This document shows positions 1 through 64,000 of a DNA stretch of 64,000 bases, piece by piece. The stretch lies in NCBI GenBank assembly GCA_021850485.1, contig JAJZLY010000025.1, positions 1-64,000 on the forward strand. The letters run 5' to 3'. The notes under the pieces were generated by a model, which saw nothing but the letters and a program-made list of their open reading frames with translations, ran no database searches and was not told the origin of the DNA. A program made the translations under genes and the position numbers. This DNA comes from Bacillota bacterium (GTDB taxonomy: Bacteria > Bacillota > Sulfobacillia > JAJZYS01 > JAJZLH01). Positions within the stretch are counted from its first letter, which is position 1; every line of letters starts with the position of its first letter.

Positions 1-1
1 C

Positions 2-118
2 TTGCACACCAAGATCAAGCTGCTCAAACGCATCAGTTACGGCTTCACCAATCGGGACCGCTACCGCAAGAAGATGCTGCTCGCTTTCCTTCCCACCCTG
101 CCAACCCACAGTTATTGA
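2..118 (+). mobile_element. 3' end of ISL3-family-like transposase (truncated by window edge)
   Basis: Frame from nt 2 reads LHTKIKLLKRISYGFTNRDRYRKKMLLAFLPTLPTHSY*, resembling the conserved C-terminus of ISL3-type transposases (IKLIKRxSYGxRNxxxxRxRxLL). The nearby TTGACACAGAGCC (115-127) could be the terminal inverted repeat. Confidence 0.7.
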
Positions 119-295
119 CACAGAGCCAAAGAGGTCTTGACCGATTGATCCGGGGCTGATAACGTCGCCCCTACGATGATGAGCATAGCGGTTGGATCGT
201 CCCTGTGCGCCATGGCCGCCTCAACCAGGAGGGCCAGGGTGGAGCGCGCCCGGGCCATCCTCCGACTTAGCATCAGCTGAACTCGTTCGGCGATC

Positions 296-334
296 AGGAG
301 GCCCGGGGCGACCGCCCCGGGCCTCCTTCCTTTG
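296..334 (+). terminator. Perfect 14-bp GC-rich hairpin upstream of argF (terminator/attenuator-like)
   Basis: AGGAGGCCCGGGGC (296-309) - GACC - GCCCCGGGCCTCCT (314-327), then TCCTTTG. Confidence 0.5.
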
Positions 335-379
335 CTGCCCAAGTTGGCAGGCGATCCGACGGAGACGAGGAGGTGCCCT

Positions 380-1294
380 ATGTTGTCCACCAAGACTCAT
401 CGCCACCTGTTATCCCTCGACGAGCTGACCGCCTCCGAGATCAGACAATTGCTGGCCACGGCCATCGCCTTGAAGGGACACAGGCTGCAGCTGGCCCAGG
501 GCCAGGTGCTCGGCTTGCTCTTCACCAAGCCCTCGACCCGCACCCGGGTGTCTTTCGAGGTGGCCATGGCGCAGCTCGGTGGCCAGTCGATGTTCTTGTC
601 CGCAGAGGCAATGCAACTGTCCAGAGGCGAGAGTCTGACCCACACAGCGCGCGTTCTCGGCCGCTACCTGAGCGTGATCGCCATGCGCACCCACGCCCAG
701 CAGGACGTCGACTTGGTCGCCGCCGAAAGTGGCATCCCGGTGATCAACGCCCTCACCGAACGCTTCCATCCGATGCAGGTGCTGGCTGACCTACTCACCG
801 TGCAATGCGCCAAGGGCCAGTTGGAAAGACTTACCTACGCCTACCTGGGCGACGGCAACAACATGGCCAACACCTGGGTGCTGGCTCAGGCGATCTTGGG
901 TCTGGAGTTGCGCGTCGCCACCCCGCCAGGCTTCGCACCGCACCCGGCTGTTCTGTCTCGGCCGCAGGTTGTCAGCCATCCGCCCCAGTTGTACACCGAC
1001 CCGCTGGCGGCCATCGACGGCGCGGACGTGGTGATCACCGACACCTGGGTCAGCATGGGCATGGAAGAAGAGGCAGACGAGCGTGCGCGGTTGTTCGCTC
1101 CCTATCAGGTGAACGCTGCGCTGATGTCCCATGCCGACTCAGACGCCATGTTCTTGCACTGTCTTCCGGCCCATGTCGGAGAAGAGGTCACCGAAGATGT
1201 GATCGAGGGACCCCACTCCGCTGTCTGGGAGGAGGCGGAAAATCGCCTGCATGTTCAAAAAGCTTGGCTGGCCACAGTACTAGGAGGTGCCTGA
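380..1294 (+). CDS. argF: Ornithine carbamoyltransferase
   Basis: STRTRVSFEVAMAQLGG, FHPMQVLADLLT and MFLHCLPAHVGEEV motifs; RBS GAGGAGG before ATG 380. Confidence 0.96.
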   Translation: MLSTKTHRHLLSLDELTASEIRQLLATAIALKGHRLQLAQGQVLGLLFTKPSTRTRVSFEVAMAQLGGQSMFLSAEAMQLSRGESLTHTARVLGRYLSVIAMRTHAQQDVDLVAAESGIPVINALTERFHPMQVLADLLTVQCAKGQLERLTYAYLGDGNNMANTWVLAQAILGLELRVATPPGFAPHPAVLSRPQVVSHPPQLYTDPLAAIDGADVVITDTWVSMGMEEEADERARLFAPYQVNAALMSHADSDAMFLHCLPAHVGEEVTEDVIEGPHSAVWEEAENRLHVQKAWLATVLGGA

Positions 1295-1297
1295 TCG

Positions 1298-2500
1298 ATG
1301 CCAGAGATGGAAAAGACCGTAGTGTTGGCGTATTCCGGTGGCCTGGACACATCGGTGGCGATCCGTTGGCTGAAGGACACCTATGGCTACCAGGTGGTGG
1401 CACTCTCCTTGGATCTGGGTGAAACCACGGATGCTGCGACCCTGCGCACCAAGGCTTTGGCCATTGGCGCCAAGGCAGTGGTGATCGAAGACGCCAAGGC
1501 GGAATTCGCCGCTGAATTCTTAAAACCGGCGCTGTGGGCCAATGCGCTCTACCAGAAGGAATATCCACTGGCCACTGCTCTGGCCCGGCCGCTGATCGCC
1601 AAGCATCTGGTGGCCACCGCCCGCCAGTATGGTGCCCAGGCGGTGGCGCACGGTTGCACCGGCAAGGGCAACGACCAGGTCCGCTTCGACGTGGCGGTGG
1701 CCTCTTTGGCGCCGGACTTGGCGGTGGTGGCGCCGGTGCGGGAGTGGGCGTGGACCCGGGCCCAAGAGATCGCCTACGCTGAGGTGCACGGCATCCCGGT
1801 GCCGGCGACACTGGAGAACCCATACAGCGTTGATGCCAACTTGTGGGGCCGCTCGGTTGAAGGCGGCGTCTTGGAAGATCCTTGGGTTGAGCCACCGGCG
1901 GCCTGCTACGCCTGGACGACGGGGCCGGACGACTGGCCAGAAGCCGCTGAAGAGATCACCATCTCCTTTGCCGCTGGGGTGCCAGTTCAACTCAATGGCC
2001 AAACTATGACGCTTCACGCCCTGATCGCAGCGGTGGGGGAGCTGGCCGGACGGCACGGTGTCGGCCGGCTCGATCTGCTCGAAGATCGATTGGTCGGGAT
2101 CAAGAGCCGAGAGGTGTACGAGGCCCCGGCCGCGGTGACCCTGATCGCTGCCCACCGGGCGGCCGAGGCATTGACCTTGCCCAAAGACCTTTTGCAGCAC
2201 AAGGCTGGGATCGAAGACGTTCTGGCCCAGGCCGTCTACAACGGGCTGTGGTACAGTCCGTTGACCCGGGCCCTGTTGGCCTACCTGGAAGAGACCCAAA
2301 AGTCGGTCGAGGCTGAGGTCCGGCTGCGCCTGCATGCCGGCCAGGCGACCGTGATTGGCCGCCGCTCCGACTGTTCGCTGTATCGGTCAGATCTGGCCAC
2401 CTATGGTGAGGGCGATGCCTTTGACGCCACGGCCGCCGTGGGGTTCATCAAGATTTGGGGGCTGCCGATGAAGGCGGTGGCCACTGCCCATGGCCGGTAA
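1298..2500 (+). CDS. argG: Argininosuccinate synthase
   Basis: VVLAYSGGLDTSVAIRWL, AHGCTGKGNDQVRFD. Confidence 0.97.
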   Translation: MPEMEKTVVLAYSGGLDTSVAIRWLKDTYGYQVVALSLDLGETTDAATLRTKALAIGAKAVVIEDAKAEFAAEFLKPALWANALYQKEYPLATALARPLIAKHLVATARQYGAQAVAHGCTGKGNDQVRFDVAVASLAPDLAVVAPVREWAWTRAQEIAYAEVHGIPVPATLENPYSVDANLWGRSVEGGVLEDPWVEPPAACYAWTTGPDDWPEAAEEITISFAAGVPVQLNGQTMTLHALIAAVGELAGRHGVGRLDLLEDRLVGIKSREVYEAPAAVTLIAAHRAAEALTLPKDLLQHKAGIEDVLAQAVYNGLWYSPLTRALLAYLEETQKSVEAEVRLRLHAGQATVIGRRSDCSLYRSDLATYGEGDAFDATAAVGFIKIWGLPMKAVATAHGR

Positions 2501-3881
2501 GCTGTGGTCGGGCCGCCTGCCCGGCCAGTTGGACCCGGGGTTCGAGGCCTTCTCCTGTTCGCTGCCAGCTGACCTGCATCTGTTCGAACATGACCTGAAG
2601 GCGAGTATGGCCCACGTGCGGGCGCTGGGCCGGGCCCAGATGATCTCAGCTACAGACGCGCAGGCCCTGGAGGGGGCACTCCAAGATCTCCTGCAGGCCG
2701 GTGTTGACGCCTTCCCATGGACGGATCAGGACGAAGACCTGCACACGGCGATCGAGCGGGTGGTGGTGGAGCGGGTCGGCGAGGCGGGACTGCGCCTGCA
2801 CACAGGCCGCAGCCGCAACGACCAGGTGGCCACCGCCTCACACCTGTACGCCCATCAGGCTGGACAGGAATTAGCCGGTGAAGCCCTGGAATTCGCCCAG
2901 GCGGCCCTGACCCAGGCCCAGGCTGCTGGCGATCAGATCATCGTGGGCATGACCCACCTGCAGCCAGCGCAACCCGTTTTGCTCGCCCACCACCTATTGG
3001 CCTACGCCTGGATGGCGTCTCGGGATGCCGAGCGCTTTCTGACGGCAGCGGCCCGTTCTCGGCACTCCTCGCCCCTGGGGGCGGGTGCGCTGGCCGGCAC
3101 CGGCTTCGACCTAGATGTCGGTCAATGCGCCCTGGAGATGGGGTTTGCCGCTCCGTACGCCAACTCGATCGATGCCGTCTCCGACCGCGACTATCTAGCC
3201 GAGCTTACCTTCGCCTGCGCCCTCGCCACATCTCACCTGTCGCGGCTAGCGGAAGAACTGATCCTGTGGAGCCACCCCGCTTTTGGCCGGGTCCGGCTGG
3301 CAGATCAGTTTGTGACCGGCTCATCGATGATGCCGCAAAAGCGCAATCCGGACAGCGCCGAACTGGTCCGTGCCAAAAGTGGCAGCGTGATCGGCGATCT
3401 GGTCGGGGTGCTGTCTTTGCTCAAGGGATTGCCGCTGGCCTATATGCGCGACCTGCAAGAAGATAAGCCGCCCTTATACCATGCCGTGGAGACCACAAAG
3501 AACTCGCTGCGGATCATGACCGGCGCCCTTCAGACCGCCACCTTCATGCCCGCTGCACCGGCATATGGCGATCTCAGCCTGGCCACCGAACTGGCCGATC
3601 ACCTGGTCCGAGCTGGCATGCCCTTTCGCCAGGCGCACGCCATTGTCGGCCAGCTCAGTGCCACCGCCGAGGAGTTGGGCGGAAATTTCAGCCGGCTGAC
3701 CCGGGCCGAATTCAGCCAGGCCAGCTCGCTGTTCGGTGAGCACCTGGAGGTGGTGCTGGACCCCAAGCAGGCAATCGCCCGCCATCACAGCGTCGGCGGC
3801 AGCGCGCCCCAGGCGGTACGAGCGCAGATCGAGCGACTCGAATCCGTGCTCCAGAGCCTGCGCCAAGCGCTCGTCAGTTGA
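2490..3881 (+). CDS. argH: Argininosuccinate lyase
   Basis: LHTGRSRNDQVAT, GSSMMPQKRNPDSAELVRAKSG; overlaps the argG 3' end. Confidence 0.97.
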   Translation: MAGKLWSGRLPGQLDPGFEAFSCSLPADLHLFEHDLKASMAHVRALGRAQMISATDAQALEGALQDLLQAGVDAFPWTDQDEDLHTAIERVVVERVGEAGLRLHTGRSRNDQVATASHLYAHQAGQELAGEALEFAQAALTQAQAAGDQIIVGMTHLQPAQPVLLAHHLLAYAWMASRDAERFLTAAARSRHSSPLGAGALAGTGFDLDVGQCALEMGFAAPYANSIDAVSDRDYLAELTFACALATSHLSRLAEELILWSHPAFGRVRLADQFVTGSSMMPQKRNPDSAELVRAKSGSVIGDLVGVLSLLKGLPLAYMRDLQEDKPPLYHAVETTKNSLRIMTGALQTATFMPAAPAYGDLSLATELADHLVRAGMPFRQAHAIVGQLSATAEELGGNFSRLTRAEFSQASSLFGEHLEVVLDPKQAIARHHSVGGSAPQAVRAQIERLESVLQSLRQALVS

Positions 3882-3907
3882 GGGCACGACTGGTCGTGTG
3901 GTAGACT
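3878..3907 (+). promoter_or_regulatory. Candidate sigma-A promoter for rpsB-tsf
   Basis: TTGAGG (3878-3883), 18-nt spacer, TAGACT (3902-3907), about 105 nt upstream of rpsB. Confidence 0.45.
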
Positions 3908-4013
3908 CAGCACGAACCAATTCGCACGCTGGCTAAGGCACCCGGACGGTGGCCGTCAGGCTCCCGGGAACCAATGCGGTCGGCGGAGGTAAAACCGAGG
4001 AGGGATTCGGCGC

Positions 4014-4865
4014 GTGAGTTACATTTCCATGAAGCAGCTCCTAGAGGCGGGCGTGCACTTCGGCCACCAAACCAGACGGTGGAATCCGAAGATGCGCCCG
4101 TACATTTTTTCCGAGCGAAACGGCATCTACATCATCGATCTGCAGCAGACCGTGCGGATGGCAGAGGACGCCTACACCTACGTCCGGGACGCCGCCATGG
4201 GCGGTGGCCGGGTGCTGTTTGTCGGCACCAAGAAGCAGGCCCAGGAATCGATCCGCGAAGAGGCGATCCGCTGCGGCGAGTTCTTTGTGAACCAGCGCTG
4301 GCTGGGCGGCACCTTGACCAACTTCCAGACCATCCGCAAGCGGATCCAGCGGCTGATCGAGCTGGAAGAGATGGAGGCAACGGGCAAACTCGCCCGCCTC
4401 ACCAAGCGCGAGGTCAGCCGGCTGGCCGGTGAACAAGAGCGGCTGGAGAAGTTCCTGGGCGGCATCAAGGGGATGAGCAAACTTCCCCAGCTGCTGTTCG
4501 TGGTCGACCCCCGCAAGGAACACATCGCCGTGACCGAAGCCCGAGCCCTGGGCATCCCGATCGTGGCCATCGTCGACACCAACTGCGACCCGGACGAGAT
4601 CGACTTCATCATTCCTGGCAACGACGATGCCATTCGCTCGGTGCGGTTGATCGCCTCCAAGATGGCCGAGGCGATTTTGGAGGGCAAGCAGGGCGTGCAG
4701 GTGAGCGACGACGACCAAGAGGGCCAGGTGTGGACGGCCGAGACTGCGGAAGTAGACAACGAGGGCAGCGAGGACGCACCTGAAGAGGATGCTGATGTGG
4801 AGCCAGACAAGCCTGAGAGCTCGGACATCACGGCCGAGTTGTTTGGAGTCGAGGAGGAAGCCTAA
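4014..4865 (+). CDS. rpsB: 30S ribosomal protein S2
   Basis: [24 protein letters not shown]; acidic C-terminal extension. Confidence 0.97.
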
Positions 4866-4866
4866 G

Positions 4867-5493
4867 ATGGCGACGATTAGCGCCGACGTCGTGCGCCAGC
4901 TCAGAGAGCGGACCGGCGCCGGCATGATGGATTGCAAACGGGCGTTGGAACACGCTGCAGGTGATATGGAGGCGGCGGCGGATTTCCTGCGCAAGCAGGG
5001 CCTGGCGACCGCGGCCAAAAAGGCAGGCCGGGTGGCGGCTCAGGGTGTGGTCGAGGCGTACGTCCACGCCGGAGGCAGAATCGGCGTCCTGATTGAGGTC
5101 AACTGCGAGACGGACTTTGTCGCCAACACCGATGACTTTCGTCAGCTGTGTCACGATTTGGCCCTGCAGGTGGCTGCGTCCAGCCCGGCCTATGTGTCTC
5201 GGGAGCACGTGCCGCCAGAGGTGGCGGCCAAGGAAGCCGACATCCTGCGCGCCCAAGCCGAGCAGAGCGGCAAGCCTGCGCCAGTGATCGAGAAGATGGT
5301 AGAAGGACGTATCGCCAAGTTCTACGAAGAGGTCTGCCTATTGGAACAGCCCTTCATCCGCAGCCCGGAGATGACCGTCGGCACCCGGGTGGCCGAGACT
5401 GTGGCCAAGACCGGAGAGAACATTCAGATTCGCCGTTTTTCTCGCTTTGAGGTGGCCGAGGGACTGGAAGGCGCTGCGTCGACCCAAGGGTAA
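4867..5493 (+). CDS. tsf: Elongation factor Ts (short form)
   Basis: VRQLRERTGAGMMDCKRAL, VEVNCETDFVA-like segment (IEVNCETDFVANTDDF). Confidence 0.96.
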   Translation: MATISADVVRQLRERTGAGMMDCKRALEHAAGDMEAAADFLRKQGLATAAKKAGRVAAQGVVEAYVHAGGRIGVLIEVNCETDFVANTDDFRQLCHDLALQVAASSPAYVSREHVPPEVAAKEADILRAQAEQSGKPAPVIEKMVEGRIAKFYEEVCLLEQPFIRSPEMTVGTRVAETVAKTGENIQIRRFSRFEVAEGLEGAASTQG

Positions 5494-5536
5494 TTTCACG
5501 GTCGGGCAGGCGTAGCCGTCCGGGAAGGAGGCTCCA

Positions 5537-6280
5537 ATGGCAGACCAGCCCGCTTATCGGCGGATTGTGCTCAAGCTGTCCGGAGAGGCCCTGGCCGGAG
5601 GGCGCGGCTTCGGCATCGACCCGCAGACGGTCCGGTCGCTGGCCCAACAGGTGGCCACCGTGATCGCCCGCGGCGTCCAGGTCGGTGTGGTGGTCGGTGG
5701 CGGCAACTTCTGGCGGGGCACCGATGCCCAGGCTTCGGACATGGACAGGGCCAACGCCGATTACATGGGCATGCTGGCCACCGTGATCAATGCCCTTGCC
5801 TTGCAAGACGCCCTGGAGCACCAGGGCGTCGCCTGTCGAGTCCAAACCGCCATCGAGATGCGCTCAGTGGCCGAACCCTACATCCGGCGGCGGGCGATGC
5901 GGCATATGGAAAAAGGTCGGGTGGTGGTGTTCGCCGCCGGCAATGGCAACCCGTACTTTTCGACGGACACGACCGCCGCACTGCGGGCAGCAGAGATCGA
6001 GGCCGATGTGATGCTCAAGGCCACCCGGGAGGATGGCGTCTTCGACGCCGACCCGCGCACGCACCCCGAGGCTCGCAAGTTCACCACCATTGGCTACTTG
6101 GAAGTGTTGCAGCGGGGGCTCAAGGTGATGGACACCACCGCCATCTCCTTGTGCATGGACAACCAGATCCCGATCGTCGTGTTCAACGTGGAGACGGTCG
6201 GCAACATTCTCAGGGCCGTAATGGGCGAGCCGATTGGGACCGTTGTCGGCGGCGCACAAGAGGAGGGGGCCGGGCGATGA
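5537..6280 (+). CDS. pyrH: UMP kinase
   Basis: [40 protein letters not shown]. Confidence 0.96.
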
Positions 6281-6831
6281 ATCCGATTTTGGCTGACATC
6301 GACAGCCGGATGGCCAAGTCGGTCGAGGTGACTCGCCACGAGATGTCTGGCGTCCGGGCTGGGCGGGCCTCTCCTGCCCTCTTGGAGCGGATCATGGTCG
6401 ACTACTATGGCAGTGCGATGCCACTGAACCAGGTGGCACAGATTCAGGTACCGGAGGCCAGGCTGCTCTTGATCCAGCCCTGGGACAAGAGCATTCTGCC
6501 TGAGGTCGAGCGGGCCTTGATGAAGTCGGATCTCGGCCTGACCCCGAACAACGACGGAGCGGTGATTCGCCTGCAGATCCCGCCGTTGACCGAAGAACGG
6601 CGCCGGGATCTGGTCAAGGTGGTCCACAAGAAGGCCGAAGAAGAGCGTGTGGCAATCCGCAATCTGCGCCGGGAGGCCATGGAACGGATCGGAAAGGAAC
6701 AAAAAGACGGCCGGCTGTCTGAGGATGAAGCATCTCGGCTGGAGACCGAGGTGCAGAAGCTGACCGACCACCACGTCGCTGAGGTGGACGCGCTCTTGCA
6801 GACCAAAGAACGCGACATCATGGAGGTCTAG
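6277..6831 (+). CDS. frr: Ribosome recycling factor
   Basis: [46 protein letters not shown] overlap with pyrH. Confidence 0.96.
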
Positions 6832-6836
6832 GTCGG

Positions 6837-7583
6837 GTGTCTGTCCCGCTCAGCGGGGAGCGGTCGCCGATCGCCCAGCATGTCGCCATCATCATGGACG
6901 GCAACGGCAGATGGGCAAAACGCCAGGGGCTGCCCCGAGCGGAAGGGCATCGGCGCGGCGTGCTCGCCCTCAAGGACATTGTGAAGGCCGCAAAGCCCCG
7001 CCAGATCAAGTATCTGACCGTCTACGCCTTCTCCACCGAAAATTGGCGGCGCCCTCAGGCCGAGATTGATGTGCTGATGGATCTGCTGGTGGAGTTTTTG
7101 GACTCAGAGATCGCCGAATTGCGATCTCAGGGAGTGAGACTGAGCGCCATCGGTCATCTGGAGGAGCTCCCTGAGCGCTGTCAGCAGAAGCTGGCGGAAG
7201 GGATGGCCGCCACCCGCCAGGGTCACGATCTGAGCCTCACTCTGGCCCTCAACTATGGCTCTCGCCGCGAGATCGTGGACGCGGCCCGCCAGCTGGCTGA
7301 GGCGGCGCAGCGAGGTGAGATTCAGCCGGCGGAGATCTCGGACGCCTTGTTCTCGGCCCATCTGAGCACCAAAGACCTGCCGGACCCGGACTTGATCATC
7401 CGCCCCTCAGGAGAATGGCGGCTGTCCAACTTTTTGCTCTGGCAGGCGGCGTACGCTGAGATCTATTCGACCGAGGTGCTGTGGCCGGACTTTGATGCCG
7501 CCCAGTTGGATCTGGCACTGGCCGCTTTTGCTCGCCGGGAGCGCCGGTACGGCGCGGTCAGCTCACGGGATGGCGGCTCGTGA
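6837..7583 (+). CDS. uppS: Isoprenyl transferase (undecaprenyl diphosphate synthase family)
   Basis: HVAIIMDGNGRWAKRQGLPRAEGHRRG, TVYAFSTENWRRP, DLIIRPSGEWRLSNFLLWQAAYAE. Confidence 0.95.
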   Translation: MSVPLSGERSPIAQHVAIIMDGNGRWAKRQGLPRAEGHRRGVLALKDIVKAAKPRQIKYLTVYAFSTENWRRPQAEIDVLMDLLVEFLDSEIAELRSQGVRLSAIGHLEELPERCQQKLAEGMAATRQGHDLSLTLALNYGSRREIVDAARQLAEAAQRGEIQPAEISDALFSAHLSTKDLPDPDLIIRPSGEWRLSNFLLWQAAYAEIYSTEVLWPDFDAAQLDLALAAFARRERRYGAVSSRDGGS

Positions 7584-8371
7584 ACGGGCTCGGCCAGCGG
7601 ACCCTGTCTCTGGTAATCGCCTTGCCCGTGATCATCGTCGCCGATCTGGTCAGCCCGTGGGCTCTCCTTGTTGTCATTTTGGGCTTTTACGTGATGGGTG
7701 CTCGGGAGATTCATGCCCTTGTGCGAGGTCTGGATGCGCGACCACAGTGGCTGATCAGCATCTTGGGCGGCGCCTTTTTGTTGATCGGGGTGCTCGGTGG
7801 AGTCAACGCATTCTTACCGATGACCATGGTGCTGCTGCTGGTGGCAGCGGCCTTGATCATGGTGACCGGCGAGACGGTGGGGGCGTCGCTGGGGTTTTTT
7901 CTCACCCTGTGGCTAGCCTGGCCCTTGGGTCTGGTGCTGGCCTTGCGGCTGGATAGTGTGGCGGTTAGCCTAGGCACCTTCGCCCTGATCTGGAGCGGCG
8001 ACATCGTGGCCTACCTGGTGGGCTCGGCCTTCGGCCGCCGCCGGATGGTGCCGCGCGTCTCGCCGGCCAAGACCTGGGAAGGCAGCGTTGCCGGGCTGAT
8101 GGCGTCAATCGCAGTCGGTGCCCTGGTCGCACCTTGGTTCGCCATATCCACCATCGCCGGGCTGGCGTTAGGATTGGTCACTGGCGTCTTGGCCCAGATG
8201 GGCGACCTATTTGAATCCTCGCTAAAGCGCCGGGCCAATCTGAAGGACTCCGGCACCTTTTTGCCCGGCCACGGCGGCATGCTCGATCGCATCGACTCGT
8301 TGCTGTTTGGAGTGGTCGCGGTCTTCTACTTCTTGCAGCTTCACATCCAGTCCCGGATTCCGGGTCACTGA
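7580..8371 (+). CDS. cdsA: Phosphatidate cytidylyltransferase
   Basis: Multi-TM with SPAKTWEGSVAG and GDLFESSLKRRANLKDSGTFLPGHGGMLDRIDS signature. Confidence 0.95.
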   Translation: MNGLGQRTLSLVIALPVIIVADLVSPWALLVVILGFYVMGAREIHALVRGLDARPQWLISILGGAFLLIGVLGGVNAFLPMTMVLLLVAAALIMVTGETVGASLGFFLTLWLAWPLGLVLALRLDSVAVSLGTFALIWSGDIVAYLVGSAFGRRRMVPRVSPAKTWEGSVAGLMASIAVGALVAPWFAISTIAGLALGLVTGVLAQMGDLFESSLKRRANLKDSGTFLPGHGGMLDRIDSLLFGVVAVFYFLQLHIQSRIPGH

Positions 8372-9531
8372 TGGCGCGCCGTCGGACTGCAGTTGCCGTG
8401 CTGGGGGCGACCGGATCGGTCGGCCGTCAGACATTGGAGGTGTGCACAGAGCTCGATCTCCCGGTGGTGGCTCTGGCCGCCCGTCAGCTCAGTGCCGAAT
8501 TGATAGACCTGGTGGAGCGCCATCGACCGGCGGTGGTGGCCATCACGGCGCCTTCACCTGCGCACGCCGTCCGTCTCCCGAAGGGGTGCCGCCTGATCTG
8601 CGGCTCTGACGCGCTGCGTCAGGTAGCCCTATTACCCAACGTGCAGCGGGTGGTGGTGGCGGTGCTTGGTTTGGCTGGCCTGGCGCCAACCCTGGCCGCC
8701 CTGCGCGCCGGCAAGGTGGTTGCACTAGCCACCAAAGAGGTGCTGGTGGCGGGCGGAGAGCTGGTGTCCCGGGCTGCCCGGCACGGCCAACTCCTGACCG
8801 TGGACTCCGAGCACGCCGCACTGTTTCAGTTGCTTGGCGGCAAGCCGTGGCGTCTGGGCCAAACACTGTGGCTGACAGCTTCTGGTGGTGCCCTGCGCGA
8901 CTGGCCCGAAGGCAAGCTGGCCACAGCCAGCCGAGACGATGTGTTACGCCACCCGACCTGGTCGATGGGCGACAAGATCACGGTGGATTCGGCCAATTTG
9001 ATGAACAAGGGGCTCGAGGTGATCGAGGCGCACCATCTGTTTGGTGCACCGTACAGTTCGATCCGAGTCGCTGTGCAGCGCGACTCCTATGCGCACGGTG
9101 CCATCGGGTTGGCGGACGGCAGTCTATTGCTGCAGGTTGCGGCTCCAGACATGCGGTTGCCGATCGCCAGAGCGCTGAGTTGGCCCGATGAGCCGCCTGT
9201 CCGTGAGCCGGCGCCCACTTTGCCAGAGCTGCCGTCGATCCGCTTCGAAGCCGTGTCCGAAAGCCGCTATCCGGCTTTGCAGCTGGCCTACAGCGTTGGT
9301 ACAATGGGTTCTCTAGCGCCGGCACTGCTCAGTTCCGCCAACGATGCGGCGGTGGCCATGTTTTTGAGCGGGCGCATCGGCTTCGATCAGATCGTCCCCT
9401 TGGTCGCTGCCACAGTCGCTGACGGCGATGCGTGGCGGCAGGTGCGGCTGACGCTCACCAACCTCAAGGCTGCCGACCGCTGGGCCAAACGCCGCGTCGG
9501 CGAGTTGGCTGGAGGAGGCGCATCGCACTGA
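8371..9531 (+). CDS. dxr: 1-deoxy-D-xylulose-5-phosphate reductoisomerase
   Basis: LGATGSVGRQTLEV, TKEVLVAGGEL, KITVDSANLMNKGLEVIEAHHLFG. Confidence 0.95.
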   Translation: MARRRTAVAVLGATGSVGRQTLEVCTELDLPVVALAARQLSAELIDLVERHRPAVVAITAPSPAHAVRLPKGCRLICGSDALRQVALLPNVQRVVVAVLGLAGLAPTLAALRAGKVVALATKEVLVAGGELVSRAARHGQLLTVDSEHAALFQLLGGKPWRLGQTLWLTASGGALRDWPEGKLATASRDDVLRHPTWSMGDKITVDSANLMNKGLEVIEAHHLFGAPYSSIRVAVQRDSYAHGAIGLADGSLLLQVAAPDMRLPIARALSWPDEPPVREPAPTLPELPSIRFEAVSESRYPALQLAYSVGTMGSLAPALLSSANDAAVAMFLSGRIGFDQIVPLVAATVADGDAWRQVRLTLTNLKAADRWAKRRVGELAGGGASH

Positions 9532-9539
9532 TCACGCTC

Positions 9540-10550
9540 TTGGCCTTTTTGCTGGCGGTCGGCGTCCTGATCGTGGTCCATGAGGGAGGGCACTTTCTGG
9601 TGGCTCGGGCCACCGGCATCGGTGTGCGCGAATTCGCGATCGGCTTTGGCAAGCGGCTGGTATCGGTCACCCGCGGCGGGACCCGCTATGCCATCAATAT
9701 GTTGCCGCTGGGCGGCTACGTGATGCTGGCCGGAATGGAGGGCACCGACGTCAAGCCGAGTCCTGACAACTTTCAGGCGCGCCCGCTGTGGGCCAGGCTT
9801 TTGACCATCTCGGCCGGACCGGTGGCCAACTACCTCTTGGCCGTGGTGCTGTTCGCCTGGGTGCTCGCCGGCTGGGGTATTCCCACCACCTCCGGGGCCG
9901 TGATCGGGCAAGTGCTGTCCGGATACCCGGCAGCTGCGGCCGGCGTCCGACCAGGAGACCGGGTGGTGGCGATGGATGGACACCGGATCACGACCTGGAG
10001 TCAGATCTCCAGCTTTGAGGCCACCGTCGGCACCCAACCGATCCATCTGCTGCTTGAGCGAAACGGGCACACGCTCACCGTGACCGTAACACCGGTGCAA
10101 GTTCCTGGCGCGCCGGCCCCGGAGATGGGGGTCACCGCAGCCGTCACCTACCACCCGATCAGCCTCGGCCGAGCCCTGGCCATCGGCTGGCAGGAGACGG
10201 CGGCCGCCATCGCAGCCACGGCGGCCGTGCTGTGGGGCGCAGCCGCCCACGGGGTGGCGCCGCCTCTGGTCGGGGTGGTCGGCATCGCCTCCTTGGCCGG
10301 GCAGAGTCTGGCCGTCGGCGTCAGCCAGTTCATCGTCTTTGCGGCCATTTTGTCGGTCAACCTGGCGCTGTTCAACCTGTTGCCGATCCCGCCCCTGGAC
10401 GGCTCTCGACTGGTGTTCATGGCCGTCGAGGGCATCCGTCGCAAACCGCTGTCTCGCTCCTTGGAGCTGGCGGTCAACGCCGTCGGGTTTTACCTGCTGA
10501 TCGCGGCGGCGGCCGTGCTGGCGGTTCACGATGTGACCGGGCGGCTGTAA
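9540..10550 (+). CDS. rseP: Site-2 (RseP/M50) zinc metalloprotease; start approximate
   Basis: HEGGHF motif, PDZ domain (GVRPGDRVVAMDG), NLLPIPPLDGSRL. Confidence 0.9.
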   Translation: MAFLLAVGVLIVVHEGGHFLVARATGIGVREFAIGFGKRLVSVTRGGTRYAINMLPLGGYVMLAGMEGTDVKPSPDNFQARPLWARLLTISAGPVANYLLAVVLFAWVLAGWGIPTTSGAVIGQVLSGYPAAAAGVRPGDRVVAMDGHRITTWSQISSFEATVGTQPIHLLLERNGHTLTVTVTPVQVPGAPAPEMGVTAAVTYHPISLGRALAIGWQETAAAIAATAAVLWGAAAHGVAPPLVGVVGIASLAGQSLAVGVSQFIVFAAILSVNLALFNLLPIPPLDGSRLVFMAVEGIRRKPLSRSLELAVNAVGFYLLIAAAAVLAVHDVTGRL

Positions 10551-10572
10551 GATGGCATTGGAGGCGAGATAA

Positions 10573-11670
10573 ATGCTAGCGACCAGACGCACCAGCCGAC
10601 AGGTGGTGGTGGGCAAAAACCGGGCCAAGCCGGTACTGATTGGCGGCGGGGCCCCGATCAGCGTCCAGGGTATGACCAAGACGGATACAGAGGACCGCGA
10701 CGCCACCATCGATCAGATCCTGCGCATGGCGGACGCCGGATGCGAGATCGTTCGGGTCTCGGTGCCGACGCCGCAGGCGGCCGACCAGATGCCCGCCATC
10801 GTCAAGGCCAGCCCGATTCCGGTGGTTGCGGACATTCATTTCGACTGGCGCTTGGCTCTGCGCGCCCTCGATGCCGGCGTCGACAAGCTGCGCCTCAATC
10901 CAGGCAACATCGGCAGCCGCGAGAAGATCAAAGAGGTGGTGGAGCGCGCCCGCGAGCTGGGGGTGCCGATCCGGGTCGGCGTCAACTCCGGGTCGTTGGA
11001 GCGCGACATCTTGGAGAAGCACGGCTACCCCAAACCGGAGGCGTTGGTGGAAAGCGCCATCCGCCACCTGCACTACCTGGAGGACCTGAACCATCCCGAG
11101 GCCGTGGTGTCGGTCAAGGCCTCCAACGTGGTGACCATGATCGAGGCCTACCGCCTGCTGGCTGCCCAGGTCGATTACCCGTTGCACCTGGGAGTGACCG
11201 AGTCGGGAACCGTCCCCTCCGGTACGGTGCGCTCTTCGGTGGGACTGGGCGTACTGCTGGCGGAGGGCATCGGCGACACCATCCGCGTCTCTTTGGCCGG
11301 TGAGGTGGGCGAGGAGATCCGGGTCGCGCGCGAGCTCCTGAAGTCGCTGGATCTGCGGGTGTTTGGACCGACCGTCGTGGCCTGTCCGACCTGTTCTCGC
11401 TGTGACATCGACGTGATGAAGGTGGCGGCCGAGGTGGAGCAAAAGCTGAAGGGCGTCACCTTGCCCCTGCGCATCTCGGTGTTAGGGTGCGCCGTGAACG
11501 GCCCCGGCGAGGCGCGCGAGAGCGACATCGGCATTGCCGGCGGGCCGGGATTTGGCATCTTGTTCCGCCACGGCGAGAAGGTCGGACGGGTGGAGGAGCG
11601 GGACATGATCGATCGGCTGGTGGACGAGGTCAAGAAGATGGAACGCGAGGGCGTCACCCAGCATGGCTGA
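10573..11670 (+). CDS. ispG: 4-hydroxy-3-methylbut-2-enyl-diphosphate synthase
   Basis: GGGAPISVQGMTKTDTEDRDAT, RLNPGNIG, CPTCSRCDID, VLGCAVNGPGEARESDIGIAGG. Confidence 0.96.
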   Translation: MLATRRTSRQVVVGKNRAKPVLIGGGAPISVQGMTKTDTEDRDATIDQILRMADAGCEIVRVSVPTPQAADQMPAIVKASPIPVVADIHFDWRLALRALDAGVDKLRLNPGNIGSREKIKEVVERARELGVPIRVGVNSGSLERDILEKHGYPKPEALVESAIRHLHYLEDLNHPEAVVSVKASNVVTMIEAYRLLAAQVDYPLHLGVTESGTVPSGTVRSSVGLGVLLAEGIGDTIRVSLAGEVGEEIRVARELLKSLDLRVFGPTVVACPTCSRCDIDVMKVAAEVEQKLKGVTLPLRISVLGCAVNGPGEARESDIGIAGGPGFGILFRHGEKVGRVEERDMIDRLVDEVKKMEREGVTQHG

Positions 11671-13102
11671 GCGCTCGGGCTTCGTGCGCGAGATCACGCC
11701 GCCTGACGAAGACTACAGCCAGTGGTATCAGGACGTGGTGACCAAGGCCGATTTGGCCGATTACGGCCCGGTCAAGGGTTTCATCGTGATCAAACCGGCC
11801 GGTTATGCGCTGTGGGAGAACATCCAAGCGGGACTCGACCGCCGCTTCAAAGCCACTGGCCATGTCAACGCCTATTTCCCTTTGCTCATCCCGGAAAGCC
11901 TCCTGATCAAGGAGGCAGACCATGTCGCCGGCTTCACGCCGGAGGTGGCCTGGGTCACCCAAGGCGGCCAGGAGACGCTCAGCGAGCGCCTGGCCATCCG
12001 TCCCACCTCAGAAGTGATGGTGGGGGCGATGTACGCCAAATGGGTGCACAGCTACCGCGACCTGCCGATCTTGATCAACCAGTGGAACAACGTGGTGCGC
12101 TGGGAGAAGGTGACCCGGCCGTTTCTGCGCGGCACGGAGTTTTTGTGGCAAGAGGGTCACACCGCGCACGCCAGCGGCGACGAGGCCATGGCGGAGACCC
12201 TGCGCATGCTTGAGGTGTACCACGAGTTCTTGCAAACAGAACTCGCCATTCCCAGCCGGATCGGCCGCAAGTCCGAGTCGGAGAAGTTCGCTGGCGCCGA
12301 GATCACCTACTCACTAGAAGCCATGATGGGCGACAACCGGGCCCTGCAGGCCGGTACCTCACACTACTTTGGCACTCGTTTCGCCGATGCCTATGGCATT
12401 CGCTTCCTCGATCAAGATGGTGTAGAGAAGTCCGCATTCACCACTTCGTGGGGCATGTCGACCCGGGTGATCGGCGCCCTGATCATGGTCCATGGAGACG
12501 CCCGTGGCCTGGTCCTGCCCCCCAAGGTAGCCCCTACCCAGGTGGTGGTGGTGCCGATCGGGGCCAACGCCTCGACCGAGGTGGCAGCCGCCGCCCGTGC
12601 ACTGCAGGCCGATCTCTCCCTCAGCTTGCGGGTGCATTTGGACGATCGGCCCGAGTTCACGCCGGGGTGGAAGTTCAACGAGTGGGAGATGCGCGGCATC
12701 CCGTTGCGCCTAGAGCTCGGGCCGCGGGATCTGGCGGCCAGTCAGGTGGTGGCGGTGCGCAGAGACACCGGCGAAAAGCAGCCGCTACCCATCGCCGGTT
12801 TGGCAGGGCAGCTGAGCGCGCTGCTCGAAAGGATGCAAGGAGAACTGCTGGCGCGAGCGACGCGGCGACTGGCCGAGCACACCCACACGGCGGCCGACTA
12901 CGCGGTGGCGTTGCCGATTTTGACCGAGCGCCAGGGCTGGGTCGAAGCTGGCTGGTGTGGGTCCGAGGCCTGTGAGCAGCAGGTGAAGGCTGACAGCGGT
13001 GCGACCTTGCGCAACTTGCCGCTGGAGCAGAACGTTCCAGCCACGTGTCTGGTCTGTGGAGCCAAAGCTCACTATTTGGCACTTTGGGGGAGGGCCTATT
13101 GA
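11663..13102 (+). CDS. proS: Prolyl-tRNA synthetase, type 3 (archaeal/eukaryotic-like)
   Basis: SQWYQDVVTKADLADYGPVKGFIVIKPAGYALWENIQ, RPTSEVMV, RTxEFLWQEGHTAH-like core, short C-terminal Cys-containing domain. Confidence 0.95.
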   Translation: MAERSGFVREITPPDEDYSQWYQDVVTKADLADYGPVKGFIVIKPAGYALWENIQAGLDRRFKATGHVNAYFPLLIPESLLIKEADHVAGFTPEVAWVTQGGQETLSERLAIRPTSEVMVGAMYAKWVHSYRDLPILINQWNNVVRWEKVTRPFLRGTEFLWQEGHTAHASGDEAMAETLRMLEVYHEFLQTELAIPSRIGRKSESEKFAGAEITYSLEAMMGDNRALQAGTSHYFGTRFADAYGIRFLDQDGVEKSAFTTSWGMSTRVIGALIMVHGDARGLVLPPKVAPTQVVVVPIGANASTEVAAAARALQADLSLSLRVHLDDRPEFTPGWKFNEWEMRGIPLRLELGPRDLAASQVVAVRRDTGEKQPLPIAGLAGQLSALLERMQGELLARATRRLAEHTHTAADYAVALPILTERQGWVEAGWCGSEACEQQVKADSGATLRNLPLEQNVPATCLVCGAKAHYLALWGRAY

Positions 13103-13779
13103 TCCAGCCTGCGGCACCTACGGCTGTGCCTGAGCCGATGGCCGAGAAGACCGAACGGATCTCGGCAGTGGTTCCGGCCTACAACGAGGAACGCTCGATC
13201 GGCGATGTGGTCCGCACTCTGCGGGCGCACCCCGCCATCGACGAGGTGATCGTGGTGTCCGATGGCTCGGAGGACGCCACGGCCACCGAGGCTCGGGCGG
13301 CAGGCGCCTTCGTGGTGGAGCTGCCGGAGAACCGGGGCAAAGGGGCCGCTCTGCGGACCGGTGCTGCGGTCAGCCATGGCAATGTGCTGCTGTTTTTAGA
13401 TGCGGATCTGATCGGCCTCACCCATCAACACATCGATCAGCTGCTGGAGGCTGTGGTCGCCCACGACAGCGACATGACGGTGGGCGTATTCGATCGCGGC
13501 CGCGGTCCCACCGATCTGGCCCAGGCGATCGCGCCGACCTTGTCCGGCCAGCGGGCCGTACGCAAGGAAGTGCTGGACCAGGTGGTCGACCTGGAGGCCT
13601 CCGGCTATGGCGCCGAGGTCGCCCTCACCCGGCACATGAAGCGGCACCGCTACCGGATCACCGAGGTGACCCTGGCCGAGATGAGCCATCACACCAAGGA
13701 AGAAAAGCGGGGCCTGATGAAGGGTTTTGCGGCCCGCATGCGCATGTACTGGGAGATCGTGAAGTACCTGGCCGATTAG
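13099..13779 (+). CDS. Family 2 glycosyltransferase (glucosyl-3-phosphoglycerate-synthase-like); start uncertain
   Basis: ISAVVPAYNEERSIGDVV, VSDGSEDAT, PENRGKGAALRTG, LFLDADLIG. Confidence 0.85.
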   Translation: MIQPAAPTAVPEPMAEKTERISAVVPAYNEERSIGDVVRTLRAHPAIDEVIVVSDGSEDATATEARAAGAFVVELPENRGKGAALRTGAAVSHGNVLLFLDADLIGLTHQHIDQLLEAVVAHDSDMTVGVFDRGRGPTDLAQAIAPTLSGQRAVRKEVLDQVVDLEASGYGAEVALTRHMKRHRYRITEVTLAEMSHHTKEEKRGLMKGFAARMRMYWEIVKYLAD

Positions 13780-13837
13780 CTGGGATCCCGGCTGAGGAGG
13801 GCTCTGGACGGATCTTGACGCATTTTGGGCGCAGGCG

Positions 13838-16800
13838 GTGCGAGACCACCTGCCAGCCCATGTTTGGGGTTTTGCCACCTCGGCGCAGCTGGCGCTAGAG
13901 GCGGAGGTTTTGGTCGCCTCGCTCAGCTCTGAGATCGCCCTGACCCTGGTCGCGCAGGCGACGGGGTGGGAGGGCCTGCGGCGCGCTGTACAACGAGAAT
14001 TTGCGGTGGAGCTCGTGCTGCGCCATGACGCCAGTCTTGAGGCGCCCCGCCAGGAGGCGCCGCGGGCCCCGGCTGCGCCGACAAAGGACACGTCGATCCG
14101 GCACGGCCGACCGGTGCGCGGCAAGGCGCTCACCCCTGGCCGGATGGAAGATGCAGAAGGACCAATCCGCCTGAGCGCGCGCCTGGTCACCGTCAGCTTA
14201 TCCAGCCGCCGAGACGGGGGTTGGACGCTGCGTATGCTGCTGACCGGGGGTGGCGATAGCGTGGTGGCCAAACTGTTCGGCCGCAGTGAAGAGGCTCCGC
14301 CTGAACTGGCGGCAGGGATGACCGTCGACCTGCATGGAGACCGCTCCTATGATCGCTACGAGCACCAGTGGACGGTGGTGGTCCGGGACCTGACGGCAAC
14401 TCCGGCGGCGGCGGGATCGTGGGCTGGGCGACGGCGGGTGGAGTGGCACCTGCACACCCGGATGTCCGCCATGGACGGCCTGATCGACCCTGAACAACTG
14501 ATGGACCAAGCGGCAAGGCTCGGCCTCAGCGGCGTGGTGCTGACCGATCACGGCGTGATCCAGGCCTTCCCAGAAGCCTACGAGAGCGCCATCCGTCACG
14601 GTGTGCGCCTTTATCTGGGTCTGGAAGCCTACGTGCGAGAGCGCGTTCAGCCGTACCTTGGCCGCGACCACCAGTGGCCGGAGACTGTGGTGGCCGTCGA
14701 TGTCGAGACCACCTCGCTGAGTCCTCTGACCGGCCAGGTGATCGAACTGGGCGCGGCCCGCATCACCCGCGGGCAGGTGGTGGACCGCTTCCAAACCCTG
14801 GTCCGGCCGACCGTCCCGGTCAGCGATGAAACCTACCGCCTGACCGGCATCGACAGCTCGGAGCTGGGGCGAGCACCGGAGCTGACCGAGGTCTGGCATC
14901 GTTTTCGCCAGTTTGTGGCCGATGATCTCTTGGTCGCCCACAATGCTGGCTTCGACCGGGGCTTCTTGCTGGCCACCGCCAGGCAGATGTCGGACCAGTG
15001 GAGTCCGTCATTCTTGGACACATTGGCGGTCGGCCGCCTACTGTTCCCGCACCTGCGCAGCCACCGTCTGCCCGACCTGGCGGCCCACCTTGGGGTGCGT
15101 CTGGAGGGACACCACCGGGCTGGCAGTGACGCCCAGGTGGTGGGCATGGCCAGCTGGGTGATGCGTGCCGCCTTTTTGGATCTGTCACCTGCGGCGTTGG
15201 CTTCGGCTGCCGCCATCGCCAGTGGCCTGGCCCGGCCGATGCACGTCCAAGTTGTCGCCCGCTCGCGGCCAGGACTGCGCCGGCTGTACCAACTGGTCAG
15301 CCGCTCCCATCTGGAGCGCTTCAGCCGAGTACCGACACTGATCTGGGACGACATCGCAGAAGATCGTGGTCAGCTCTTGGTCGGGGCCGCCGCCTGCGCC
15401 TCCGGTGAACTGGTGCGGGCCATGCTGCAAGGGGAGCCGGAAGAGGAGATCGCAGCCAGGGCCCGCCGGTACGACTACCTGGAAGTGCTGCCCACGGACC
15501 GTCTGCTCTCTGCCTGCGACCCCGGCTTTGGGCTCTCCGAATCGACCGCTCAGCTCCTGACCGGCCGGCTGGTCGACCTTGCCGCCCGGCTCGAGGTGCC
15601 GGCGGTGGCCGTCTGCGACGCCCACCATCTGGACGCGGAGCAAGAAACGTTGCGTCACATCTTGCACCGCAACAGTGGCGATGGCTGGCGCGGTGCGCAC
15701 CTGCGCGATCCACAGGCGATGCTGGACGGCCTCGCCCACCTCGGTGCAGATGTGGCCAGCAAACTGGTCTTCGATGCACCGGACCTTTTGGCCGAGCGCT
15801 TGGAGGCGAACTTGCGTCCGGTGCCGGAGGGTCTGCATGTGCCCAAGTTGCCAGGGGCGGGAGACGAGGTTAGTTCTCTGGCCCGAGCCCGCCTGGCCCT
15901 CTTGTACGGCAGCGAAGACGTGCCGCAGAGGCGGTTGCAGACCGAACTGGACGCCATCTTGGCGCACGACTTTGCGCCGATCTACCTGCTCGCCCGCCGC
16001 CTGACAGAAAAGGCGCGCCAAGATGGCGAACTGGTTGGTTCCAGGGGTTCCGTAGGATCGTCCTTCGTCGCCTTCTTACTCGAGATCAGCGAAGTCAATC
16101 CTCTGCCGCCGCACTGGCGTTGCCCAAAGTGCCGTACGGTGCAGTGGGCTGGCCCCGGCGTGGCCAGTGGCTTTGATCTGCCAAACCGCTCATGTGCCTG
16201 TGGGACACCGTTAGTTAAAGATGGACAGGAGATCCCGTTTGAGATCTTCTTGGGCTTTCGTGGCGATAAGGTGCCGGACATTGACCTGAACTTCTCTGGG
16301 CCCTATCAGTCTGAGATCCATCGCTTCGTGGAAGACCTGTTGGGCGGCGGTCAGGTGTATCGGGCCGGAACCATCTCGACGCTCGCTGAGCGAACAGCCT
16401 TTGGCCTGGTGCTGGGCTCGGTCGAGGACGCCAAGCAGGTGGTTCGTCAGGCGCACCTGGAGCACTTGGCCGCCGGCCTGGTGGGCGTGAAGCGGACGAC
16501 GGGCCAGCATCCGGGAGGCGTGATGATCGTTCCGGAAGATGTCGATGTGCATGACTTCACACCGTTGCAGCACCCAGCGGACGATCTGACATCGGCCACC
16601 GTGACCACACACTTTGACTACAATGCGCTCTCTCGCCGCCTGCTCAAGCTGGACCTCCTAGGCCACGACGACCCAACGGTGCTGCGCATGCTGCAGCGGC
16701 TGACTGGTCTGGACCCGGCTGCGGTGCCGCTCGATGATCCGGGCACCTTGTCGCTGTTTTCGTCCACCGATGCCCTGGGCTGCGGCCCTGAGGCGATCGG

Positions 16801-17695
16801 TGCGAATGTGGGCACGTTGGGCGTGCCGGAATTCGGAACCCGCTTCGTCCGGGGCATGCTGGAGATCACCCGCCCACAGACGTTCGGAGATCTGGTACGC
16901 ATTTCCGGCCTGTCTCACGGCACCGACGTCTGGGCCAACAACGCCCGGGAACTGATTCGCTCGCAGGTGGCCTCTTTGGCCGAAGTGGTGGCCACCCGAG
17001 ACGACATCATGTTGAACCTGATCGGGCGGGGGGCGCCGCCGGAGACCGCCTTTCGGCTGATGGAAGACCTGCGAAATGGCAAGGGCCTCAAGGAGTCCGA
17101 CCAATTCTTCCTGCGCTCATTGGGCACACCGGAATGGCTGATCGGGTCTTTGAAGAAAATGACCTATCTGTTCCCCAAAGCCCACGCCGCCGCCTATGTG
17201 ACGATGGCGGTTCGGATCGCCTACTTCAAGGTGCATCACCCACTGGCCTTTTACGCTTCCTACTTCTCGGTGCGCGCGGACGACTTGACGTTGGACCTGG
17301 TCAGCGCCGGTAACGCCCAGATCCGCCAGCAGATCTCCGATTTGGAGGCAAGAAAGGAGCCAACTGCCAAAGAGCGGTCTTTGCTCACGGTCTTAGAGGT
17401 GATCCGGGAGATGCAGGCCAGGGGTTTTGGATTTTGCCCGCTGGACATCAACCGCTCTTTGGCCACACAGTGCCAGCCGGAGGGAGACGACCGCCTGTTG
17501 CCACCGCTGGCCGTGTTGCCCGGCCTCGGTGCCCAAGGTGCTCTGGCCCTGGTTCAGGCGCGCCAAGAACAGCCCTTTGTCTCGGCAGAGGACCTGCAGG
17601 CGAGGGCTCGCCTCAGCCGGCCGCTGCTCGAGCGCTTGAAACGAGACGGCATCGTCGTCAGTGCCCAGGACAGTGACCAGCTTAGGCTGTTCTAA
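13838..17695 (+). CDS. polC: DNA polymerase III alpha subunit, PolC type
   Basis: PHP motif (WHLHTRMSAMDGLIDP), proofreading exonuclease (VVAVDVETTSLSP, AHNAGFDRGFL), Zn-binding CPKC...CACG, PDIDLNFSG, FPKAHAAAYVTMAVRIAYFKVH. Confidence 0.96.
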   Translation: MRDHLPAHVWGFATSAQLALEAEVLVASLSSEIALTLVAQATGWEGLRRAVQREFAVELVLRHDASLEAPRQEAPRAPAAPTKDTSIRHGRPVRGKALTPGRMEDAEGPIRLSARLVTVSLSSRRDGGWTLRMLLTGGGDSVVAKLFGRSEEAPPELAAGMTVDLHGDRSYDRYEHQWTVVVRDLTATPAAAGSWAGRRRVEWHLHTRMSAMDGLIDPEQLMDQAARLGLSGVVLTDHGVIQAFPEAYESAIRHGVRLYLGLEAYVRERVQPYLGRDHQWPETVVAVDVETTSLSPLTGQVIELGAARITRGQVVDRFQTLVRPTVPVSDETYRLTGIDSSELGRAPELTEVWHRFRQFVADDLLVAHNAGFDRGFLLATARQMSDQWSPSFLDTLAVGRLLFPHLRSHRLPDLAAHLGVRLEGHHRAGSDAQVVGMASWVMRAAFLDLSPAALASAAAIASGLARPMHVQVVARSRPGLRRLYQLVSRSHLERFSRVPTLIWDDIAEDRGQLLVGAAACASGELVRAMLQGEPEEEIAARARRYDYLEVLPTDRLLSACDPGFGLSESTAQLLTGRLVDLAARLEVPAVAVCDAHHLDAEQETLRHILHRNSGDGWRGAHLRDPQAMLDGLAHLGADVASKLVFDAPDLLAERLEANLRPVPEGLHVPKLPGAGDEVSSLARARLALLYGSEDVPQRRLQTELDAILAHDFAPIYLLARRLTEKARQDGELVGSRGSVGSSFVAFLLEISEVNPLPPHWRCPKCRTVQWAGPGVASGFDLPNRSCACGTPLVKDGQEIPFEIFLGFRGDKVPDIDLNFSGPYQSEIHRFVEDLLGGGQVYRAGTISTLAERTAFGLVLGSVEDAKQVVRQAHLEHLAAGLVGVKRTTGQHPGGVMIVPEDVDVHDFTPLQHPADDLTSATVTTHFDYNALSRRLLKLDLLGHDDPTVLRMLQRLTGLDPAAVPLDDPGTLSLFSSTDALGCGPEAIGANVGTLGVPEFGTRFVRGMLEITRPQTFGDLVRISGLSHGTDVWANNARELIRSQVASLAEVVATRDDIMLNLIGRGAPPETAFRLMEDLRNGKGLKESDQFFLRSLGTPEWLIGSLKKMTYLFPKAHAAAYVTMAVRIAYFKVHHPLAFYASYFSVRADDLTLDLVSAGNAQIRQQISDLEARKEPTAKERSLLTVLEVIREMQARGFGFCPLDINRSLATQCQPEGDDRLLPPLAVLPGLGAQGALALVQARQEQPFVSAEDLQARARLSRPLLERLKRDGIVVSAQDSDQLRLF

Positions 17696-17742
17696 GCACC
17701 GTTTCCCTTTGCGCCAAGGCCGTGATAGAATCCGGTTGTGCG

Positions 17743-17770
17743 GACTGGAGTGGGCCTGCCCACTCCAGTC
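17743..17770 (+). promoter_or_regulatory. Perfect 13-bp inverted repeat in the rimP leader
   Basis: GACTGGAGTGGGC - CT - GCCCACTCCAGTC, 24 nt upstream of rimP; no T-tract follows. Confidence 0.6.
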
Positions 17771-17793
17771 GGCATCAACGAGGGGGATGGCTG

Positions 17794-18258
17794 TTGACCG
17801 CGGGCTGGGTACCGGCCGGTGACCCGCTGGAACGGGCAGTCGCTGGCGTGGTCGAAGCCCATGGGCTCGAACTGTGGGAAGTCTGCCTCAGTGGTAGCGG
17901 CCGCAACGCTCGGGTCACCGTTACCGTCGATCGGCCCGGAGGTGTCGGCCTGCAACACCTTGAGGGGCTGAATGGGCCACTGGGCGTGGTGCTCGACCCC
18001 CTGGTTCCCTGGACAGGCGCCTACAGCCTGGACATTGAGTCTCCTGGCCCCTGCCGCCGCCTCCGCAACCTGGAGGACGTCCGGCGGTTTATCGGAGTGC
18101 CAGTGGCGATTTCTCTGCGCCAGCCCAAGGACGGCCGACGTCGCTTTAAGGGCGTGGTGGAGACCGTGTCCGACCTTGGTTTTGTGATTTCAGTGGCGCC
18201 TGCCCAGCACCTCGATCTGGTCTGGGACAGCATTCTGGAAGCGAGAGTCGATGGCTGA
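17794..18258 (+). CDS. rimP: Ribosome maturation factor RimP
   Basis: Position polC-rimP-nusA; VVEAHGLELWEVCL, VDRPGGVGLQHLEGL, YSLDIESPGPCRRL. Confidence 0.9.
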   Translation: MTAGWVPAGDPLERAVAGVVEAHGLELWEVCLSGSGRNARVTVTVDRPGGVGLQHLEGLNGPLGVVLDPLVPWTGAYSLDIESPGPCRRLRNLEDVRRFIGVPVAISLRQPKDGRRRFKGVVETVSDLGFVISVAPAQHLDLVWDSILEARVDG

Positions 18259-18288
18259 GCCAGTGAAGGAGAGAGGGTTACAACTGCT

Positions 18289-19323
18289 ATGAACGAGGAA
18301 CTGGTCACAGCCCTGGATGTCCTGGAACGCGAGCGGGGCATCGACAAAGATGTGCTGCTGGAAGCCCTTGAGGCGGCTCTGGTGTCGGCCTTCAGGCGCA
18401 ACTTCGGTGCCACCCAGAACGTGCGGGTGGTGATTGATCGGTCTACCGGCGACATCCATGTCATCGGCCAAAGACGGGTGGTCGAAGAGGTCCAAGACGC
18501 CCGCATGGAGATCACTCTGGCCGAAGCTGCGGCGCTTTCGGCAGACTATCAGTTGGACGATATCGTCGAGACCGAGGTGACGCCCGGCGCTTTCGGCCGG
18601 ATCGCCGCCCAGACCGCCCGCCAGGTTGTGATGCAGCGGCTGCGCGAAGCCGAGCGCGGCATGATCTATGAGGAGTTTCACAGCCGGGAAGGCGACATCA
18701 TCTCCGGCGTCGTCCACCGCTACGAGCACCGCACCGCCTTCATGGATCTCGGCCGGGCGGAAGCGGTGTTGCTGCCATCGGAGCAGATTCCGGGCGAGTC
18801 GATCTTGCCGGGTGCGCGCATGAAGGCCTACGTCGTGGAAGTGCGCCGTACCACCAAGGGGCCGCAGATCATGATCTCCCGCACCCACCCCGGCCTGCTG
18901 CGCCGGCTGCTGGAGCTGGAAGTTCCGGAGATCCACGACGGCACCGTTGAGATCAAGGCTCTGGCCCGCGAGGCTGGCTCGCGCTCCAAGGTCGCGGTAG
19001 CGGCCCGAGTGGAGGGCGTCGATCCTGTGGGCGCCTGCGTTGGACAAAAGGCGGCCCGGATCACCGCCATCAGCCGGGAACTGGCGGATGAGAAGATCGA
19101 CATCATTGCCTGGGACGAAGAAGAGGTGCAGTTTGTCGCCCGCTCACTGGCTCCGGCCAAGGTGTTGTCGGTGGCGCTGGAGCCTGACGCCCGGGCGGCC
19201 CGGGTGGTGGTGGCCGACTACCAGCTGTCTCTGGCCATCGGCAAAGAGGGTCAAAACGCCCGCTTGGCGGCCAAGCTTACCGGCTGGAAGATTGACATCA
19301 AGAGCGAAGGAGGCCGGCCGTGA
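18289..19323 (+). CDS. nusA: Transcription termination/antitermination factor NusA
   Basis: NTD, S1 and KH segments (GARMKAYVVEVRRTTKGPQIMISRTHPGLLRRLLELEVPEI, LAIGKEGQNARLAAKLTGWKIDI). Confidence 0.96.
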   Translation: MNEELVTALDVLERERGIDKDVLLEALEAALVSAFRRNFGATQNVRVVIDRSTGDIHVIGQRRVVEEVQDARMEITLAEAAALSADYQLDDIVETEVTPGAFGRIAAQTARQVVMQRLREAERGMIYEEFHSREGDIISGVVHRYEHRTAFMDLGRAEAVLLPSEQIPGESILPGARMKAYVVEVRRTTKGPQIMISRTHPGLLRRLLELEVPEIHDGTVEIKALAREAGSRSKVAVAARVEGVDPVGACVGQKAARITAISRELADEKIDIIAWDEEEVQFVARSLAPAKVLSVALEPDARAARVVVADYQLSLAIGKEGQNARLAAKLTGWKIDIKSEGGRP

Positions 19324-19643
19324 ACACGCCCCGCCGGCAGCCGGAGCGCTCGTGTGTGGCCTGCGGTGTCAAGCGGCCCAAGCGTCAGCTTTACCGCGTG
19401 GTCCGTTCGCCCGATGGCGTCGTTGCCTTTGATCCCCTTGGTAAGGCGCCCGGGCGCGGTGCCTACTTGTGCGGCGAGGACGACTGCCTGAAGCGAGCGG
19501 CCGCCCGCCTCGCCCATGCGCTCGAGGTTGCGGTGGCGGAGGAGGTGATGGCCGATGTCAGGACCCAGATCCAAGCCCGCAGGAACAGCCCTGTCCATGG
19601 TCGGACTGGCGCTGAAAGCGGGTCAGTTGGCAGTCGGAACTGA
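19320..19643 (+). CDS. ylxR: YlxR family RNA-binding protein (DUF448)
   Basis: PERSCVACGVKRPKRQLYRVVR, GKAPGRGAYLCGEDDCLKRA; between nusA and an L7Ae-like gene. Confidence 0.93.
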   Translation: MNTPRRQPERSCVACGVKRPKRQLYRVVRSPDGVVAFDPLGKAPGRGAYLCGEDDCLKRAAARLAHALEVAVAEEVMADVRTQIQARRNSPVHGRTGAESGSVGSRN

Positions 19644-19917
19644 GGCTGTCACCGCCGCCTTGGGCCGCCATCGGGCCCATCTGGTAATCCTCGCCCAAGA
19701 CGTGTCAGATGGCAGTCGCCGGCGCATCGAACGGGAGGCGGAAGGAGTGCCGACCGTTCATCTGGCGGCAACGATGGAGACGATGGGTCTGGCGCTGGGC
19801 CGTAACCCGACCGGGGTGGCGGCTGTGCTGGATCACCATCTGGCCAAGGCGATCAGCCGACGTCAAGAGATGCTGGATGGAGGTGAGGGCGGCCCCAATG
19901 GCCGCCTCGTCGGATGA
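19555..19917 (+). CDS. ylxQ: L7Ae/YlxQ-like ribosomal protein
   Basis: MVGLALKAGQLAVGTEAVTAAL...LVILAQDVSDGSRRRIE; overlaps ylxR and infB. Confidence 0.85.
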   Translation: MSGPRSKPAGTALSMVGLALKAGQLAVGTEAVTAALGRHRAHLVILAQDVSDGSRRRIEREAEGVPTVHLAATMETMGLALGRNPTGVAAVLDHHLAKAISRRQEMLDGGEGGPNGRLVG

Positions 19918-22277
19918 GAGTACACGAACTGGCCAAAGAGCTGGCGATCGATTCCCGACGTCTGATTGCGCTGCTGAAACGGCTGGGCGTCGACGTCCGC
20001 AACCACATGTCAACGCTGGAGGATGACCAGGTTCAGCGCGTCCGGGACATCGTTTCTGGCAAGGCTGCAGCCGAGAGCGCCCCGGAACAAGAGGCCAAGC
20101 CAGCAGGAGGGTCGCCGGTCGGCGGCCAGCCGCCGGCCAAGCCGAAGCCAATGACAGTCGTGCGCAGCCCGCACGCTGCCGCCAATCCCATCCGGCCCCG
20201 CCAGCCACTGTCTTCGCCGCGCCCAGTCGGCGACCGGCCGACCTTCACTCCGTCCAGTGGGTTGCCTGCTGCACGCAGCACGAGCAGCTTCGGACCCCCT
20301 CCGTCGGCCAGCACGTTTCGGCCCACGACCGGCTTTGCCCCAACCGCCGAGCCGGCCGGTCCGGTCAGTTTCGAGCCGCCGCGGCGAGATGGGGGAAGGC
20401 CCTCCGGAAAAGATGAGCGCAACAGCCGCTCCACTTGGATGGAGCGCGAGGACCGCGGAAATCTGCGCAAGCTGACGCCGGTGCGTCGCAAGAAGTCGGC
20501 GCGCCCCAGCCAGCCGCGCCCGGACCGAACGGTCATCATCGATGGGCCGATGACGGTCTCCACTCTTTCGCAGCGCTTTGGCGTAGCAGCCGCTGAGATC
20601 ATCAAGCAGCTGATGCAACTGGGGATTTTGGCCACCATCAACCAGGAAGTAGATGCGGACACAGCCGAGGTGATGGCGGCCGAATTTGGCCTCAAAACCG
20701 AAGTGCGAGCAGCCAAACCTGACTTAGAAGAGACATTGGAGGCAGCCCAGGAGATCAATCCGGAGGCCCAGGAGACCCGGGCACCTGTGGTGACGGTGAT
20801 GGGTCACGTTGACCATGGTAAGACCTCACTTTTGGACGCCTACCGAGAGACGCGGGTCACCCAGCAAGAGGCAGGCGGGATCACCCAGCATATCGGTGCC
20901 TACACCGTCTCCCTGCACGGCAAGAAGATCGTCTTCCTGGACACACCGGGGCATGAAGCCTTCACCGCCATGCGGGCGCGTGGTGCGGGGTTGACCGACA
21001 TCGCCGTGCTGGTGGTGGCAGCGGACGACGGCGTGATGCCACAAACGGTGGAAGCGATCAGCCATGCCAAGGCGGCGGGCGTGCCGATCGTCGTTGCCAT
21101 GAACAAGATGGACCGGCCCGATGCCAACCCGGAGCGGCTGAGGCAGCAGTTGTCGGAACACGGGCTGATCTCCGAAGAGTGGGGCGGCGAGACGATCATG
21201 GTGCCGGTTTCGGCCAAGACGGGCGAAGGGCTCGACCAGTTGCTGGAGATGTTGCTGCTGGTGGCTGAGGTGTTGGACCTGAAGGCCGATCCGACCCAGG
21301 CTGCGCGCGGCACCGTGATCGAGGCGCAACTGGACAAGGGCCGTGGTCCGGTGGCTACTGTCTTGGTCCAAAACGGCACCTTGCACGTAGGCGACATCTT
21401 TGTGGCCGGCTCGGTGTTTGGCCGGGTGCGGGCCCTATTCGACGACAAAGGCAAGGCCATCAAGCGCGCCGGTCCGGCCACGCCGGTCGAGGTGGTGGGC
21501 TCTGCAGATCTGCCGGACAGCGGCGATCGCCTCGTGGTGGTCACTGACGAGCGTCTGGCCCGCCAGGTGGCCGACCAACGGGCCCAGCGCGACCGCCTCG
21601 AGTCTAGTGCCGGCATCTCGCGGGGCTCTTTGGAGGAGCTTTACGCCAAGATTGCCGAGGGCGACGTGCGAGAGCTGAAGATGGTCCTTAAGGGCGACGT
21701 ACACGGTTCTGTGGAAGCGGTAAAAGAGGCACTCGGCCGGCTCGCTCGCCAAGACGTGCACGTGCAGGTGCTGCACGACGGTGTCGGCGCCATCAACGAG
21801 TCGGACATCACGCTGGCGTCGGCCTCGCAGGCTGTGGTCGTTGGCTTCAATGTCCGGCCGACGCCCAGCGCCAAACGTCTGGCCGATGTCGAAGGCGTGG
21901 AGATTCGCACCTACCGGGTGATCTACGAGTTGCTCGAGGAGATTGAGGCGGCCATGAAGGGGCTTTTGGCGCCGACCTTGCGCGAGGTGATCCTCGGGCA
22001 CGCTGAGGTTCGCCAGGTCTTCCACGTGTCCAAGATTGGCACCGTCGCCGGGTTATATGTAACCGATGGCAAGCTGGCCCGCAGTGCTTCGGTGCGGCTG
22101 GTGCGCGATGGGACGATCGTCCACGAGGGCAAGGTGGATTCACTGCGCCGTTTCAAGGACGACGCCCGCGAAGTGACTGCTGGTATGGAGTGCGGGCTGA
22201 CTCTGGACAAGTTCAACGACTTCAAGGTGGGAGACACCCTGGAGGTCTTGACCGTGGAGGAGGTTCCGGTCACCTAG
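19914..22277 (+). CDS. infB: Translation initiation factor IF-2
   Basis: [25 protein letters not shown]-terminus; [43 protein letters not shown]. Confidence 0.97.
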
Positions 22278-22279
22278 GG

Positions 22280-22547
22280 CCGCGCTTGACCCAAGTTCCG
22301 ACACGGCCCTCGCCAACACGGGCCGCCCGTGTAGAGGACAAGTGGACGGTCAGCAGGAAACTTCTCTCGCGGCTGAAGACCCGCCTTGGACCGGCCGCAG
22401 CCACGGCTTGGGGCCAGGACTGACGCCGGCGCCTGGCTCTTGGCCGGTGCCCAGCCCCGTGCGCTTCTCTTGGCTCCCGACCGCAGGCTGGCGTCGGCCA
22501 TGTCGGTTCCGGGAGATCCCGTAAGCCTAGAGGTTGACCTGAAGTAG
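22280..22547 (+). pseudogene. Possible frameshifted remnant of ylxP (DUF503)
   Basis: Gap size (about 90 codons) and position (infB-ylxP-rbfA) fit. One frame reads VEDKWTVSRKLLSRLKTRLG...GQD*; the +1-shifted frame continues DAGAWLLAGAQPRALLLAPDRRLASAMSVPGDPVSLEVDLK*, and its stop TAG overlaps the rbfA GTG. Confidence 0.45.
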
Positions 22548-22906
22548 TGGGGGAGACCATGCCGGAACGCCGCCAGCGACTCGCTGCCGAGATTCAAGAC
22601 GTCGTCGCAGCCTGTCTGGGCACGCTTTCTGACCCGCGCCTTGGCTTTGTCAGCGTGGTGCGGGTGGAGGTGAGCCGCGACTTGGCTGTGGCGGACATCT
22701 ACGTCAGTGTCTTGGGCGACGACGAGGCGTGGACGTCCTCGGCCAAGGCCCTGAAATCGGCAACCAGTTTGGTGCGGCGCAAGGTCGCCGAGCGCGTGCA
22801 GCTGCGCAAGGCGCCCGACGTGCGGTGGAAGATGGATCCTTCGCTGGTCAACAGCCAACGCATCGACCATCTGCTGTCCGAGATTCACCGTCAGGGGAAG
22901 CCATGA
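22547..22906 (+). CDS. rbfA: Ribosome-binding factor A
   Basis: RRQRLAAEIQDVVAACLGTLSDPRLGFVSVVRVEVSRDLAVADIYVSVLG, YVSVLGxxx...RVQLRKAPDVRWKMDPSLVNSQRIDHLL. Confidence 0.95.
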   Translation: MGETMPERRQRLAAEIQDVVAACLGTLSDPRLGFVSVVRVEVSRDLAVADIYVSVLGDDEAWTSSAKALKSATSLVRRKVAERVQLRKAPDVRWKMDPSLVNSQRIDHLLSEIHRQGKP

Positions 22907-23871
22907 TCACCGCGCCCCAGGCGATTGAGCAGTCGCGCCGCCTTCTGCTGTGTCTGCACGCCAAACCAGATGGCGATTCCGTCGGCAGCAACCTGGCGAT
23001 GGCACTGGCGCTGGCAAGCCTCGGCAAACAGGTGCTGGTGGTGAGCGCAGATCCGCTACCCGATATCTACAGCTTCTTGCCTGGAGCAGGGGCCATTGGC
23101 TCCTGGCAACAAGCGACCCCGGGCGCCTACGACGCGGTGCTCGCCTTGGATTGCGCCGAGGCCGAGCGCACCGGCGCCCCACTCGACCTGCACAGCTACG
23201 CACCACTCGTGATCAATGTCGACCACCACCGCACCAACCCGCGCTTTGGCGATGTGAACCTGGTGGACCCGGCGGCGGCGGCGGCCGGAGAGTTGGTCAT
23301 GGACCTGTTGGACAGCCTGCATGTGGTGATCGACCAGGAGATCGCGCTGTGCCTGTACACAGCCATCGCCACCGATACGGGCCGCTTCAGCTATGACTCA
23401 ACTACCGCCGAGACCCATCGCAAGGCCGCCCGCCTGCTTGACGCCGGCGTCGATGTCGGTGAGGTGACGACCCGGGTATACGAGAGCTTGCCCTTGGCCA
23501 CGCTGCACCTGCTCGGCATGGCCCTGACTAGCCTGAGCGTCCACGCCGCGGGCCAGATCGCCGTCATGCGGCTGGATGCGGCCAGCGTGCAACGCGCCGC
23601 CTTGAGCGGACGCGACGGCGAGTCGTACGAAATCGTCGGCTTCGCCCGCAGTGTGCGCTCTGCCAAGGTCGGCGTCTTGCTGCGCGAGGAAGAGGGCACG
23701 GTGCGGGTCAGTCTACGGGCGCGTCCTGGCGTCGATGTCAGCCAGGTGGCACACGACCTGGGCGGCGGCGGCCATCCACAAGCGGCCGGCATCACACTGT
23801 CCGACTGTACGGTGGAGGAGGCTGAGGCGATCTTGGTGCACCGACTCGCCGACATGCTCACCCAGGCATGA
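22903..23871 (+). CDS. nrnA: DHH/DHHA1 phosphoesterase (NrnA-like oligoribonuclease)
   Basis: LHAKPDGDSVGSNLAM, VNVDHHRTNPRFGDVNLVDPxAAAAGE-like, GGGGHPQAAGITL. Confidence 0.93.
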   Translation: MITAPQAIEQSRRLLLCLHAKPDGDSVGSNLAMALALASLGKQVLVVSADPLPDIYSFLPGAGAIGSWQQATPGAYDAVLALDCAEAERTGAPLDLHSYAPLVINVDHHRTNPRFGDVNLVDPAAAAAGELVMDLLDSLHVVIDQEIALCLYTAIATDTGRFSYDSTTAETHRKAARLLDAGVDVGEVTTRVYESLPLATLHLLGMALTSLSVHAAGQIAVMRLDAASVQRAALSGRDGESYEIVGFARSVRSAKVGVLLREEEGTVRVSLRARPGVDVSQVAHDLGGGGHPQAAGITLSDCTVEEAEAILVHRLADMLTQA

Positions 23872-24731
23872 AAGACGGCTTCGTCGTGCTGTGGAAGCCG
23901 CCGGGCCCAACGTCCCACGATCTGGTGCAGTTTAGCCGGCGGCGCCTGGGCGTCCGTTGCGGCCACCTCGGCACCCTCGATCCCCTGGCCTCGGGCATCC
24001 TGGCCGTGGCCGTCGGGCGCGGACGGCGCTTGATCCAGTATCTGGTCGGGCTCGACAAGTCGTACTGGAGTGAGATCTGGTTCGGCCTTGCCACCGCCAC
24101 CGGAGATCTGGCCGGCGAGCTGAGCGCGCAGGTCCAGGCCACCGAGTTGACCGAGAGGCAAGTCTGGGACGGCATCAGCGGGCTGATCGGGACCCACAGC
24201 CAGCGGGTGCCGCTCGCTTCCGCCGTCAAGGTGGCGGGCAAACCTCTCTATGAGCGCTTTCGCAAGGGCGAGCAGGTGGTCGCGCCGCTGCGCCCGGTGA
24301 CCGTCCACCAGGCTCGCTTGCTGGCATTCTTGCCCGGCCCGGTCGCGCGCGCCGCCGTGCTCTGGGAGGTCTCATCTGGCACCTACATCCGCACCCTGGC
24401 CGAAGAACTGGGTGCGGCCTGCGCCCTGCCAGCCACCTTGGCCAGCTTGGTGCGCTTGCGAGTCGGCCCGTTCGGCGATGGGCAGGCGATCAGCCTCGGC
24501 GAACTGGATTCGGCCGCGGTCCTGCCGCTGGCCTACCCATTTTCCAGCTGGCCCAGCTGGATCGTAGACGGACCAACCGCCAAGCGGATCCAACAGGGAC
24601 AGCAGGTGCCGGTCGACCCGGCGGTGCCAGCGGGGCTGAGTGTGGCCATCTCCGAGACAAGCGGCCAACTGTGGGCGATCGGTCGCAGGGAGGCCGCACA
24701 TTGGCGGGCCCTGACCGTCGTGGGCGAGTGA
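23868..24731 (+). CDS. truB: tRNA pseudouridine(55) synthase
   Basis: GFVVLWKPPGPTSHDLVQFSRRRLG, GHLGTLDPLASGILAVAVGRGRRL. Confidence 0.95.
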   Translation: MKDGFVVLWKPPGPTSHDLVQFSRRRLGVRCGHLGTLDPLASGILAVAVGRGRRLIQYLVGLDKSYWSEIWFGLATATGDLAGELSAQVQATELTERQVWDGISGLIGTHSQRVPLASAVKVAGKPLYERFRKGEQVVAPLRPVTVHQARLLAFLPGPVARAAVLWEVSSGTYIRTLAEELGAACALPATLASLVRLRVGPFGDGQAISLGELDSAAVLPLAYPFSSWPSWIVDGPTAKRIQQGQQVPVDPAVPAGLSVAISETSGQLWAIGRREAAHWRALTVVGE

Positions 24732-25690
24732 TGGATCTCTGGCTCGACCTGCCGGCACGCTCAGCGCAGCCGCAAGCCTGTGCCCTCGGCAACTTCGACG
24801 GAGTGCATCTTGGCCACCAGGCCGTGATCGCCGAGATGATCGCTGCTGGCCCTGAACTCGCCGCCGGTGCCCTAGTCCTAGATCCCCACCCCAGGCAGGT
24901 GCTGCACCCCGACCAGCCCCTGTCGCTGCTCACCACCATGCAAGAACGGGCCGGCCTGTTGACCGCCTACGGAGTTGAGCGTTGCTATCGGTTACCCTTC
25001 ACCGACCAGGTGCGCACCATGTCGGCCGAGGCCTTTGTGGTCGAGATCCTCAAAGAGCGGCTTGATGCCCGCATGGTTGCCGTCGGGCGCAACTACCGGT
25101 TCGGCTATCGGGCTCAGGGCGACGTCAGTGTGCTGCGCCGCCTGGGCCGGCTACGCGGCATCGAGGTGGTTGTCGCCAAGCAGCTGCGCCTGGGCGGGCA
25201 GCCGATCTCCGCCAGCATGATCCGCCGCCAGTTGGCCGCGGGTCAGCTGGCCATGGCCAGCCGCAGGCTCGGACGCTACTACCAAAGCGGAGGAACGGTC
25301 GTTGCCGGCGATCGCCGCGGAACCGCCATCGGTTTTCCCACAGCCAATTTGCGCCTGCCCGATTTCAAGGTTCTGCCGCAAGACGGCATCTACGCAGCCT
25401 GGGCCAAGGCGGAAGGTGAGGACTGGCTGCCAGCTGCCGTCCACCTCGGCCCGCGACCGATGTTCGGACCGACGCCCGTGCTCGAGGTGCACCTAATCGG
25501 CGGCGCAGGTGATCTCTATGGCCGGCATATGGAAGTGGCGTGGGTGCGCCGCCTGCGCGCCGCTGCCCGCTACGCCGATGTGTCCGCCTTGGTCCGTCAG
25601 ATCGGAAAAGACGTGCGCTCGGCCCTCGAAGTCCTCGGTCGACTGCCGCCTCCGGCGTCGTGGCAAGTTGAAGGCCAGCCGCCGTTGTGA
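24731..25690 (+). CDS. ribF: Riboflavin kinase / FAD synthetase
   Basis: CALGNFDGVHLGHQAVI, VGRNYRFGYRAQGDVSVL, GDRRGTAIGFPTANLRLPDFKVLPQDGIYAAWA. Confidence 0.95.
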   Translation: MDLWLDLPARSAQPQACALGNFDGVHLGHQAVIAEMIAAGPELAAGALVLDPHPRQVLHPDQPLSLLTTMQERAGLLTAYGVERCYRLPFTDQVRTMSAEAFVVEILKERLDARMVAVGRNYRFGYRAQGDVSVLRRLGRLRGIEVVVAKQLRLGGQPISASMIRRQLAAGQLAMASRRLGRYYQSGGTVVAGDRRGTAIGFPTANLRLPDFKVLPQDGIYAAWAKAEGEDWLPAAVHLGPRPMFGPTPVLEVHLIGGAGDLYGRHMEVAWVRRLRAAARYADVSALVRQIGKDVRSALEVLGRLPPPASWQVEGQPPL

Positions 25691-25818
25691 TAGGTTTTCC
25701 CTTGATCGATATCCGAAATCGCCTTCATCGGCGCAAGTCCGCACTCTGGGCTGAGGGATGCTCCACCCCCTAGCGCGGTGTGACGGGAAGCCATGCAGGC
25801 AAAGGGAGGACGTAGCGG

Positions 25819-26085
25819 TTGGCAGAGACGAGTTCCAAGCAGTCCGTGATCGGTGCCTATGAGCGCCATGCGGGAGACACCGGGTCCCCGGAGGTTCAGA
25901 TCGCACTCTTGACAGGGCGGATCACCGCCCTGACCGAGCACCTCAAGGTGCACAAGAAGGATTTCCACTCCCGGCGCGGTTTGCTGCAGATGGTCGGCCA
26001 GCGCAGGCGGCTTTTGACCTACCTCCATCGCAAGGACGCCGCTAGGTACCTGGCTTTGGTTGAGCGGTTGGGTCTGAGACACTGA
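25819..26085 (+). CDS. rpsO: 30S ribosomal protein S15
   Basis: [53 protein letters not shown]. Confidence 0.97.
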
Positions 26086-26089
26086 CAAG

Positions 26090-26113
26090 CCAGCAGCGGC
26101 CGACCGCTGCTGG
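26090..26113 (+). terminator. 10-bp hairpin in the rpsO-pnp intergenic region (processing site or weak terminator)
   Basis: CCAGCAGCGG - CCGA - CCGCTGCTGG; no T-tract. Confidence 0.45.
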
Positions 26114-26147
26114 TCCGTGTATGGGCAGAAGAAGGAAGGGCAAAGAA

Positions 26148-28277
26148 ATGGATCAAGTGCATTCCGAAGAGATCATGTGGGGCGGACGCCCACTACGCAT
26201 CGAGACTGGCCGCTTGGCCGGTCTGGCCAATGGAGCAGTGCTGGTGACGTACGGGGAGACCGCGGTGTTGGTCACCGCCTGTGTGGCGGACGAGCCTAGG
26301 CCCGGTGCAGACTTTTTCCCCTTGACCGTCGACTATGAGGAACGCTTGTACTCAGTAGGGCGCATCCCAGGCGGCTTCATCAAGCGAGAGGGGCGGGGAG
26401 CGGACCGCACCACTCTGGCCTGTCGCCTGACCGACCGGCCGATCCGGCCGCTTTTTCCCAAGGGCGTGCGCAACGAGGTCCAGGTGATCGCCACCGTGCT
26501 TTCGGTTGACCACGACTGCCCTTCCGAAGTGCCAGGAATCATCGGTGCATCGGCTGCCCTCACCATCTCCGACATTCCGTTTGCCGGCCCGATTGCGGCC
26601 TGCGTGGTGGGCATGAAGGACGGCCGCTACATCTTGAACCCAACTGTTGCTGACACAGCAGGCAGCGTGATCGACCTGACCGTGGCTGGCTCCGCAGATG
26701 CCGTGATCATGATTGAGGCTGGTGCGCAGGAGGTCCCGGAGTCGGAGATTTTAGGGGCCATCCGCTTCGGCCACGATGCCATGCAGGCTGTGATCGAGAT
26801 GCAACAGAGGCTAGCCGCCAAGGCTGGCAAGGCCAAGATGACGTTGCCACTGTTCACGGTGCCTGCTGACCTGGCAGAAGCGGTTCGCCAACAGGCAGGG
26901 GACAAGATCAAGGTCGCCGTGCGCAACGCCGACAAGGACGCCCGGGATATGGCCCTGTCTTCGCTTGAAGCAGAGACCAAACAGGCCCTGGCCGAGCGCT
27001 TCCCAGAAGCTGGCGATCAGCTGGGTGATGCCTTTCACGCGTTGCTGAAGAGTGAAGTGCGGCGAGCCATCTTGGAAGAGGGCATCCGCCCGGACGGTCG
27101 CAAGAGCGACGAGATCCGCCCGATCTGGTGCCAGGCCGGCGTACTGCCGCGCACCCATGGCACCGGGCTATTCACCCGTGGCCAGACTCAGGTGCTCAGC
27201 GTGTGTACGCTCGGTTCCCTGTCCGACATTCAGCGCCTGGACAACATCGGGATCGAGGAAGAAAAGCGCTACATGCACCACTACAACTTTCCGCCGTTTT
27301 CCACCGGCGAGGCCCGCCCGATGCGCGGCCCCAGCCGCCGCTCGATCGGACACGGTGCGCTGGCTGAACGGGCGCTGCAGCCTGTGATCCCCGACGTTGA
27401 CAAATTCCCCTACGCCATCCGGGTGGTCTCGGAAGTCCTTTCCTCCAATGGTTCCACCTCGATGGGATCGGTGTGCGGCTCGACCCTCTCCCTGATGGAC
27501 GCCGGTGTGCCGATCAGCGCCCCTGTTGCCGGTGTGGCGATGGGCTTGGTCAAGGAGCAAGACAAGGTTGCCATCTTGACCGACATCCAGGGCATGGAAG
27601 ACGACCTCGGCGACATGGACTTCAAGGTCGCCGGCACTGCCAAGGGCGTCACCGCCATCCAGATGGATATCAAAATCGGTGGCCTGGCAGATCAGATCTT
27701 GGAGCGCGCCGTAGAGCAAGCTCGCCAAGGCCGCATGTTCATCCTCGGGAAAATGCTCGAAGTCTTGCCCAGCCATCGCACCGAGATGTCGCCGCACGCT
27801 CCCCGGGTGCTGATCGTGAAGGTGCCTCAGGACAAGATCCGAGAGGTGATCGGCCCTGGAGGCAAGATCATCAACGGCATCATCGACAAGACCAAGGTCG
27901 GCAACCTGCGGGTCGAGATCAACATCGAAGACGACGGCACCATCTACATCAACGCCGTGAACAGGGATGCCGGTGAGGCCGCCAAGCGGATGATCCTGGC
28001 GATCGTCAAGGAGCCGGAGGTGGGCGAGGTCTACCTGGGCAAGGTGGTGCGGCTGATGACCTTTGGCGCCTTCGTCGAACTCACACCCGGCAAGGACGGA
28101 TTGGTGCACATCTCCCAGTTCTCAGACCAGCGCATCAATAAAGTGGAAGATGTGGTGTCCGTCGGCGACGAGATCTGGGTCAAGGTGATCGAGGTGGATA
28201 GCATGGGCAGAGTCAACTTGTCCCACAAAGAAGCCTTGCGCGGTCACCCGGAGCGGGAGCGGGCCCCTCGCTCCTGA
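26148..28277 (+). CDS. pnp: Polyribonucleotide nucleotidyltransferase
   Basis: [36 protein letters not shown] and S1 domains ([40 protein letters not shown]). Confidence 0.97.
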
Positions 28278-28348
28278 AGGAACTTGGGCCCCAGTCGGTA
28301 ATGCTGACAGGGGCTGTCCACTCTTGCGTCGCGATTGGGGACTAGGCA

Positions 28349-29608
28349 GTGGCCGATATCCGCATCCTCTCCAACGGCGTAACGCTGGTTGCGGAGCGCG
28401 ATCCGCATAGCCTGAGCGCCGCCTACGGCGTGTTCATCCGGGCCGGGTCGTGTCTGGAGCACCCGGAGCAGCATGGCATCTCGCACCTGATCGAGCACAT
28501 GGCCTTCAAGGCGACGAAGGGGTTGTCTGGTCAGCAGATCGCCCACGCCATCGACGATCTGGGCGGCGATTTGAACGCCTATACATCCAAGGAGTTCACC
28601 GTCTTCTACAGCCGGGTGCTGCCACACCGCGGACAGGCGGCGTTGCGGTTGCTGGCTGATCTGGCGCTTCAGCCGCGCTTTGATAGTCAGGACTTAAATC
28701 GCGAGCGGCAAGTTGTCGTCGAGGAGATCCGGCTTTTGGAAGATGCCCCGGACGAGTTAGTGCACGACCTTTTGGAGGGCACGGTCTTCCGTGGGCACGC
28801 CCTGTCGTCGCCGGTTCTGGGCCGAGTCGAAAACGTGCTGGCCTTCGAGGCGTCTGACATGGTGGACTTCTATCGGGCCCACTACCATGGCGCCAATACG
28901 GTGGTGTCAGCGGCCGGTGCTATCGACAGTCAGCAGTTTTTCGACCAGGCCGAGCTGCTGTTTTCCGCCATGCCACCAGGTCAGCCGGTGACGCCGGTGG
29001 CAGCGCCGACGCCTAGCCGTGGCATGGAGATTCGCGAGCGGGCGTCTGGCGAGTTGCACGTGACCATCGGTGGCCAGGCGGTGCCGCTGTGTGACCCCAG
29101 CGTATACGCCATGCAACTACTTTTGGCGATCATGGGCGGCGGTCCTAGCTCCCGGCTCTTCCAGCGGCTGCGTGAAGAGGCGGGCATCTCGTATTCCGTA
29201 TACGCCTATGATGCCCTCTACTCGGTGGCCGGGATGTTCGGCGTCTACCTGGATCTGGCACCGGAGTCCTTGCGTCAGGCCATGACCATGGTCGGGGAAG
29301 TACTGACCAGCCTGCGCCTGCGCCCGGCAGACAGCGAGGAACTGCACCGAGCCAAGGAACAGGTGTCCGCCGGGTTCATCCTCGGTCTGGAGACCACCTA
29401 CAACCGGATGGAGCGAAACGGTGCCAGTCTGTTGCTGTTGGGCCGGATTCCGACTGTAGAAGAGGTACTGGCCAAAATTCGCGAAGTCTCAGCTGAGCAG
29501 GTTCAGGCTGTCGCCGAGGCGCTGTTGAAGCCAGAACGACTGTCCATGGCGGCCGTCGGCCCGTGGCCCGAGGAGGTGACGGTGGAGGATTGGACGTTCT
29601 TGTCCTGA
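28349..29608 (+). CDS. M16 family zinc peptidase
   Basis: HLIEHMAFKATKG (HxxEH) near N-terminus, downstream Glu-rich helix; position pnp-M16. Confidence 0.93.
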   Translation: MADIRILSNGVTLVAERDPHSLSAAYGVFIRAGSCLEHPEQHGISHLIEHMAFKATKGLSGQQIAHAIDDLGGDLNAYTSKEFTVFYSRVLPHRGQAALRLLADLALQPRFDSQDLNRERQVVVEEIRLLEDAPDELVHDLLEGTVFRGHALSSPVLGRVENVLAFEASDMVDFYRAHYHGANTVVSAAGAIDSQQFFDQAELLFSAMPPGQPVTPVAAPTPSRGMEIRERASGELHVTIGGQAVPLCDPSVYAMQLLLAIMGGGPSSRLFQRLREEAGISYSVYAYDALYSVAGMFGVYLDLAPESLRQAMTMVGEVLTSLRLRPADSEELHRAKEQVSAGFILGLETTYNRMERNGASLLLLGRIPTVEEVLAKIREVSAEQVQAVAEALLKPERLSMAAVGPWPEEVTVEDWTFLS

Positions 29609-30015
29609 TCTCCGGTCCTGGTGCGGACCCGGTCTACGCTACCACCGGTGCAGCCGGCGCTGATCTGCGCGCCTACTTGCCAACGGCTGTTTCGCTTGCA
29701 GCGCAAAGCCAGGCTCTGATTCCGACCGGCATCTTCGTGGCCATTCCGGAGGGCTACGTCGGGGACATCCGCGGCCGCTCCGGGCTCGCCCTCCACCACC
29801 GGCTGCGTGTGCACCCCGGCACGATTGATTCCGACTATCGCGGCGAGATCCAGGTTCTGATCGAAAACGGCTCTGATATTGCCTTCACGGTTGAACCGGG
29901 AGCCCGGATCGCCCAACTGGTGATCCACCCGGTGGCCAAGGCGGCATTTGCGCGCGCTCCTCTCGGCGAGACCGATCGTCAGGACGGGGGCTTCGGACAC
30001 ACCGGACGCGACTGA
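29590..30015 (+). CDS. dut: dUTP diphosphatase
   Basis: TTGAAGADLRAYLP, RGRSGLALHHRLRVHPGTIDSDYRGEIQVLIEN, RIAQLVIHPV. Confidence 0.92.
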   Translation: MDVLVLISGPGADPVYATTGAAGADLRAYLPTAVSLAAQSQALIPTGIFVAIPEGYVGDIRGRSGLALHHRLRVHPGTIDSDYRGEIQVLIENGSDIAFTVEPGARIAQLVIHPVAKAAFARAPLGETDRQDGGFGHTGRD

Positions 30016-30170
30016 GGTCAACGCAGCGGGACTCGCATGGATGCGCAGGAGTCCTGACGCGCTTAGAGAATGCCGTCGCTTAGGTTCAGTCGGAGCGGAC
30101 GCGGGGGAGGGATGTTGCCGAGCGCCGGTGTCGCTCGCCTGATTCAGGATTCAATTGTGGGAGGGATTCT

Positions 30171-31763
30171 GTGAGCGCACATGCGTCGGGGCTGAAGCGC
30201 GAGCTCAGCTTTCTCGACTTACTCATGGCCTCGATGGGTGGAATCATCGGTTCCGGCTGGCTGTTCGGCTCCATGTACGGAGCGAACATCGCAGGCCCGG
30301 CGGCGATCCTCTCTTGGATCATTGGTGGAATTGCCGTCTTGGTCATCGGCCTCGTCTTCGCCGAACTGGGCGGCGCCCTGCCGCAGGCTGGTGGCATTGT
30401 CCGCTACCCCCAGTACTCGCACGGCCCGTTCGTCAGTGTGATCATGGGCATGGCGGCGATTGTCGCCTACGCCTCGGTGCCTCCGATCGAGGCATTGGCC
30501 GCCATTCAGTACGGCGCCTACTACGTGCCTGGGCTGTTCGTCAATGGCTCTGCCACAGGGCTCGGCCTATTCGTGGCGGCCTTGCTCATGGTGCTGTTCT
30601 TCTTCCTGAACTACTACGGCGTCAAGGCGTTCGCCCGGATCAACACCCCGTGGACGCTGCTGAAGATCGCGATCCCGGCACTCGCCATCATCGTCATCCT
30701 GATCACCACCGTCCACGGTGCGAACTTCAGCGCCCAGGGCGGATTCATGCCGTACGGCGCCTCATCTGTGCTGTCGGCGGTGCCATTGGGCGGCATTGTC
30801 TTCTCATACCTAGGCTTCCGGCAGGCCCTAGACCTGGCCGGGGAAGCCAAGAACCCGCAGCGCGACGTGCCCCGGGCCGTGATCACGGCCATCTTGATCG
30901 GCATCGTCATCTACGTGTTGCTGCAGGTGGTGTTCATCGGAGCCCTCCCGGCTGGCGACATCGCCGGCGGCTGGGCCAAACTCTCCTTGAGCTCTCCCTT
31001 CGCCGACCTGGCACTGGCCCTCGGCTTGGGCTGGCTATCTGTGATCTTGTTCGCTGACGCGGTCTGGTCGCCGACCGGTACCGGCAACGTCTACTTCGCA
31101 TCCACCTCCCGCATCGCTTACGCGCTGAGCCAAAACCGCTACACACCGAAGGCTCTGGGCAGAATCAACGCGGCCGGCGTGCCGTGGGTGGCGCTGATCG
31201 TCACCTTCATCCTGGGCCTGTTGTTCCTGTTGCCCTTCCCGGCCTGGAGCAAGCTGGTCGGTATCGTGTCCTCGGCCACCGTCTTCACGTACATGATCGG
31301 GCCGGTCGCCGCAGCGACGCTGCGCCGCACCATGCCTAACCTGCACCGGCCGTTCACCCTGCAAGGGCTCGGCTTTTGGGCACCGGCCGCCTTCGTGATC
31401 GGTTCTCTGATCATCTACTGGACCGGCTGGGCACTGGACTCAGTGATCCTGCTGGTCGTTTTGATCTTGGTCGTCGCCGTTGCCATCTACACAGCAGTCA
31501 GCGCCAATGCCGACAAGGCGATCTTGTCCGCAAAAAACCTGGGGGCTGGTACCTGGCTCATCGTCTACATGCTGGTCATGCTGGCCATGACCCGCTTTGG
31601 CTCTGCCAACTTCGGCGCCCCCAACCCGGTGATCGCCTTCCCGCTAGACCTGGTGGTGGTGATCATCGTCTCTTTGATCTTCTACTACTGGGGTGTCGCC
31701 AGTGGGTACAGAACTCCGGACGCCGAGAACCACGGCAAGGAAGAGGCTGTCTCCGGCAAGTAG
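30171..31763 (+). CDS. APC superfamily amino acid permease
   Basis: 12-14 TM-like hydrophobic segments; SMGGIIGSGWLFGSMYGANIAGPAAILSWIIGG, FAELGGALPQAGGIVRYP. Confidence 0.92.
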   Translation: MSAHASGLKRELSFLDLLMASMGGIIGSGWLFGSMYGANIAGPAAILSWIIGGIAVLVIGLVFAELGGALPQAGGIVRYPQYSHGPFVSVIMGMAAIVAYASVPPIEALAAIQYGAYYVPGLFVNGSATGLGLFVAALLMVLFFFLNYYGVKAFARINTPWTLLKIAIPALAIIVILITTVHGANFSAQGGFMPYGASSVLSAVPLGGIVFSYLGFRQALDLAGEAKNPQRDVPRAVITAILIGIVIYVLLQVVFIGALPAGDIAGGWAKLSLSSPFADLALALGLGWLSVILFADAVWSPTGTGNVYFASTSRIAYALSQNRYTPKALGRINAAGVPWVALIVTFILGLLFLLPFPAWSKLVGIVSSATVFTYMIGPVAAATLRRTMPNLHRPFTLQGLGFWAPAAFVIGSLIIYWTGWALDSVILLVVLILVVAVAIYTAVSANADKAILSAKNLGAGTWLIVYMLVMLAMTRFGSANFGAPNPVIAFPLDLVVVIIVSLIFYYWGVASGYRTPDAENHGKEEAVSGK

Positions 31764-31782
31764 CCGACACCGTCTTTTCACC

Positions 31783-31810
31783 CAGGGGCCGGGCATCCGC
31801 CCGGCCCCTG
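31783..31810 (+). terminator. 12-bp GC-rich hairpin after the permease gene
   Basis: CAGGGGCCGGGC - ATCC - GCCCGGCCCCTG, 20 nt after the stop codon; no T-tract. Confidence 0.55.
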
Positions 31811-31879
31811 GCCTGTCGGATACGCCGTGTCTCGATCAGGTAAGGTAAGATGGCGATGTTTGGCCAGAGAGGAGACACC

Positions 31880-32869
31880 ATGGCGGACCTAAACGTCGGC
31901 GTACTCGGAGCCAGCGGAATGGTTGGCCAGGAGATCCTGGTCGTGCTCGGGGAACGGTCGTTCCCAGTCGCCGATCTGCGCCTGGCCGCGTCCCAGCGTT
32001 CTGCCGGGGATCGACTGTTGGCATTGGGGCGCAGGATTCCGGTGACGGAGCCGGATCACGCCTTTTTTAGGGGTCTGGATTTGATCTTTTCAGCCGTCTC
32101 AGCCGACGTGGCGCGTCGCCTGTTCCCACTCGCTCAGGCCGCCGGTGCTGTGATGATCGATAAGTCGAACGCCTTTCGCATGGACCCAGCTGTCCCCTTG
32201 GTCGTGCCTGAAGTCAACCCGACAGCCCTGGCCGGGCATCCGTCGCTTGTCGCCTCGCCCAACTGCTCGACCATTCCCTTGGTTATGGTGCTGGACCAGC
32301 TGCGCCGGCTGGCCGACATCGAGCGTGTGGACGTGGCCACCTACCAGGCGGTTTCTGGCACCGGCCGCGACGCGGTGGCCGAGTTGACGGCTGAGATCGC
32401 CGGACTCCAGCCTGATCCGTCCATCTACCCAAGGCCGATCGCGTTCAACGTGCTGCCGTTGGTTGACACGCTAGGCGACGGCGGCCACAGCCTCGAAGAA
32501 GAGAAGCTGCGCCTGGAGAGCCGTAAGGTACTGGCCGAACCAGAACTGCGCATCAGTTCGACTGCGGTGCGGGTACCGGTCTATCGAGGCCACAGTGAGG
32601 CAATCACGGTCACGTTGCGGCGCGAGGTGCCCCTAACGGACCTGCACGACGCGCTCGCCACGGCGCCGGGACTGCGCATGGTCGAGCCGCCGGAATTGCC
32701 GACTCCGATTGATGCCGACGGCAATGACCTGGTGTGGGTGGGCCGATTACGCCTGGACCCGGACGATGCTCGTCGGGTGATGCTGTTTTTGGTCACGGAC
32801 AACCTGCGCAAAGGTGCGGCCACCAACGCCGTCCAGATCGCTGAGACCTTATGGGGGTTGGGCGGTTGA
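31880..32869 (+). CDS. asd: Aspartate-semialdehyde dehydrogenase
   Basis: VGVLGASGMVGQEILVVL, SPNCSTIPLVMVL, TYQAVSGTGRDAV. Confidence 0.96.
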   Translation: MADLNVGVLGASGMVGQEILVVLGERSFPVADLRLAASQRSAGDRLLALGRRIPVTEPDHAFFRGLDLIFSAVSADVARRLFPLAQAAGAVMIDKSNAFRMDPAVPLVVPEVNPTALAGHPSLVASPNCSTIPLVMVLDQLRRLADIERVDVATYQAVSGTGRDAVAELTAEIAGLQPDPSIYPRPIAFNVLPLVDTLGDGGHSLEEEKLRLESRKVLAEPELRISSTAVRVPVYRGHSEAITVTLRREVPLTDLHDALATAPGLRMVEPPELPTPIDADGNDLVWVGRLRLDPDDARRVMLFLVTDNLRKGAATNAVQIAETLWGLGG

Positions 32870-34101
32870 GAGTCATCGTGCAGAAGTTCGGCGGCACCTC
32901 ACTGGCGACGCCTGCCAGCCGGCAGATCGCCGTCCAACTGGTCCGTCGGGCCCAGGCAGAAGGCTTTTCAGTGGTGGTCGTCGTCTCGGCGATGGGGCGG
33001 CGCGGCGATCCGTACGCCACCGATACCCTGCTCGATCTGGTCGGCCCAGACTTGCCGGTCAGTGCGGCGGAGCGCGACCGACTGCTGTCCGTGGGTGAGC
33101 TGATCAGCGCCGTGGTGATGAGCGGTGAGCTGCGCCGCCACCAGTTGGAGCCAGTGGTGATGAGCGGCGGCGAGGCGGGCATCGTGACCGATAGCGACCA
33201 TGGCCAGGCCCACATCATCTCGGTCGATCCAAGACCTCTGCTGACCGCTTTGAACGCCGCTCGAGTACCAGTGGTTGCCGGTTTTCAGGGCGTGGCGAAA
33301 GACGGTCAGGTCACCACCTTGGGCCGAGGCGGCAGCGACACCTCTGCAGCCGCACTCGGCGTTGCCCTGGCGGCAGAGCGGGTGGAGATCTACACGGATG
33401 TGCCGGGCGTGATGAGCGCAGACCCCCGGCAGGTGCCTGCCGCCCGGGTGGTGGAGCGCGCCGACTACGAAGAGGTGTTCCAGCTGGCCTCGCTCGGCGC
33501 CAAGGTGATTCACCCTAGAGCGATCGAGGTTGCCCGTCAAACCGCCACCCCGCTTGAGGTCCGCCAGCTGACCAGCGAACCGGGGCCTTTTACCCGGATC
33601 GGACCGACCGTCGAGACCGCGGACGTCTGGCAGAACCGCAGGCCCGAGAGTTCGGTGGTCGGGGTCTCGGTGGTCGGCGATCTCACCCACCTGCGGGTGG
33701 GCGGCGCCAACTTGACCGCCCAAGCCATCCGCCGCCTGTTCGCGCGGCTGGCCGCGGCCAAGGTGTCCGTGGACATGATCAACGTCTTTCCAGAACAGGT
33801 GGCGGTCGCAATCCGCCAGCAGGACTGGCCGACCGCGCAAGACGCCCTGGCCGAGGAGGCCCTCTCCATCGAGTGCAGATCAAACACCGCCAAGGTGTCC
33901 GTTGTGGGGACAGCCATCCACGGGCTGCCAGGGGTGATGAGCCTGGTGGTCGAAACCTTGGTCCAGGCCGAGGTACCGATTTTGGCCACCTCTGACTCCC
34001 ACCAGTCGATTTCCTGTCTGGTCCCGGCTGAGGGCGCCACCACTGCTGCCAGCGCTCTGCACCGGGCCTTTGGACTAGGCGGCGATGGGCCCGCAACGTA
34101 A
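32866..34101 (+). CDS. Aspartate kinase
   Basis: VQKFGGTSLATPASRQ, GRGGSDTSAAALGVALAAERVEIYTDVPGVMSADPR, two ACT-like regions. Confidence 0.95.
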   Translation: MRVIVQKFGGTSLATPASRQIAVQLVRRAQAEGFSVVVVVSAMGRRGDPYATDTLLDLVGPDLPVSAAERDRLLSVGELISAVVMSGELRRHQLEPVVMSGGEAGIVTDSDHGQAHIISVDPRPLLTALNAARVPVVAGFQGVAKDGQVTTLGRGGSDTSAAALGVALAAERVEIYTDVPGVMSADPRQVPAARVVERADYEEVFQLASLGAKVIHPRAIEVARQTATPLEVRQLTSEPGPFTRIGPTVETADVWQNRRPESSVVGVSVVGDLTHLRVGGANLTAQAIRRLFARLAAAKVSVDMINVFPEQVAVAIRQQDWPTAQDALAEEALSIECRSNTAKVSVVGTAIHGLPGVMSLVVETLVQAEVPILATSDSHQSISCLVPAEGATTAASALHRAFGLGGDGPAT

Positions 34102-34113
34102 GGAGGATTGGGC

Positions 34114-35004
34114 ATGATCACGGGACGGGTCCTGACGGCCATGGTCACTCCGTTCGGGCCAGATCTCAGCTTGGATCTGAAGCGGGCCCAAGCCCTGGCC
34201 GAACGCTTGGTGCGTTCTGGGTCCGACGGGCTGGTGCTGGCCGGAACCACCGGTGAGTCACCGACGCTGACCGAGGGGGAAAAGCTCTCCTTGTTCTCGG
34301 CGGTGCTGGAGGCGGTGGGTGATCGGGCGGTGGTGATCGCCAACACCGGCACCAACGACACCGTGCGTTCAGCCGCCTTCAGCCGCCAGGCCGCCGCCAC
34401 CGGCGTCCATGGCCTGATGGCGGTCGTCCCGTATTACAACAAGCCCTCTCAGGCGGGCATGCTGGCGCACTTCGAGACCATCTCGGCGGCCACTGACCTG
34501 CCGCTGATGGTCTATAACGTGCCATCGCGCACGGCCAGCAACCTGCTGCCCGAGACAGCGTCCGAATTGGCCAGCCGCTGCCCCAACGTCGCGGCTGTGA
34601 AAGAGGCGAGCGGGACCGTCGATCAGGCGGCAGAGCTGTGCCGCCTGCTACCCAGCCGCGTCGCCGTCTACTCCGGCGACGATAGCCTGACCCTGCCGCT
34701 GCTGGCGGTTGGCGCGTGCGGCGTTGTCTCGGTGGCCAGCCACCTGGTCGGCGAGCGCATTCAGCAGATGATCGAGGACTTCTTCTCCCAGCGCCATGCC
34801 GAGGCGACTGCCCACCACCGCCAGCTTCTGCCTCTATTTCGCGGATTGTTTGCCGCTCCGAACCCCTGCCCGGTCAAGGCCGCTTTGGCCATGTGCGGGT
34901 TTGCGGTCGGTGAGGGACGGTTGCCGTTGGTTGCGCTCAGCGCCAAGGAGAAAGAAGGACTCCGGAGTCTTCTGGCAGATCTCGGACTCCTGCCGACTGC
35001 CTGA
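34114..35004 (+). CDS. dapA: 4-hydroxy-tetrahydrodipicolinate synthase
   Basis: GTTGESPTLTEGEKLSL, PYYNKPSQAGMLAHF, YNVPSRTASNL, VAAVKEASGT. Confidence 0.96.
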   Translation: MITGRVLTAMVTPFGPDLSLDLKRAQALAERLVRSGSDGLVLAGTTGESPTLTEGEKLSLFSAVLEAVGDRAVVIANTGTNDTVRSAAFSRQAAATGVHGLMAVVPYYNKPSQAGMLAHFETISAATDLPLMVYNVPSRTASNLLPETASELASRCPNVAAVKEASGTVDQAAELCRLLPSRVAVYSGDDSLTLPLLAVGACGVVSVASHLVGERIQQMIEDFFSQRHAEATAHHRQLLPLFRGLFAAPNPCPVKAALAMCGFAVGEGRLPLVALSAKEKEGLRSLLADLGLLPTA

Positions 35005-35095
35005 GCGCGCCTGGCGTCTTGCGGCGGCGATGACGCATCGCGCTGTCTGGCGCTTATACTCAGACTCATACCAGAGGTGCCGGGAAGGGGGGGTG

Positions 35096-35818
35096 GTGGT
35101 GAAAGTTGGGCGGCTACCCCTGTGGGTGGCGCTTGTCAGTTGGTGCGCCATGCTGGTGCTGATTGGGCTGGTCACCGCCTACGCCGTGCCGCTGCACTCT
35201 GCCTTTTGGCTTCGGATGCTCCCCTGGCTGTTGGCCCGCACCTCCGGCCTGGCTGCCTTTGTGTTGCTCACCTTGATCGTCGTGCTGGGCATTTTGCTCT
35301 CACATCCTCGCAATCTGGTGGAGTGGAAATTCTCCAAGATCATCATCGTCTGGCACCGCTATCTCACCGTCTTGACCTTTGGCCTGGTCGCCCTGCACAT
35401 TGGGGCGATCATCGCCGACTCCTATGCCAAAGTGGGCCTTTTGGGGGCGGCCATCCCCGGGCTGTCCGCCTATCGCACCTTGCCCGTGGCCCTGGGCACC
35501 ATTACCCTTTACGGTATGATCCTGCTGACTACCACAGCCGCCAATCCGAAGTGGCTGGGCGGGGCCCGCTGGCTGACGGTGCATCGTTTTTCCATCGCCG
35601 TTTTTGTCGTAGCCTGGATGCATGGGGTGCTGGCCGGAACGGACACGCTGGCTTTCACGCCTATGTACATTCTGGCTGGCGGTGCTGTCGGTTTTGCGTA
35701 CGCCGGACGCTGGTGGATTGACCGGACGCTGCCACCGCGACCGGACCCTGGGCCTGCCCGCACTGCCCCACTAGAGCGTACGGACGGTACGAGTGCGATC
35801 CCCGGGGGTACAAGCTGA
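35096..35818 (+). CDS. Ferric-reductase-like transmembrane protein, four putative heme His
   Basis: Multi-TM; paired His in two helices: WHRYLTVLTFGLVALH and VHRFSIAVFVVAWMH (spacings 14 and 13); no cytosolic FAD/NAD domain. GTG start, 35096 or 35099. Confidence 0.8.
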   Translation: MVKVGRLPLWVALVSWCAMLVLIGLVTAYAVPLHSAFWLRMLPWLLARTSGLAAFVLLTLIVVLGILLSHPRNLVEWKFSKIIIVWHRYLTVLTFGLVALHIGAIIADSYAKVGLLGAAIPGLSAYRTLPVALGTITLYGMILLTTTAANPKWLGGARWLTVHRFSIAVFVVAWMHGVLAGTDTLAFTPMYILAGGAVGFAYAGRWWIDRTLPPRPDPGPARTAPLERTDGTSAIPGGTS

Positions 35819-36201
35819 TGAGACGTGGACTACGGCAGATCCTGGTGGTGACAGGGGTGGTCTCGGCGCTGGCCGCCGGCAGCGACGCACTGCTGGTGGC
35901 GCAGCATGAGCCGCCGCCGACCACGGTCGCCCGCACCGCCAGTCAACTCAGCCAGGTGTTGGCCAAGCAACAACAGGTGAATGCCACGCTGACTGCCACC
36001 ATCAGCGCTCAGGCCACGAGCAGCGTACAGTTGACTGCTCAGGCCCAGAGCTTGGAAGCGCAGATTGCCACAGGAATGGCTGCACTCAAACGGATGAACC
36101 TGGCCTCACCTTCGGTTTTGGCTCCGGTGGTCAAGGCTCAGACTGTAACCGGGGCCTCTGGGGGCGGAGGAGGGGACACCAGCAGTGGCGGAGACAACTG
36201 A
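35818..36201 (+). CDS. Small N-terminally anchored coiled-coil protein with Gly-rich C-terminal TGASG tail
   Basis: Start overlaps the upstream stop; TM-like ILVVTGVVSALAAG; Q/A-rich heptad-like segment; tail VVKAQTVTGASGGGGGDTSSGGDN. Confidence 0.7.
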   Translation: MRRGLRQILVVTGVVSALAAGSDALLVAQHEPPPTTVARTASQLSQVLAKQQQVNATLTATISAQATSSVQLTAQAQSLEAQIATGMAALKRMNLASPSVLAPVVKAQTVTGASGGGGGDTSSGGDN

Positions 36202-36577
36202 CGGCGTCCAGTGGCATCGGTTGCGCCTTGGCGTCGGTGCGGTGGCGGTTGCCTATACCGTGTTACTGCAGCCAGTAGCGAGCAGCCTGCGAGCCCTGGA
36301 TGCCTCCTACACCCGCCAAGCTCAGATGGTCCACGAAATTCAGGTTTTGGAACGAAAAAACCTCAGTTTGGAAGCAACCATCAAGCGGGCCGATCAGAGC
36401 CTGCACAATAAGGCTCGGGTGCTGGCCCAGCTGTCGGCCCAACTCGCCGCCATCCAGCGCCAGGAGCAAACCATTTCCGCACAGATTCAAATCTCAGCCG
36501 GACCGACTGTGACCTTGCCCAGCACGGGCGGCAGCTTGCAGCCGGTCACCACCACTGGGGCCTCTGGTAAACCATGA
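36185..36577 (+). CDS. Small N-terminally anchored coiled-coil protein with C-terminal TGASG tail
   Basis: GTG start overlaps the previous gene; TM-like LGVGAVAVAYTVLLQPVA; long coiled coil; tail SLQPVTTTGASGKP. Confidence 0.7.
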   Translation: MAETTDGVQWHRLRLGVGAVAVAYTVLLQPVASSLRALDASYTRQAQMVHEIQVLERKNLSLEATIKRADQSLHNKARVLAQLSAQLAAIQRQEQTISAQIQISAGPTVTLPSTGGSLQPVTTTGASGKP

Positions 36578-37515
36578 CCGAAGCCGCTCCCGGGGACTTT
36601 CGCTGGCGGGCGATGGCGTCGCCAGTTCAGCTCTTGGTGCCGGACCTGCCCGCTGATCTAGGCCGCGTGCTTGCCTCGGCCGTCGCCCGGGATCTGCTGG
36701 ACAGCGAGCAGGCGATGTCCCGATTTTGGGCGAGTAGTGATCTGTGGCGTGCGAATAGTTCCTTGGGCGAGTGGGTGACTGTTCCCAGGCGGCTGGTTCA
36801 GGCCCTGGCATTGGCCGAGCGGGCCCGGCGCATCACGAATGGTTTGTTCGATGCAGCAGTGCTGACCACACTGGAAGCATACGGCTATCCGGGAGCCCCA
36901 CTTCCTGCGTCTCAATATCAGCCGCCAAACGGCGCCCGAGTTCGACTTGCTCCTCGTCAGGGACTGGCCCGCCTGGAGCAGCCGATCGACCTGGGCGGTA
37001 TCGGCAAGGGCCTGGCCCTGCGCTGGGCTGGACGGATTGCCAGCGAACAGACTCAGACGTTTCTCCTCAACGCCGGCGGCGACATCGTGATGAAGGGCGG
37101 CGGCGGAGACGGGGCTGGCTGGCTGGTGGGCGTAGAGGATCCGTTCGACCTCGCGGCCGTGCGCGCAGTACTGCGCCTGAGCGGCGACCTGGCTTGTTGC
37201 ACCTCATCATTGGCCCGCAGGCGCTGGCTACGAGAAGGCCGCCAGGTTCACCACCTGATTGACCCGCGTACCCAACAGCCAGCCGAGGTCGACCTGATGG
37301 CCGTGACGGTGGTCGGGCCGGATCCTGCTTGGGCTGAGGTGTACTCCAAGGTGCTCTTCATGCATGGCTCGGACGCGATCGCCGAGAGGGCAGGGCAATG
37401 GGCCGTTTTGTGGATCGATGCCGAGGGCCGCATCGGCTGGACCGAGGCCATGCAGCCGCTGATTGCAGCCCTCAGTCCGGTGCCTAAACCCGAGGCGTCC
37501 TTGCCACAAGGGTAG
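36574..37515 (+). CDS. ApbE-like FAD:protein FMN transferase (divergent)
   Basis: MASPVQ, EQAMSRFWASSDLWRAN, TNGLFDAAVL, IDLGGIGKGLALRWA, FLLNAGGDIVMKG, HHLIDPRTQQPAEVDLMAVTVVGP. Confidence 0.85.
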   Translation: MTEAAPGDFRWRAMASPVQLLVPDLPADLGRVLASAVARDLLDSEQAMSRFWASSDLWRANSSLGEWVTVPRRLVQALALAERARRITNGLFDAAVLTTLEAYGYPGAPLPASQYQPPNGARVRLAPRQGLARLEQPIDLGGIGKGLALRWAGRIASEQTQTFLLNAGGDIVMKGGGGDGAGWLVGVEDPFDLAAVRAVLRLSGDLACCTSSLARRRWLREGRQVHHLIDPRTQQPAEVDLMAVTVVGPDPAWAEVYSKVLFMHGSDAIAERAGQWAVLWIDAEGRIGWTEAMQPLIAALSPVPKPEASLPQG

Positions 37516-37557
37516 CGATGTGCCATAGTGTCGGCAGGTTGATCAGATCGGACTGAA

Positions 37558-37668
37558 CCTTCGGCATGGCCGGAGGATGGAGGCGAGACCTGTCGCTGGG
37601 GATGGTCCCCGGCCTGTCGCCGTGTGAGCGGCAGGTAAGGGTTGCAACCGCCTGCTCGGTGCAGGTGG
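37558..37668 (+). promoter_or_regulatory. Multi-hairpin structured leader upstream of rnj
   Basis: At least four stems: 37558-37576, 37598-37610, 37613-37635, 37648-37668. Confidence 0.5.
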
Positions 37669-37711
37669 CTACGGTGAATGTGTGCACAGACCCAATTTGA
37701 GGAGGAGAATT

Positions 37712-39376
37712 GTGCCCAAGAAGGATCGGCTGCGTGTCATTGCGCTGGGCGGACTCGGCGAGATTGGCAAGAACATGATGGTTTACGAGTATGACGACGA
37801 GATCGTGGTGATCGACGCCGGACTGGCTTTTCCTGACGACGACATGTTTGGCATCGACTATGTGATTCCCGACATCTCCTATCTGGTCGAGAACAAGGAC
37901 AAGGTACGCGGCATCTTTTTGACCCACGGCCATGAGGACCACATCGGCGCCCTACCCTACGTGCTGCAGCAGCTGGACGTGCCGATTTTCACCGGCCGCC
38001 TCACCCTGGGCATGATCAAGCGCAAGCTGCAAGAGCACGGCCTAGCCCCGAACAAGGACTCGCGAGAGATCAATCCGGGCGAGTTGATCCGCTTCAAGCA
38101 CCTGGCTCTAGTCGCCTTTCGGGTCAACCACTCGATCCCGGACGCGGTCGGCTTCCTGATCGACACACCGGTTGGTCGGATCGTCCACACCGGTGACTTC
38201 AAATTCGATCAAACACCGGTGGACGGCCAGGTGGCTGACTTTTTCCGGCTGACTGAGATCGGCCAAAAAGGTGTCCTGGCCTTGTTTGCAGATTCCACCA
38301 ACGCCGAGCGGCCTGGCTTCACGGGCTCAGAAAAAGCCGTGGGCGGCGTGCTGGAAGACGTGATCCGGGCGGCCACCGGCCGCGTGTTCGTGGCCTCGTT
38401 CGCCTCCAATGTGCACCGCATTCAACAGGTCATCTCGGTCGCTGCCAAGTTGGGGCGCAAGGTGGCCATTTTAGGGCGCTCGATGGAGAACGTGGTCAGC
38501 GTGGCCATCGAGCTTGGCTATCTGCAAGTGCCTGAGGCCACGATCATTCCGATCGACGAGGTGTCACGCTTCACCCCGGCCCAACTGGTGATCCTCACCA
38601 CCGGCTCCCAAGGCGAGCCGATGGCGGCGCTCTCCCGGATGGCCAGCGCCGAACACAAGCGAATCGAGATCGTCACCGGCGACACCGTGATCATCGCCGC
38701 CACCCCGATTCCGGGCAACGAGCGACTTGTCGGCAAAACCATCAACAACCTCTACAAGCGGGGCGCCACAGTGGTGAACAGTGCAATGGCCGGCGTCCAC
38801 GTGTCGGGACACGCCAGCCAAGAGGAATTGAAACTGATGCACACGTTCATCCGACCGAAGTTTTTCATTCCGGTGCACGGTGAGTATCGCCACCTGATCC
38901 GCCATCGCCAGCTGGCAGAGGCCATGGGCATGCCCCGCGAGAACATCCTGATCGGCGACAACGGCAGCGTGTTCGAGTTCACCAAGGACAGTGCGGAGAT
39001 TTCCGGACGGGTGCAGGCCGGCCCGGTGTTCATCGACGGCTTGGGCGTCGGCGACGTCGGCCATATTGTGCTCAGAGATCGCAAGTTGCTGGCGGAAGAC
39101 GGCGTGATCGTCGTGGTCCTGGCCATCGACCGCAGCTCCAACCAGCTGATCGGCGGCCCGGACATCGTCAGCCGTGGCTTTGTCTACGTGAGGGAGTCAG
39201 ACGCCCTATTGGACGAGGCCAAGCAGCGGATCCGCGACAGCATCGAGCAGGCTGACTCCCAGGTGGTAGGGGATTGGTCGAACCTCAAGGGACTGGTCCG
39301 GGAGACGCTGGGCCGCTTTCTGTACGAAAAGACCCGCCGCCGTCCGATGATCCTGCCGATCGTGGTCGAGGCTTAG
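37712..39376 (+). CDS. rnj: Ribonuclease J
   Basis: VIALGGLGEIGKNMMVYEYDDEIVVIDAGLAFP, LTHGHEDHIGALPYVL, HTGDFKFDQTPVDG, HVSGHASQEELK. Confidence 0.96.
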   Translation: MPKKDRLRVIALGGLGEIGKNMMVYEYDDEIVVIDAGLAFPDDDMFGIDYVIPDISYLVENKDKVRGIFLTHGHEDHIGALPYVLQQLDVPIFTGRLTLGMIKRKLQEHGLAPNKDSREINPGELIRFKHLALVAFRVNHSIPDAVGFLIDTPVGRIVHTGDFKFDQTPVDGQVADFFRLTEIGQKGVLALFADSTNAERPGFTGSEKAVGGVLEDVIRAATGRVFVASFASNVHRIQQVISVAAKLGRKVAILGRSMENVVSVAIELGYLQVPEATIIPIDEVSRFTPAQLVILTTGSQGEPMAALSRMASAEHKRIEIVTGDTVIIAATPIPGNERLVGKTINNLYKRGATVVNSAMAGVHVSGHASQEELKLMHTFIRPKFFIPVHGEYRHLIRHRQLAEAMGMPRENILIGDNGSVFEFTKDSAEISGRVQAGPVFIDGLGVGDVGHIVLRDRKLLAEDGVIVVVLAIDRSSNQLIGGPDIVSRGFVYVRESDALLDEAKQRIRDSIEQADSQVVGDWSNLKGLVRETLGRFLYEKTRRRPMILPIVVEA

Positions 39377-39428
39377 GGGCACACAGGCTCCATCGCACTC
39401 GGCCAGCACCATCGAATCGCCTTGGGGC

Positions 39429-39454
39429 GCCGGCGGTCACACCTGGCCGCCGGC
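39429..39454 (+). terminator. 8-bp GC hairpin between rnj and ftsK
   Basis: GCCGGCGG - 10-nt loop - CCGCCGGC; no T-tract. Confidence 0.3.
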
Positions 39455-39557
39455 GGTGCATTGCTGACAGGCGGCTTTGCTACCGGGAAGGGACCAATCA
39501 GCCTGGCACGAACTCTTGAGACGCCCCAATTTCAGCCGCTTCGCGAGGAGACACCTC

Positions 39558-41711
39558 TTGGCAACTCGCAAGACCCGCTCTAAGCGATCCCGCGCTCCGG
39601 CCCATCTGGTGAGCCGGCAGCGCCGGCAACTCCCCAGCGCCTACTGGGGCTTTTTCGGCTTGGCCGCAGGTGCCCTGGCCCTGGTCTTCTTAATCGACCC
39701 CGGAGGGGCCTTAGGGCAGGGAGTTTCGCTGCTGCTGACTCGCACCTTTGGCCTGGCTGCCGATGTGATGGCCGCCTTGCTCTTGGTACTGGGGCTAGTG
39801 CGCTTGATTGGCCGGGCACCGACGCACGTGGCCGAGCGGGTGGCCGCCTGGCTGCTGACCCTGGCCTGGTTCCCGGTGGTGGCGGTGGCGGCACTGGGGC
39901 ACAGCGGTGGAGGCGCCTACGGTCAAGCGGTGTGGCGAGCCCTGGCGCTATTGGCTGGAGCGGGTGGCCGGGTGGTGCTGATCGTGCTCTGGCCGCTGCT
40001 TGCCACCTTGCTATGGGACCACTTGTGGCCGGCGAAACTCGCCCGTGCGATCAGTGCTCGGCCGCGTCCGGTGCGCCGGGAACCGGTCCCACCGCGGTCA
40101 TCCGATCCGGCAGCGCCAGAGCCGGCACTTGACGTAGAACGTCCCACCGATGTCCTCGGTCCCACCTTCGGCGCCCAAGGCACCGGCGGACTGTTCCGCC
40201 GTAAGCCGCAGGCCAGCTCCGAACCGGCCGCCGCTGAGATCGACGATCCGGGGCCCCCGCCTGTAGTGGTCGATTTCCCCCAAGCTCGGCAAATGGGCAT
40301 TGACCTCTTGCCGCCGCTCACTCTGCTGGAAGCACCCGGAGCGCTGCGCGCGGCTCCCGACCCGGCTGGCCGGGCCAGACTGCTCAAGGACACGCTGGCC
40401 AGTTTCGGCGTTGAGGTGAAGGTCCTGGACACAGTGTCTGGCCCGGCGATCACCCGCTTTGAGGTACAGCCGGCCGCAGGCGTCAAGGTGAGCCGGGTGC
40501 TGGCCCTGGCCGACGACATCGCGCTGGCCATGGCCGCCCAAGATGTGCGCATCGAGGCCCCGATCCCTGGCAAGGCGGCCATCGGCATCGAGGTGCCGAA
40601 CACGGAGGTCTCTCCCGTGCTGCTACGGGAAGTCTTGGAGGCACCCGTTTTCCAGACCTCTCCCAGCCGGCTGACCATCGCCCTGGGCAAGGACATTACC
40701 GGCCGGCCCCTGGTGGCCGCCCTGGACCGCATGCCGCACCTGCTGATCGCTGGCGCCACCGGTTCTGGCAAGAGCATGCTGCTCAACTGCATCATCCTGA
40801 GCCTGCTCTTTCGCAACCGGGCGGCCGAAACCCAGTTTGTGATGATCGACCCCAAAGGTGTCGAACTGGCACAGTTCGCCCACATCCCGCACCTTTTGCA
40901 CCCGGTGGTCACCGACGTCCGCCAGGCGGCCAAGGTGTTGCGCCACATGCTGCGCACCATGGACGAACGCTACCGCCTGTTCGCTGAGGCCGGCGTGCGC
41001 GACCTGGAACGGTACAACGAAACCCTCAGTCAGCCGCTGCCCACCATCGTGGTCGTGATCGACGAACTGGCTGACCTGATGATGGTATCTCCCGTCGAGG
41101 TGGAGGAGTCCATCTGCCGCCTGGCCCAGATGGCACGGGCCGCCGGCATCCACCTGGTGGTGGCGACGCAGCGGCCGTCGGTGGATGTGATCACCGGTCT
41201 GATCAAGGCCAACATCCCATCGCGCATCGCCTGTGCGGTGTCCTCGCAGGCCGACTCCCGCACCATCCTCGACCAAAATGGCGCCGAGAAGCTGCTGGGC
41301 CGGGGTGACATGCTGTACTCACCAATCGGGCGGGCCAAGCCGGTGCGGGCTCAGGGTGCCTATGTGGCAGATGATGACCTGGCGGCGGTGGTCTCATTCT
41401 TGCGCCAACAGGGCTCGCCTCATTTCGACCAGGGTCTGCAGCAGGCCGCCGCCCAGGTCGATGAGGAAGACGAGGAGGCCCTCGATCCGTTATTCTTTAA
41501 GTCACTGCGGGTGGCGGTGGAGTCGCATCAGATCTCAGCCTCCTTGTTGCAACGCCGCCTGCGCGTCGGCTACGCCCATGCGGCCCGGATCGTCGAACAG
41601 CTGGAACGCAAGGGCTACGTGGGACCAGCCGACGGCGCTCGCCCCCGTGAAGTGCGCCTGAGCATCGCCGACTACGAGCAGCTGGTCGCTGACCGTGACG
41701 AGGCGGACTAA
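39558..41711 (+). CDS. DNA translocase FtsK/SpoIIIE
   Basis: N-terminal TMs; GATGSGKSMLLNCIILSLLFRN (Walker A), VVVIDELADLMM (Walker B), gamma/winged helix C-terminus (LLQRRLRVGYAHAARIVEQLERKGYVGPADG). Confidence 0.95.
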   Translation: MATRKTRSKRSRAPAHLVSRQRRQLPSAYWGFFGLAAGALALVFLIDPGGALGQGVSLLLTRTFGLAADVMAALLLVLGLVRLIGRAPTHVAERVAAWLLTLAWFPVVAVAALGHSGGGAYGQAVWRALALLAGAGGRVVLIVLWPLLATLLWDHLWPAKLARAISARPRPVRREPVPPRSSDPAAPEPALDVERPTDVLGPTFGAQGTGGLFRRKPQASSEPAAAEIDDPGPPPVVVDFPQARQMGIDLLPPLTLLEAPGALRAAPDPAGRARLLKDTLASFGVEVKVLDTVSGPAITRFEVQPAAGVKVSRVLALADDIALAMAAQDVRIEAPIPGKAAIGIEVPNTEVSPVLLREVLEAPVFQTSPSRLTIALGKDITGRPLVAALDRMPHLLIAGATGSGKSMLLNCIILSLLFRNRAAETQFVMIDPKGVELAQFAHIPHLLHPVVTDVRQAAKVLRHMLRTMDERYRLFAEAGVRDLERYNETLSQPLPTIVVVIDELADLMMVSPVEVEESICRLAQMARAAGIHLVVATQRPSVDVITGLIKANIPSRIACAVSSQADSRTILDQNGAEKLLGRGDMLYSPIGRAKPVRAQGAYVADDDLAAVVSFLRQQGSPHFDQGLQQAAAQVDEEDEEALDPLFFKSLRVAVESHQISASLLQRRLRVGYAHAARIVEQLERKGYVGPADGARPREVRLSIADYEQLVADRDEAD

Positions 41712-41744
41712 ACCCGGCCCCAAGACGAAGAGGAGGATCTGACA

Positions 41745-42197
41745 GTGGATGTACTGGCGCGCCTGAGTGCCCTCGGACTGACGCTTCCGCCCGTCCCCAA
41801 GCCGGTGGCGGCCTATGTGCCGGCGGTGCGGGTTGGCGATCTGGTGTATACCTCAGGACAGCTGCCGTTTCGTGATGGCAAGCTGGTCGCAACCGGCCTG
41901 GTGCCAATCGATGTGTCGGTGGAGGAGGCCTATCAGGCCTGTCGTATCTCGGTGCTCAACGCCTTGGCCGCCGTGGCGATGGTCGCAGACCTCGATCAGG
42001 TGCGCCAAGTGGTGCGCGTTGGCGGCTTTGTCGCTGCAGACGCCAGCTTTCATGACCATCCCAAGGTGGTCAACGGTGCCAGCGATCTGCTGATGGAGAT
42101 CTGGCAGCAGGCCGGACAGCACGCCCGCACCGCCGTCGGTGTGGCGTCCTTGCCGCTTGGCGCCCCGGTGGAAATTGAGATGGTCGTTCAGCTGTGA
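41745..42197 (+). CDS. RidA family (YjgF/YER057c/UK114-like) protein
   Basis: VRVGDLVYTSGQLPFRDGKLVATG, QACRISVLNALAAV, GVASLPLGAPVEIEMVVQL. Confidence 0.92.
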   Translation: MDVLARLSALGLTLPPVPKPVAAYVPAVRVGDLVYTSGQLPFRDGKLVATGLVPIDVSVEEAYQACRISVLNALAAVAMVADLDQVRQVVRVGGFVAADASFHDHPKVVNGASDLLMEIWQQAGQHARTAVGVASLPLGAPVEIEMVVQL

Positions 42198-43114
42198 ACC
42201 AATCCCGCCGCCTGCACGTTGTGATGGCCCAGTCTGGCGTTGGATCGCGCCGCACCTGCGAGGCCTTGATCGCGGATGGGCAGGTGCACGTCAACGGCGA
42301 GATGGTGGAACAGCAGGGGATGCTGGTCAATCCGTTCAAAGACGCCATCACCGTTTCCGGCAAGCCCCTGCCACCACCGCCTACGGTCCCGGCTGTATTG
42401 CTCTATTACAAGCCCCGCGGTGTGGTCACCACCATGTCCGACCCCGAGGGCCGTCCGTCCGTCGGCGACCTGATCGCCCGCCTGGACCGCCGGCTGTTTC
42501 CGGTTGGCCGCTTGGACCGGGACAGTGAAGGGCTGATGATTCTGACCGACCACGGCGAACTGGCCCGCCGGCTGGGCCACCCGTCATTCGGTGTCGCCCG
42601 CACCTACCTGGTGACCGTCTCCGGGCGCCCCAGCGCCGCCACCTTGCGCGCCATCGCCAGTGGAGTCAAGCTTCCAGACTTCCACACGGCGCCGACCGAG
42701 GTCGTGATGGTGCAACAAGGAGCGGACCGGGCCCGTCTCTACCTGACCCTGACCGAGGGCCGCAACCGGGAGATCCGCCGCCTGTTCGAGCACTTCGGGC
42801 ACGAGGTCTTGAAACTGCGCCGGACCACGATCGGCCCGCTGGAGGATCCGACCATGGTGCCGGGATCGTACCGGCCGCTGAGCATCGCCGAGACCCGCGC
42901 CCTGTTCTCTGCGGTCGACCTTAAGCCCGGCCAGCTCAGCGAGACGCAAGCCACCGTTCGCCTCCGCCTGATCGCCCCCGGCCACCTCGCCAAACCGATC
43001 GGCAGCCGGCCTCGATCTCTACTCCCGGCCGGCGCCCGCCGGCGCCCCCCGACGGGTGCCCCTGCCGTCTTCACTCGGCCGACGTCGCCTCCGAAGGCCG
43101 ATCACCATGCCTGA
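42194..43114 (+). CDS. rluB: 23S rRNA pseudouridine synthase, RluB/RsuA family
   Basis: S4 domain; YYKPRGVVTTMSDPEGRPSVGDLI, VGRLDRDSEGLMILTDHGELARRLGHPS, RNREIRRLFEHFGHEV. Confidence 0.93.
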   Translation: MNQSRRLHVVMAQSGVGSRRTCEALIADGQVHVNGEMVEQQGMLVNPFKDAITVSGKPLPPPPTVPAVLLYYKPRGVVTTMSDPEGRPSVGDLIARLDRRLFPVGRLDRDSEGLMILTDHGELARRLGHPSFGVARTYLVTVSGRPSAATLRAIASGVKLPDFHTAPTEVVMVQQGADRARLYLTLTEGRNREIRRLFEHFGHEVLKLRRTTIGPLEDPTMVPGSYRPLSIAETRALFSAVDLKPGQLSETQATVRLRLIAPGHLAKPIGSRPRSLLPAGARRRPPTGAPAVFTRPTSPPKADHHA

Positions 43115-43631
43115 GCGCGCTCTGTTAATCATTGACCTACTAGAGGATTTCATCTCGCCGGGTGGGGCGCTGACCCTGGGAGCGGCCGGAGAGCGCGCCT
43201 GTGCTGCCGCCGGACGAGCCCTCACTGAGTGGCGTCTAAGCGGCGGATTGGTGATCCACCTGACGGACGCTCATCGCCCCGACGATCCCGAATTTGCGGT
43301 GTGGCCGGTGCACTGCGTGGTCGGTACCACCGGCGCCAAGATCCGTCCTGAGGTGACGCCACAGAGCGGCGAACTGGTCTTGCCCAAGCAGCACTTTTCG
43401 GCGTTTTATCAAACCGAACTGGACGAGACGCTCCGCCAACATCAGGTGCGGTCCGTCACCCTGTGCGGGGTGTGCACCAACATCTGTGTGCTCTATACTG
43501 CCGCCGATGCCCAGATGCGCGGCTTTGCGATCGAGGTGCTGGCCGATGCCTGTGCCGGCACGACGCGAGAAGCCCACCAGTTCGCCCTGGGCGAGATGGA
43601 GTCGACGCTCGGTGCCGGGATCTTGAGGTGA
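43107..43631 (+). CDS. pncA: Nicotinamidase / isochorismatase family hydrolase
   Basis: LLIIDLLEDFISPGGAL, CVVGTTGAKIRPEV, LPKQHFSAFYQTELDETLR, LCGVCTNICVLYTAADAQMRG; adjacent to a nicotinate phosphoribosyltransferase. Confidence 0.87.
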   Translation: MPERALLIIDLLEDFISPGGALTLGAAGERACAAAGRALTEWRLSGGLVIHLTDAHRPDDPEFAVWPVHCVVGTTGAKIRPEVTPQSGELVLPKQHFSAFYQTELDETLRQHQVRSVTLCGVCTNICVLYTAADAQMRGFAIEVLADACAGTTREAHQFALGEMESTLGAGILR

Positions 43632-43654
43632 GAGAGACAAAGGAGAGTCGCCAC

Positions 43655-44719
43655 GTGGAACGTCTGGACGGCGAGCGGCCGATCGGGGAGTTCACTGTCT
43701 CACCAAGACGGCTGAACGGTGCTACTTCACAAGAGATCGTGGCCGGGGCCACCTCCGATGTGTACTTTGCCCGCGGCTTGGACATCTTGCGTCGTCTGGG
43801 GCGAGAGCGCACCGTGGTCACCGCCGAGGTGTTCAGCCGCCAGCCTGGCGTTTTGTGCGGCGTAGATGAGGTCGTGGAACTTTTGCGCCAAGCCGGCGCC
43901 AAGGTGCAGGTCGAAGCCCTGGCTGAAGGTGCGTTGTTCGCAGCTAAGGAGCCGCTGATGCGCCTTAGCGGCCCCTACTGCGAGTTCGCCGTCTATGAGA
44001 CAGCGATCTTAGGCATGCTGGCTTCGGCCAGCGCCTGGGCCACTGCGGCCCGAGCCTTTCGGGAGGCGGTACCGGCCGACCGGCCGGTGATCGGGTTCGG
44101 CGCCCGCCATCTGCACCCGGCAGTCGTCGGCGTGTTTGACCGGGCCACCCGGGTCGGCGGGCTGGACGGCGTGTCGTCGATCTTGGGGGCACGCCTGAGT
44201 GGCGTGCAGCCAGTCGGCACCATGCCTCATGCTGCCCTGCTGATCGCAGGCGATACCTTGTCCGTGGCCCAGGTGCTCACCACCACCGCACCCAAGGGCG
44301 CCCGCACCGTCTTGGTTGACACCTTTCACGACGAAGTCGAGGAAACGCTGGCCATCGTGCGCAGCCTGGGCGATCAGGTGGACGGTGTGCGCCTGGACAC
44401 ACCTGCAGAGCGCGGCGGCGTGCAGCCTGATCTGGTGCGCGAGCTAAAGGCAAGGCTGGCTCAAGAGGGCTTTTCTGCGGTGTCTGTGATGGTCTCGGGC
44501 GGACTCAGCCCGGAGCGCGCTGTCGAGCTGGCGGCCGCTGGCGCCGATGCCTTCGGCGTCGGCCACGCCATCTCCAAGGCGGCTCCCCTGGATATGACGC
44601 TCGACTTGAAGGTGGTGGACGGCAAGCCGGTGGCCAAACGAGGCCGCATTCCCGGTTTGACCGCCAGTGCGAGACTGCGCCCACAGCCGCTTGGCGTAAC
44701 GGACCAGCAGCAGCTATGA
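43655..44719 (+). CDS. pncB: Nicotinate phosphoribosyltransferase
   Basis: TSDVYFARGLDIL, GARHLHPAVVGVFDRATRVGGLDGVSSILGARLSGVQPVGTMPHAALL, DTFHDEVEETL, VSGGLSPERAVEL. Confidence 0.92.
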   Translation: MERLDGERPIGEFTVSPRRLNGATSQEIVAGATSDVYFARGLDILRRLGRERTVVTAEVFSRQPGVLCGVDEVVELLRQAGAKVQVEALAEGALFAAKEPLMRLSGPYCEFAVYETAILGMLASASAWATAARAFREAVPADRPVIGFGARHLHPAVVGVFDRATRVGGLDGVSSILGARLSGVQPVGTMPHAALLIAGDTLSVAQVLTTTAPKGARTVLVDTFHDEVEETLAIVRSLGDQVDGVRLDTPAERGGVQPDLVRELKARLAQEGFSAVSVMVSGGLSPERAVELAAAGADAFGVGHAISKAAPLDMTLDLKVVDGKPVAKRGRIPGLTASARLRPQPLGVTDQQQL

Positions 44720-45753
44720 CCGCCAAGGAGTGGCTGGAGTGGCTGGCGCTGCGACCTGCCGCCTCCGGCTTGGAACGCCCGGTGCTAGACGAGATCGCTC
44801 AGCGGGTCAGTGCCTGGACTGATGAGTCGCACCTGGATGCCGCCGGCAATTTGGTGCTGATCCGCCACGGTCAGGGCCAAGGGCCCTTGCTGCTGCTGGC
44901 CGCACACATCGACCAAATCTGCCTGTGGGTGAAAGACATATTGCCCGGTGGGTTCTTGCAGGTGGTCGCCCCCGGCATCCACCCTCAGGTTCTGCCCGGC
45001 GCCAGGGTGCAGATCGGCGAGTTCCAGGGCGTCATCGCCATGACGCCGCCGCACCTGCGCCGGACTGCACCAAGCGCAACAGACTCTGGCTCTGATCTGG
45101 TGGCGGTCGACCTGGGTGAGACCGAGGAAACTGTGCGGGGGGCGGTCCGCCCCGGTGACCCAGTCTTTTTCGCCGCCGTCTCCAGCGGCATGGGGGAAGA
45201 CCGCTTCACTGGTGCCGGTCTAGACAATCGGGCTTCGGTTACCGCCACTTTGTTGGCCCTGGAATCGCTGGTTGGCCTCTCACCTTGGGTTGATCTGGCC
45301 GTGGTGCTGACCAGCAGCGAGGAGGCCGGCCTGATCGGGGCGTCAGCGGCGGGTGTGGGGTTGCACCCCGACTTGGCGCTGGCCGTGGATGTGACGTATG
45401 GCCGCGGGCTCGACACCCCGGTCGACCTCACCGTGCCGCTCGGGCATGGGCCGGCCATCGGCCGCGGTCCCAACTGCCATCTCGGCCTCGAACGATTTTT
45501 GATCCGGGCTGCGCGCCATGCCCGATTGCCCTTTCAGGTGGAAGTGATGGCCGGCAATTCCGGCACCGACGCCTGGGCCCTCCAGGTCTCCGCTGGCGGC
45601 GTCCGCACCGGCACCGTGTCCGTGCCGCTCTTGTACATGCACACCCCGGCCGAGGTGGTTTCGTTGGCGGACATCCGGTGCACGGCCAGTCTGCTGGGCG
45701 AGGCCGTCCAGCTTTTGGACCAAGACAGCTATCAGGAGATCGTCCAATGGTGA
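44716..45753 (+). CDS. M42 family metallopeptidase (aminopeptidase)
   Basis: AAHIDQICLWV, GLDNRASVTATLLAL, TSSEEAGLIGASAAGVGLHPDLALAVDVT, YMHTPAEVV. Confidence 0.92.
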   Translation: MTAKEWLEWLALRPAASGLERPVLDEIAQRVSAWTDESHLDAAGNLVLIRHGQGQGPLLLLAAHIDQICLWVKDILPGGFLQVVAPGIHPQVLPGARVQIGEFQGVIAMTPPHLRRTAPSATDSGSDLVAVDLGETEETVRGAVRPGDPVFFAAVSSGMGEDRFTGAGLDNRASVTATLLALESLVGLSPWVDLAVVLTSSEEAGLIGASAAGVGLHPDLALAVDVTYGRGLDTPVDLTVPLGHGPAIGRGPNCHLGLERFLIRAARHARLPFQVEVMAGNSGTDAWALQVSAGGVRTGTVSVPLLYMHTPAEVVSLADIRCTASLLGEAVQLLDQDSYQEIVQW

Positions 45754-46757
45754 TCGCCGATCTCTCCTTGGCCCGCGCCATCAGCGGCCACGAGGGCGAA
45801 GTGCGCAAGCTGCTGCAATCATTGCTGCCGCCAGGCATCGATCGGGTGGTGGTCGACCCTCTGGGCAATCTGCTGGTCGGCCAAGGCTTGGCCAAAGCCG
45901 GTCCCACCGTGTTGTTCGCCGCGCACATGGACGAGGTCGGCATGATGGTGACCGGATTTCGCCCGGACGGCCAACTGCTGATCCGACCGGTCGGCGGGGT
46001 CGACCCCACCGTGTTGCCCGGAAAGGCGGTGCTGGTCGGTCCAGACCCCCTGGTTGGCGTGATCGGACTTGCCCGCCAGCCAGCCAGCCGGGCCGGCGAT
46101 GCCCCAGCTGCCCCGCGCTACGACGATCTCGCCGTCGACATTGGTGCGCGCGATGCCGCCCAGGCCGAACGCTGGGTCAGACTCGGCGCCATGGTCACCT
46201 TTCACACCGCCTTTTCGGAAGGAACTCATTGCTACCAAGGCAAGGCGCTGGACGATCGGGTCGGCTGCTTCGTCGGCCTGCAGGTTCTGGCCGAACCCGC
46301 TCCCTCGCCGCGCTGGGTGGCCTTCACCGTCCAAGAGGAGCTGGGCCTGCGTGGGGCCAGCGTGTTGGCGACGGCGCTGCGGCCTGATCTGGCCATCATC
46401 TTGGAAGGCACGGTGGCCAATGACGTGCCGACCGGAGCTGTGGGCCAGCAGGTGTCTGAACTCGGCGGCGGACCGGTATTGTCCGTCCTCGACCGTGGCA
46501 CCTTGGTCGATCCGGCCATGCGGACGGCAATTGCCCAGGTGGCATCGGGCCGCGGCCTGAAGGTCCAAGACCGGCGGACGACCGGTGGCCAAAACGACGC
46601 AGCAGCCTTGTGGCCGCACGGTGTGCGGGCAGCCGCGATGGCAGCTCCATGTCGCTACATCCACTCGCCTTGCGCCATCACCGGCATTCAAGACGTGGAG
46701 GCGATGCGGCTGTTGGCTGCCGCTCTTAGCCAAGAGGCGGGGAGGTTATGCCAGTGA
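45747..46757 (+). CDS. M42 family metallopeptidase (aminopeptidase)
   Basis: FAAHMDEVGMMVTGF, KALDDRVGCFVGLQVL, TVQEELGLRGASVLATALRPDLAIILEGTVANDVP, YIHSPCAI. Confidence 0.92.
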   Translation: MVIADLSLARAISGHEGEVRKLLQSLLPPGIDRVVVDPLGNLLVGQGLAKAGPTVLFAAHMDEVGMMVTGFRPDGQLLIRPVGGVDPTVLPGKAVLVGPDPLVGVIGLARQPASRAGDAPAAPRYDDLAVDIGARDAAQAERWVRLGAMVTFHTAFSEGTHCYQGKALDDRVGCFVGLQVLAEPAPSPRWVAFTVQEELGLRGASVLATALRPDLAIILEGTVANDVPTGAVGQQVSELGGGPVLSVLDRGTLVDPAMRTAIAQVASGRGLKVQDRRTTGGQNDAAALWPHGVRAAAMAAPCRYIHSPCAITGIQDVEAMRLLAAALSQEAGRLCQ

Positions 46758-47635
46758 TCGAACAGGCCCTGCAAGAAATCCTCGCTGACCGGTCACCGGT
46801 TGGTGGCGAGAGCGCGCACCTGGCGCACCTGGCTGAGGCCATGGGCGTGAAGGACTGGCATCAGACCGGGGTCGGCCATCTCCAGGTGGGTGCGCAGTCA
46901 CCCCGCTGGTGGGTGGCCGTCGGCATCGACGAGCCCACGCTGCTGCTCACCGGCGAAGGCACTGACCAGTCCTGGGGCTTTGCCTCCTACGGCATGCCCA
47001 AAGATGCAACGCTGCTGCGCCAGCGAGAGCTTCGCCACCAAAGCGGACAGCTTGTCACCATCGTCGGGCCGGAGTCGGCCGACGCATCGGCACTCAAATT
47101 GTGCCCCGGTCAGCCACAGGCACCAGCCGGAGCCACCTGGGCAGTGTGGCCCAACTCGTGTGCGCTCCACGGCAATCGGGTGGTGGGGCCCGGTGCAGGT
47201 GGCCGCCTGTTGGCGGCGGCGACCATGGCTGCGCTGGCGACAGGCAACGGATCTGTGGGCGCCATTTTCGTGCGGATGAGCCGATTTTCGGCCAAGTGCC
47301 TGACCGACCTCTTACTCAGTCCAGCCGTGTCAGGCGTCATCTGGCTTGGTGCCATGGCGGGAACAGACGCTGACCTCGGGCATGGCGCCTATCACCTGCG
47401 GGCACCTGCCCTGCCTGGCGATCTGGCACTGGACCACCGGCTGGGCGGCTTGGCCGCTCGTTTTGTAGACAAAGACGCCCTGCCGCCCTTTGCCCTGGAG
47501 ATCCGCCGGGCGGGCCGGGTCGAGTTTGGCTTAGGCCTGGTCGTCACTCACGGCGGCGAGGCTCAGGAGACAGCGTGCCTGTCAGATGGTGAGGCGCTAG
47601 CGCAGCAGCTCGTCGAGATCGCCGCCATGGGGTGA
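46748..47635 (+). CDS. Divergent M42-family paralogue, apparently lacking canonical metal ligands
   Basis: Third gene of a coupled tandem; VGIDEPTLLLTG and RVVGPGAGGRLLAAATMAALATG fall where AHMDEVG and ALDDRVG would be; no EE motif found. Confidence 0.65.
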   Translation: MPVIEQALQEILADRSPVGGESAHLAHLAEAMGVKDWHQTGVGHLQVGAQSPRWWVAVGIDEPTLLLTGEGTDQSWGFASYGMPKDATLLRQRELRHQSGQLVTIVGPESADASALKLCPGQPQAPAGATWAVWPNSCALHGNRVVGPGAGGRLLAAATMAALATGNGSVGAIFVRMSRFSAKCLTDLLLSPAVSGVIWLGAMAGTDADLGHGAYHLRAPALPGDLALDHRLGGLAARFVDKDALPPFALEIRRAGRVEFGLGLVVTHGGEAQETACLSDGEALAQQLVEIAAMG

Positions 47636-47707
47636 TAATTTCCCTCTGGATGTGCCATCCTAGCGGTAGATGAGCCCAGCCAGACGGCCCACACGGGAGG
47701 TTTCACC

Positions 47708-49063
47708 ATGAGCCGGACCCTGAAGTCCATCGATCTCAAGACCGCTGTGCCTGGCCCGAAATCCCAGGCCATTTTGGCGCGCATCGCCAAGGCCGTCCCC
47801 CGGGCCGCCACGCCGTGGGCGCCGATCGCGATCGCCAAGGCGCACGGGTCATTGCTGCAAGACGTCGACGGCAACACCTTCATCGACGTGACGGGCGGCA
47901 TCGGCGTCCTCAACGTCGGCCACACCCATGAGCGCGTGGTGGCGGCGATTAAGGACCAGGCCGATCAGTTCTTGCACACCGACTTCACGCTCTTGCCATA
48001 TGGCGCCTACGTCGATGTGGCAGAGCGGCTCAATGCCAGATTCCCGGGCGCTGTGCCGGCCAAGGCCATCTTCTTTAACTCTGGAGCAGAGGCCGTGGAG
48101 AACGCCGTCAAGATCGCCAAGGTGGCAACCGGGCGGCGGGCGATCATCTCGTTTGAAGGCGGCTTCCACGGCCGCACCTTGATGGCGATGACCTTGACCT
48201 CCAAGCCCAAGCCGTACAAGGCTGGCCTGGGTTCGTTCGCGCCCGACGTCTACAAGGCGCCCTTCCCGTATAGCTACCGTTGCCCGATCGGCGCGCATGA
48301 GGTCGACCACGTTTGCGGACAAGCCTGCTATGAGCAGATCGCCCACCTGTTCAAGGTTCAAGTCGATCCATCTGAGGTTGCCGCGATCATTGTTGAGCCG
48401 GTGCAGGGCGAGGGCGGCTTTGTGGTGCCTCCGCCGGACTTCTTGCGCTACTTGCGGGACCTGACCACCGCCCACGGCATCATGCTGATCTGTGACGAGG
48501 TGCAGACTGGATTTGGCCGCACCGGCACCTTCTTCGCCTGTGAACAGTCCGGGGTGGTGCCGGATCTGATCACCATCGCTAAGTCGGTCGCCGACGGGCT
48601 GCCTCTTTCCGGTGTGATCGGCAAGAGCGAGGTGATCGACGCCCCCGGCGACTCCACCATCGGCGGCACCTACGTCGGCAATCCGGTGGCCTGCCGGGCG
48701 GCATCGGCGGTTTTGGACGTCTTCGATGAGGAGGACCTGCTCAGCCAGGGGCGGCGACTGGGCGTGCAGATGCGAGCCCGGCTTGAGGCGATGGCCGACC
48801 GCTTTCCGCAGATCGGCCAGGTGCGCGGTCTGGGACCGATGCTGGCGATCGAACTGGTGGAGGACCGAGCCACCAAGACGCCTGCAGCCAAGCTCACAAG
48901 CCGGGTGCAACGGCGGGCTCTGAGCCTTGGCTTGCTCATGCTCAAGGCCGGTATCTACGACAATGTGTTACGTTTTCTGGCGCCACTGAACACGCCGCCG
49001 GCGATCGCCGACGAAGCCATGGACGTTTTGGAAGAGGCACTGGCTGTGGAGGTCGTATCCTGA
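47708..49063 (+). CDS. gabT: Class III aminotransferase (4-aminobutyrate aminotransferase-like)
   Basis: FIDVTGGIGVLNVGHTHERVVAAI, GAEAVENAVKIAKVATGRRAIISFEGGFHGRTLM, ICDEVQTGFGRTGTFFACE, TIAKSVADGLPLSGVIGK. Confidence 0.9.
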   Translation: MSRTLKSIDLKTAVPGPKSQAILARIAKAVPRAATPWAPIAIAKAHGSLLQDVDGNTFIDVTGGIGVLNVGHTHERVVAAIKDQADQFLHTDFTLLPYGAYVDVAERLNARFPGAVPAKAIFFNSGAEAVENAVKIAKVATGRRAIISFEGGFHGRTLMAMTLTSKPKPYKAGLGSFAPDVYKAPFPYSYRCPIGAHEVDHVCGQACYEQIAHLFKVQVDPSEVAAIIVEPVQGEGGFVVPPPDFLRYLRDLTTAHGIMLICDEVQTGFGRTGTFFACEQSGVVPDLITIAKSVADGLPLSGVIGKSEVIDAPGDSTIGGTYVGNPVACRAASAVLDVFDEEDLLSQGRRLGVQMRARLEAMADRFPQIGQVRGLGPMLAIELVEDRATKTPAAKLTSRVQRRALSLGLLMLKAGIYDNVLRFLAPLNTPPAIADEAMDVLEEALAVEVVS

Positions 49064-49175
49064 GCACGGATTCGCTCGGCAGCTTGCCTTGCCCAGATTG
49101 GCCCGTTCACTCGGCTGGTTGCCCCTCTGTCTTGTGTGATCAATCGGCGAACTGCCGAGAGGAGGACATCTGGGC

Positions 49176-49766
49176 GTGACGCACCTGGTCAACTCCCTGA
49201 CCAACGCCGGGCCCCTAGGTGTGTTCTTGGGCATGATCGGTGAGAGTGCCGGGGTGCCGTTGCCGTCCGAGGTGCTGTTGCCGTTCGCTGGCTTCTTGGT
49301 GTTGACTGGCCGGATCGCGTTCATGACCGTGCTCTTGATCGCCATCGCCGCCCAGGTGATCGGCTCGCTGATCGGCTACGCCATCGGATATTTCGGTGGC
49401 CGGCCGCTGGTCGCCCGCCTCAGCCGGCTGTTTGGAGATCACGGCGTGGAGCGGGCCGAGGCCTGGTTTTCCCGCCACGGTCGGGCGTCTGTATTCTGGG
49501 GGCGGTTTTTGCCGGTGGTGCGCACCTACATCAGCTGGCCAGCCGGACTGGCCCGGATGCCGATCGGGCCGTTTTTGGCCTACACCATCTTGGGGTCGAT
49601 CCCGTGGTCGGTGGTGCTGATCTATGCCGGCATCTTACTGGGCGCGTCCTGGGCCAAGCTGGGCGGTCCTGGTCAGGATATCAGCCTCGTGGTGGCCGCG
49701 GTCATCGTCGTGGTGGTTGTCTACCTGGTGGCGCGCCGCCGACACAGATTGCCCAGCCAACCGTGA
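49176..49766 (+). CDS. DedA family membrane protein
   Basis: ESAGVPLPSEVLLPFAGFLV, GSLIGYAIGYFGGRPLV, FSRHGRASVFWGRFLPVVRTYISWPAGLARMP. Confidence 0.93.
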   Translation: MTHLVNSLTNAGPLGVFLGMIGESAGVPLPSEVLLPFAGFLVLTGRIAFMTVLLIAIAAQVIGSLIGYAIGYFGGRPLVARLSRLFGDHGVERAEAWFSRHGRASVFWGRFLPVVRTYISWPAGLARMPIGPFLAYTILGSIPWSVVLIYAGILLGASWAKLGGPGQDISLVVAAVIVVVVVYLVARRRHRLPSQP

Positions 49767-50398
49767 AGATCGCCATCGACGGCCCGGCTGGTGCCGGCAA
49801 GTCGACGGTGGCAACCGCACTGGCCCGCCGTTTGGGCTTCGTCCACCTGGATAGCGGCGCCCTCTACCGGGCGCTGGCGGTGATGGCGTTACGCCAGGCT
49901 GTGGATCCGGCCTCCGAGCGCGACCTCGTCCACCTGCTTGGGACCGTGCAGCTGACCCCGCTGCCGGACGGCGTGGCGGTAGACGGACTGGAGCTGGATC
50001 AGGAGCTGCGCACGCCGGCCGTTGATGCGGTGGTCTCCAAAGTGGCCCAGCACCCTGCGGTTCGCGCGGCCATGGTTCAGATCCAGCGCCAGTGGGGGCA
50101 GGGCCGAGACGTCGTCGCCGACGGCCGGGACATTGGCACGGTGGTCTGGCCCGATGCCGAGGTCAAGATTTTCCTGACCGCCAGCTTGGCGGCGCGCGCC
50201 GACCGCCGGGCCACCGAGCAGGGCGGATTGGAACGGCTTCAGGTGGAACAGGAGATCGCCCGTCGGGATGAGAAAGACAGCGACCGACCGGTAGGCCCAC
50301 TGCGAGTGGCACCGCACGCCGTGGTGGTGGACACCACCGCCCTGACAGTGGAGGAGGTCGTCGACCGCTTGGTGAACATCGTGCGGCCGTTGGCGTGA
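49763..50398 (+). CDS. cmk: Cytidylate kinase
   Basis: KIAIDGPAGAGKSTVATALARRLGFVHLDSGALYRALA, VVADGRDIGTVVWPDAEVKIFLTAS. Confidence 0.96.
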   Translation: MKIAIDGPAGAGKSTVATALARRLGFVHLDSGALYRALAVMALRQAVDPASERDLVHLLGTVQLTPLPDGVAVDGLELDQELRTPAVDAVVSKVAQHPAVRAAMVQIQRQWGQGRDVVADGRDIGTVVWPDAEVKIFLTASLAARADRRATEQGGLERLQVEQEIARRDEKDSDRPVGPLRVAPHAVVVDTTALTVEEVVDRLVNIVRPLA

Positions 50399-51000
50399 TG
50401 CGCATCCCCAAGGGTGAAGGCATTGGTCTCACCTACAGCGTGATCTGGACCGGGGCCCGCATCTTGTTCGGCATCTTGTTTTCGATCCGGGTAGAAGGGC
50501 TTGAGCACGTTCCGGCCAGCGGACCTGCCATCATCTCGCCGAACCACCGCACGGCCTGGGACCCGCCGGTGGTCTCCACGCTGATCACCCGGCCGCTTCG
50601 GCACATGGCTAAGGCCGAGTTGTTCCCTTGGCTGGGGTTTGTCTTACACCGAATCGGCACCTATCCGGTGCGGCGCCAGGCCGTTGACATGCACGCGATC
50701 CGGCACAGTCTGACCTTGTTGCGCGCCGGCCGGCTGATTTGCATTTTCCCCGAGGGCACTCGAAATCGCAGCGGCCAACTCGGGCCAGCCAAGAGCGGTG
50801 CGGCCCGGCTCAGCGTTCAGACGGGAGCCCCCGTGATCCCAGTCGGCATCTCCGGTCACTACGGTTTACGCCAGCGGGTGACCTTCCGCTTCGGCCCGCC
50901 GGTCACCCTGCACGACGATGACCAAGACGACAAGCGGATCATGGATGCCATCGCCGGGCTGATCGCAGGAGGGCCGCCCACACCGCCGCCCCTGGCCTGA
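50395..51000 (+). CDS. plsC: 1-acyl-sn-glycerol-3-phosphate acyltransferase
   Basis: SPNHRTAWDPPV (NHxxxxD), IFPEGTRNRSGQLGPAKSGAARLS. Confidence 0.92.
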   Translation: MMRIPKGEGIGLTYSVIWTGARILFGILFSIRVEGLEHVPASGPAIISPNHRTAWDPPVVSTLITRPLRHMAKAELFPWLGFVLHRIGTYPVRRQAVDMHAIRHSLTLLRAGRLICIFPEGTRNRSGQLGPAKSGAARLSVQTGAPVIPVGISGHYGLRQRVTFRFGPPVTLHDDDQDDKRIMDAIAGLIAGGPPTPPPLA

Positions 51001-51001
51001 T

Positions 51002-51030
51002 TTGACATCCCGCCGGCCCCCACCTATGAT
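51002..51030 (+). promoter_or_regulatory. Near-consensus sigma-A promoter for rpsA
   Basis: TTGACA (51002-51007), 17-nt spacer, TATGAT (51025-51030). Confidence 0.85.
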
Positions 51031-51116
51031 GAGTCGGTAGCCCCACGGTACTCGCAACGGCCACCCGATTCAGACCATCGACGGCGACAAGCGGTCACGG
51101 TTGTGAGAACGGATCA

Positions 51117-51146
51117 GGGGCTGTAAAGCCCCCGTTTTTTGTTTTT
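51117..51146 (+). terminator. Intrinsic terminator within the rpsA 5' leader (attenuator candidate)
   Basis: GGGGCT (51117-51122) - GTAA - AGCCCC (51127-51132) followed by CGTTTTTTGTTTTT, about 30 nt before the rpsA start. Confidence 0.75.
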
Positions 51147-51177
51147 GGCCAACGTCCTGGAAGGTGAGGCGGACACA

Positions 51178-52542
51178 GTGGAATCAACCAACGAGTCCCC
51201 GGTCGACGGCACCTTGCCGTTGGGCCCAGACGAAAAGGCGATCGAGCAGACGCCCGAGTCGGCGTCTAGCGAAGCCTCCGTCCCCGAGGCCGTTTCTACT
51301 AAGCCTGCGCCAGCCAAGAAGAAGGCAAGCAAGGCGGCCGCCAAGGATGCGGTCGCGCCTGAGTCGGAACCGGTGGCCGCTGACCTGGAGGTTCAATCCG
51401 CGCTGGACGCTGAAGTGCCGACCATCCAGCCCGGCGATCTGGTCGAGGGCAAAGTGGTTGAGTTGCACGCAGATCACGCCTTGGTCGATGTCGGGTACAA
51501 GTCTGAGGGATTCCTGCCCTTGGACGAGATCTCCCACCAGCCGATCACCCATCCCAAAGAGGCTCTCGCTGTCGGCGACGTGATCCAAGTCCTGGTCCTG
51601 CGTAACGACGGTGAAGAAGATGTCCTGCGCCTATCCAAGCGGCGAGCCGACGAGCGGGCCGTCTACGAACAGTTGCAAGAGGCGATGGCCGCCAAGACCA
51701 TCTTGGAGGCGCCAGTGACCGAGGTGGTCAAGGGCGGCCTGGTGGTCAACGTCGGCATCCGCGGTTTTGTACCCGCCTCCCAGGTAGAGCGGGGCTTCAT
51801 TGAGGACCTCAGCGGTTACGCTGGCCAAACACTGCGCTTGCAAGTGATTGAGGTGGATCGCCGCAAACGGCGGGTCATCTTGTCCCACCGCAAGGTGGTC
51901 GAGGCCGAGCGGGCCCAAGTCAAAGGGAAGTTGTGGGACACACTGGCCGAAGGGCAGCGGCTGAGCGGACGGGTGAAGAGCCTGACCGACTTCGGTGCCT
52001 TTATCGACCTGGGCGGCGTCGACGGTCTACTGCACATTTCGGAGATGAGCTGGAGCCGGGTGCGTCACCCTTCCGAGGTGCTGAAAGAAGGGGAGACGGT
52101 CGAGGTGGCCGTCTTGCGGTTAGACCGCGAGAAGGGTCGGGTATCGCTCGGCCTCAAACAGGTGCATGCCAACCCCTGGCAGGACATCGACCGCCGCTTC
52201 CCAGAGGGCTCGATCGTCAAGGGCGAGGTGGCCCGGCTCACCCCGTTCGGCGCCTTCATCAGCCTGGAGCCAGGTGTAGACGGATTGGTCCACATCAGCC
52301 ATCTCAGCGACGAGCGGATTGAACGTCCGGATGAGGTGGTCAAGATTGGCGACCAGATCCGGGTCAAGGTGCTGCGGGTCGATCCCGATCTGCAGCGCAT
52401 CTCGCTGAGCCTCAAGGAAGTGGCAGGCCCTGGGGTGGCAACTGTCTCCAGCCGGTCGGCCGGGGAGTCAAAAGCCACCATCGCCGACCTGTTGGACGAG
52501 GAGACCAAGCAGACCCTGGAGTCTGGCGAAGACGCCGACTAG
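51178..52542 (+). CDS. rpsA: 30S ribosomal protein S1 homologue (four S1 domains)
   Basis: Repeated S1 motifs (GRVKSLTDFGAFIDLGGVDGLLHISEMSW; GEVARLTPFGAFISLEPGVDGLVHISHLSDERI); GTG 51178 with RBS GGAAGGTGAGG. Confidence 0.93.
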   Translation: MESTNESPVDGTLPLGPDEKAIEQTPESASSEASVPEAVSTKPAPAKKKASKAAAKDAVAPESEPVAADLEVQSALDAEVPTIQPGDLVEGKVVELHADHALVDVGYKSEGFLPLDEISHQPITHPKEALAVGDVIQVLVLRNDGEEDVLRLSKRRADERAVYEQLQEAMAAKTILEAPVTEVVKGGLVVNVGIRGFVPASQVERGFIEDLSGYAGQTLRLQVIEVDRRKRRVILSHRKVVEAERAQVKGKLWDTLAEGQRLSGRVKSLTDFGAFIDLGGVDGLLHISEMSWSRVRHPSEVLKEGETVEVAVLRLDREKGRVSLGLKQVHANPWQDIDRRFPEGSIVKGEVARLTPFGAFISLEPGVDGLVHISHLSDERIERPDEVVKIGDQIRVKVLRVDPDLQRISLSLKEVAGPGVATVSSRSAGESKATIADLLDEETKQTLESGEDAD

Positions 52543-52545
52543 GGT

Positions 52546-52848
52546 CTACGACCCCTGGTCGTGCTCCGCAACCTGTGATGCCTTTGGGAAACGGTCGGGC
52601 TGCAACACCGGGGCCTCGACCGTTTCCGGTTCGTGGCCCAAGGCCGCCCGTTGCAGCCGGCCGTACACCTGGGGTGAGAAGGCGTCGTAGAGATCGAATA
52701 CCTTGGCCACCAGCACCGGCGGACCGACCTTGGCCCGCACCGATTTGGTCAGGCCCAACTCTCGCAAGGTGACCAGCCGGCGGCCGTCTCGGTCGGCAAA
52801 GTCGAAGTGGACCACGGTCCAGTCGGCCACGGGCGACCTCCTTCGCAT
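52546..52848 (-). CDS. Conserved-looking hypothetical protein
   Basis: ORF of 100 aa between rpsA and der; no antisense CDS; VADWTVVHFDFADRDGRRLVTLREL; RBS-like GGAGG upstream on the minus strand. Confidence 0.6.
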   Translation of the reverse strand: MRRRSPVADWTVVHFDFADRDGRRLVTLRELGLTKSVRAKVGPPVLVAKVFDLYDAFSPQVYGRLQRAALGHEPETVEAPVLQPDRFPKASQVAEHDQGS

Positions 52849-52916
52849 CAGTGAACACCTCTCCTAGACCATAGCCAATTTGGCGATATCCGACCAGCGA
52901 AAAGGAGGAGCTTGAG

Positions 52917-54245
52917 GTGGCCCTGCCGCTTGTGTCGATCGTCGGTCGGCCCAACGTGGGCAAGTCCACCTTGTTCAACCGGCTGGTCAGCCAGCAGGTG
53001 GCCTTGGTCGAAGACCTGCCAGGCGTCACCCGCGACCGGCTGATGCGTGAGACCAGTTGGTTGGAGCGGCCGTTCATGGTGGCCGACACCGGCGGACTGG
53101 CCGGGGAAGAACTAGGCCCATGGACCGCTGCCGTACGCCAGCAGGTGGAGGCAGCGATCGCCGAGAGTGCGCTGGTGGTGATGGTGATCGACGCCCGCAC
53201 CGGTGTGCTGGCTGAGGACCAAGAGGTGGCCGAACTGGTCCGCCGCACCGCCCGATCAGTGCTGCTGGTCGCCAACAAGGTGGAATCTCTGAAGGTCGAC
53301 ATCTCGGACGGCTATCGGCTGGGACTGGGCGAGCCGCTACCCGTCTCCGCTGCCCACGGTCTCGGCGTCGGCGATCTGCTGGACGCCATCATCAGCCACC
53401 TGCCCGAGGGCGAGGCCCCGCAGGCGGACGAGGCCAGCTTGCGGCTGGCCATCTTGGGCCGCCCCAACACCGGGAAATCCACCTTGCTGAATCGGCTGCT
53501 CGGCGAAGAGCGCAGTGTGGTCAGCACGGCGCCTGGCACCACCGTCGACCCGGTGGACGCCCTGTTCCACTATCAGAACCAGACCTGGGTGCTGGTCGAT
53601 ACCGCCGGCGTGCGTCGGCGCAGCCGGATCAGTGCCCACCTGGAGAGCCGGATGGTGACCCGCAGCCTGGAAGTGGTGGAGCGAGCCGACCTGGCGGTAT
53701 TGGTGATCGAGGCGGCAGAGGGCTTGACCGAGCAAGACGCCCGGCTGGCCCACCGCGTGATCGAACGGGGCCGGGGCCTGCTGATCGCCCTCAACAAGTG
53801 GGATCTGGTGACCGAGGAGGGCCTCAGCGAGCGGGAGGCCACCGACCGCATCCGAGAGGAACTGCCGGACATTCCGTTCGCACCGGTCAAGGCCATCTCG
53901 GCCGTGACCGGCTGGCATGTGGGCCGCCTGCTCCGCACGGTCGATTCAATGCGACAGCAGCTGAACCACCGGGTGTCCACGCCGGATCTGACCCGGCTGA
54001 TCCAGCGCCTGTTGCAAGAGGATCCGCCGCCGGCCATCGGCGGCAAGCGGCTGAAGATCTTCTACGCCACCCAGGTTGGCATCAGGCCGCCCACCTTCAC
54101 TTTTTTCTGCAATCACCCGCAGGCGGTTTCCCAGGGCTATCTGCGCCACCTGGAGCGGCGGTTGAGAGACGAGGCGGAGATGGCTGACATTCCCCTGCGC
54201 ATGTACTTTCGCCGGCGTACCGGTGGCCACCGCGACGAGATCTGA
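52917..54245 (+). CDS. der: GTPase Der (EngA)
   Basis: Two G domains: VGRPNVGKSTLFNRLV and LGRPNTGKSTLLNRLL; KH-like C-terminus. Confidence 0.97.
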   Translation: MALPLVSIVGRPNVGKSTLFNRLVSQQVALVEDLPGVTRDRLMRETSWLERPFMVADTGGLAGEELGPWTAAVRQQVEAAIAESALVVMVIDARTGVLAEDQEVAELVRRTARSVLLVANKVESLKVDISDGYRLGLGEPLPVSAAHGLGVGDLLDAIISHLPEGEAPQADEASLRLAILGRPNTGKSTLLNRLLGEERSVVSTAPGTTVDPVDALFHYQNQTWVLVDTAGVRRRSRISAHLESRMVTRSLEVVERADLAVLVIEAAEGLTEQDARLAHRVIERGRGLLIALNKWDLVTEEGLSEREATDRIREELPDIPFAPVKAISAVTGWHVGRLLRTVDSMRQQLNHRVSTPDLTRLIQRLLQEDPPPAIGGKRLKIFYATQVGIRPPTFTFFCNHPQAVSQGYLRHLERRLRDEAEMADIPLRMYFRRRTGGHRDEI

Positions 54246-54288
54246 TCGCTAGCCTGCCGCTTGGCGGTGGACTATACTGAATCTGTTG

Positions 54289-54365
54289 CGGGCTGTGGCG
54301 CAGATTGGTAGCGCGCTACCTTGGGGTGGTAGAGGTCGTGGGTTCGAATCCCGCCAGTCCGACCA
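54289..54365 (+). tRNA. tRNA-Pro (anticodon GGG), CCA encoded
   Basis: CGGGCTG/CAGTCCG acceptor stem with C1-G72, anticodon stem CTACC/GGTAG with loop TTGGGGT, T-loop GGTTCGAATCC, ends ACCA. Confidence 0.95.
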
Positions 54366-54369
54366 GTTT

Positions 54370-54397
54370 GGCCCTCGCCTGCGGGCGAGGGCCTTTT
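54370..54397 (+). terminator. Rho-independent terminator after tRNA-Pro
   Basis: GGCCCTCGCC - TGCG - GGCGAGGGCC followed by TTTT. Confidence 0.85.
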
Positions 54398-55227
54398 CAT
54401 CCTCCTTGCAGTCGTGCTTCTAGCCGTTTGAGCTTGTCCAGGTCCCGCTCATAGGCGATCAGCACCCGGTCGGCGTAAAAGGCGGCCACATCCAGAGCCC
54501 GCCCCACCGCGCTCTCGGGAACATCCAAGCCGTAGAGCTCGATCATCCACGGGCTGCCCGCCAGCCGGTCCACGAAGCCGTGGGCGATGTCTTCCACCCA
54601 ATAAGTGGTGGAGTAGGTGAGATCGTAGATCGGCGTGATGAAGGCATCCACCAGGCTCTTCAGGAGGTCCACGTTAAGGCCGAAGCGGTCCTCCAAGTGT
54701 CCGGGATAGGGATCGGGGTAGAGCGTCAGATAGAGGCTGCCGGGAACGATCTGGCGCACCTCTTCGACGAAGCTGGTCAGCGTCTGTTGACGGTAGGCGG
54801 ACCAGTCTAAGCCGCTTGCCGCCATGCCGGCCACACAGGCCGGGCAGTAGCAATAGCCCTGGCGGGCATAGGTGACGTCGTCCAGCCGCAGGTCCGAGCC
54901 GCCGCTGGCCTCCAGCGCTCGGCGCACCCAGTCACGAGCCAGTTGCCGTACCGCCGGCTGACTGGGGCAGATGGCGGTCCAGTCGAAGTAGCGACTGGCG
55001 CGGGTGGCGGGCGTGCCGGCTTGGTCGATTTGGATCCACTCCGGGTGGGCTTTGCCCAGTCGGTTGTCGCCAAAACAAGAGACCATCGGGATGGCGCCCA
55101 GTGGCTGGGCGACCCAGGCGCCGCTGACGTCCTTGACCTCCCAGAAGGCAGGGGAGAAGGCCCCCACATGCTCCTTGTAGCGGGTGACGACGCCTAAGCG
55201 TCTGGCATTGGCGCCAGCTTCACTCAC
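54397..55227 (-). CDS. Putative glycoside-hydrolase-like (TIM-barrel) protein
   Basis: RLDDVTYARQGYCYCPACVAGM, LTLYPDPYPGHLEDRFGLNVDLLKSLVDAFITPIYD; overall pattern of hypothetical glycosyl hydrolase-like families. Confidence 0.55.
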   Translation of the reverse strand: MSEAGANARRLGVVTRYKEHVGAFSPAFWEVKDVSGAWVAQPLGAIPMVSCFGDNRLGKAHPEWIQIDQAGTPATRASRYFDWTAICPSQPAVRQLARDWVRRALEASGGSDLRLDDVTYARQGYCYCPACVAGMAASGLDWSAYRQQTLTSFVEEVRQIVPGSLYLTLYPDPYPGHLEDRFGLNVDLLKSLVDAFITPIYDLTYSTTYWVEDIAHGFVDRLAGSPWMIELYGLDVPESAVGRALDVAAFYADRVLIAYERDLDKLKRLEARLQGG

Positions 55228-55826
55228 TGGCCGAGCCTGGCCAGCAGCCTGGCCTCCACGGCTGGCCACTGATCGGCGGTGATGGAAAACAGCGTGGTAT
55301 CCCGAGAAGAGCCGTCTGGCCGCACCTGGTAGGCGCGTAGCGTGCCCTCGTAGATCGCCCCCAGCTTCCTGATGCCGGCCTGCGAATGCACGTTGAGGGC
55401 ATCAGTCTTCAACTGGACGCGGCGGGCCTGCCACTGCGCGAACGCATAGCGCAACAGGAGCAACTTGGTCTCAGGATTGACCTTTGTGCCCCAGACCCGT
55501 GGGTGGTACCAGGTACCGCCTATCTCCAGACGATGATTAGGCCGGCTCACCTCCAGATACCGGCTGGAGCCGATGACTTGGCCATCGGCCAGAAGCCGGA
55601 CCGCAAACGCCGATCCAGTACCAGCCTGACGATAGGCGAGCGCTGTCCGCACATAGGCATCGACCGCACTGCGGCTGTCCAGCCGCTCCAGCATCAGGGG
55701 CCAGATCTCAGCTGCCTGAGCCGCGCCCCACAGTTCCTGGATGTGCGCCTCGGCCAGTGGTTCGAGCCTGACCAGGCGGCCCTCTAGGACTCCCGGATCC
55801 GGACAGTCGACCAACGTCACGGTCAT
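55224..55826 (-). CDS. GNAT family N-acetyltransferase (RimJ/RimL-like)
   Basis: LEGRLVRLEPLAEAHIQELW, FAVRLLADGQVIGSSRYLEVSRPNHRLEIGGTWYHPRVWGTKVNPETKLLLLRYAF, VQLKTDALNVHSQAGIRKLGAIYEGTLR. Confidence 0.92.
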   Translation of the reverse strand: MTVTLVDCPDPGVLEGRLVRLEPLAEAHIQELWGAAQAAEIWPLMLERLDSRSAVDAYVRTALAYRQAGTGSAFAVRLLADGQVIGSSRYLEVSRPNHRLEIGGTWYHPRVWGTKVNPETKLLLLRYAFAQWQARRVQLKTDALNVHSQAGIRKLGAIYEGTLRAYQVRPDGSSRDTTLFSITADQWPAVEARLLARLGQ

Positions 55827-56135
55827 CCCCCCGACATCATGTGATACAGACGGCCTGTCCTGGCCGTCGATGGGACTGGGCGGCAACGAAGGGGACAAGC
55901 ACGGTAGGCGGCGCCGGTAGTTCAGGGCGCGATACCTCTAAGGAACTATGTACGAATTAGCGTATCTCAGGGCCGGAGCTGGGAGAAGAGGTCACGGCAC
56001 AGACAGCGGCAGGGACACACGATCTCGCCACTGAACCGATGTCACGGCCAGCCCGGTGGTGGGAACCAATGCGCCAGGCTGAGGATCTCACCGATAGGAC
56101 GTGTGCGGACAATCCTGGCCGAGGGAGGATGGAAC

Positions 56136-57332
56136 ATGCGCTCTGTGCCCAACATGCGAGCCGCAGCCGGCATCGTGCTCGCTGCGCTCACCTTCCTACT
56201 CACGGCATGTGGAGCGAATCTAAGTGCGTCTGCACCCAGAACATCTGGGCCCGTCGTCAGAATCGCCGGGACGGCTGTCACCATCACTGCGTCGTTTTTC
56301 CTAAACTCCACCGATGGTTGGGCGGTGGGTACATTTCTGGGCAACAGCGGGCTCACAGCAAACTTCCTTGTGCGCACCACGAATGGTGGTCGGTCTTGGG
56401 CTCAGTTGTCTACCGGCAACATCCAGATAACTGACCTGCAGTTCATTACTCCCGAGGTGGGGTTCGCCTTGGCGTCAGCGGGTGAGCAATCGGTTTCTGT
56501 CTGGCGCTCGACCAACGCAGGCGCTTCCTGGCGACAGATTTTCTCCTTCCCGGCCTCGCCCGGCCCGAGCGCTTTCACGGTCCTCCATTTTACGAGCCCT
56601 GCTTGGGGCTTTGCCTCACAGGGCCGTTCGGTGGTGTTCATCACCGGAGATGGAACGCAGTTGTCGCCACATCTCATCAGTGGTCCCACCCAACCGCTCC
56701 TCACCGTATTCCAGAATCCAGCCAATGCCATTGTGGTTGGCGCTGAGAGCATCTCGACTGTGACTTCAACAAGTCTCGCCCCAAGCGTCGTTGCCGTGGT
56801 CGCTCATCGCACTTACCGTCTGCCGGAGGCCACTGTTGCCTTCGCGGTGGCCCGTGGTTATAGCGATCCGATCCTGTCCGCTTCGGTCGCCGACTGGGGA
56901 GCCAGTCGGGTTTGGGTGACGTTGCAACTAAACCGTTGCTCGACCGCCAGTTGTCCCAGTCTGCTCTTGCAGTCGGCCAACGCTGGCGGCTCCTGGCAGG
57001 TACTCAGCCAAGCCGGTGACTCGCTCATCCCCGGTATCACTGCCCAAGAGGAGAGGGACATGGCGACCGCAAGCCTGATCGCCACTAGTCCGGCAAATCT
57101 GATCGGTACCTCAGTCGGCCAGTTCCTGGTCGGGAGTTCAAACTCGGGCGATTCCTGGAGCACCCTCAGCACCATGGCCCTGGGCCTGGCGGATGGCAAT
57201 GCGTTCGTCCCACTTGGAGCCGATCACTTCGTCGTCACGACGGCTGACCGGATCTTCCTCGTCTCTCGCAGCTTCAAGGTCTGGCGGACGCTCTTGACGC
57301 TGCGGTCGAATAGGCCCTCCGGGTCACCTTGA
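56136..57332 (+). CDS. Secreted lipoprotein with YCF48/BNR-like repeats (beta-propeller-like)
   Basis: Lipobox LLTAC; repeats such as STDGWAVGTFLGNSG...RTTNGGRSWAQLS and WRSTNAGASWRQI. Confidence 0.75.
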   Translation: MRSVPNMRAAAGIVLAALTFLLTACGANLSASAPRTSGPVVRIAGTAVTITASFFLNSTDGWAVGTFLGNSGLTANFLVRTTNGGRSWAQLSTGNIQITDLQFITPEVGFALASAGEQSVSVWRSTNAGASWRQIFSFPASPGPSAFTVLHFTSPAWGFASQGRSVVFITGDGTQLSPHLISGPTQPLLTVFQNPANAIVVGAESISTVTSTSLAPSVVAVVAHRTYRLPEATVAFAVARGYSDPILSASVADWGASRVWVTLQLNRCSTASCPSLLLQSANAGGSWQVLSQAGDSLIPGITAQEERDMATASLIATSPANLIGTSVGQFLVGSSNSGDSWSTLSTMALGLADGNAFVPLGADHFVVTTADRIFLVSRSFKVWRTLLTLRSNRPSGSP

Positions 57333-57538
57333 CCGGCCGCGACATCGCGCCAGACAATATGCAAGCCCCCCCGAGGGCAACTCCGAACCACCACCTGACG
57401 CATCTTCCGATCGTGACTCGTTCCTGCGAGCGTCGTACCCTGCCACGCAACGTAGCACGACTGAGACGACACGCAACGGATCCGAGATTGGGGGAGAGGC
57501 TCTTTGCGTCAGCTCTTCGTAAGCCACTCGTGGCAACT

Positions 57539-58780
57539 GTGATACGGAGCGACATCAGCAGACCAGGTCGCCAGCCTCCGTGCCTAGTCCGCCGCCTATC
57601 ACCACTCACCATTGGTGTGCTCTTCCTGGGCTTGCTCTTGAGTGGGTGTGGAAGCGCCCCCCCTGCCGCTAGGCCGTTGCCGACCAAGCACCAAGTCCAG
57701 CCTGCCGAAGACCCTGCATGGCTCCAAATGTCCAGCGTCCAAGAAGGCTGGGGAGTTGCGTCAAGCGGTGCGATCCTTGTGACCAGCAATGGCGGCGAGA
57801 GCTGGGCCAAGGTCGGACCTCGACTGCCGCCGGGGTTCCAGATGCAAGGAGAGGGACTCGTCAACGCCTGGCAGCCAAACGGCGCGAACGAGTTTTTCTT
57901 CCTGAATGCTGACCAGGCCTGGGTGGCGGCTTGGTCACCAAGCGCTGTGTTGATCTTCGCCACCAAGAACCGGGGAGCAAGTTGGACGAGCAGCCGCATC
58001 TTGCTTCCGGACAATCTCGGATTTAACGACCCACTCTTCTTTACTTCCTCGCAGACCGGCTACCTCGTGATCGGACCACCGGCGATGCAGACCACGGCGA
58101 TCGGCATTCTGGCCACGTCCAACGGCGGAGCTACCTGGCATGTGGCGGGCAAGGCGTCAGGTACGCCTCTGCCGCTCTCCGCGAGCCTGCCGATCACCCG
58201 GGTGATCGGCTTCTCGGCCGGTGCCATCTGGGCGGTGAACAGCTTATCGAACCCTCCTCAGCTCTTCATGAGCCGGACAGGCGGACTGTCATGGACCAAG
58301 GTGCAGGTGCCGCTTCCTGATGGCGCGGCAGCCATGTCGATCACAGCCGACGGCCTCATCTCCTCCCAATCCGGTGCACAACCTGTGGTCTTCATGTCGG
58401 CGTCATCAGATACGAGCACGGCGGTGTGGACAGCTGCACTTGGCTCGCCCGAACACCAATTAGGTAGCATGGTCTCATGGAACGCCGCATCGTTTCCGGC
58501 GCCCGGCGGGCCTGTGCCATACTCTTCGTTCGGTAGCGGCGGTGTGGTGGTGGCTGGGCCAGGCACATTGGCCGTCTCGGTTAGCGCTGGGCGGTCCTGG
58601 CAGATGGTCCAGCCTGCGTCGTCTGGGTACCTCGACGTATACGAAATTGACTTCGTGAATGTCTTGGATGGTTGGGCCCTCTCGAGCAGCAGTGGCTCAC
58701 AACCCCCGAGTCCTGGTTTGTGTCGCGTTCTTCACACAACCGATGGTGGAGTCCACTGGACATGTGTCTTTCCACGCTGA
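57539..58780 (+). CDS. Secreted lipoprotein with YCF48/BNR-like repeats, paralogue of the upstream gene; start uncertain
   Basis: Lipobox LLLSGC; repeats SVQEGWGVASSGAILVTSNGGESWAKV, TKNRGASWTSSR, DGWALSSSSG...HTTDGGVHWTCVF. Confidence 0.7.
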   Translation: MIRSDISRPGRQPPCLVRRLSPLTIGVLFLGLLLSGCGSAPPAARPLPTKHQVQPAEDPAWLQMSSVQEGWGVASSGAILVTSNGGESWAKVGPRLPPGFQMQGEGLVNAWQPNGANEFFFLNADQAWVAAWSPSAVLIFATKNRGASWTSSRILLPDNLGFNDPLFFTSSQTGYLVIGPPAMQTTAIGILATSNGGATWHVAGKASGTPLPLSASLPITRVIGFSAGAIWAVNSLSNPPQLFMSRTGGLSWTKVQVPLPDGAAAMSITADGLISSQSGAQPVVFMSASSDTSTAVWTAALGSPEHQLGSMVSWNAASFPAPGGPVPYSSFGSGGVVVAGPGTLAVSVSAGRSWQMVQPASSGYLDVYEIDFVNVLDGWALSSSSGSQPPSPGLCRVLHTTDGGVHWTCVFPR

Positions 58781-59345
58781 TCGTGACAACAAGACGTAAG
58801 GTGAACGTTGTGTGCCAGGAGCGGGCGAGTAGCCTGAATCACCGGTCGACCGATCCTTACCATTCTGGCTCCAGCCCAGTTGCTGCCGCAGCCTGTGAAT
58901 CGGGCCGGAACTCACCGCCACCCGTGGCCAAGATGGCATCAAGAAGTCGGCATAGCGAGGTCATCAAGTCATGGTTGAGGGCCAGTTGCCACACGCCGTG
59001 AGGCGGCGATTCAGGTGGTGGTGCGACAAGCGGACTCTCGCCCCAAACTCCCTATGTCGCGATGGCTGATCCGGCGGTCACCGCACACCTGGCCCAGGAC
59101 ACGGCCGAGATGGCTGCCGTGGGAGTGGACCAACGTTCGACGATCATCTCCGAAAGTGCCACTCCTGACCGGGCCATCGTCTTTGGACCTGGGCCTATGA
59201 ACTGCGGGCGGTCCTTTCCAGCGCCATACTGCCCGGTGAGGGGCACTTCCTAGTCCACAGCGCGGCTCATCCGTATCTGCTTGACGCCGCTTTCAGGTTG
59301 CGATCCGATAGGAGGGACCCGCCGGTGAGATCAGGGGGACAAGCC

Positions 59346-60605
59346 ATGCAACCAACGGACGACAGCATCCTCGATCTGATGGCCAGCTTCATGAACCCGG
59401 GCTTGGCCAGGAGCTTTCGGTTCATGGGCCTGACCGCCTATGAGGTTTCGGCTGAGGGCGCCTGGGTGACCGCCTCGGACGGCTTTCGCTATCTGGACTT
59501 CTCCAGCGGCTACGGCGTGATGGTGCACGGCTACCGGCACCCCCGGCTTGTGGAGGCGGCCAAACGCCAACTCGACCACCTGGCGCTGTCGTCACGGGTG
59601 CTGCCCTCTCGCCAGGCGTCCGAGCTGGCCGCCCTGTTGGCCGACGTTACCCCCGGCGACCTCACCTATTCGTTTTTCTCCAACTCCGGGGCCGAGGCGA
59701 TCGAGGGAGCGATCAAATTCGCCCGGGTGGCCACCGGTCGTACGCATATGGTCGCCACCACCGGCGCTTTTCACGGCAAGACCATGGGGGCGCTGACGGC
59801 CAGTGGCCGAGATCTCTACCAGCGCCCGTTTAGGCCGCTGGTGCCTGATTTCACCCACGTGCCCTACGGCGACTTGGCGGCCGCCGAAGCGGTAATCGGG
59901 CCGCAGACAGCGGCCGTGATCGTGGAGCCGATCCAGGGCGAGGGTGGGGTAGTGGTGCCGCCCGCTGGCTATCTGAGCGGGCTGCAGCGGGCCTGTCGCA
60001 AACACGGCGCGCTGCTGGTGATGGACGAGGTGCAAACCGGCATGGGCCGCACCGGCAAGCTGTGGGCCTGTATGCATGAGGGGATCGAGCCAGACCTGAT
60101 GGTCATGGCCAAAGGCTTGGGCGGCGGCATTTTGCCCATTGGCGCCACCATCGGCACACCCAGGGCGATGGCTTTTTGGGATGAGATGCCCCTGATCCAT
60201 ACCTCGACCTTCGGCGGCAACCCGCTGGCCACAGCGGTGGCGGCAGAGGCGATCCGGGTGATTGCAGAAGAGGGTCTGGCCGAGCGCGCCCAAGTGCTGG
60301 GCAACCGCCTGGCCCGGGTCGGCATAGAGTTGGCTCAGGCTCATCCGGATGTGGTCAAAGAGGTGCGCGGCCGCGGCCTGATGGCTGGCTTGGAGGTGGC
60401 CCACGAAGGCTTGGGCGGGGCCTTGATGTTTGAGCTGTTCCAGCGCCACATGCTGGCGGTCTACACCTTGAACAATCCGCTGGTGATCCGGCTGATGCCG
60501 CCTTTGGTCATCTCCGATCAAGACTTCGAAGACGGCCTCTCCCGGCTGCAAGAGGCGGTTCAAGCCGTCTCCTTGGTGGCCAGCGAACTGACGGGGGGTG
60601 CCTAG
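59346..60605 (+). CDS. Class III aminotransferase (acetylornithine/putrescine aminotransferase-like)
   Basis: YLDFSSGYGVMVHGYRHPRLVEA, SNSGAEAIEGAIKFARVATGRTHMVATTGAFHGKTMGALTASG, VMDEVQTGMGRTGKLWACMHEGIEPDLMVMAKGLGGG. Confidence 0.92.
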   Translation: MQPTDDSILDLMASFMNPGLARSFRFMGLTAYEVSAEGAWVTASDGFRYLDFSSGYGVMVHGYRHPRLVEAAKRQLDHLALSSRVLPSRQASELAALLADVTPGDLTYSFFSNSGAEAIEGAIKFARVATGRTHMVATTGAFHGKTMGALTASGRDLYQRPFRPLVPDFTHVPYGDLAAAEAVIGPQTAAVIVEPIQGEGGVVVPPAGYLSGLQRACRKHGALLVMDEVQTGMGRTGKLWACMHEGIEPDLMVMAKGLGGGILPIGATIGTPRAMAFWDEMPLIHTSTFGGNPLATAVAAEAIRVIAEEGLAERAQVLGNRLARVGIELAQAHPDVVKEVRGRGLMAGLEVAHEGLGGALMFELFQRHMLAVYTLNNPLVIRLMPPLVISDQDFEDGLSRLQEAVQAVSLVASELTGGA

Positions 60606-60606
60606 C

Positions 60607-61041
60607 GTGCCCCACGTCGAAAAGAGCCGGGTCCTGCCCTTGCCCTATGAGCGGGTGTGGCAGGCGGTGGCCAATGTCGAGGCGTTTTCTAGCTTCATGA
60701 AGAGCGTGGACTCGATCACTGTTTTGGAAAAGCGCCAGAACTACTCCCGAGAAAAATGGGTGGCCCGTCTGCGCGGAGCACCCTTTCGCTGGGAGGAAGA
60801 GGACTTTCACTACCCTGAGGAAGGCCGCATCGCCTATCGGCAGACCCAGGGTGATCTCAAGCAGTTCGAGGGGGAGTGGCGCCTGGAGCGCACGGCGGAG
60901 GGCACACGGGTGACCTTCACCTGCGACTTCGACTTTGGCATCCCGATGATTTCCACCCTGCTCAACCCGGTCGCCAGTTTGCTGATCGGAGAGAATATCG
61001 ACGCCATGTTGGATGGCATCGCCGTGGCGTCTCAGGGATGA
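60607..61041 (+). CDS. SRPBCC-fold protein (polyketide cyclase/START-like)
   Basis: HVEKSRVLPLPYERVWQAVANVEAFSSFMKSVDSITVLEKR; helix-grip-like hydrophobic pattern. Confidence 0.75.
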   Translation: MPHVEKSRVLPLPYERVWQAVANVEAFSSFMKSVDSITVLEKRQNYSREKWVARLRGAPFRWEEEDFHYPEEGRIAYRQTQGDLKQFEGEWRLERTAEGTRVTFTCDFDFGIPMISTLLNPVASLLIGENIDAMLDGIAVASQG

Positions 61042-62090
61042 AGGTGCTGATGGTGCTGCGGCCGATGGCCGGGGGCATGCGCACGGTGACAGATCAATAC
61101 ATGACGCTGCTGGTTGCCGCCGGGGTCGAGGTGGTGGCGGCCGGACCGAGAGGATCATTGCCGCCCAATGTGCCCGGCCAGGCCCTGGAGATGTTCCCCT
61201 ACGGTCGCTCCAGCCGGCAGCTGGTGGAACTTGCCGCGTCTTTCCGACCGGATCTCTTGCACGCCCACGGCCTGCAAGCTGGGCTGGCCAGCCTCAGCTG
61301 CCCGGTGCCGATCGTCTACACCCTGCATGGCTTTGCGCCCAGCGGCCCGGTCGGTGGGCTGTTTCGGATTCTAGAGGCCAGGGTGATGCGCCAGGCCAAG
61401 GCCTTGTCTGCGACCTCAGCCAAGTTGGCTGCAGACGCTGCCCAGCGCAGTGGACGGGCGGTCAGTACGCTGCCGGTGGCGGTGTCGCTGCCGGCAAACA
61501 CCCAGCGTCGCCAGCAGTCGGCAGGACCCGTGCTCGGCATCTTGGCCCGGCTGACAGCGGAGAAGGGGCTCGACGTTGCGCTCTCGGCATTCGCCCGGTT
61601 TCTCAGGGCCGAGCCGGATGCCCGCCTGCTGATCGGCGGCGACGGCCCCTTGGCCGGTGCTCTGAGCCAGCTGGTGGTCGCCAGCGGGCTACAGGATCAG
61701 GTGCAGTTTTTGGGTTGGGTCGAGCCCGCGACCTTCTACCGCCAGATCGACCTCTACACCCAGCCGTCCCGACAAGAGGGCCTGGGATTGGCCGCCCGAG
61801 AGGCGGTGGCCTGGGGCCTGCCAGTGGTGGCCAGTGAGGTGGGCGGTCTGCCGGAAGCGTGCGGCGATGGACTTTGGGCCCGCTATGTGCCGCCAGGCGA
61901 TGCCACGGCTCTGGCCACTGCCTGGCAGGAGATGCTGGCCCTGGATCAAACTCAGCTGGCCGAGGCCGGGCGGCGATGGGCGCACTCAGTGGCCGGCCCA
62001 GACGCGGTCAGCCAGGCACTGTTTGCCCTCTACCGGCTGGCCCTTTTGGAGTCTCCGATAGAGCGAGGAAAACAGAGATTACCGGCCTGA
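61038..62090 (+). CDS. Family 4 glycosyltransferase
   Basis: LHAHGLQAGLASL, GILARLTAEKGLDVALSAFARFL, LLIGGDGPLAGALSQL, PSRQEGLGLAAREAVAWGLPVVASEVGGLPEA. Confidence 0.92.
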   Translation: MKVLMVLRPMAGGMRTVTDQYMTLLVAAGVEVVAAGPRGSLPPNVPGQALEMFPYGRSSRQLVELAASFRPDLLHAHGLQAGLASLSCPVPIVYTLHGFAPSGPVGGLFRILEARVMRQAKALSATSAKLAADAAQRSGRAVSTLPVAVSLPANTQRRQQSAGPVLGILARLTAEKGLDVALSAFARFLRAEPDARLLIGGDGPLAGALSQLVVASGLQDQVQFLGWVEPATFYRQIDLYTQPSRQEGLGLAAREAVAWGLPVVASEVGGLPEACGDGLWARYVPPGDATALATAWQEMLALDQTQLAEAGRRWAHSVAGPDAVSQALFALYRLALLESPIERGKQRLPA

Positions 62091-62241
62091 GACTGAGGAA
62101 CAAGGAGCCAGCCAAGGAGCCACTCCGACAGACGTCGACTCACCCGGCCTGGCCGCAGAATTTCCCCGCTTGCGTTGACATATGGGGGACGTTTGCTACC
62201 ATGAGTACTGATCTTGAACCGGGAGGGGGCTGGGACGGGGG

Positions 62242-62613
62242 ATGGACGCACTCGGCCGCCACATCCTGGTAGAGGCCGATGGCTGCGACAGCCAACTGCT
62301 CAACGACCCGAACCAAGTGGAAAATATCATGGTTACCGCTGCTCTCAAGTCCGGTGCAGAGGTACGCGAAGTCACCTTTCACCGATTCAGTCCACAGGGC
62401 GTGAGCGGCGTTGTTGTGATCTCGGAGTCCCATCTGGCGATCCACACCTGGCCGGAGTTCGGCTATGCGGCGGTGGACGTCTTCACCTGCGGCGACCGGG
62501 TTGATCCCTGGGAGGCCGTTACCTACATCTTGGAACGCTTTGGCGCCACTCAGTACACAACCCAAGAGGTGGCTCGGGGCAAGACCAGGACCATCAAGGC
62601 CATCGCCAAGTAG
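62242..62613 (+). CDS. speD: S-adenosylmethionine decarboxylase proenzyme (class 1B)
   Basis: [51 protein letters not shown]. Confidence 0.96.
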
Positions 62614-62616
62614 ACA

Positions 62617-62648
62617 ACGGGCCCCGGCCGATGGCCGGGGCCCGTTTC
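62617..62648 (+). terminator. Terminator-like 13-bp hairpin after speD
   Basis: ACGGGCCCCGGCC - GAT - GGCCGGGGCCCGT followed by TT. Confidence 0.65.
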
Positions 62649-62668
62649 CCAGAATCAGGAGGGATCGC

Positions 62669-63130
62669 GTGCAGCGGACGTTCGTGATGGTGAAACCGGA
62701 TGGAGTCGGCCGTGGCCTGACCGGCACGGTGATCGCCCGGCTGGAGCGCCGTGGCTTGCGGCTGGTCGGCATGAAGTTACTGCAGATCCCGCCGGAGTTG
62801 GCGGCCAAGCATTACGCCGCCCACCAGGCCAAGCCCTTTTATCCAGGGCTGATCCGATTCATCACCTCTGGACCGGTCGTGGCCATGGTCTGGGAGGGTG
62901 ACGACGCCATTTCGCAGGTGCGGACCATGATGGGTCCGACCGATCCCGGTAAGGCGCCCCCTGGCACCATCCGGGGCGACTTCGCCCTCACCATCGACTG
63001 CAATGTGATCCATGGCTCTGATGGGCCTGATGCGGCCGCCAGCGAGATCGCCCTCTATTTCAGTGCGGCGGAACTCGTTTCCGTGCCCCGACCGGAAGAG
63101 TCATGGATCTATCCCCAGACCTCGCGCTGA
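62669..63130 (+). CDS. ndk: Nucleoside-diphosphate kinase
   Basis: [57 protein letters not shown]. Confidence 0.96.
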
Positions 63131-63924
63131 TCGCTGGCACCGGCATTGAGGCCTGGCCCTGGCAAGGGGCCAGGCCCTATGTGGTGCCCACCCCCTACGG
63201 CGACGTTTCACTGCAGGTGGCCCGCTTCGCCGGCCAAGACCTGGTGGTGATGGCCCGCCATGGCGCCGGCCACAGCGTGCCGCCGCACCGCGTGAACAGC
63301 CGGGGCATGATCTGGGCGCTGAAGAGCTTGGGTGTGACCAAGGTGGTGGCCTCATCTGCGGTGGGAGCGGTGGACCCCTCCTTGCACCCCGGTGATCTGC
63401 GGGTCATCGACGACCTGCTCGACTTCACCCGCCAGCGGCCGTTGACGTTTTTCGACGCGCCTGGTCAGGTCCGGCACGTGGACATGACGGCCGCCTATTG
63501 CCCCACCTTGTCCGGGTTGCTGAAACGGGCCACCGGCCAGCCGGAGACGATGGCGCCTTTGGTTTACGCCGCGATGGAAGGGCCCCGCTTTGAGACACCA
63601 GCCGAGATCCGAGCACTGGCCAAACTAGGCGCCCATGTGGTGGGCATGACCCAGTCACCGGAGGTGACCTTGGCCCGCGAGGCCGGCCTTTGCTACGCGG
63701 CGGTGGCTGTCATCACCAATCCGGCGGCTGGTCTCAGCACGGAAGCGGTGGAAGAGGCGGCCATTTACGCCGTCTTGGCCAAGGCGCTGGGCCGCTTCCA
63801 GCAGTCTTTTTCAGACTTCCTGGACCTGCTTGGCCACGAGAAGCGCTGCCAGCTGTGCCCAGACGCTGCGCCTGGGCTGTTCCCTCGTCTCGGACTGGAC
63901 GGGCGAATCGAAGGGGGGGACTGA
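63103..63924 (+). CDS. mtnP: S-methyl-5'-thioadenosine phosphorylase
   Basis: [105 protein letters not shown]. Confidence 0.93.
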
Positions 63925-63926
63925 CC

Positions 63927-64000
63927 ATGACTGAAGGAGACCTGCGCATCGACTGGGCCGCATCACGGATGCCGGTACTGGGCGCGATTCGCAAGGATTT
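63927..64000 (+). CDS. ahcY: Adenosylhomocysteinase N-terminus (truncated by window edge)
   Basis: MTEGDLRIDWAASRMPVLGAIRKDF matches the typical AHCY start (IxWAxxxMPVLxxIRxxF); downstream of mtnP. Confidence 0.7.
   Translation, partial: MTEGDLRIDWAASRMPVLGAIRKD

Follow-up and report, generated by a model that had tools for sequence, protein, structure and literature searches.

ApbE flavin transferases recognise the motif [S/T]GA[S/T] and modify its last residue (PMC8238504). Only seven residues are needed by the enzyme, terminal tags work best, and replacement of the Asp by Ala in one ApbE substrate had minor effects (reviewed in PMC12052999). The described systems most similar to the locus studied here are the MsrQ-like clusters, which combine PF01794, apbE and FMN_bind, and which come from a 2021 survey that filtered out apbE genes without signal peptides (Meheust et al., PMC8238504). 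Flavinylation-like motifs have additionally been reported on a C-terminal extension of FMN_red proteins encoded beside ApbE (PMC10979944).

We analysed a 64,000-nucleotide stretch of a contig from a Bacillota bacterium, hereafter the window. Between dapA (ending at 35004) and rnj (open reading frame from 37682) it contains four overlapping genes on the + strand (35096-37515), as an earlier note on this DNA had described. These encode a membrane protein, TM (35096..35818, 240 aa, GTG start, with a start at 35093 also possible); two small proteins, CC1 (35818..36201, 127 aa, ATG) and CC2 (36185..36577, 130 aa, GTG); and ApbE (36574..37515, 313 aa, ATG). The CC1 start overlaps the TM stop by 1 nt, and the CC1/CC2 and CC2/apbE overlaps are 17 nt and 4 nt; at other loci the gene order differs, with TM in first or last place. 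Judging from the sequence, this cassette is probably a compact electron-transfer set related to the MsrQ-like systems, in which FMN would be carried on a bare C-terminal tail and not on an FMN_bind domain.

The fourth gene, previously noted as ApbE-like, belongs to the FAD:protein FMN transferase family, with a clear match to PF02424 (148.2 bits, cut-off 25.6), and a profile search with its product finds solved ApbEs. The HHLIDP region is invariant in 10 orthologues; the Asp and Thr of the DAxxT stretch of solved ApbEs are Glu and Lys in the window protein, a difference that may bear on metal binding and counts against our reading. The absence of a signal peptide, remarked on in the earlier note, is real. 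Only 12 residues separate the start of the window protein from its first conserved motif, and the cassette ApbEs with a placeable start have approximately 5-25 residues there, with no hydrophobic segment seen. From this distance we rejected the idea of a signal peptide hidden by a misplaced start. A hydrophobic N-terminal segment is present in ApbEs of the same class that occur in RNF contexts. The lack of a signal peptide does not seem unique to the cassette, as ApbEs of this class beside SGAT/FMN_bind-like proteins (L092-L094) also seem to be without a strong one. The cassette ApbE, having no signal peptide, therefore probably acts in the cytosol.

For TM, we found the two His pairs that had been proposed for this protein, H87-x13-H101 (35354..35398, +) and H163-x12-H176 (35582..35623, +). 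All four residues are invariant across 20 homologues, which share 23-45% identity with the window protein; we take these as the first and second candidate heme-ligand pairs. No Pfam match to PF01794 was obtained for the window protein, which counts against our reading, and two homologues score below the cut-off of 28 bits (25.4 and 19.6). A further homologue, L117, passes at 33 bits, and the window TM aligns to it at 2e-11. An AlphaFold model (pLDDT 87) gave nine best Foldseek matches in the PDB that are all NOX, DUOX or STEAP proteins, with probabilities of 0.92-1.00; the same matches are weak by E value (0.03-0.4) and query TM-score (0.33-0.51), again counting against us. ApbE adjoins the TM homologue in 9/9 loci read from a phylum search. 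TM thus appears to be a ferric-reductase-like membrane protein, devoid of an FAD/NAD domain, that may bind heme. We additionally noted a second ApbE beside the TM homologue at several loci (L046-L048, L050, L051, L096-L098 and L101), and a longer TM in L047, L048 and L050, with a C-terminal extension that does not contain [ST]GA[ST].

CC1 and CC2 each begin with a hydrophobic segment. In CC1 this is followed by a helical stalk and an acidic, Gly-rich tail, and in CC2 by a helix of about 99 residues and a disordered C-terminal tail. The single-chain AlphaFold model of CC2 (mean pLDDT 85) consists of one helix, residues 6-104, and a disordered tail that contains the motif, which would place the candidate site on a free tail at the tip of a long stalk. 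The two proteins may pair as coiled coils. Neither was assigned to a Pfam or NCBIfam family, and matches to GAS, DUF3450, GspM and SMC were set aside as weak, ordinary coiled-coil similarity. Differences between close relatives of both genes fall in excess at the third codon position, as in real genes. Tat export of CC1 was also considered and rejected, the twin Arg in its N-terminus not being conserved.

According to the earlier note both small proteins end in TGASG. TGAS does lie near both C-termini, and neither protein literally ends in TGASG: CC2 terminates in TGASGKP, three residues past TGAS (36554..36565, +; Ser codon 36563-36565), and in CC1 a 13-residue Gly/Asp-rich tail (TGASGGGGGDTSSGGDN) follows TGAS (36148..36159, +; Ser codon 36157-36159). 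Both are candidate flavinylation sites. The note had also asked whether TGAS is conserved in orthologues, and for CC2 we found [ST]GA[ST] followed by no more than four residues in 22/26 homologues, against 0.09 expected from shuffled tails; the four exceptions end in TRGS, TGGSGKP, TTASGKPC and TGAGGR. Upstream of the motif the CC2 sequences are on median 27% identical in pairwise comparison and form 16 clusters at 40%; in a 24-sequence alignment, no columns other than TGAS and two prolines reach 90% conservation. The CC2 set was curated by reading loci, often by the tails themselves, so that 22/26 is somewhat favourable; at one locus at least, L160, no CC2 could be called. A later search that recovered the operons L197-L200 is a cleaner test, and the tail motif was present in 4/4 (TGASVVVP, TGASVVLP, TGATVVIP and SGASGAYR).

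The motif is also found in 14/22 CC1 homologues, against 0.83 expected from shuffles. Its absence from 8/22 CC1 and 4/26 CC2 homologues counts against our reading, as do the residues at the upstream Asp position of the window tails, which are Gln in CC1 and Val in CC2. The lack of this Asp had been pointed out before; it holds for the window, yet a complete DxxTGAS occurs in three CC1 orthologues of one close group (L040, DTTTGAS; L041, DTFTGAS; L083, DTVTGAS). The acceptor position is occupied by Thr in the TGAT tail of L199 and in SGAT in the CC1 of L176.

We identified an empty site for the cassette in two genomes of the same genus, in which rnj directly follows dapA. DNA similarity between these genomes and the window ends at 34939/34942 and resumes at 37519/37515, that is, it breaks at the cassette edges, indicating that the four genes move as a unit. 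In these two genomes the window ApbE gave no match, nor did TM at E 1e-12. In three further genomes of the order dapA also adjoins rnj, and one of them, G005, has the cassette elsewhere. The simplest reading would be that the set was inserted in the lineage of the window. In this region the rnj protein (window 37682-39376) is 97% identical to those of the same-genus loci L187 and L188, and asd, aspartate kinase and dapA are at 71-83%.

The cassette is present in Bacillota relatives (L033, L038-L041 and L083-L087). A scan of contigs from named genomes with the TM alignment A3 additionally identified it in metagenome-assembled genomes labelled Chloroflexi, Thermomicrobiales, Acidimicrobiaceae, Actinomycetes, Frankiaceae, Myxococcales and Alicyclobacillaceae; the same contigs scanned with a single ApbE sequence gave no match. 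As such labels are not always right, we take the distribution to be broad without claiming exactness. The cassette is uncommon, a close ApbE being found in 5/296 genomes of the class to which one Acidimicrobiaceae genome belongs. We also observed close ApbE orthologues with no TM or CC genes nearby (L032 and L034-L037), whose neighbours include a molybdopterin-oxidoreductase-like gene (L032, L035) and secreted repeat proteins (L034, L036, L037).

These data bear on three other explanations of the tails. That TGAS is a chance product of low-complexity tails rich in Ala, Ser, Thr and Gly is scarcely credible: the tails are indeed of low complexity, and approximately 4% of shuffled 60-residue tails contain the motif somewhere, but the conservation at the CC2 C-terminus, far above the shuffled expectation, and the four later operons refute this. 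It is also improbable that ApbE modifies another protein of the genome, with the TGAS tails serving in docking or stalk assembly instead. The genome that contains the window (97% complete, 33 contigs) has a single PF02424 match, the cassette ApbE. Searches for three substrate domains found no FMN_bind (PF04205, at E <= 10), DUF2271 or NqrB/RnfD, and with this as the sole ApbE no rival substrate is evident among them, on a point that the earlier note had raised. The idea draws on the shortness of the motif, on the Asp-less window tails, on the loss of the motif in some homologues and on the scope of the genome searches, which covered these three domains. Against it, what is conserved in CC2 is the motif, the cassette genes move as a unit with their ApbE, and the exchange of Ser and Thr at the acceptor position fits a hydroxyl acceptor.

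The remaining explanation concerns the side of the membrane, where exported tails are difficult to reconcile with an ApbE that probably works in the cytosol. Either FMN would be attached before export, or the CC tails stay inside, and this is the main puzzle of the cassette. The proteins might be oriented N-out and C-in, so that flavinylated cytosolic tails replace the missing FAD/NAD domain and electrons pass from a cytosolic reductase to the FMN tails and on to the hemes. The cassette ApbEs without signal peptides and the lack of an FAD/NAD domain in TM both favour this orientation, as do 7/26 CC2 homologues, including that of the window, in which the N-flank of the hydrophobic segment is no more positive than the C-flank. 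We nevertheless consider it unlikely, as the N-flank is the more positive in 22/22 CC1 homologues and the flanks predict C-out for 19/26 CC2 homologues, all by a simple charge-flank rule and not by a topology predictor.

We therefore retain a reading with external flavin tails, which the earlier note had put forward as flavin-carrying stalks and which is supported, as a working hypothesis, by conservation, genome context and the empty site. In this scheme ApbE, probably in the cytosol, would use FAD to attach FMN to the Ser of TGAS in CC1 and CC2. The two proteins would be anchored by their N-terminal hydrophobic segments, with stalk and tail predicted outside, and the modified tails would be exported. 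TM would take electrons across the membrane through two b-type hemes held by the two His pairs, and the flavin tails would accept these electrons and hand them to an external acceptor. The gene set, the conserved motif, the His pairs, the missing signal peptide and the movement as a unit are apparent in the DNA and its translations; FMN attachment, topology, heme binding, direction of flow, donor and acceptor are what we infer for the scheme. Fe(III) as the acceptor is only a guess.

More distant TM homologues lie in operons of a small protein, ApbE and TM, in a Paenibacillus-like family (a tentative name) and in other Bacillota (L117-L124, L129-L158, L044 and L116). We picked the upstream small open reading frame by position, length and hydrophobicity alone, ignoring the tail, which gave a candidate in 24/37 loci (18 clusters). 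All 18/18 clusters have [ST]xxS at the last residue, against 0.83 expected. At the 13 unpicked loci most small proteins fall under the hydrophobicity cut-off and, by eye, end in RTGAS. Some of the distant tails are exactly RTGAS, and others are STGRS, TRTERS, SSTRTS or RTRRS. If such [ST]xxS tails are also ApbE sites, the enzyme is less strict in its recognition than has been described. In L082 (2593-2892, -) and L089 (5294-5590, -), directly before the ApbE orthologue, lies a gene for an unrelated small protein with TGASG at its end, and in L037 (6960-7562, -) a related [ST]GASG tail is found some 3 kb from the ApbE orthologue, near multi-TM proteins.

It is possible, if somewhat doubtful, that ApbEs of a widespread class target a hydroxyl on or close to the last residue of anchored proteins that have no domain, [ST]xxS-COOH tails in Paenibacillaceae and other Bacillota among them, and that these proteins are flavinylated in the cytosol before export. 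Were such a class to exist, recognition would have no need of Gly-Ala, and no FAD exporter would be required to bring covalent flavin to the outside.

The cassette looks like an overlooked bacterial way of attaching a redox cofactor to nothing more than a protein tail, and it provides a concrete, testable candidate substrate for ApbEs that fall outside the signal-peptide filter of the 2021 survey. If confirmed, it would represent a minimal terminal flavin tag used in nature itself, give bacterial electron transfer a carrier without a domain, and prompt one to ask how a transferase in the cytosol can act on a tail seemingly located outside. Some carriers are labelled Acidimicrobiaceae and Alicyclobacillaceae, groups that include acidophilic Fe(III) reducers, and how such organisms reduce iron is largely unsettled (PMC8790237); a link of the cassette to iron is speculation.

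We did not find a description of the cassette in open-access papers, by which its novelty is not proven, and several known systems resemble it in part. As in the MsrQ-like clusters (PMC8238504), ApbE stands beside a membrane protein with two His pairs, and in neither is cytochrome c needed. The MsrQ-like clusters have FMN_bind, whereas in the cassette small, anchored proteins of the coiled-coil type carry the motif in a disordered C-terminal tail; the cassette differs additionally in an ApbE without a signal peptide, in the lack of an NAD-binding domain, and in a window TM that stays under the Pfam cut-off. The DUF2271 and DUF3570 substrates (PMC8238504) were, like CC1 and CC2, found through a conserved [ST]GA[ST] beside an orphan apbE. 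For these, which are defined Pfam domains, flavinylation has been demonstrated by experiment, whereas CC1 and CC2 match no Pfam family and are candidate substrates. The FMN_red proteins (PMC10979944) share with the cassette a motif on an unstructured C-terminal stretch, although their extension adjoins a flavin-binding fold and the cassette has no folded flavin domain at all. Finally, with the seven-residue Flavin-tag (PMC12052999) ApbE needs no more than a short terminal peptide, as would be the case for the sites proposed here; the tag is engineered, and the cassette, with window tails that have no Asp, would be its natural counterpart.
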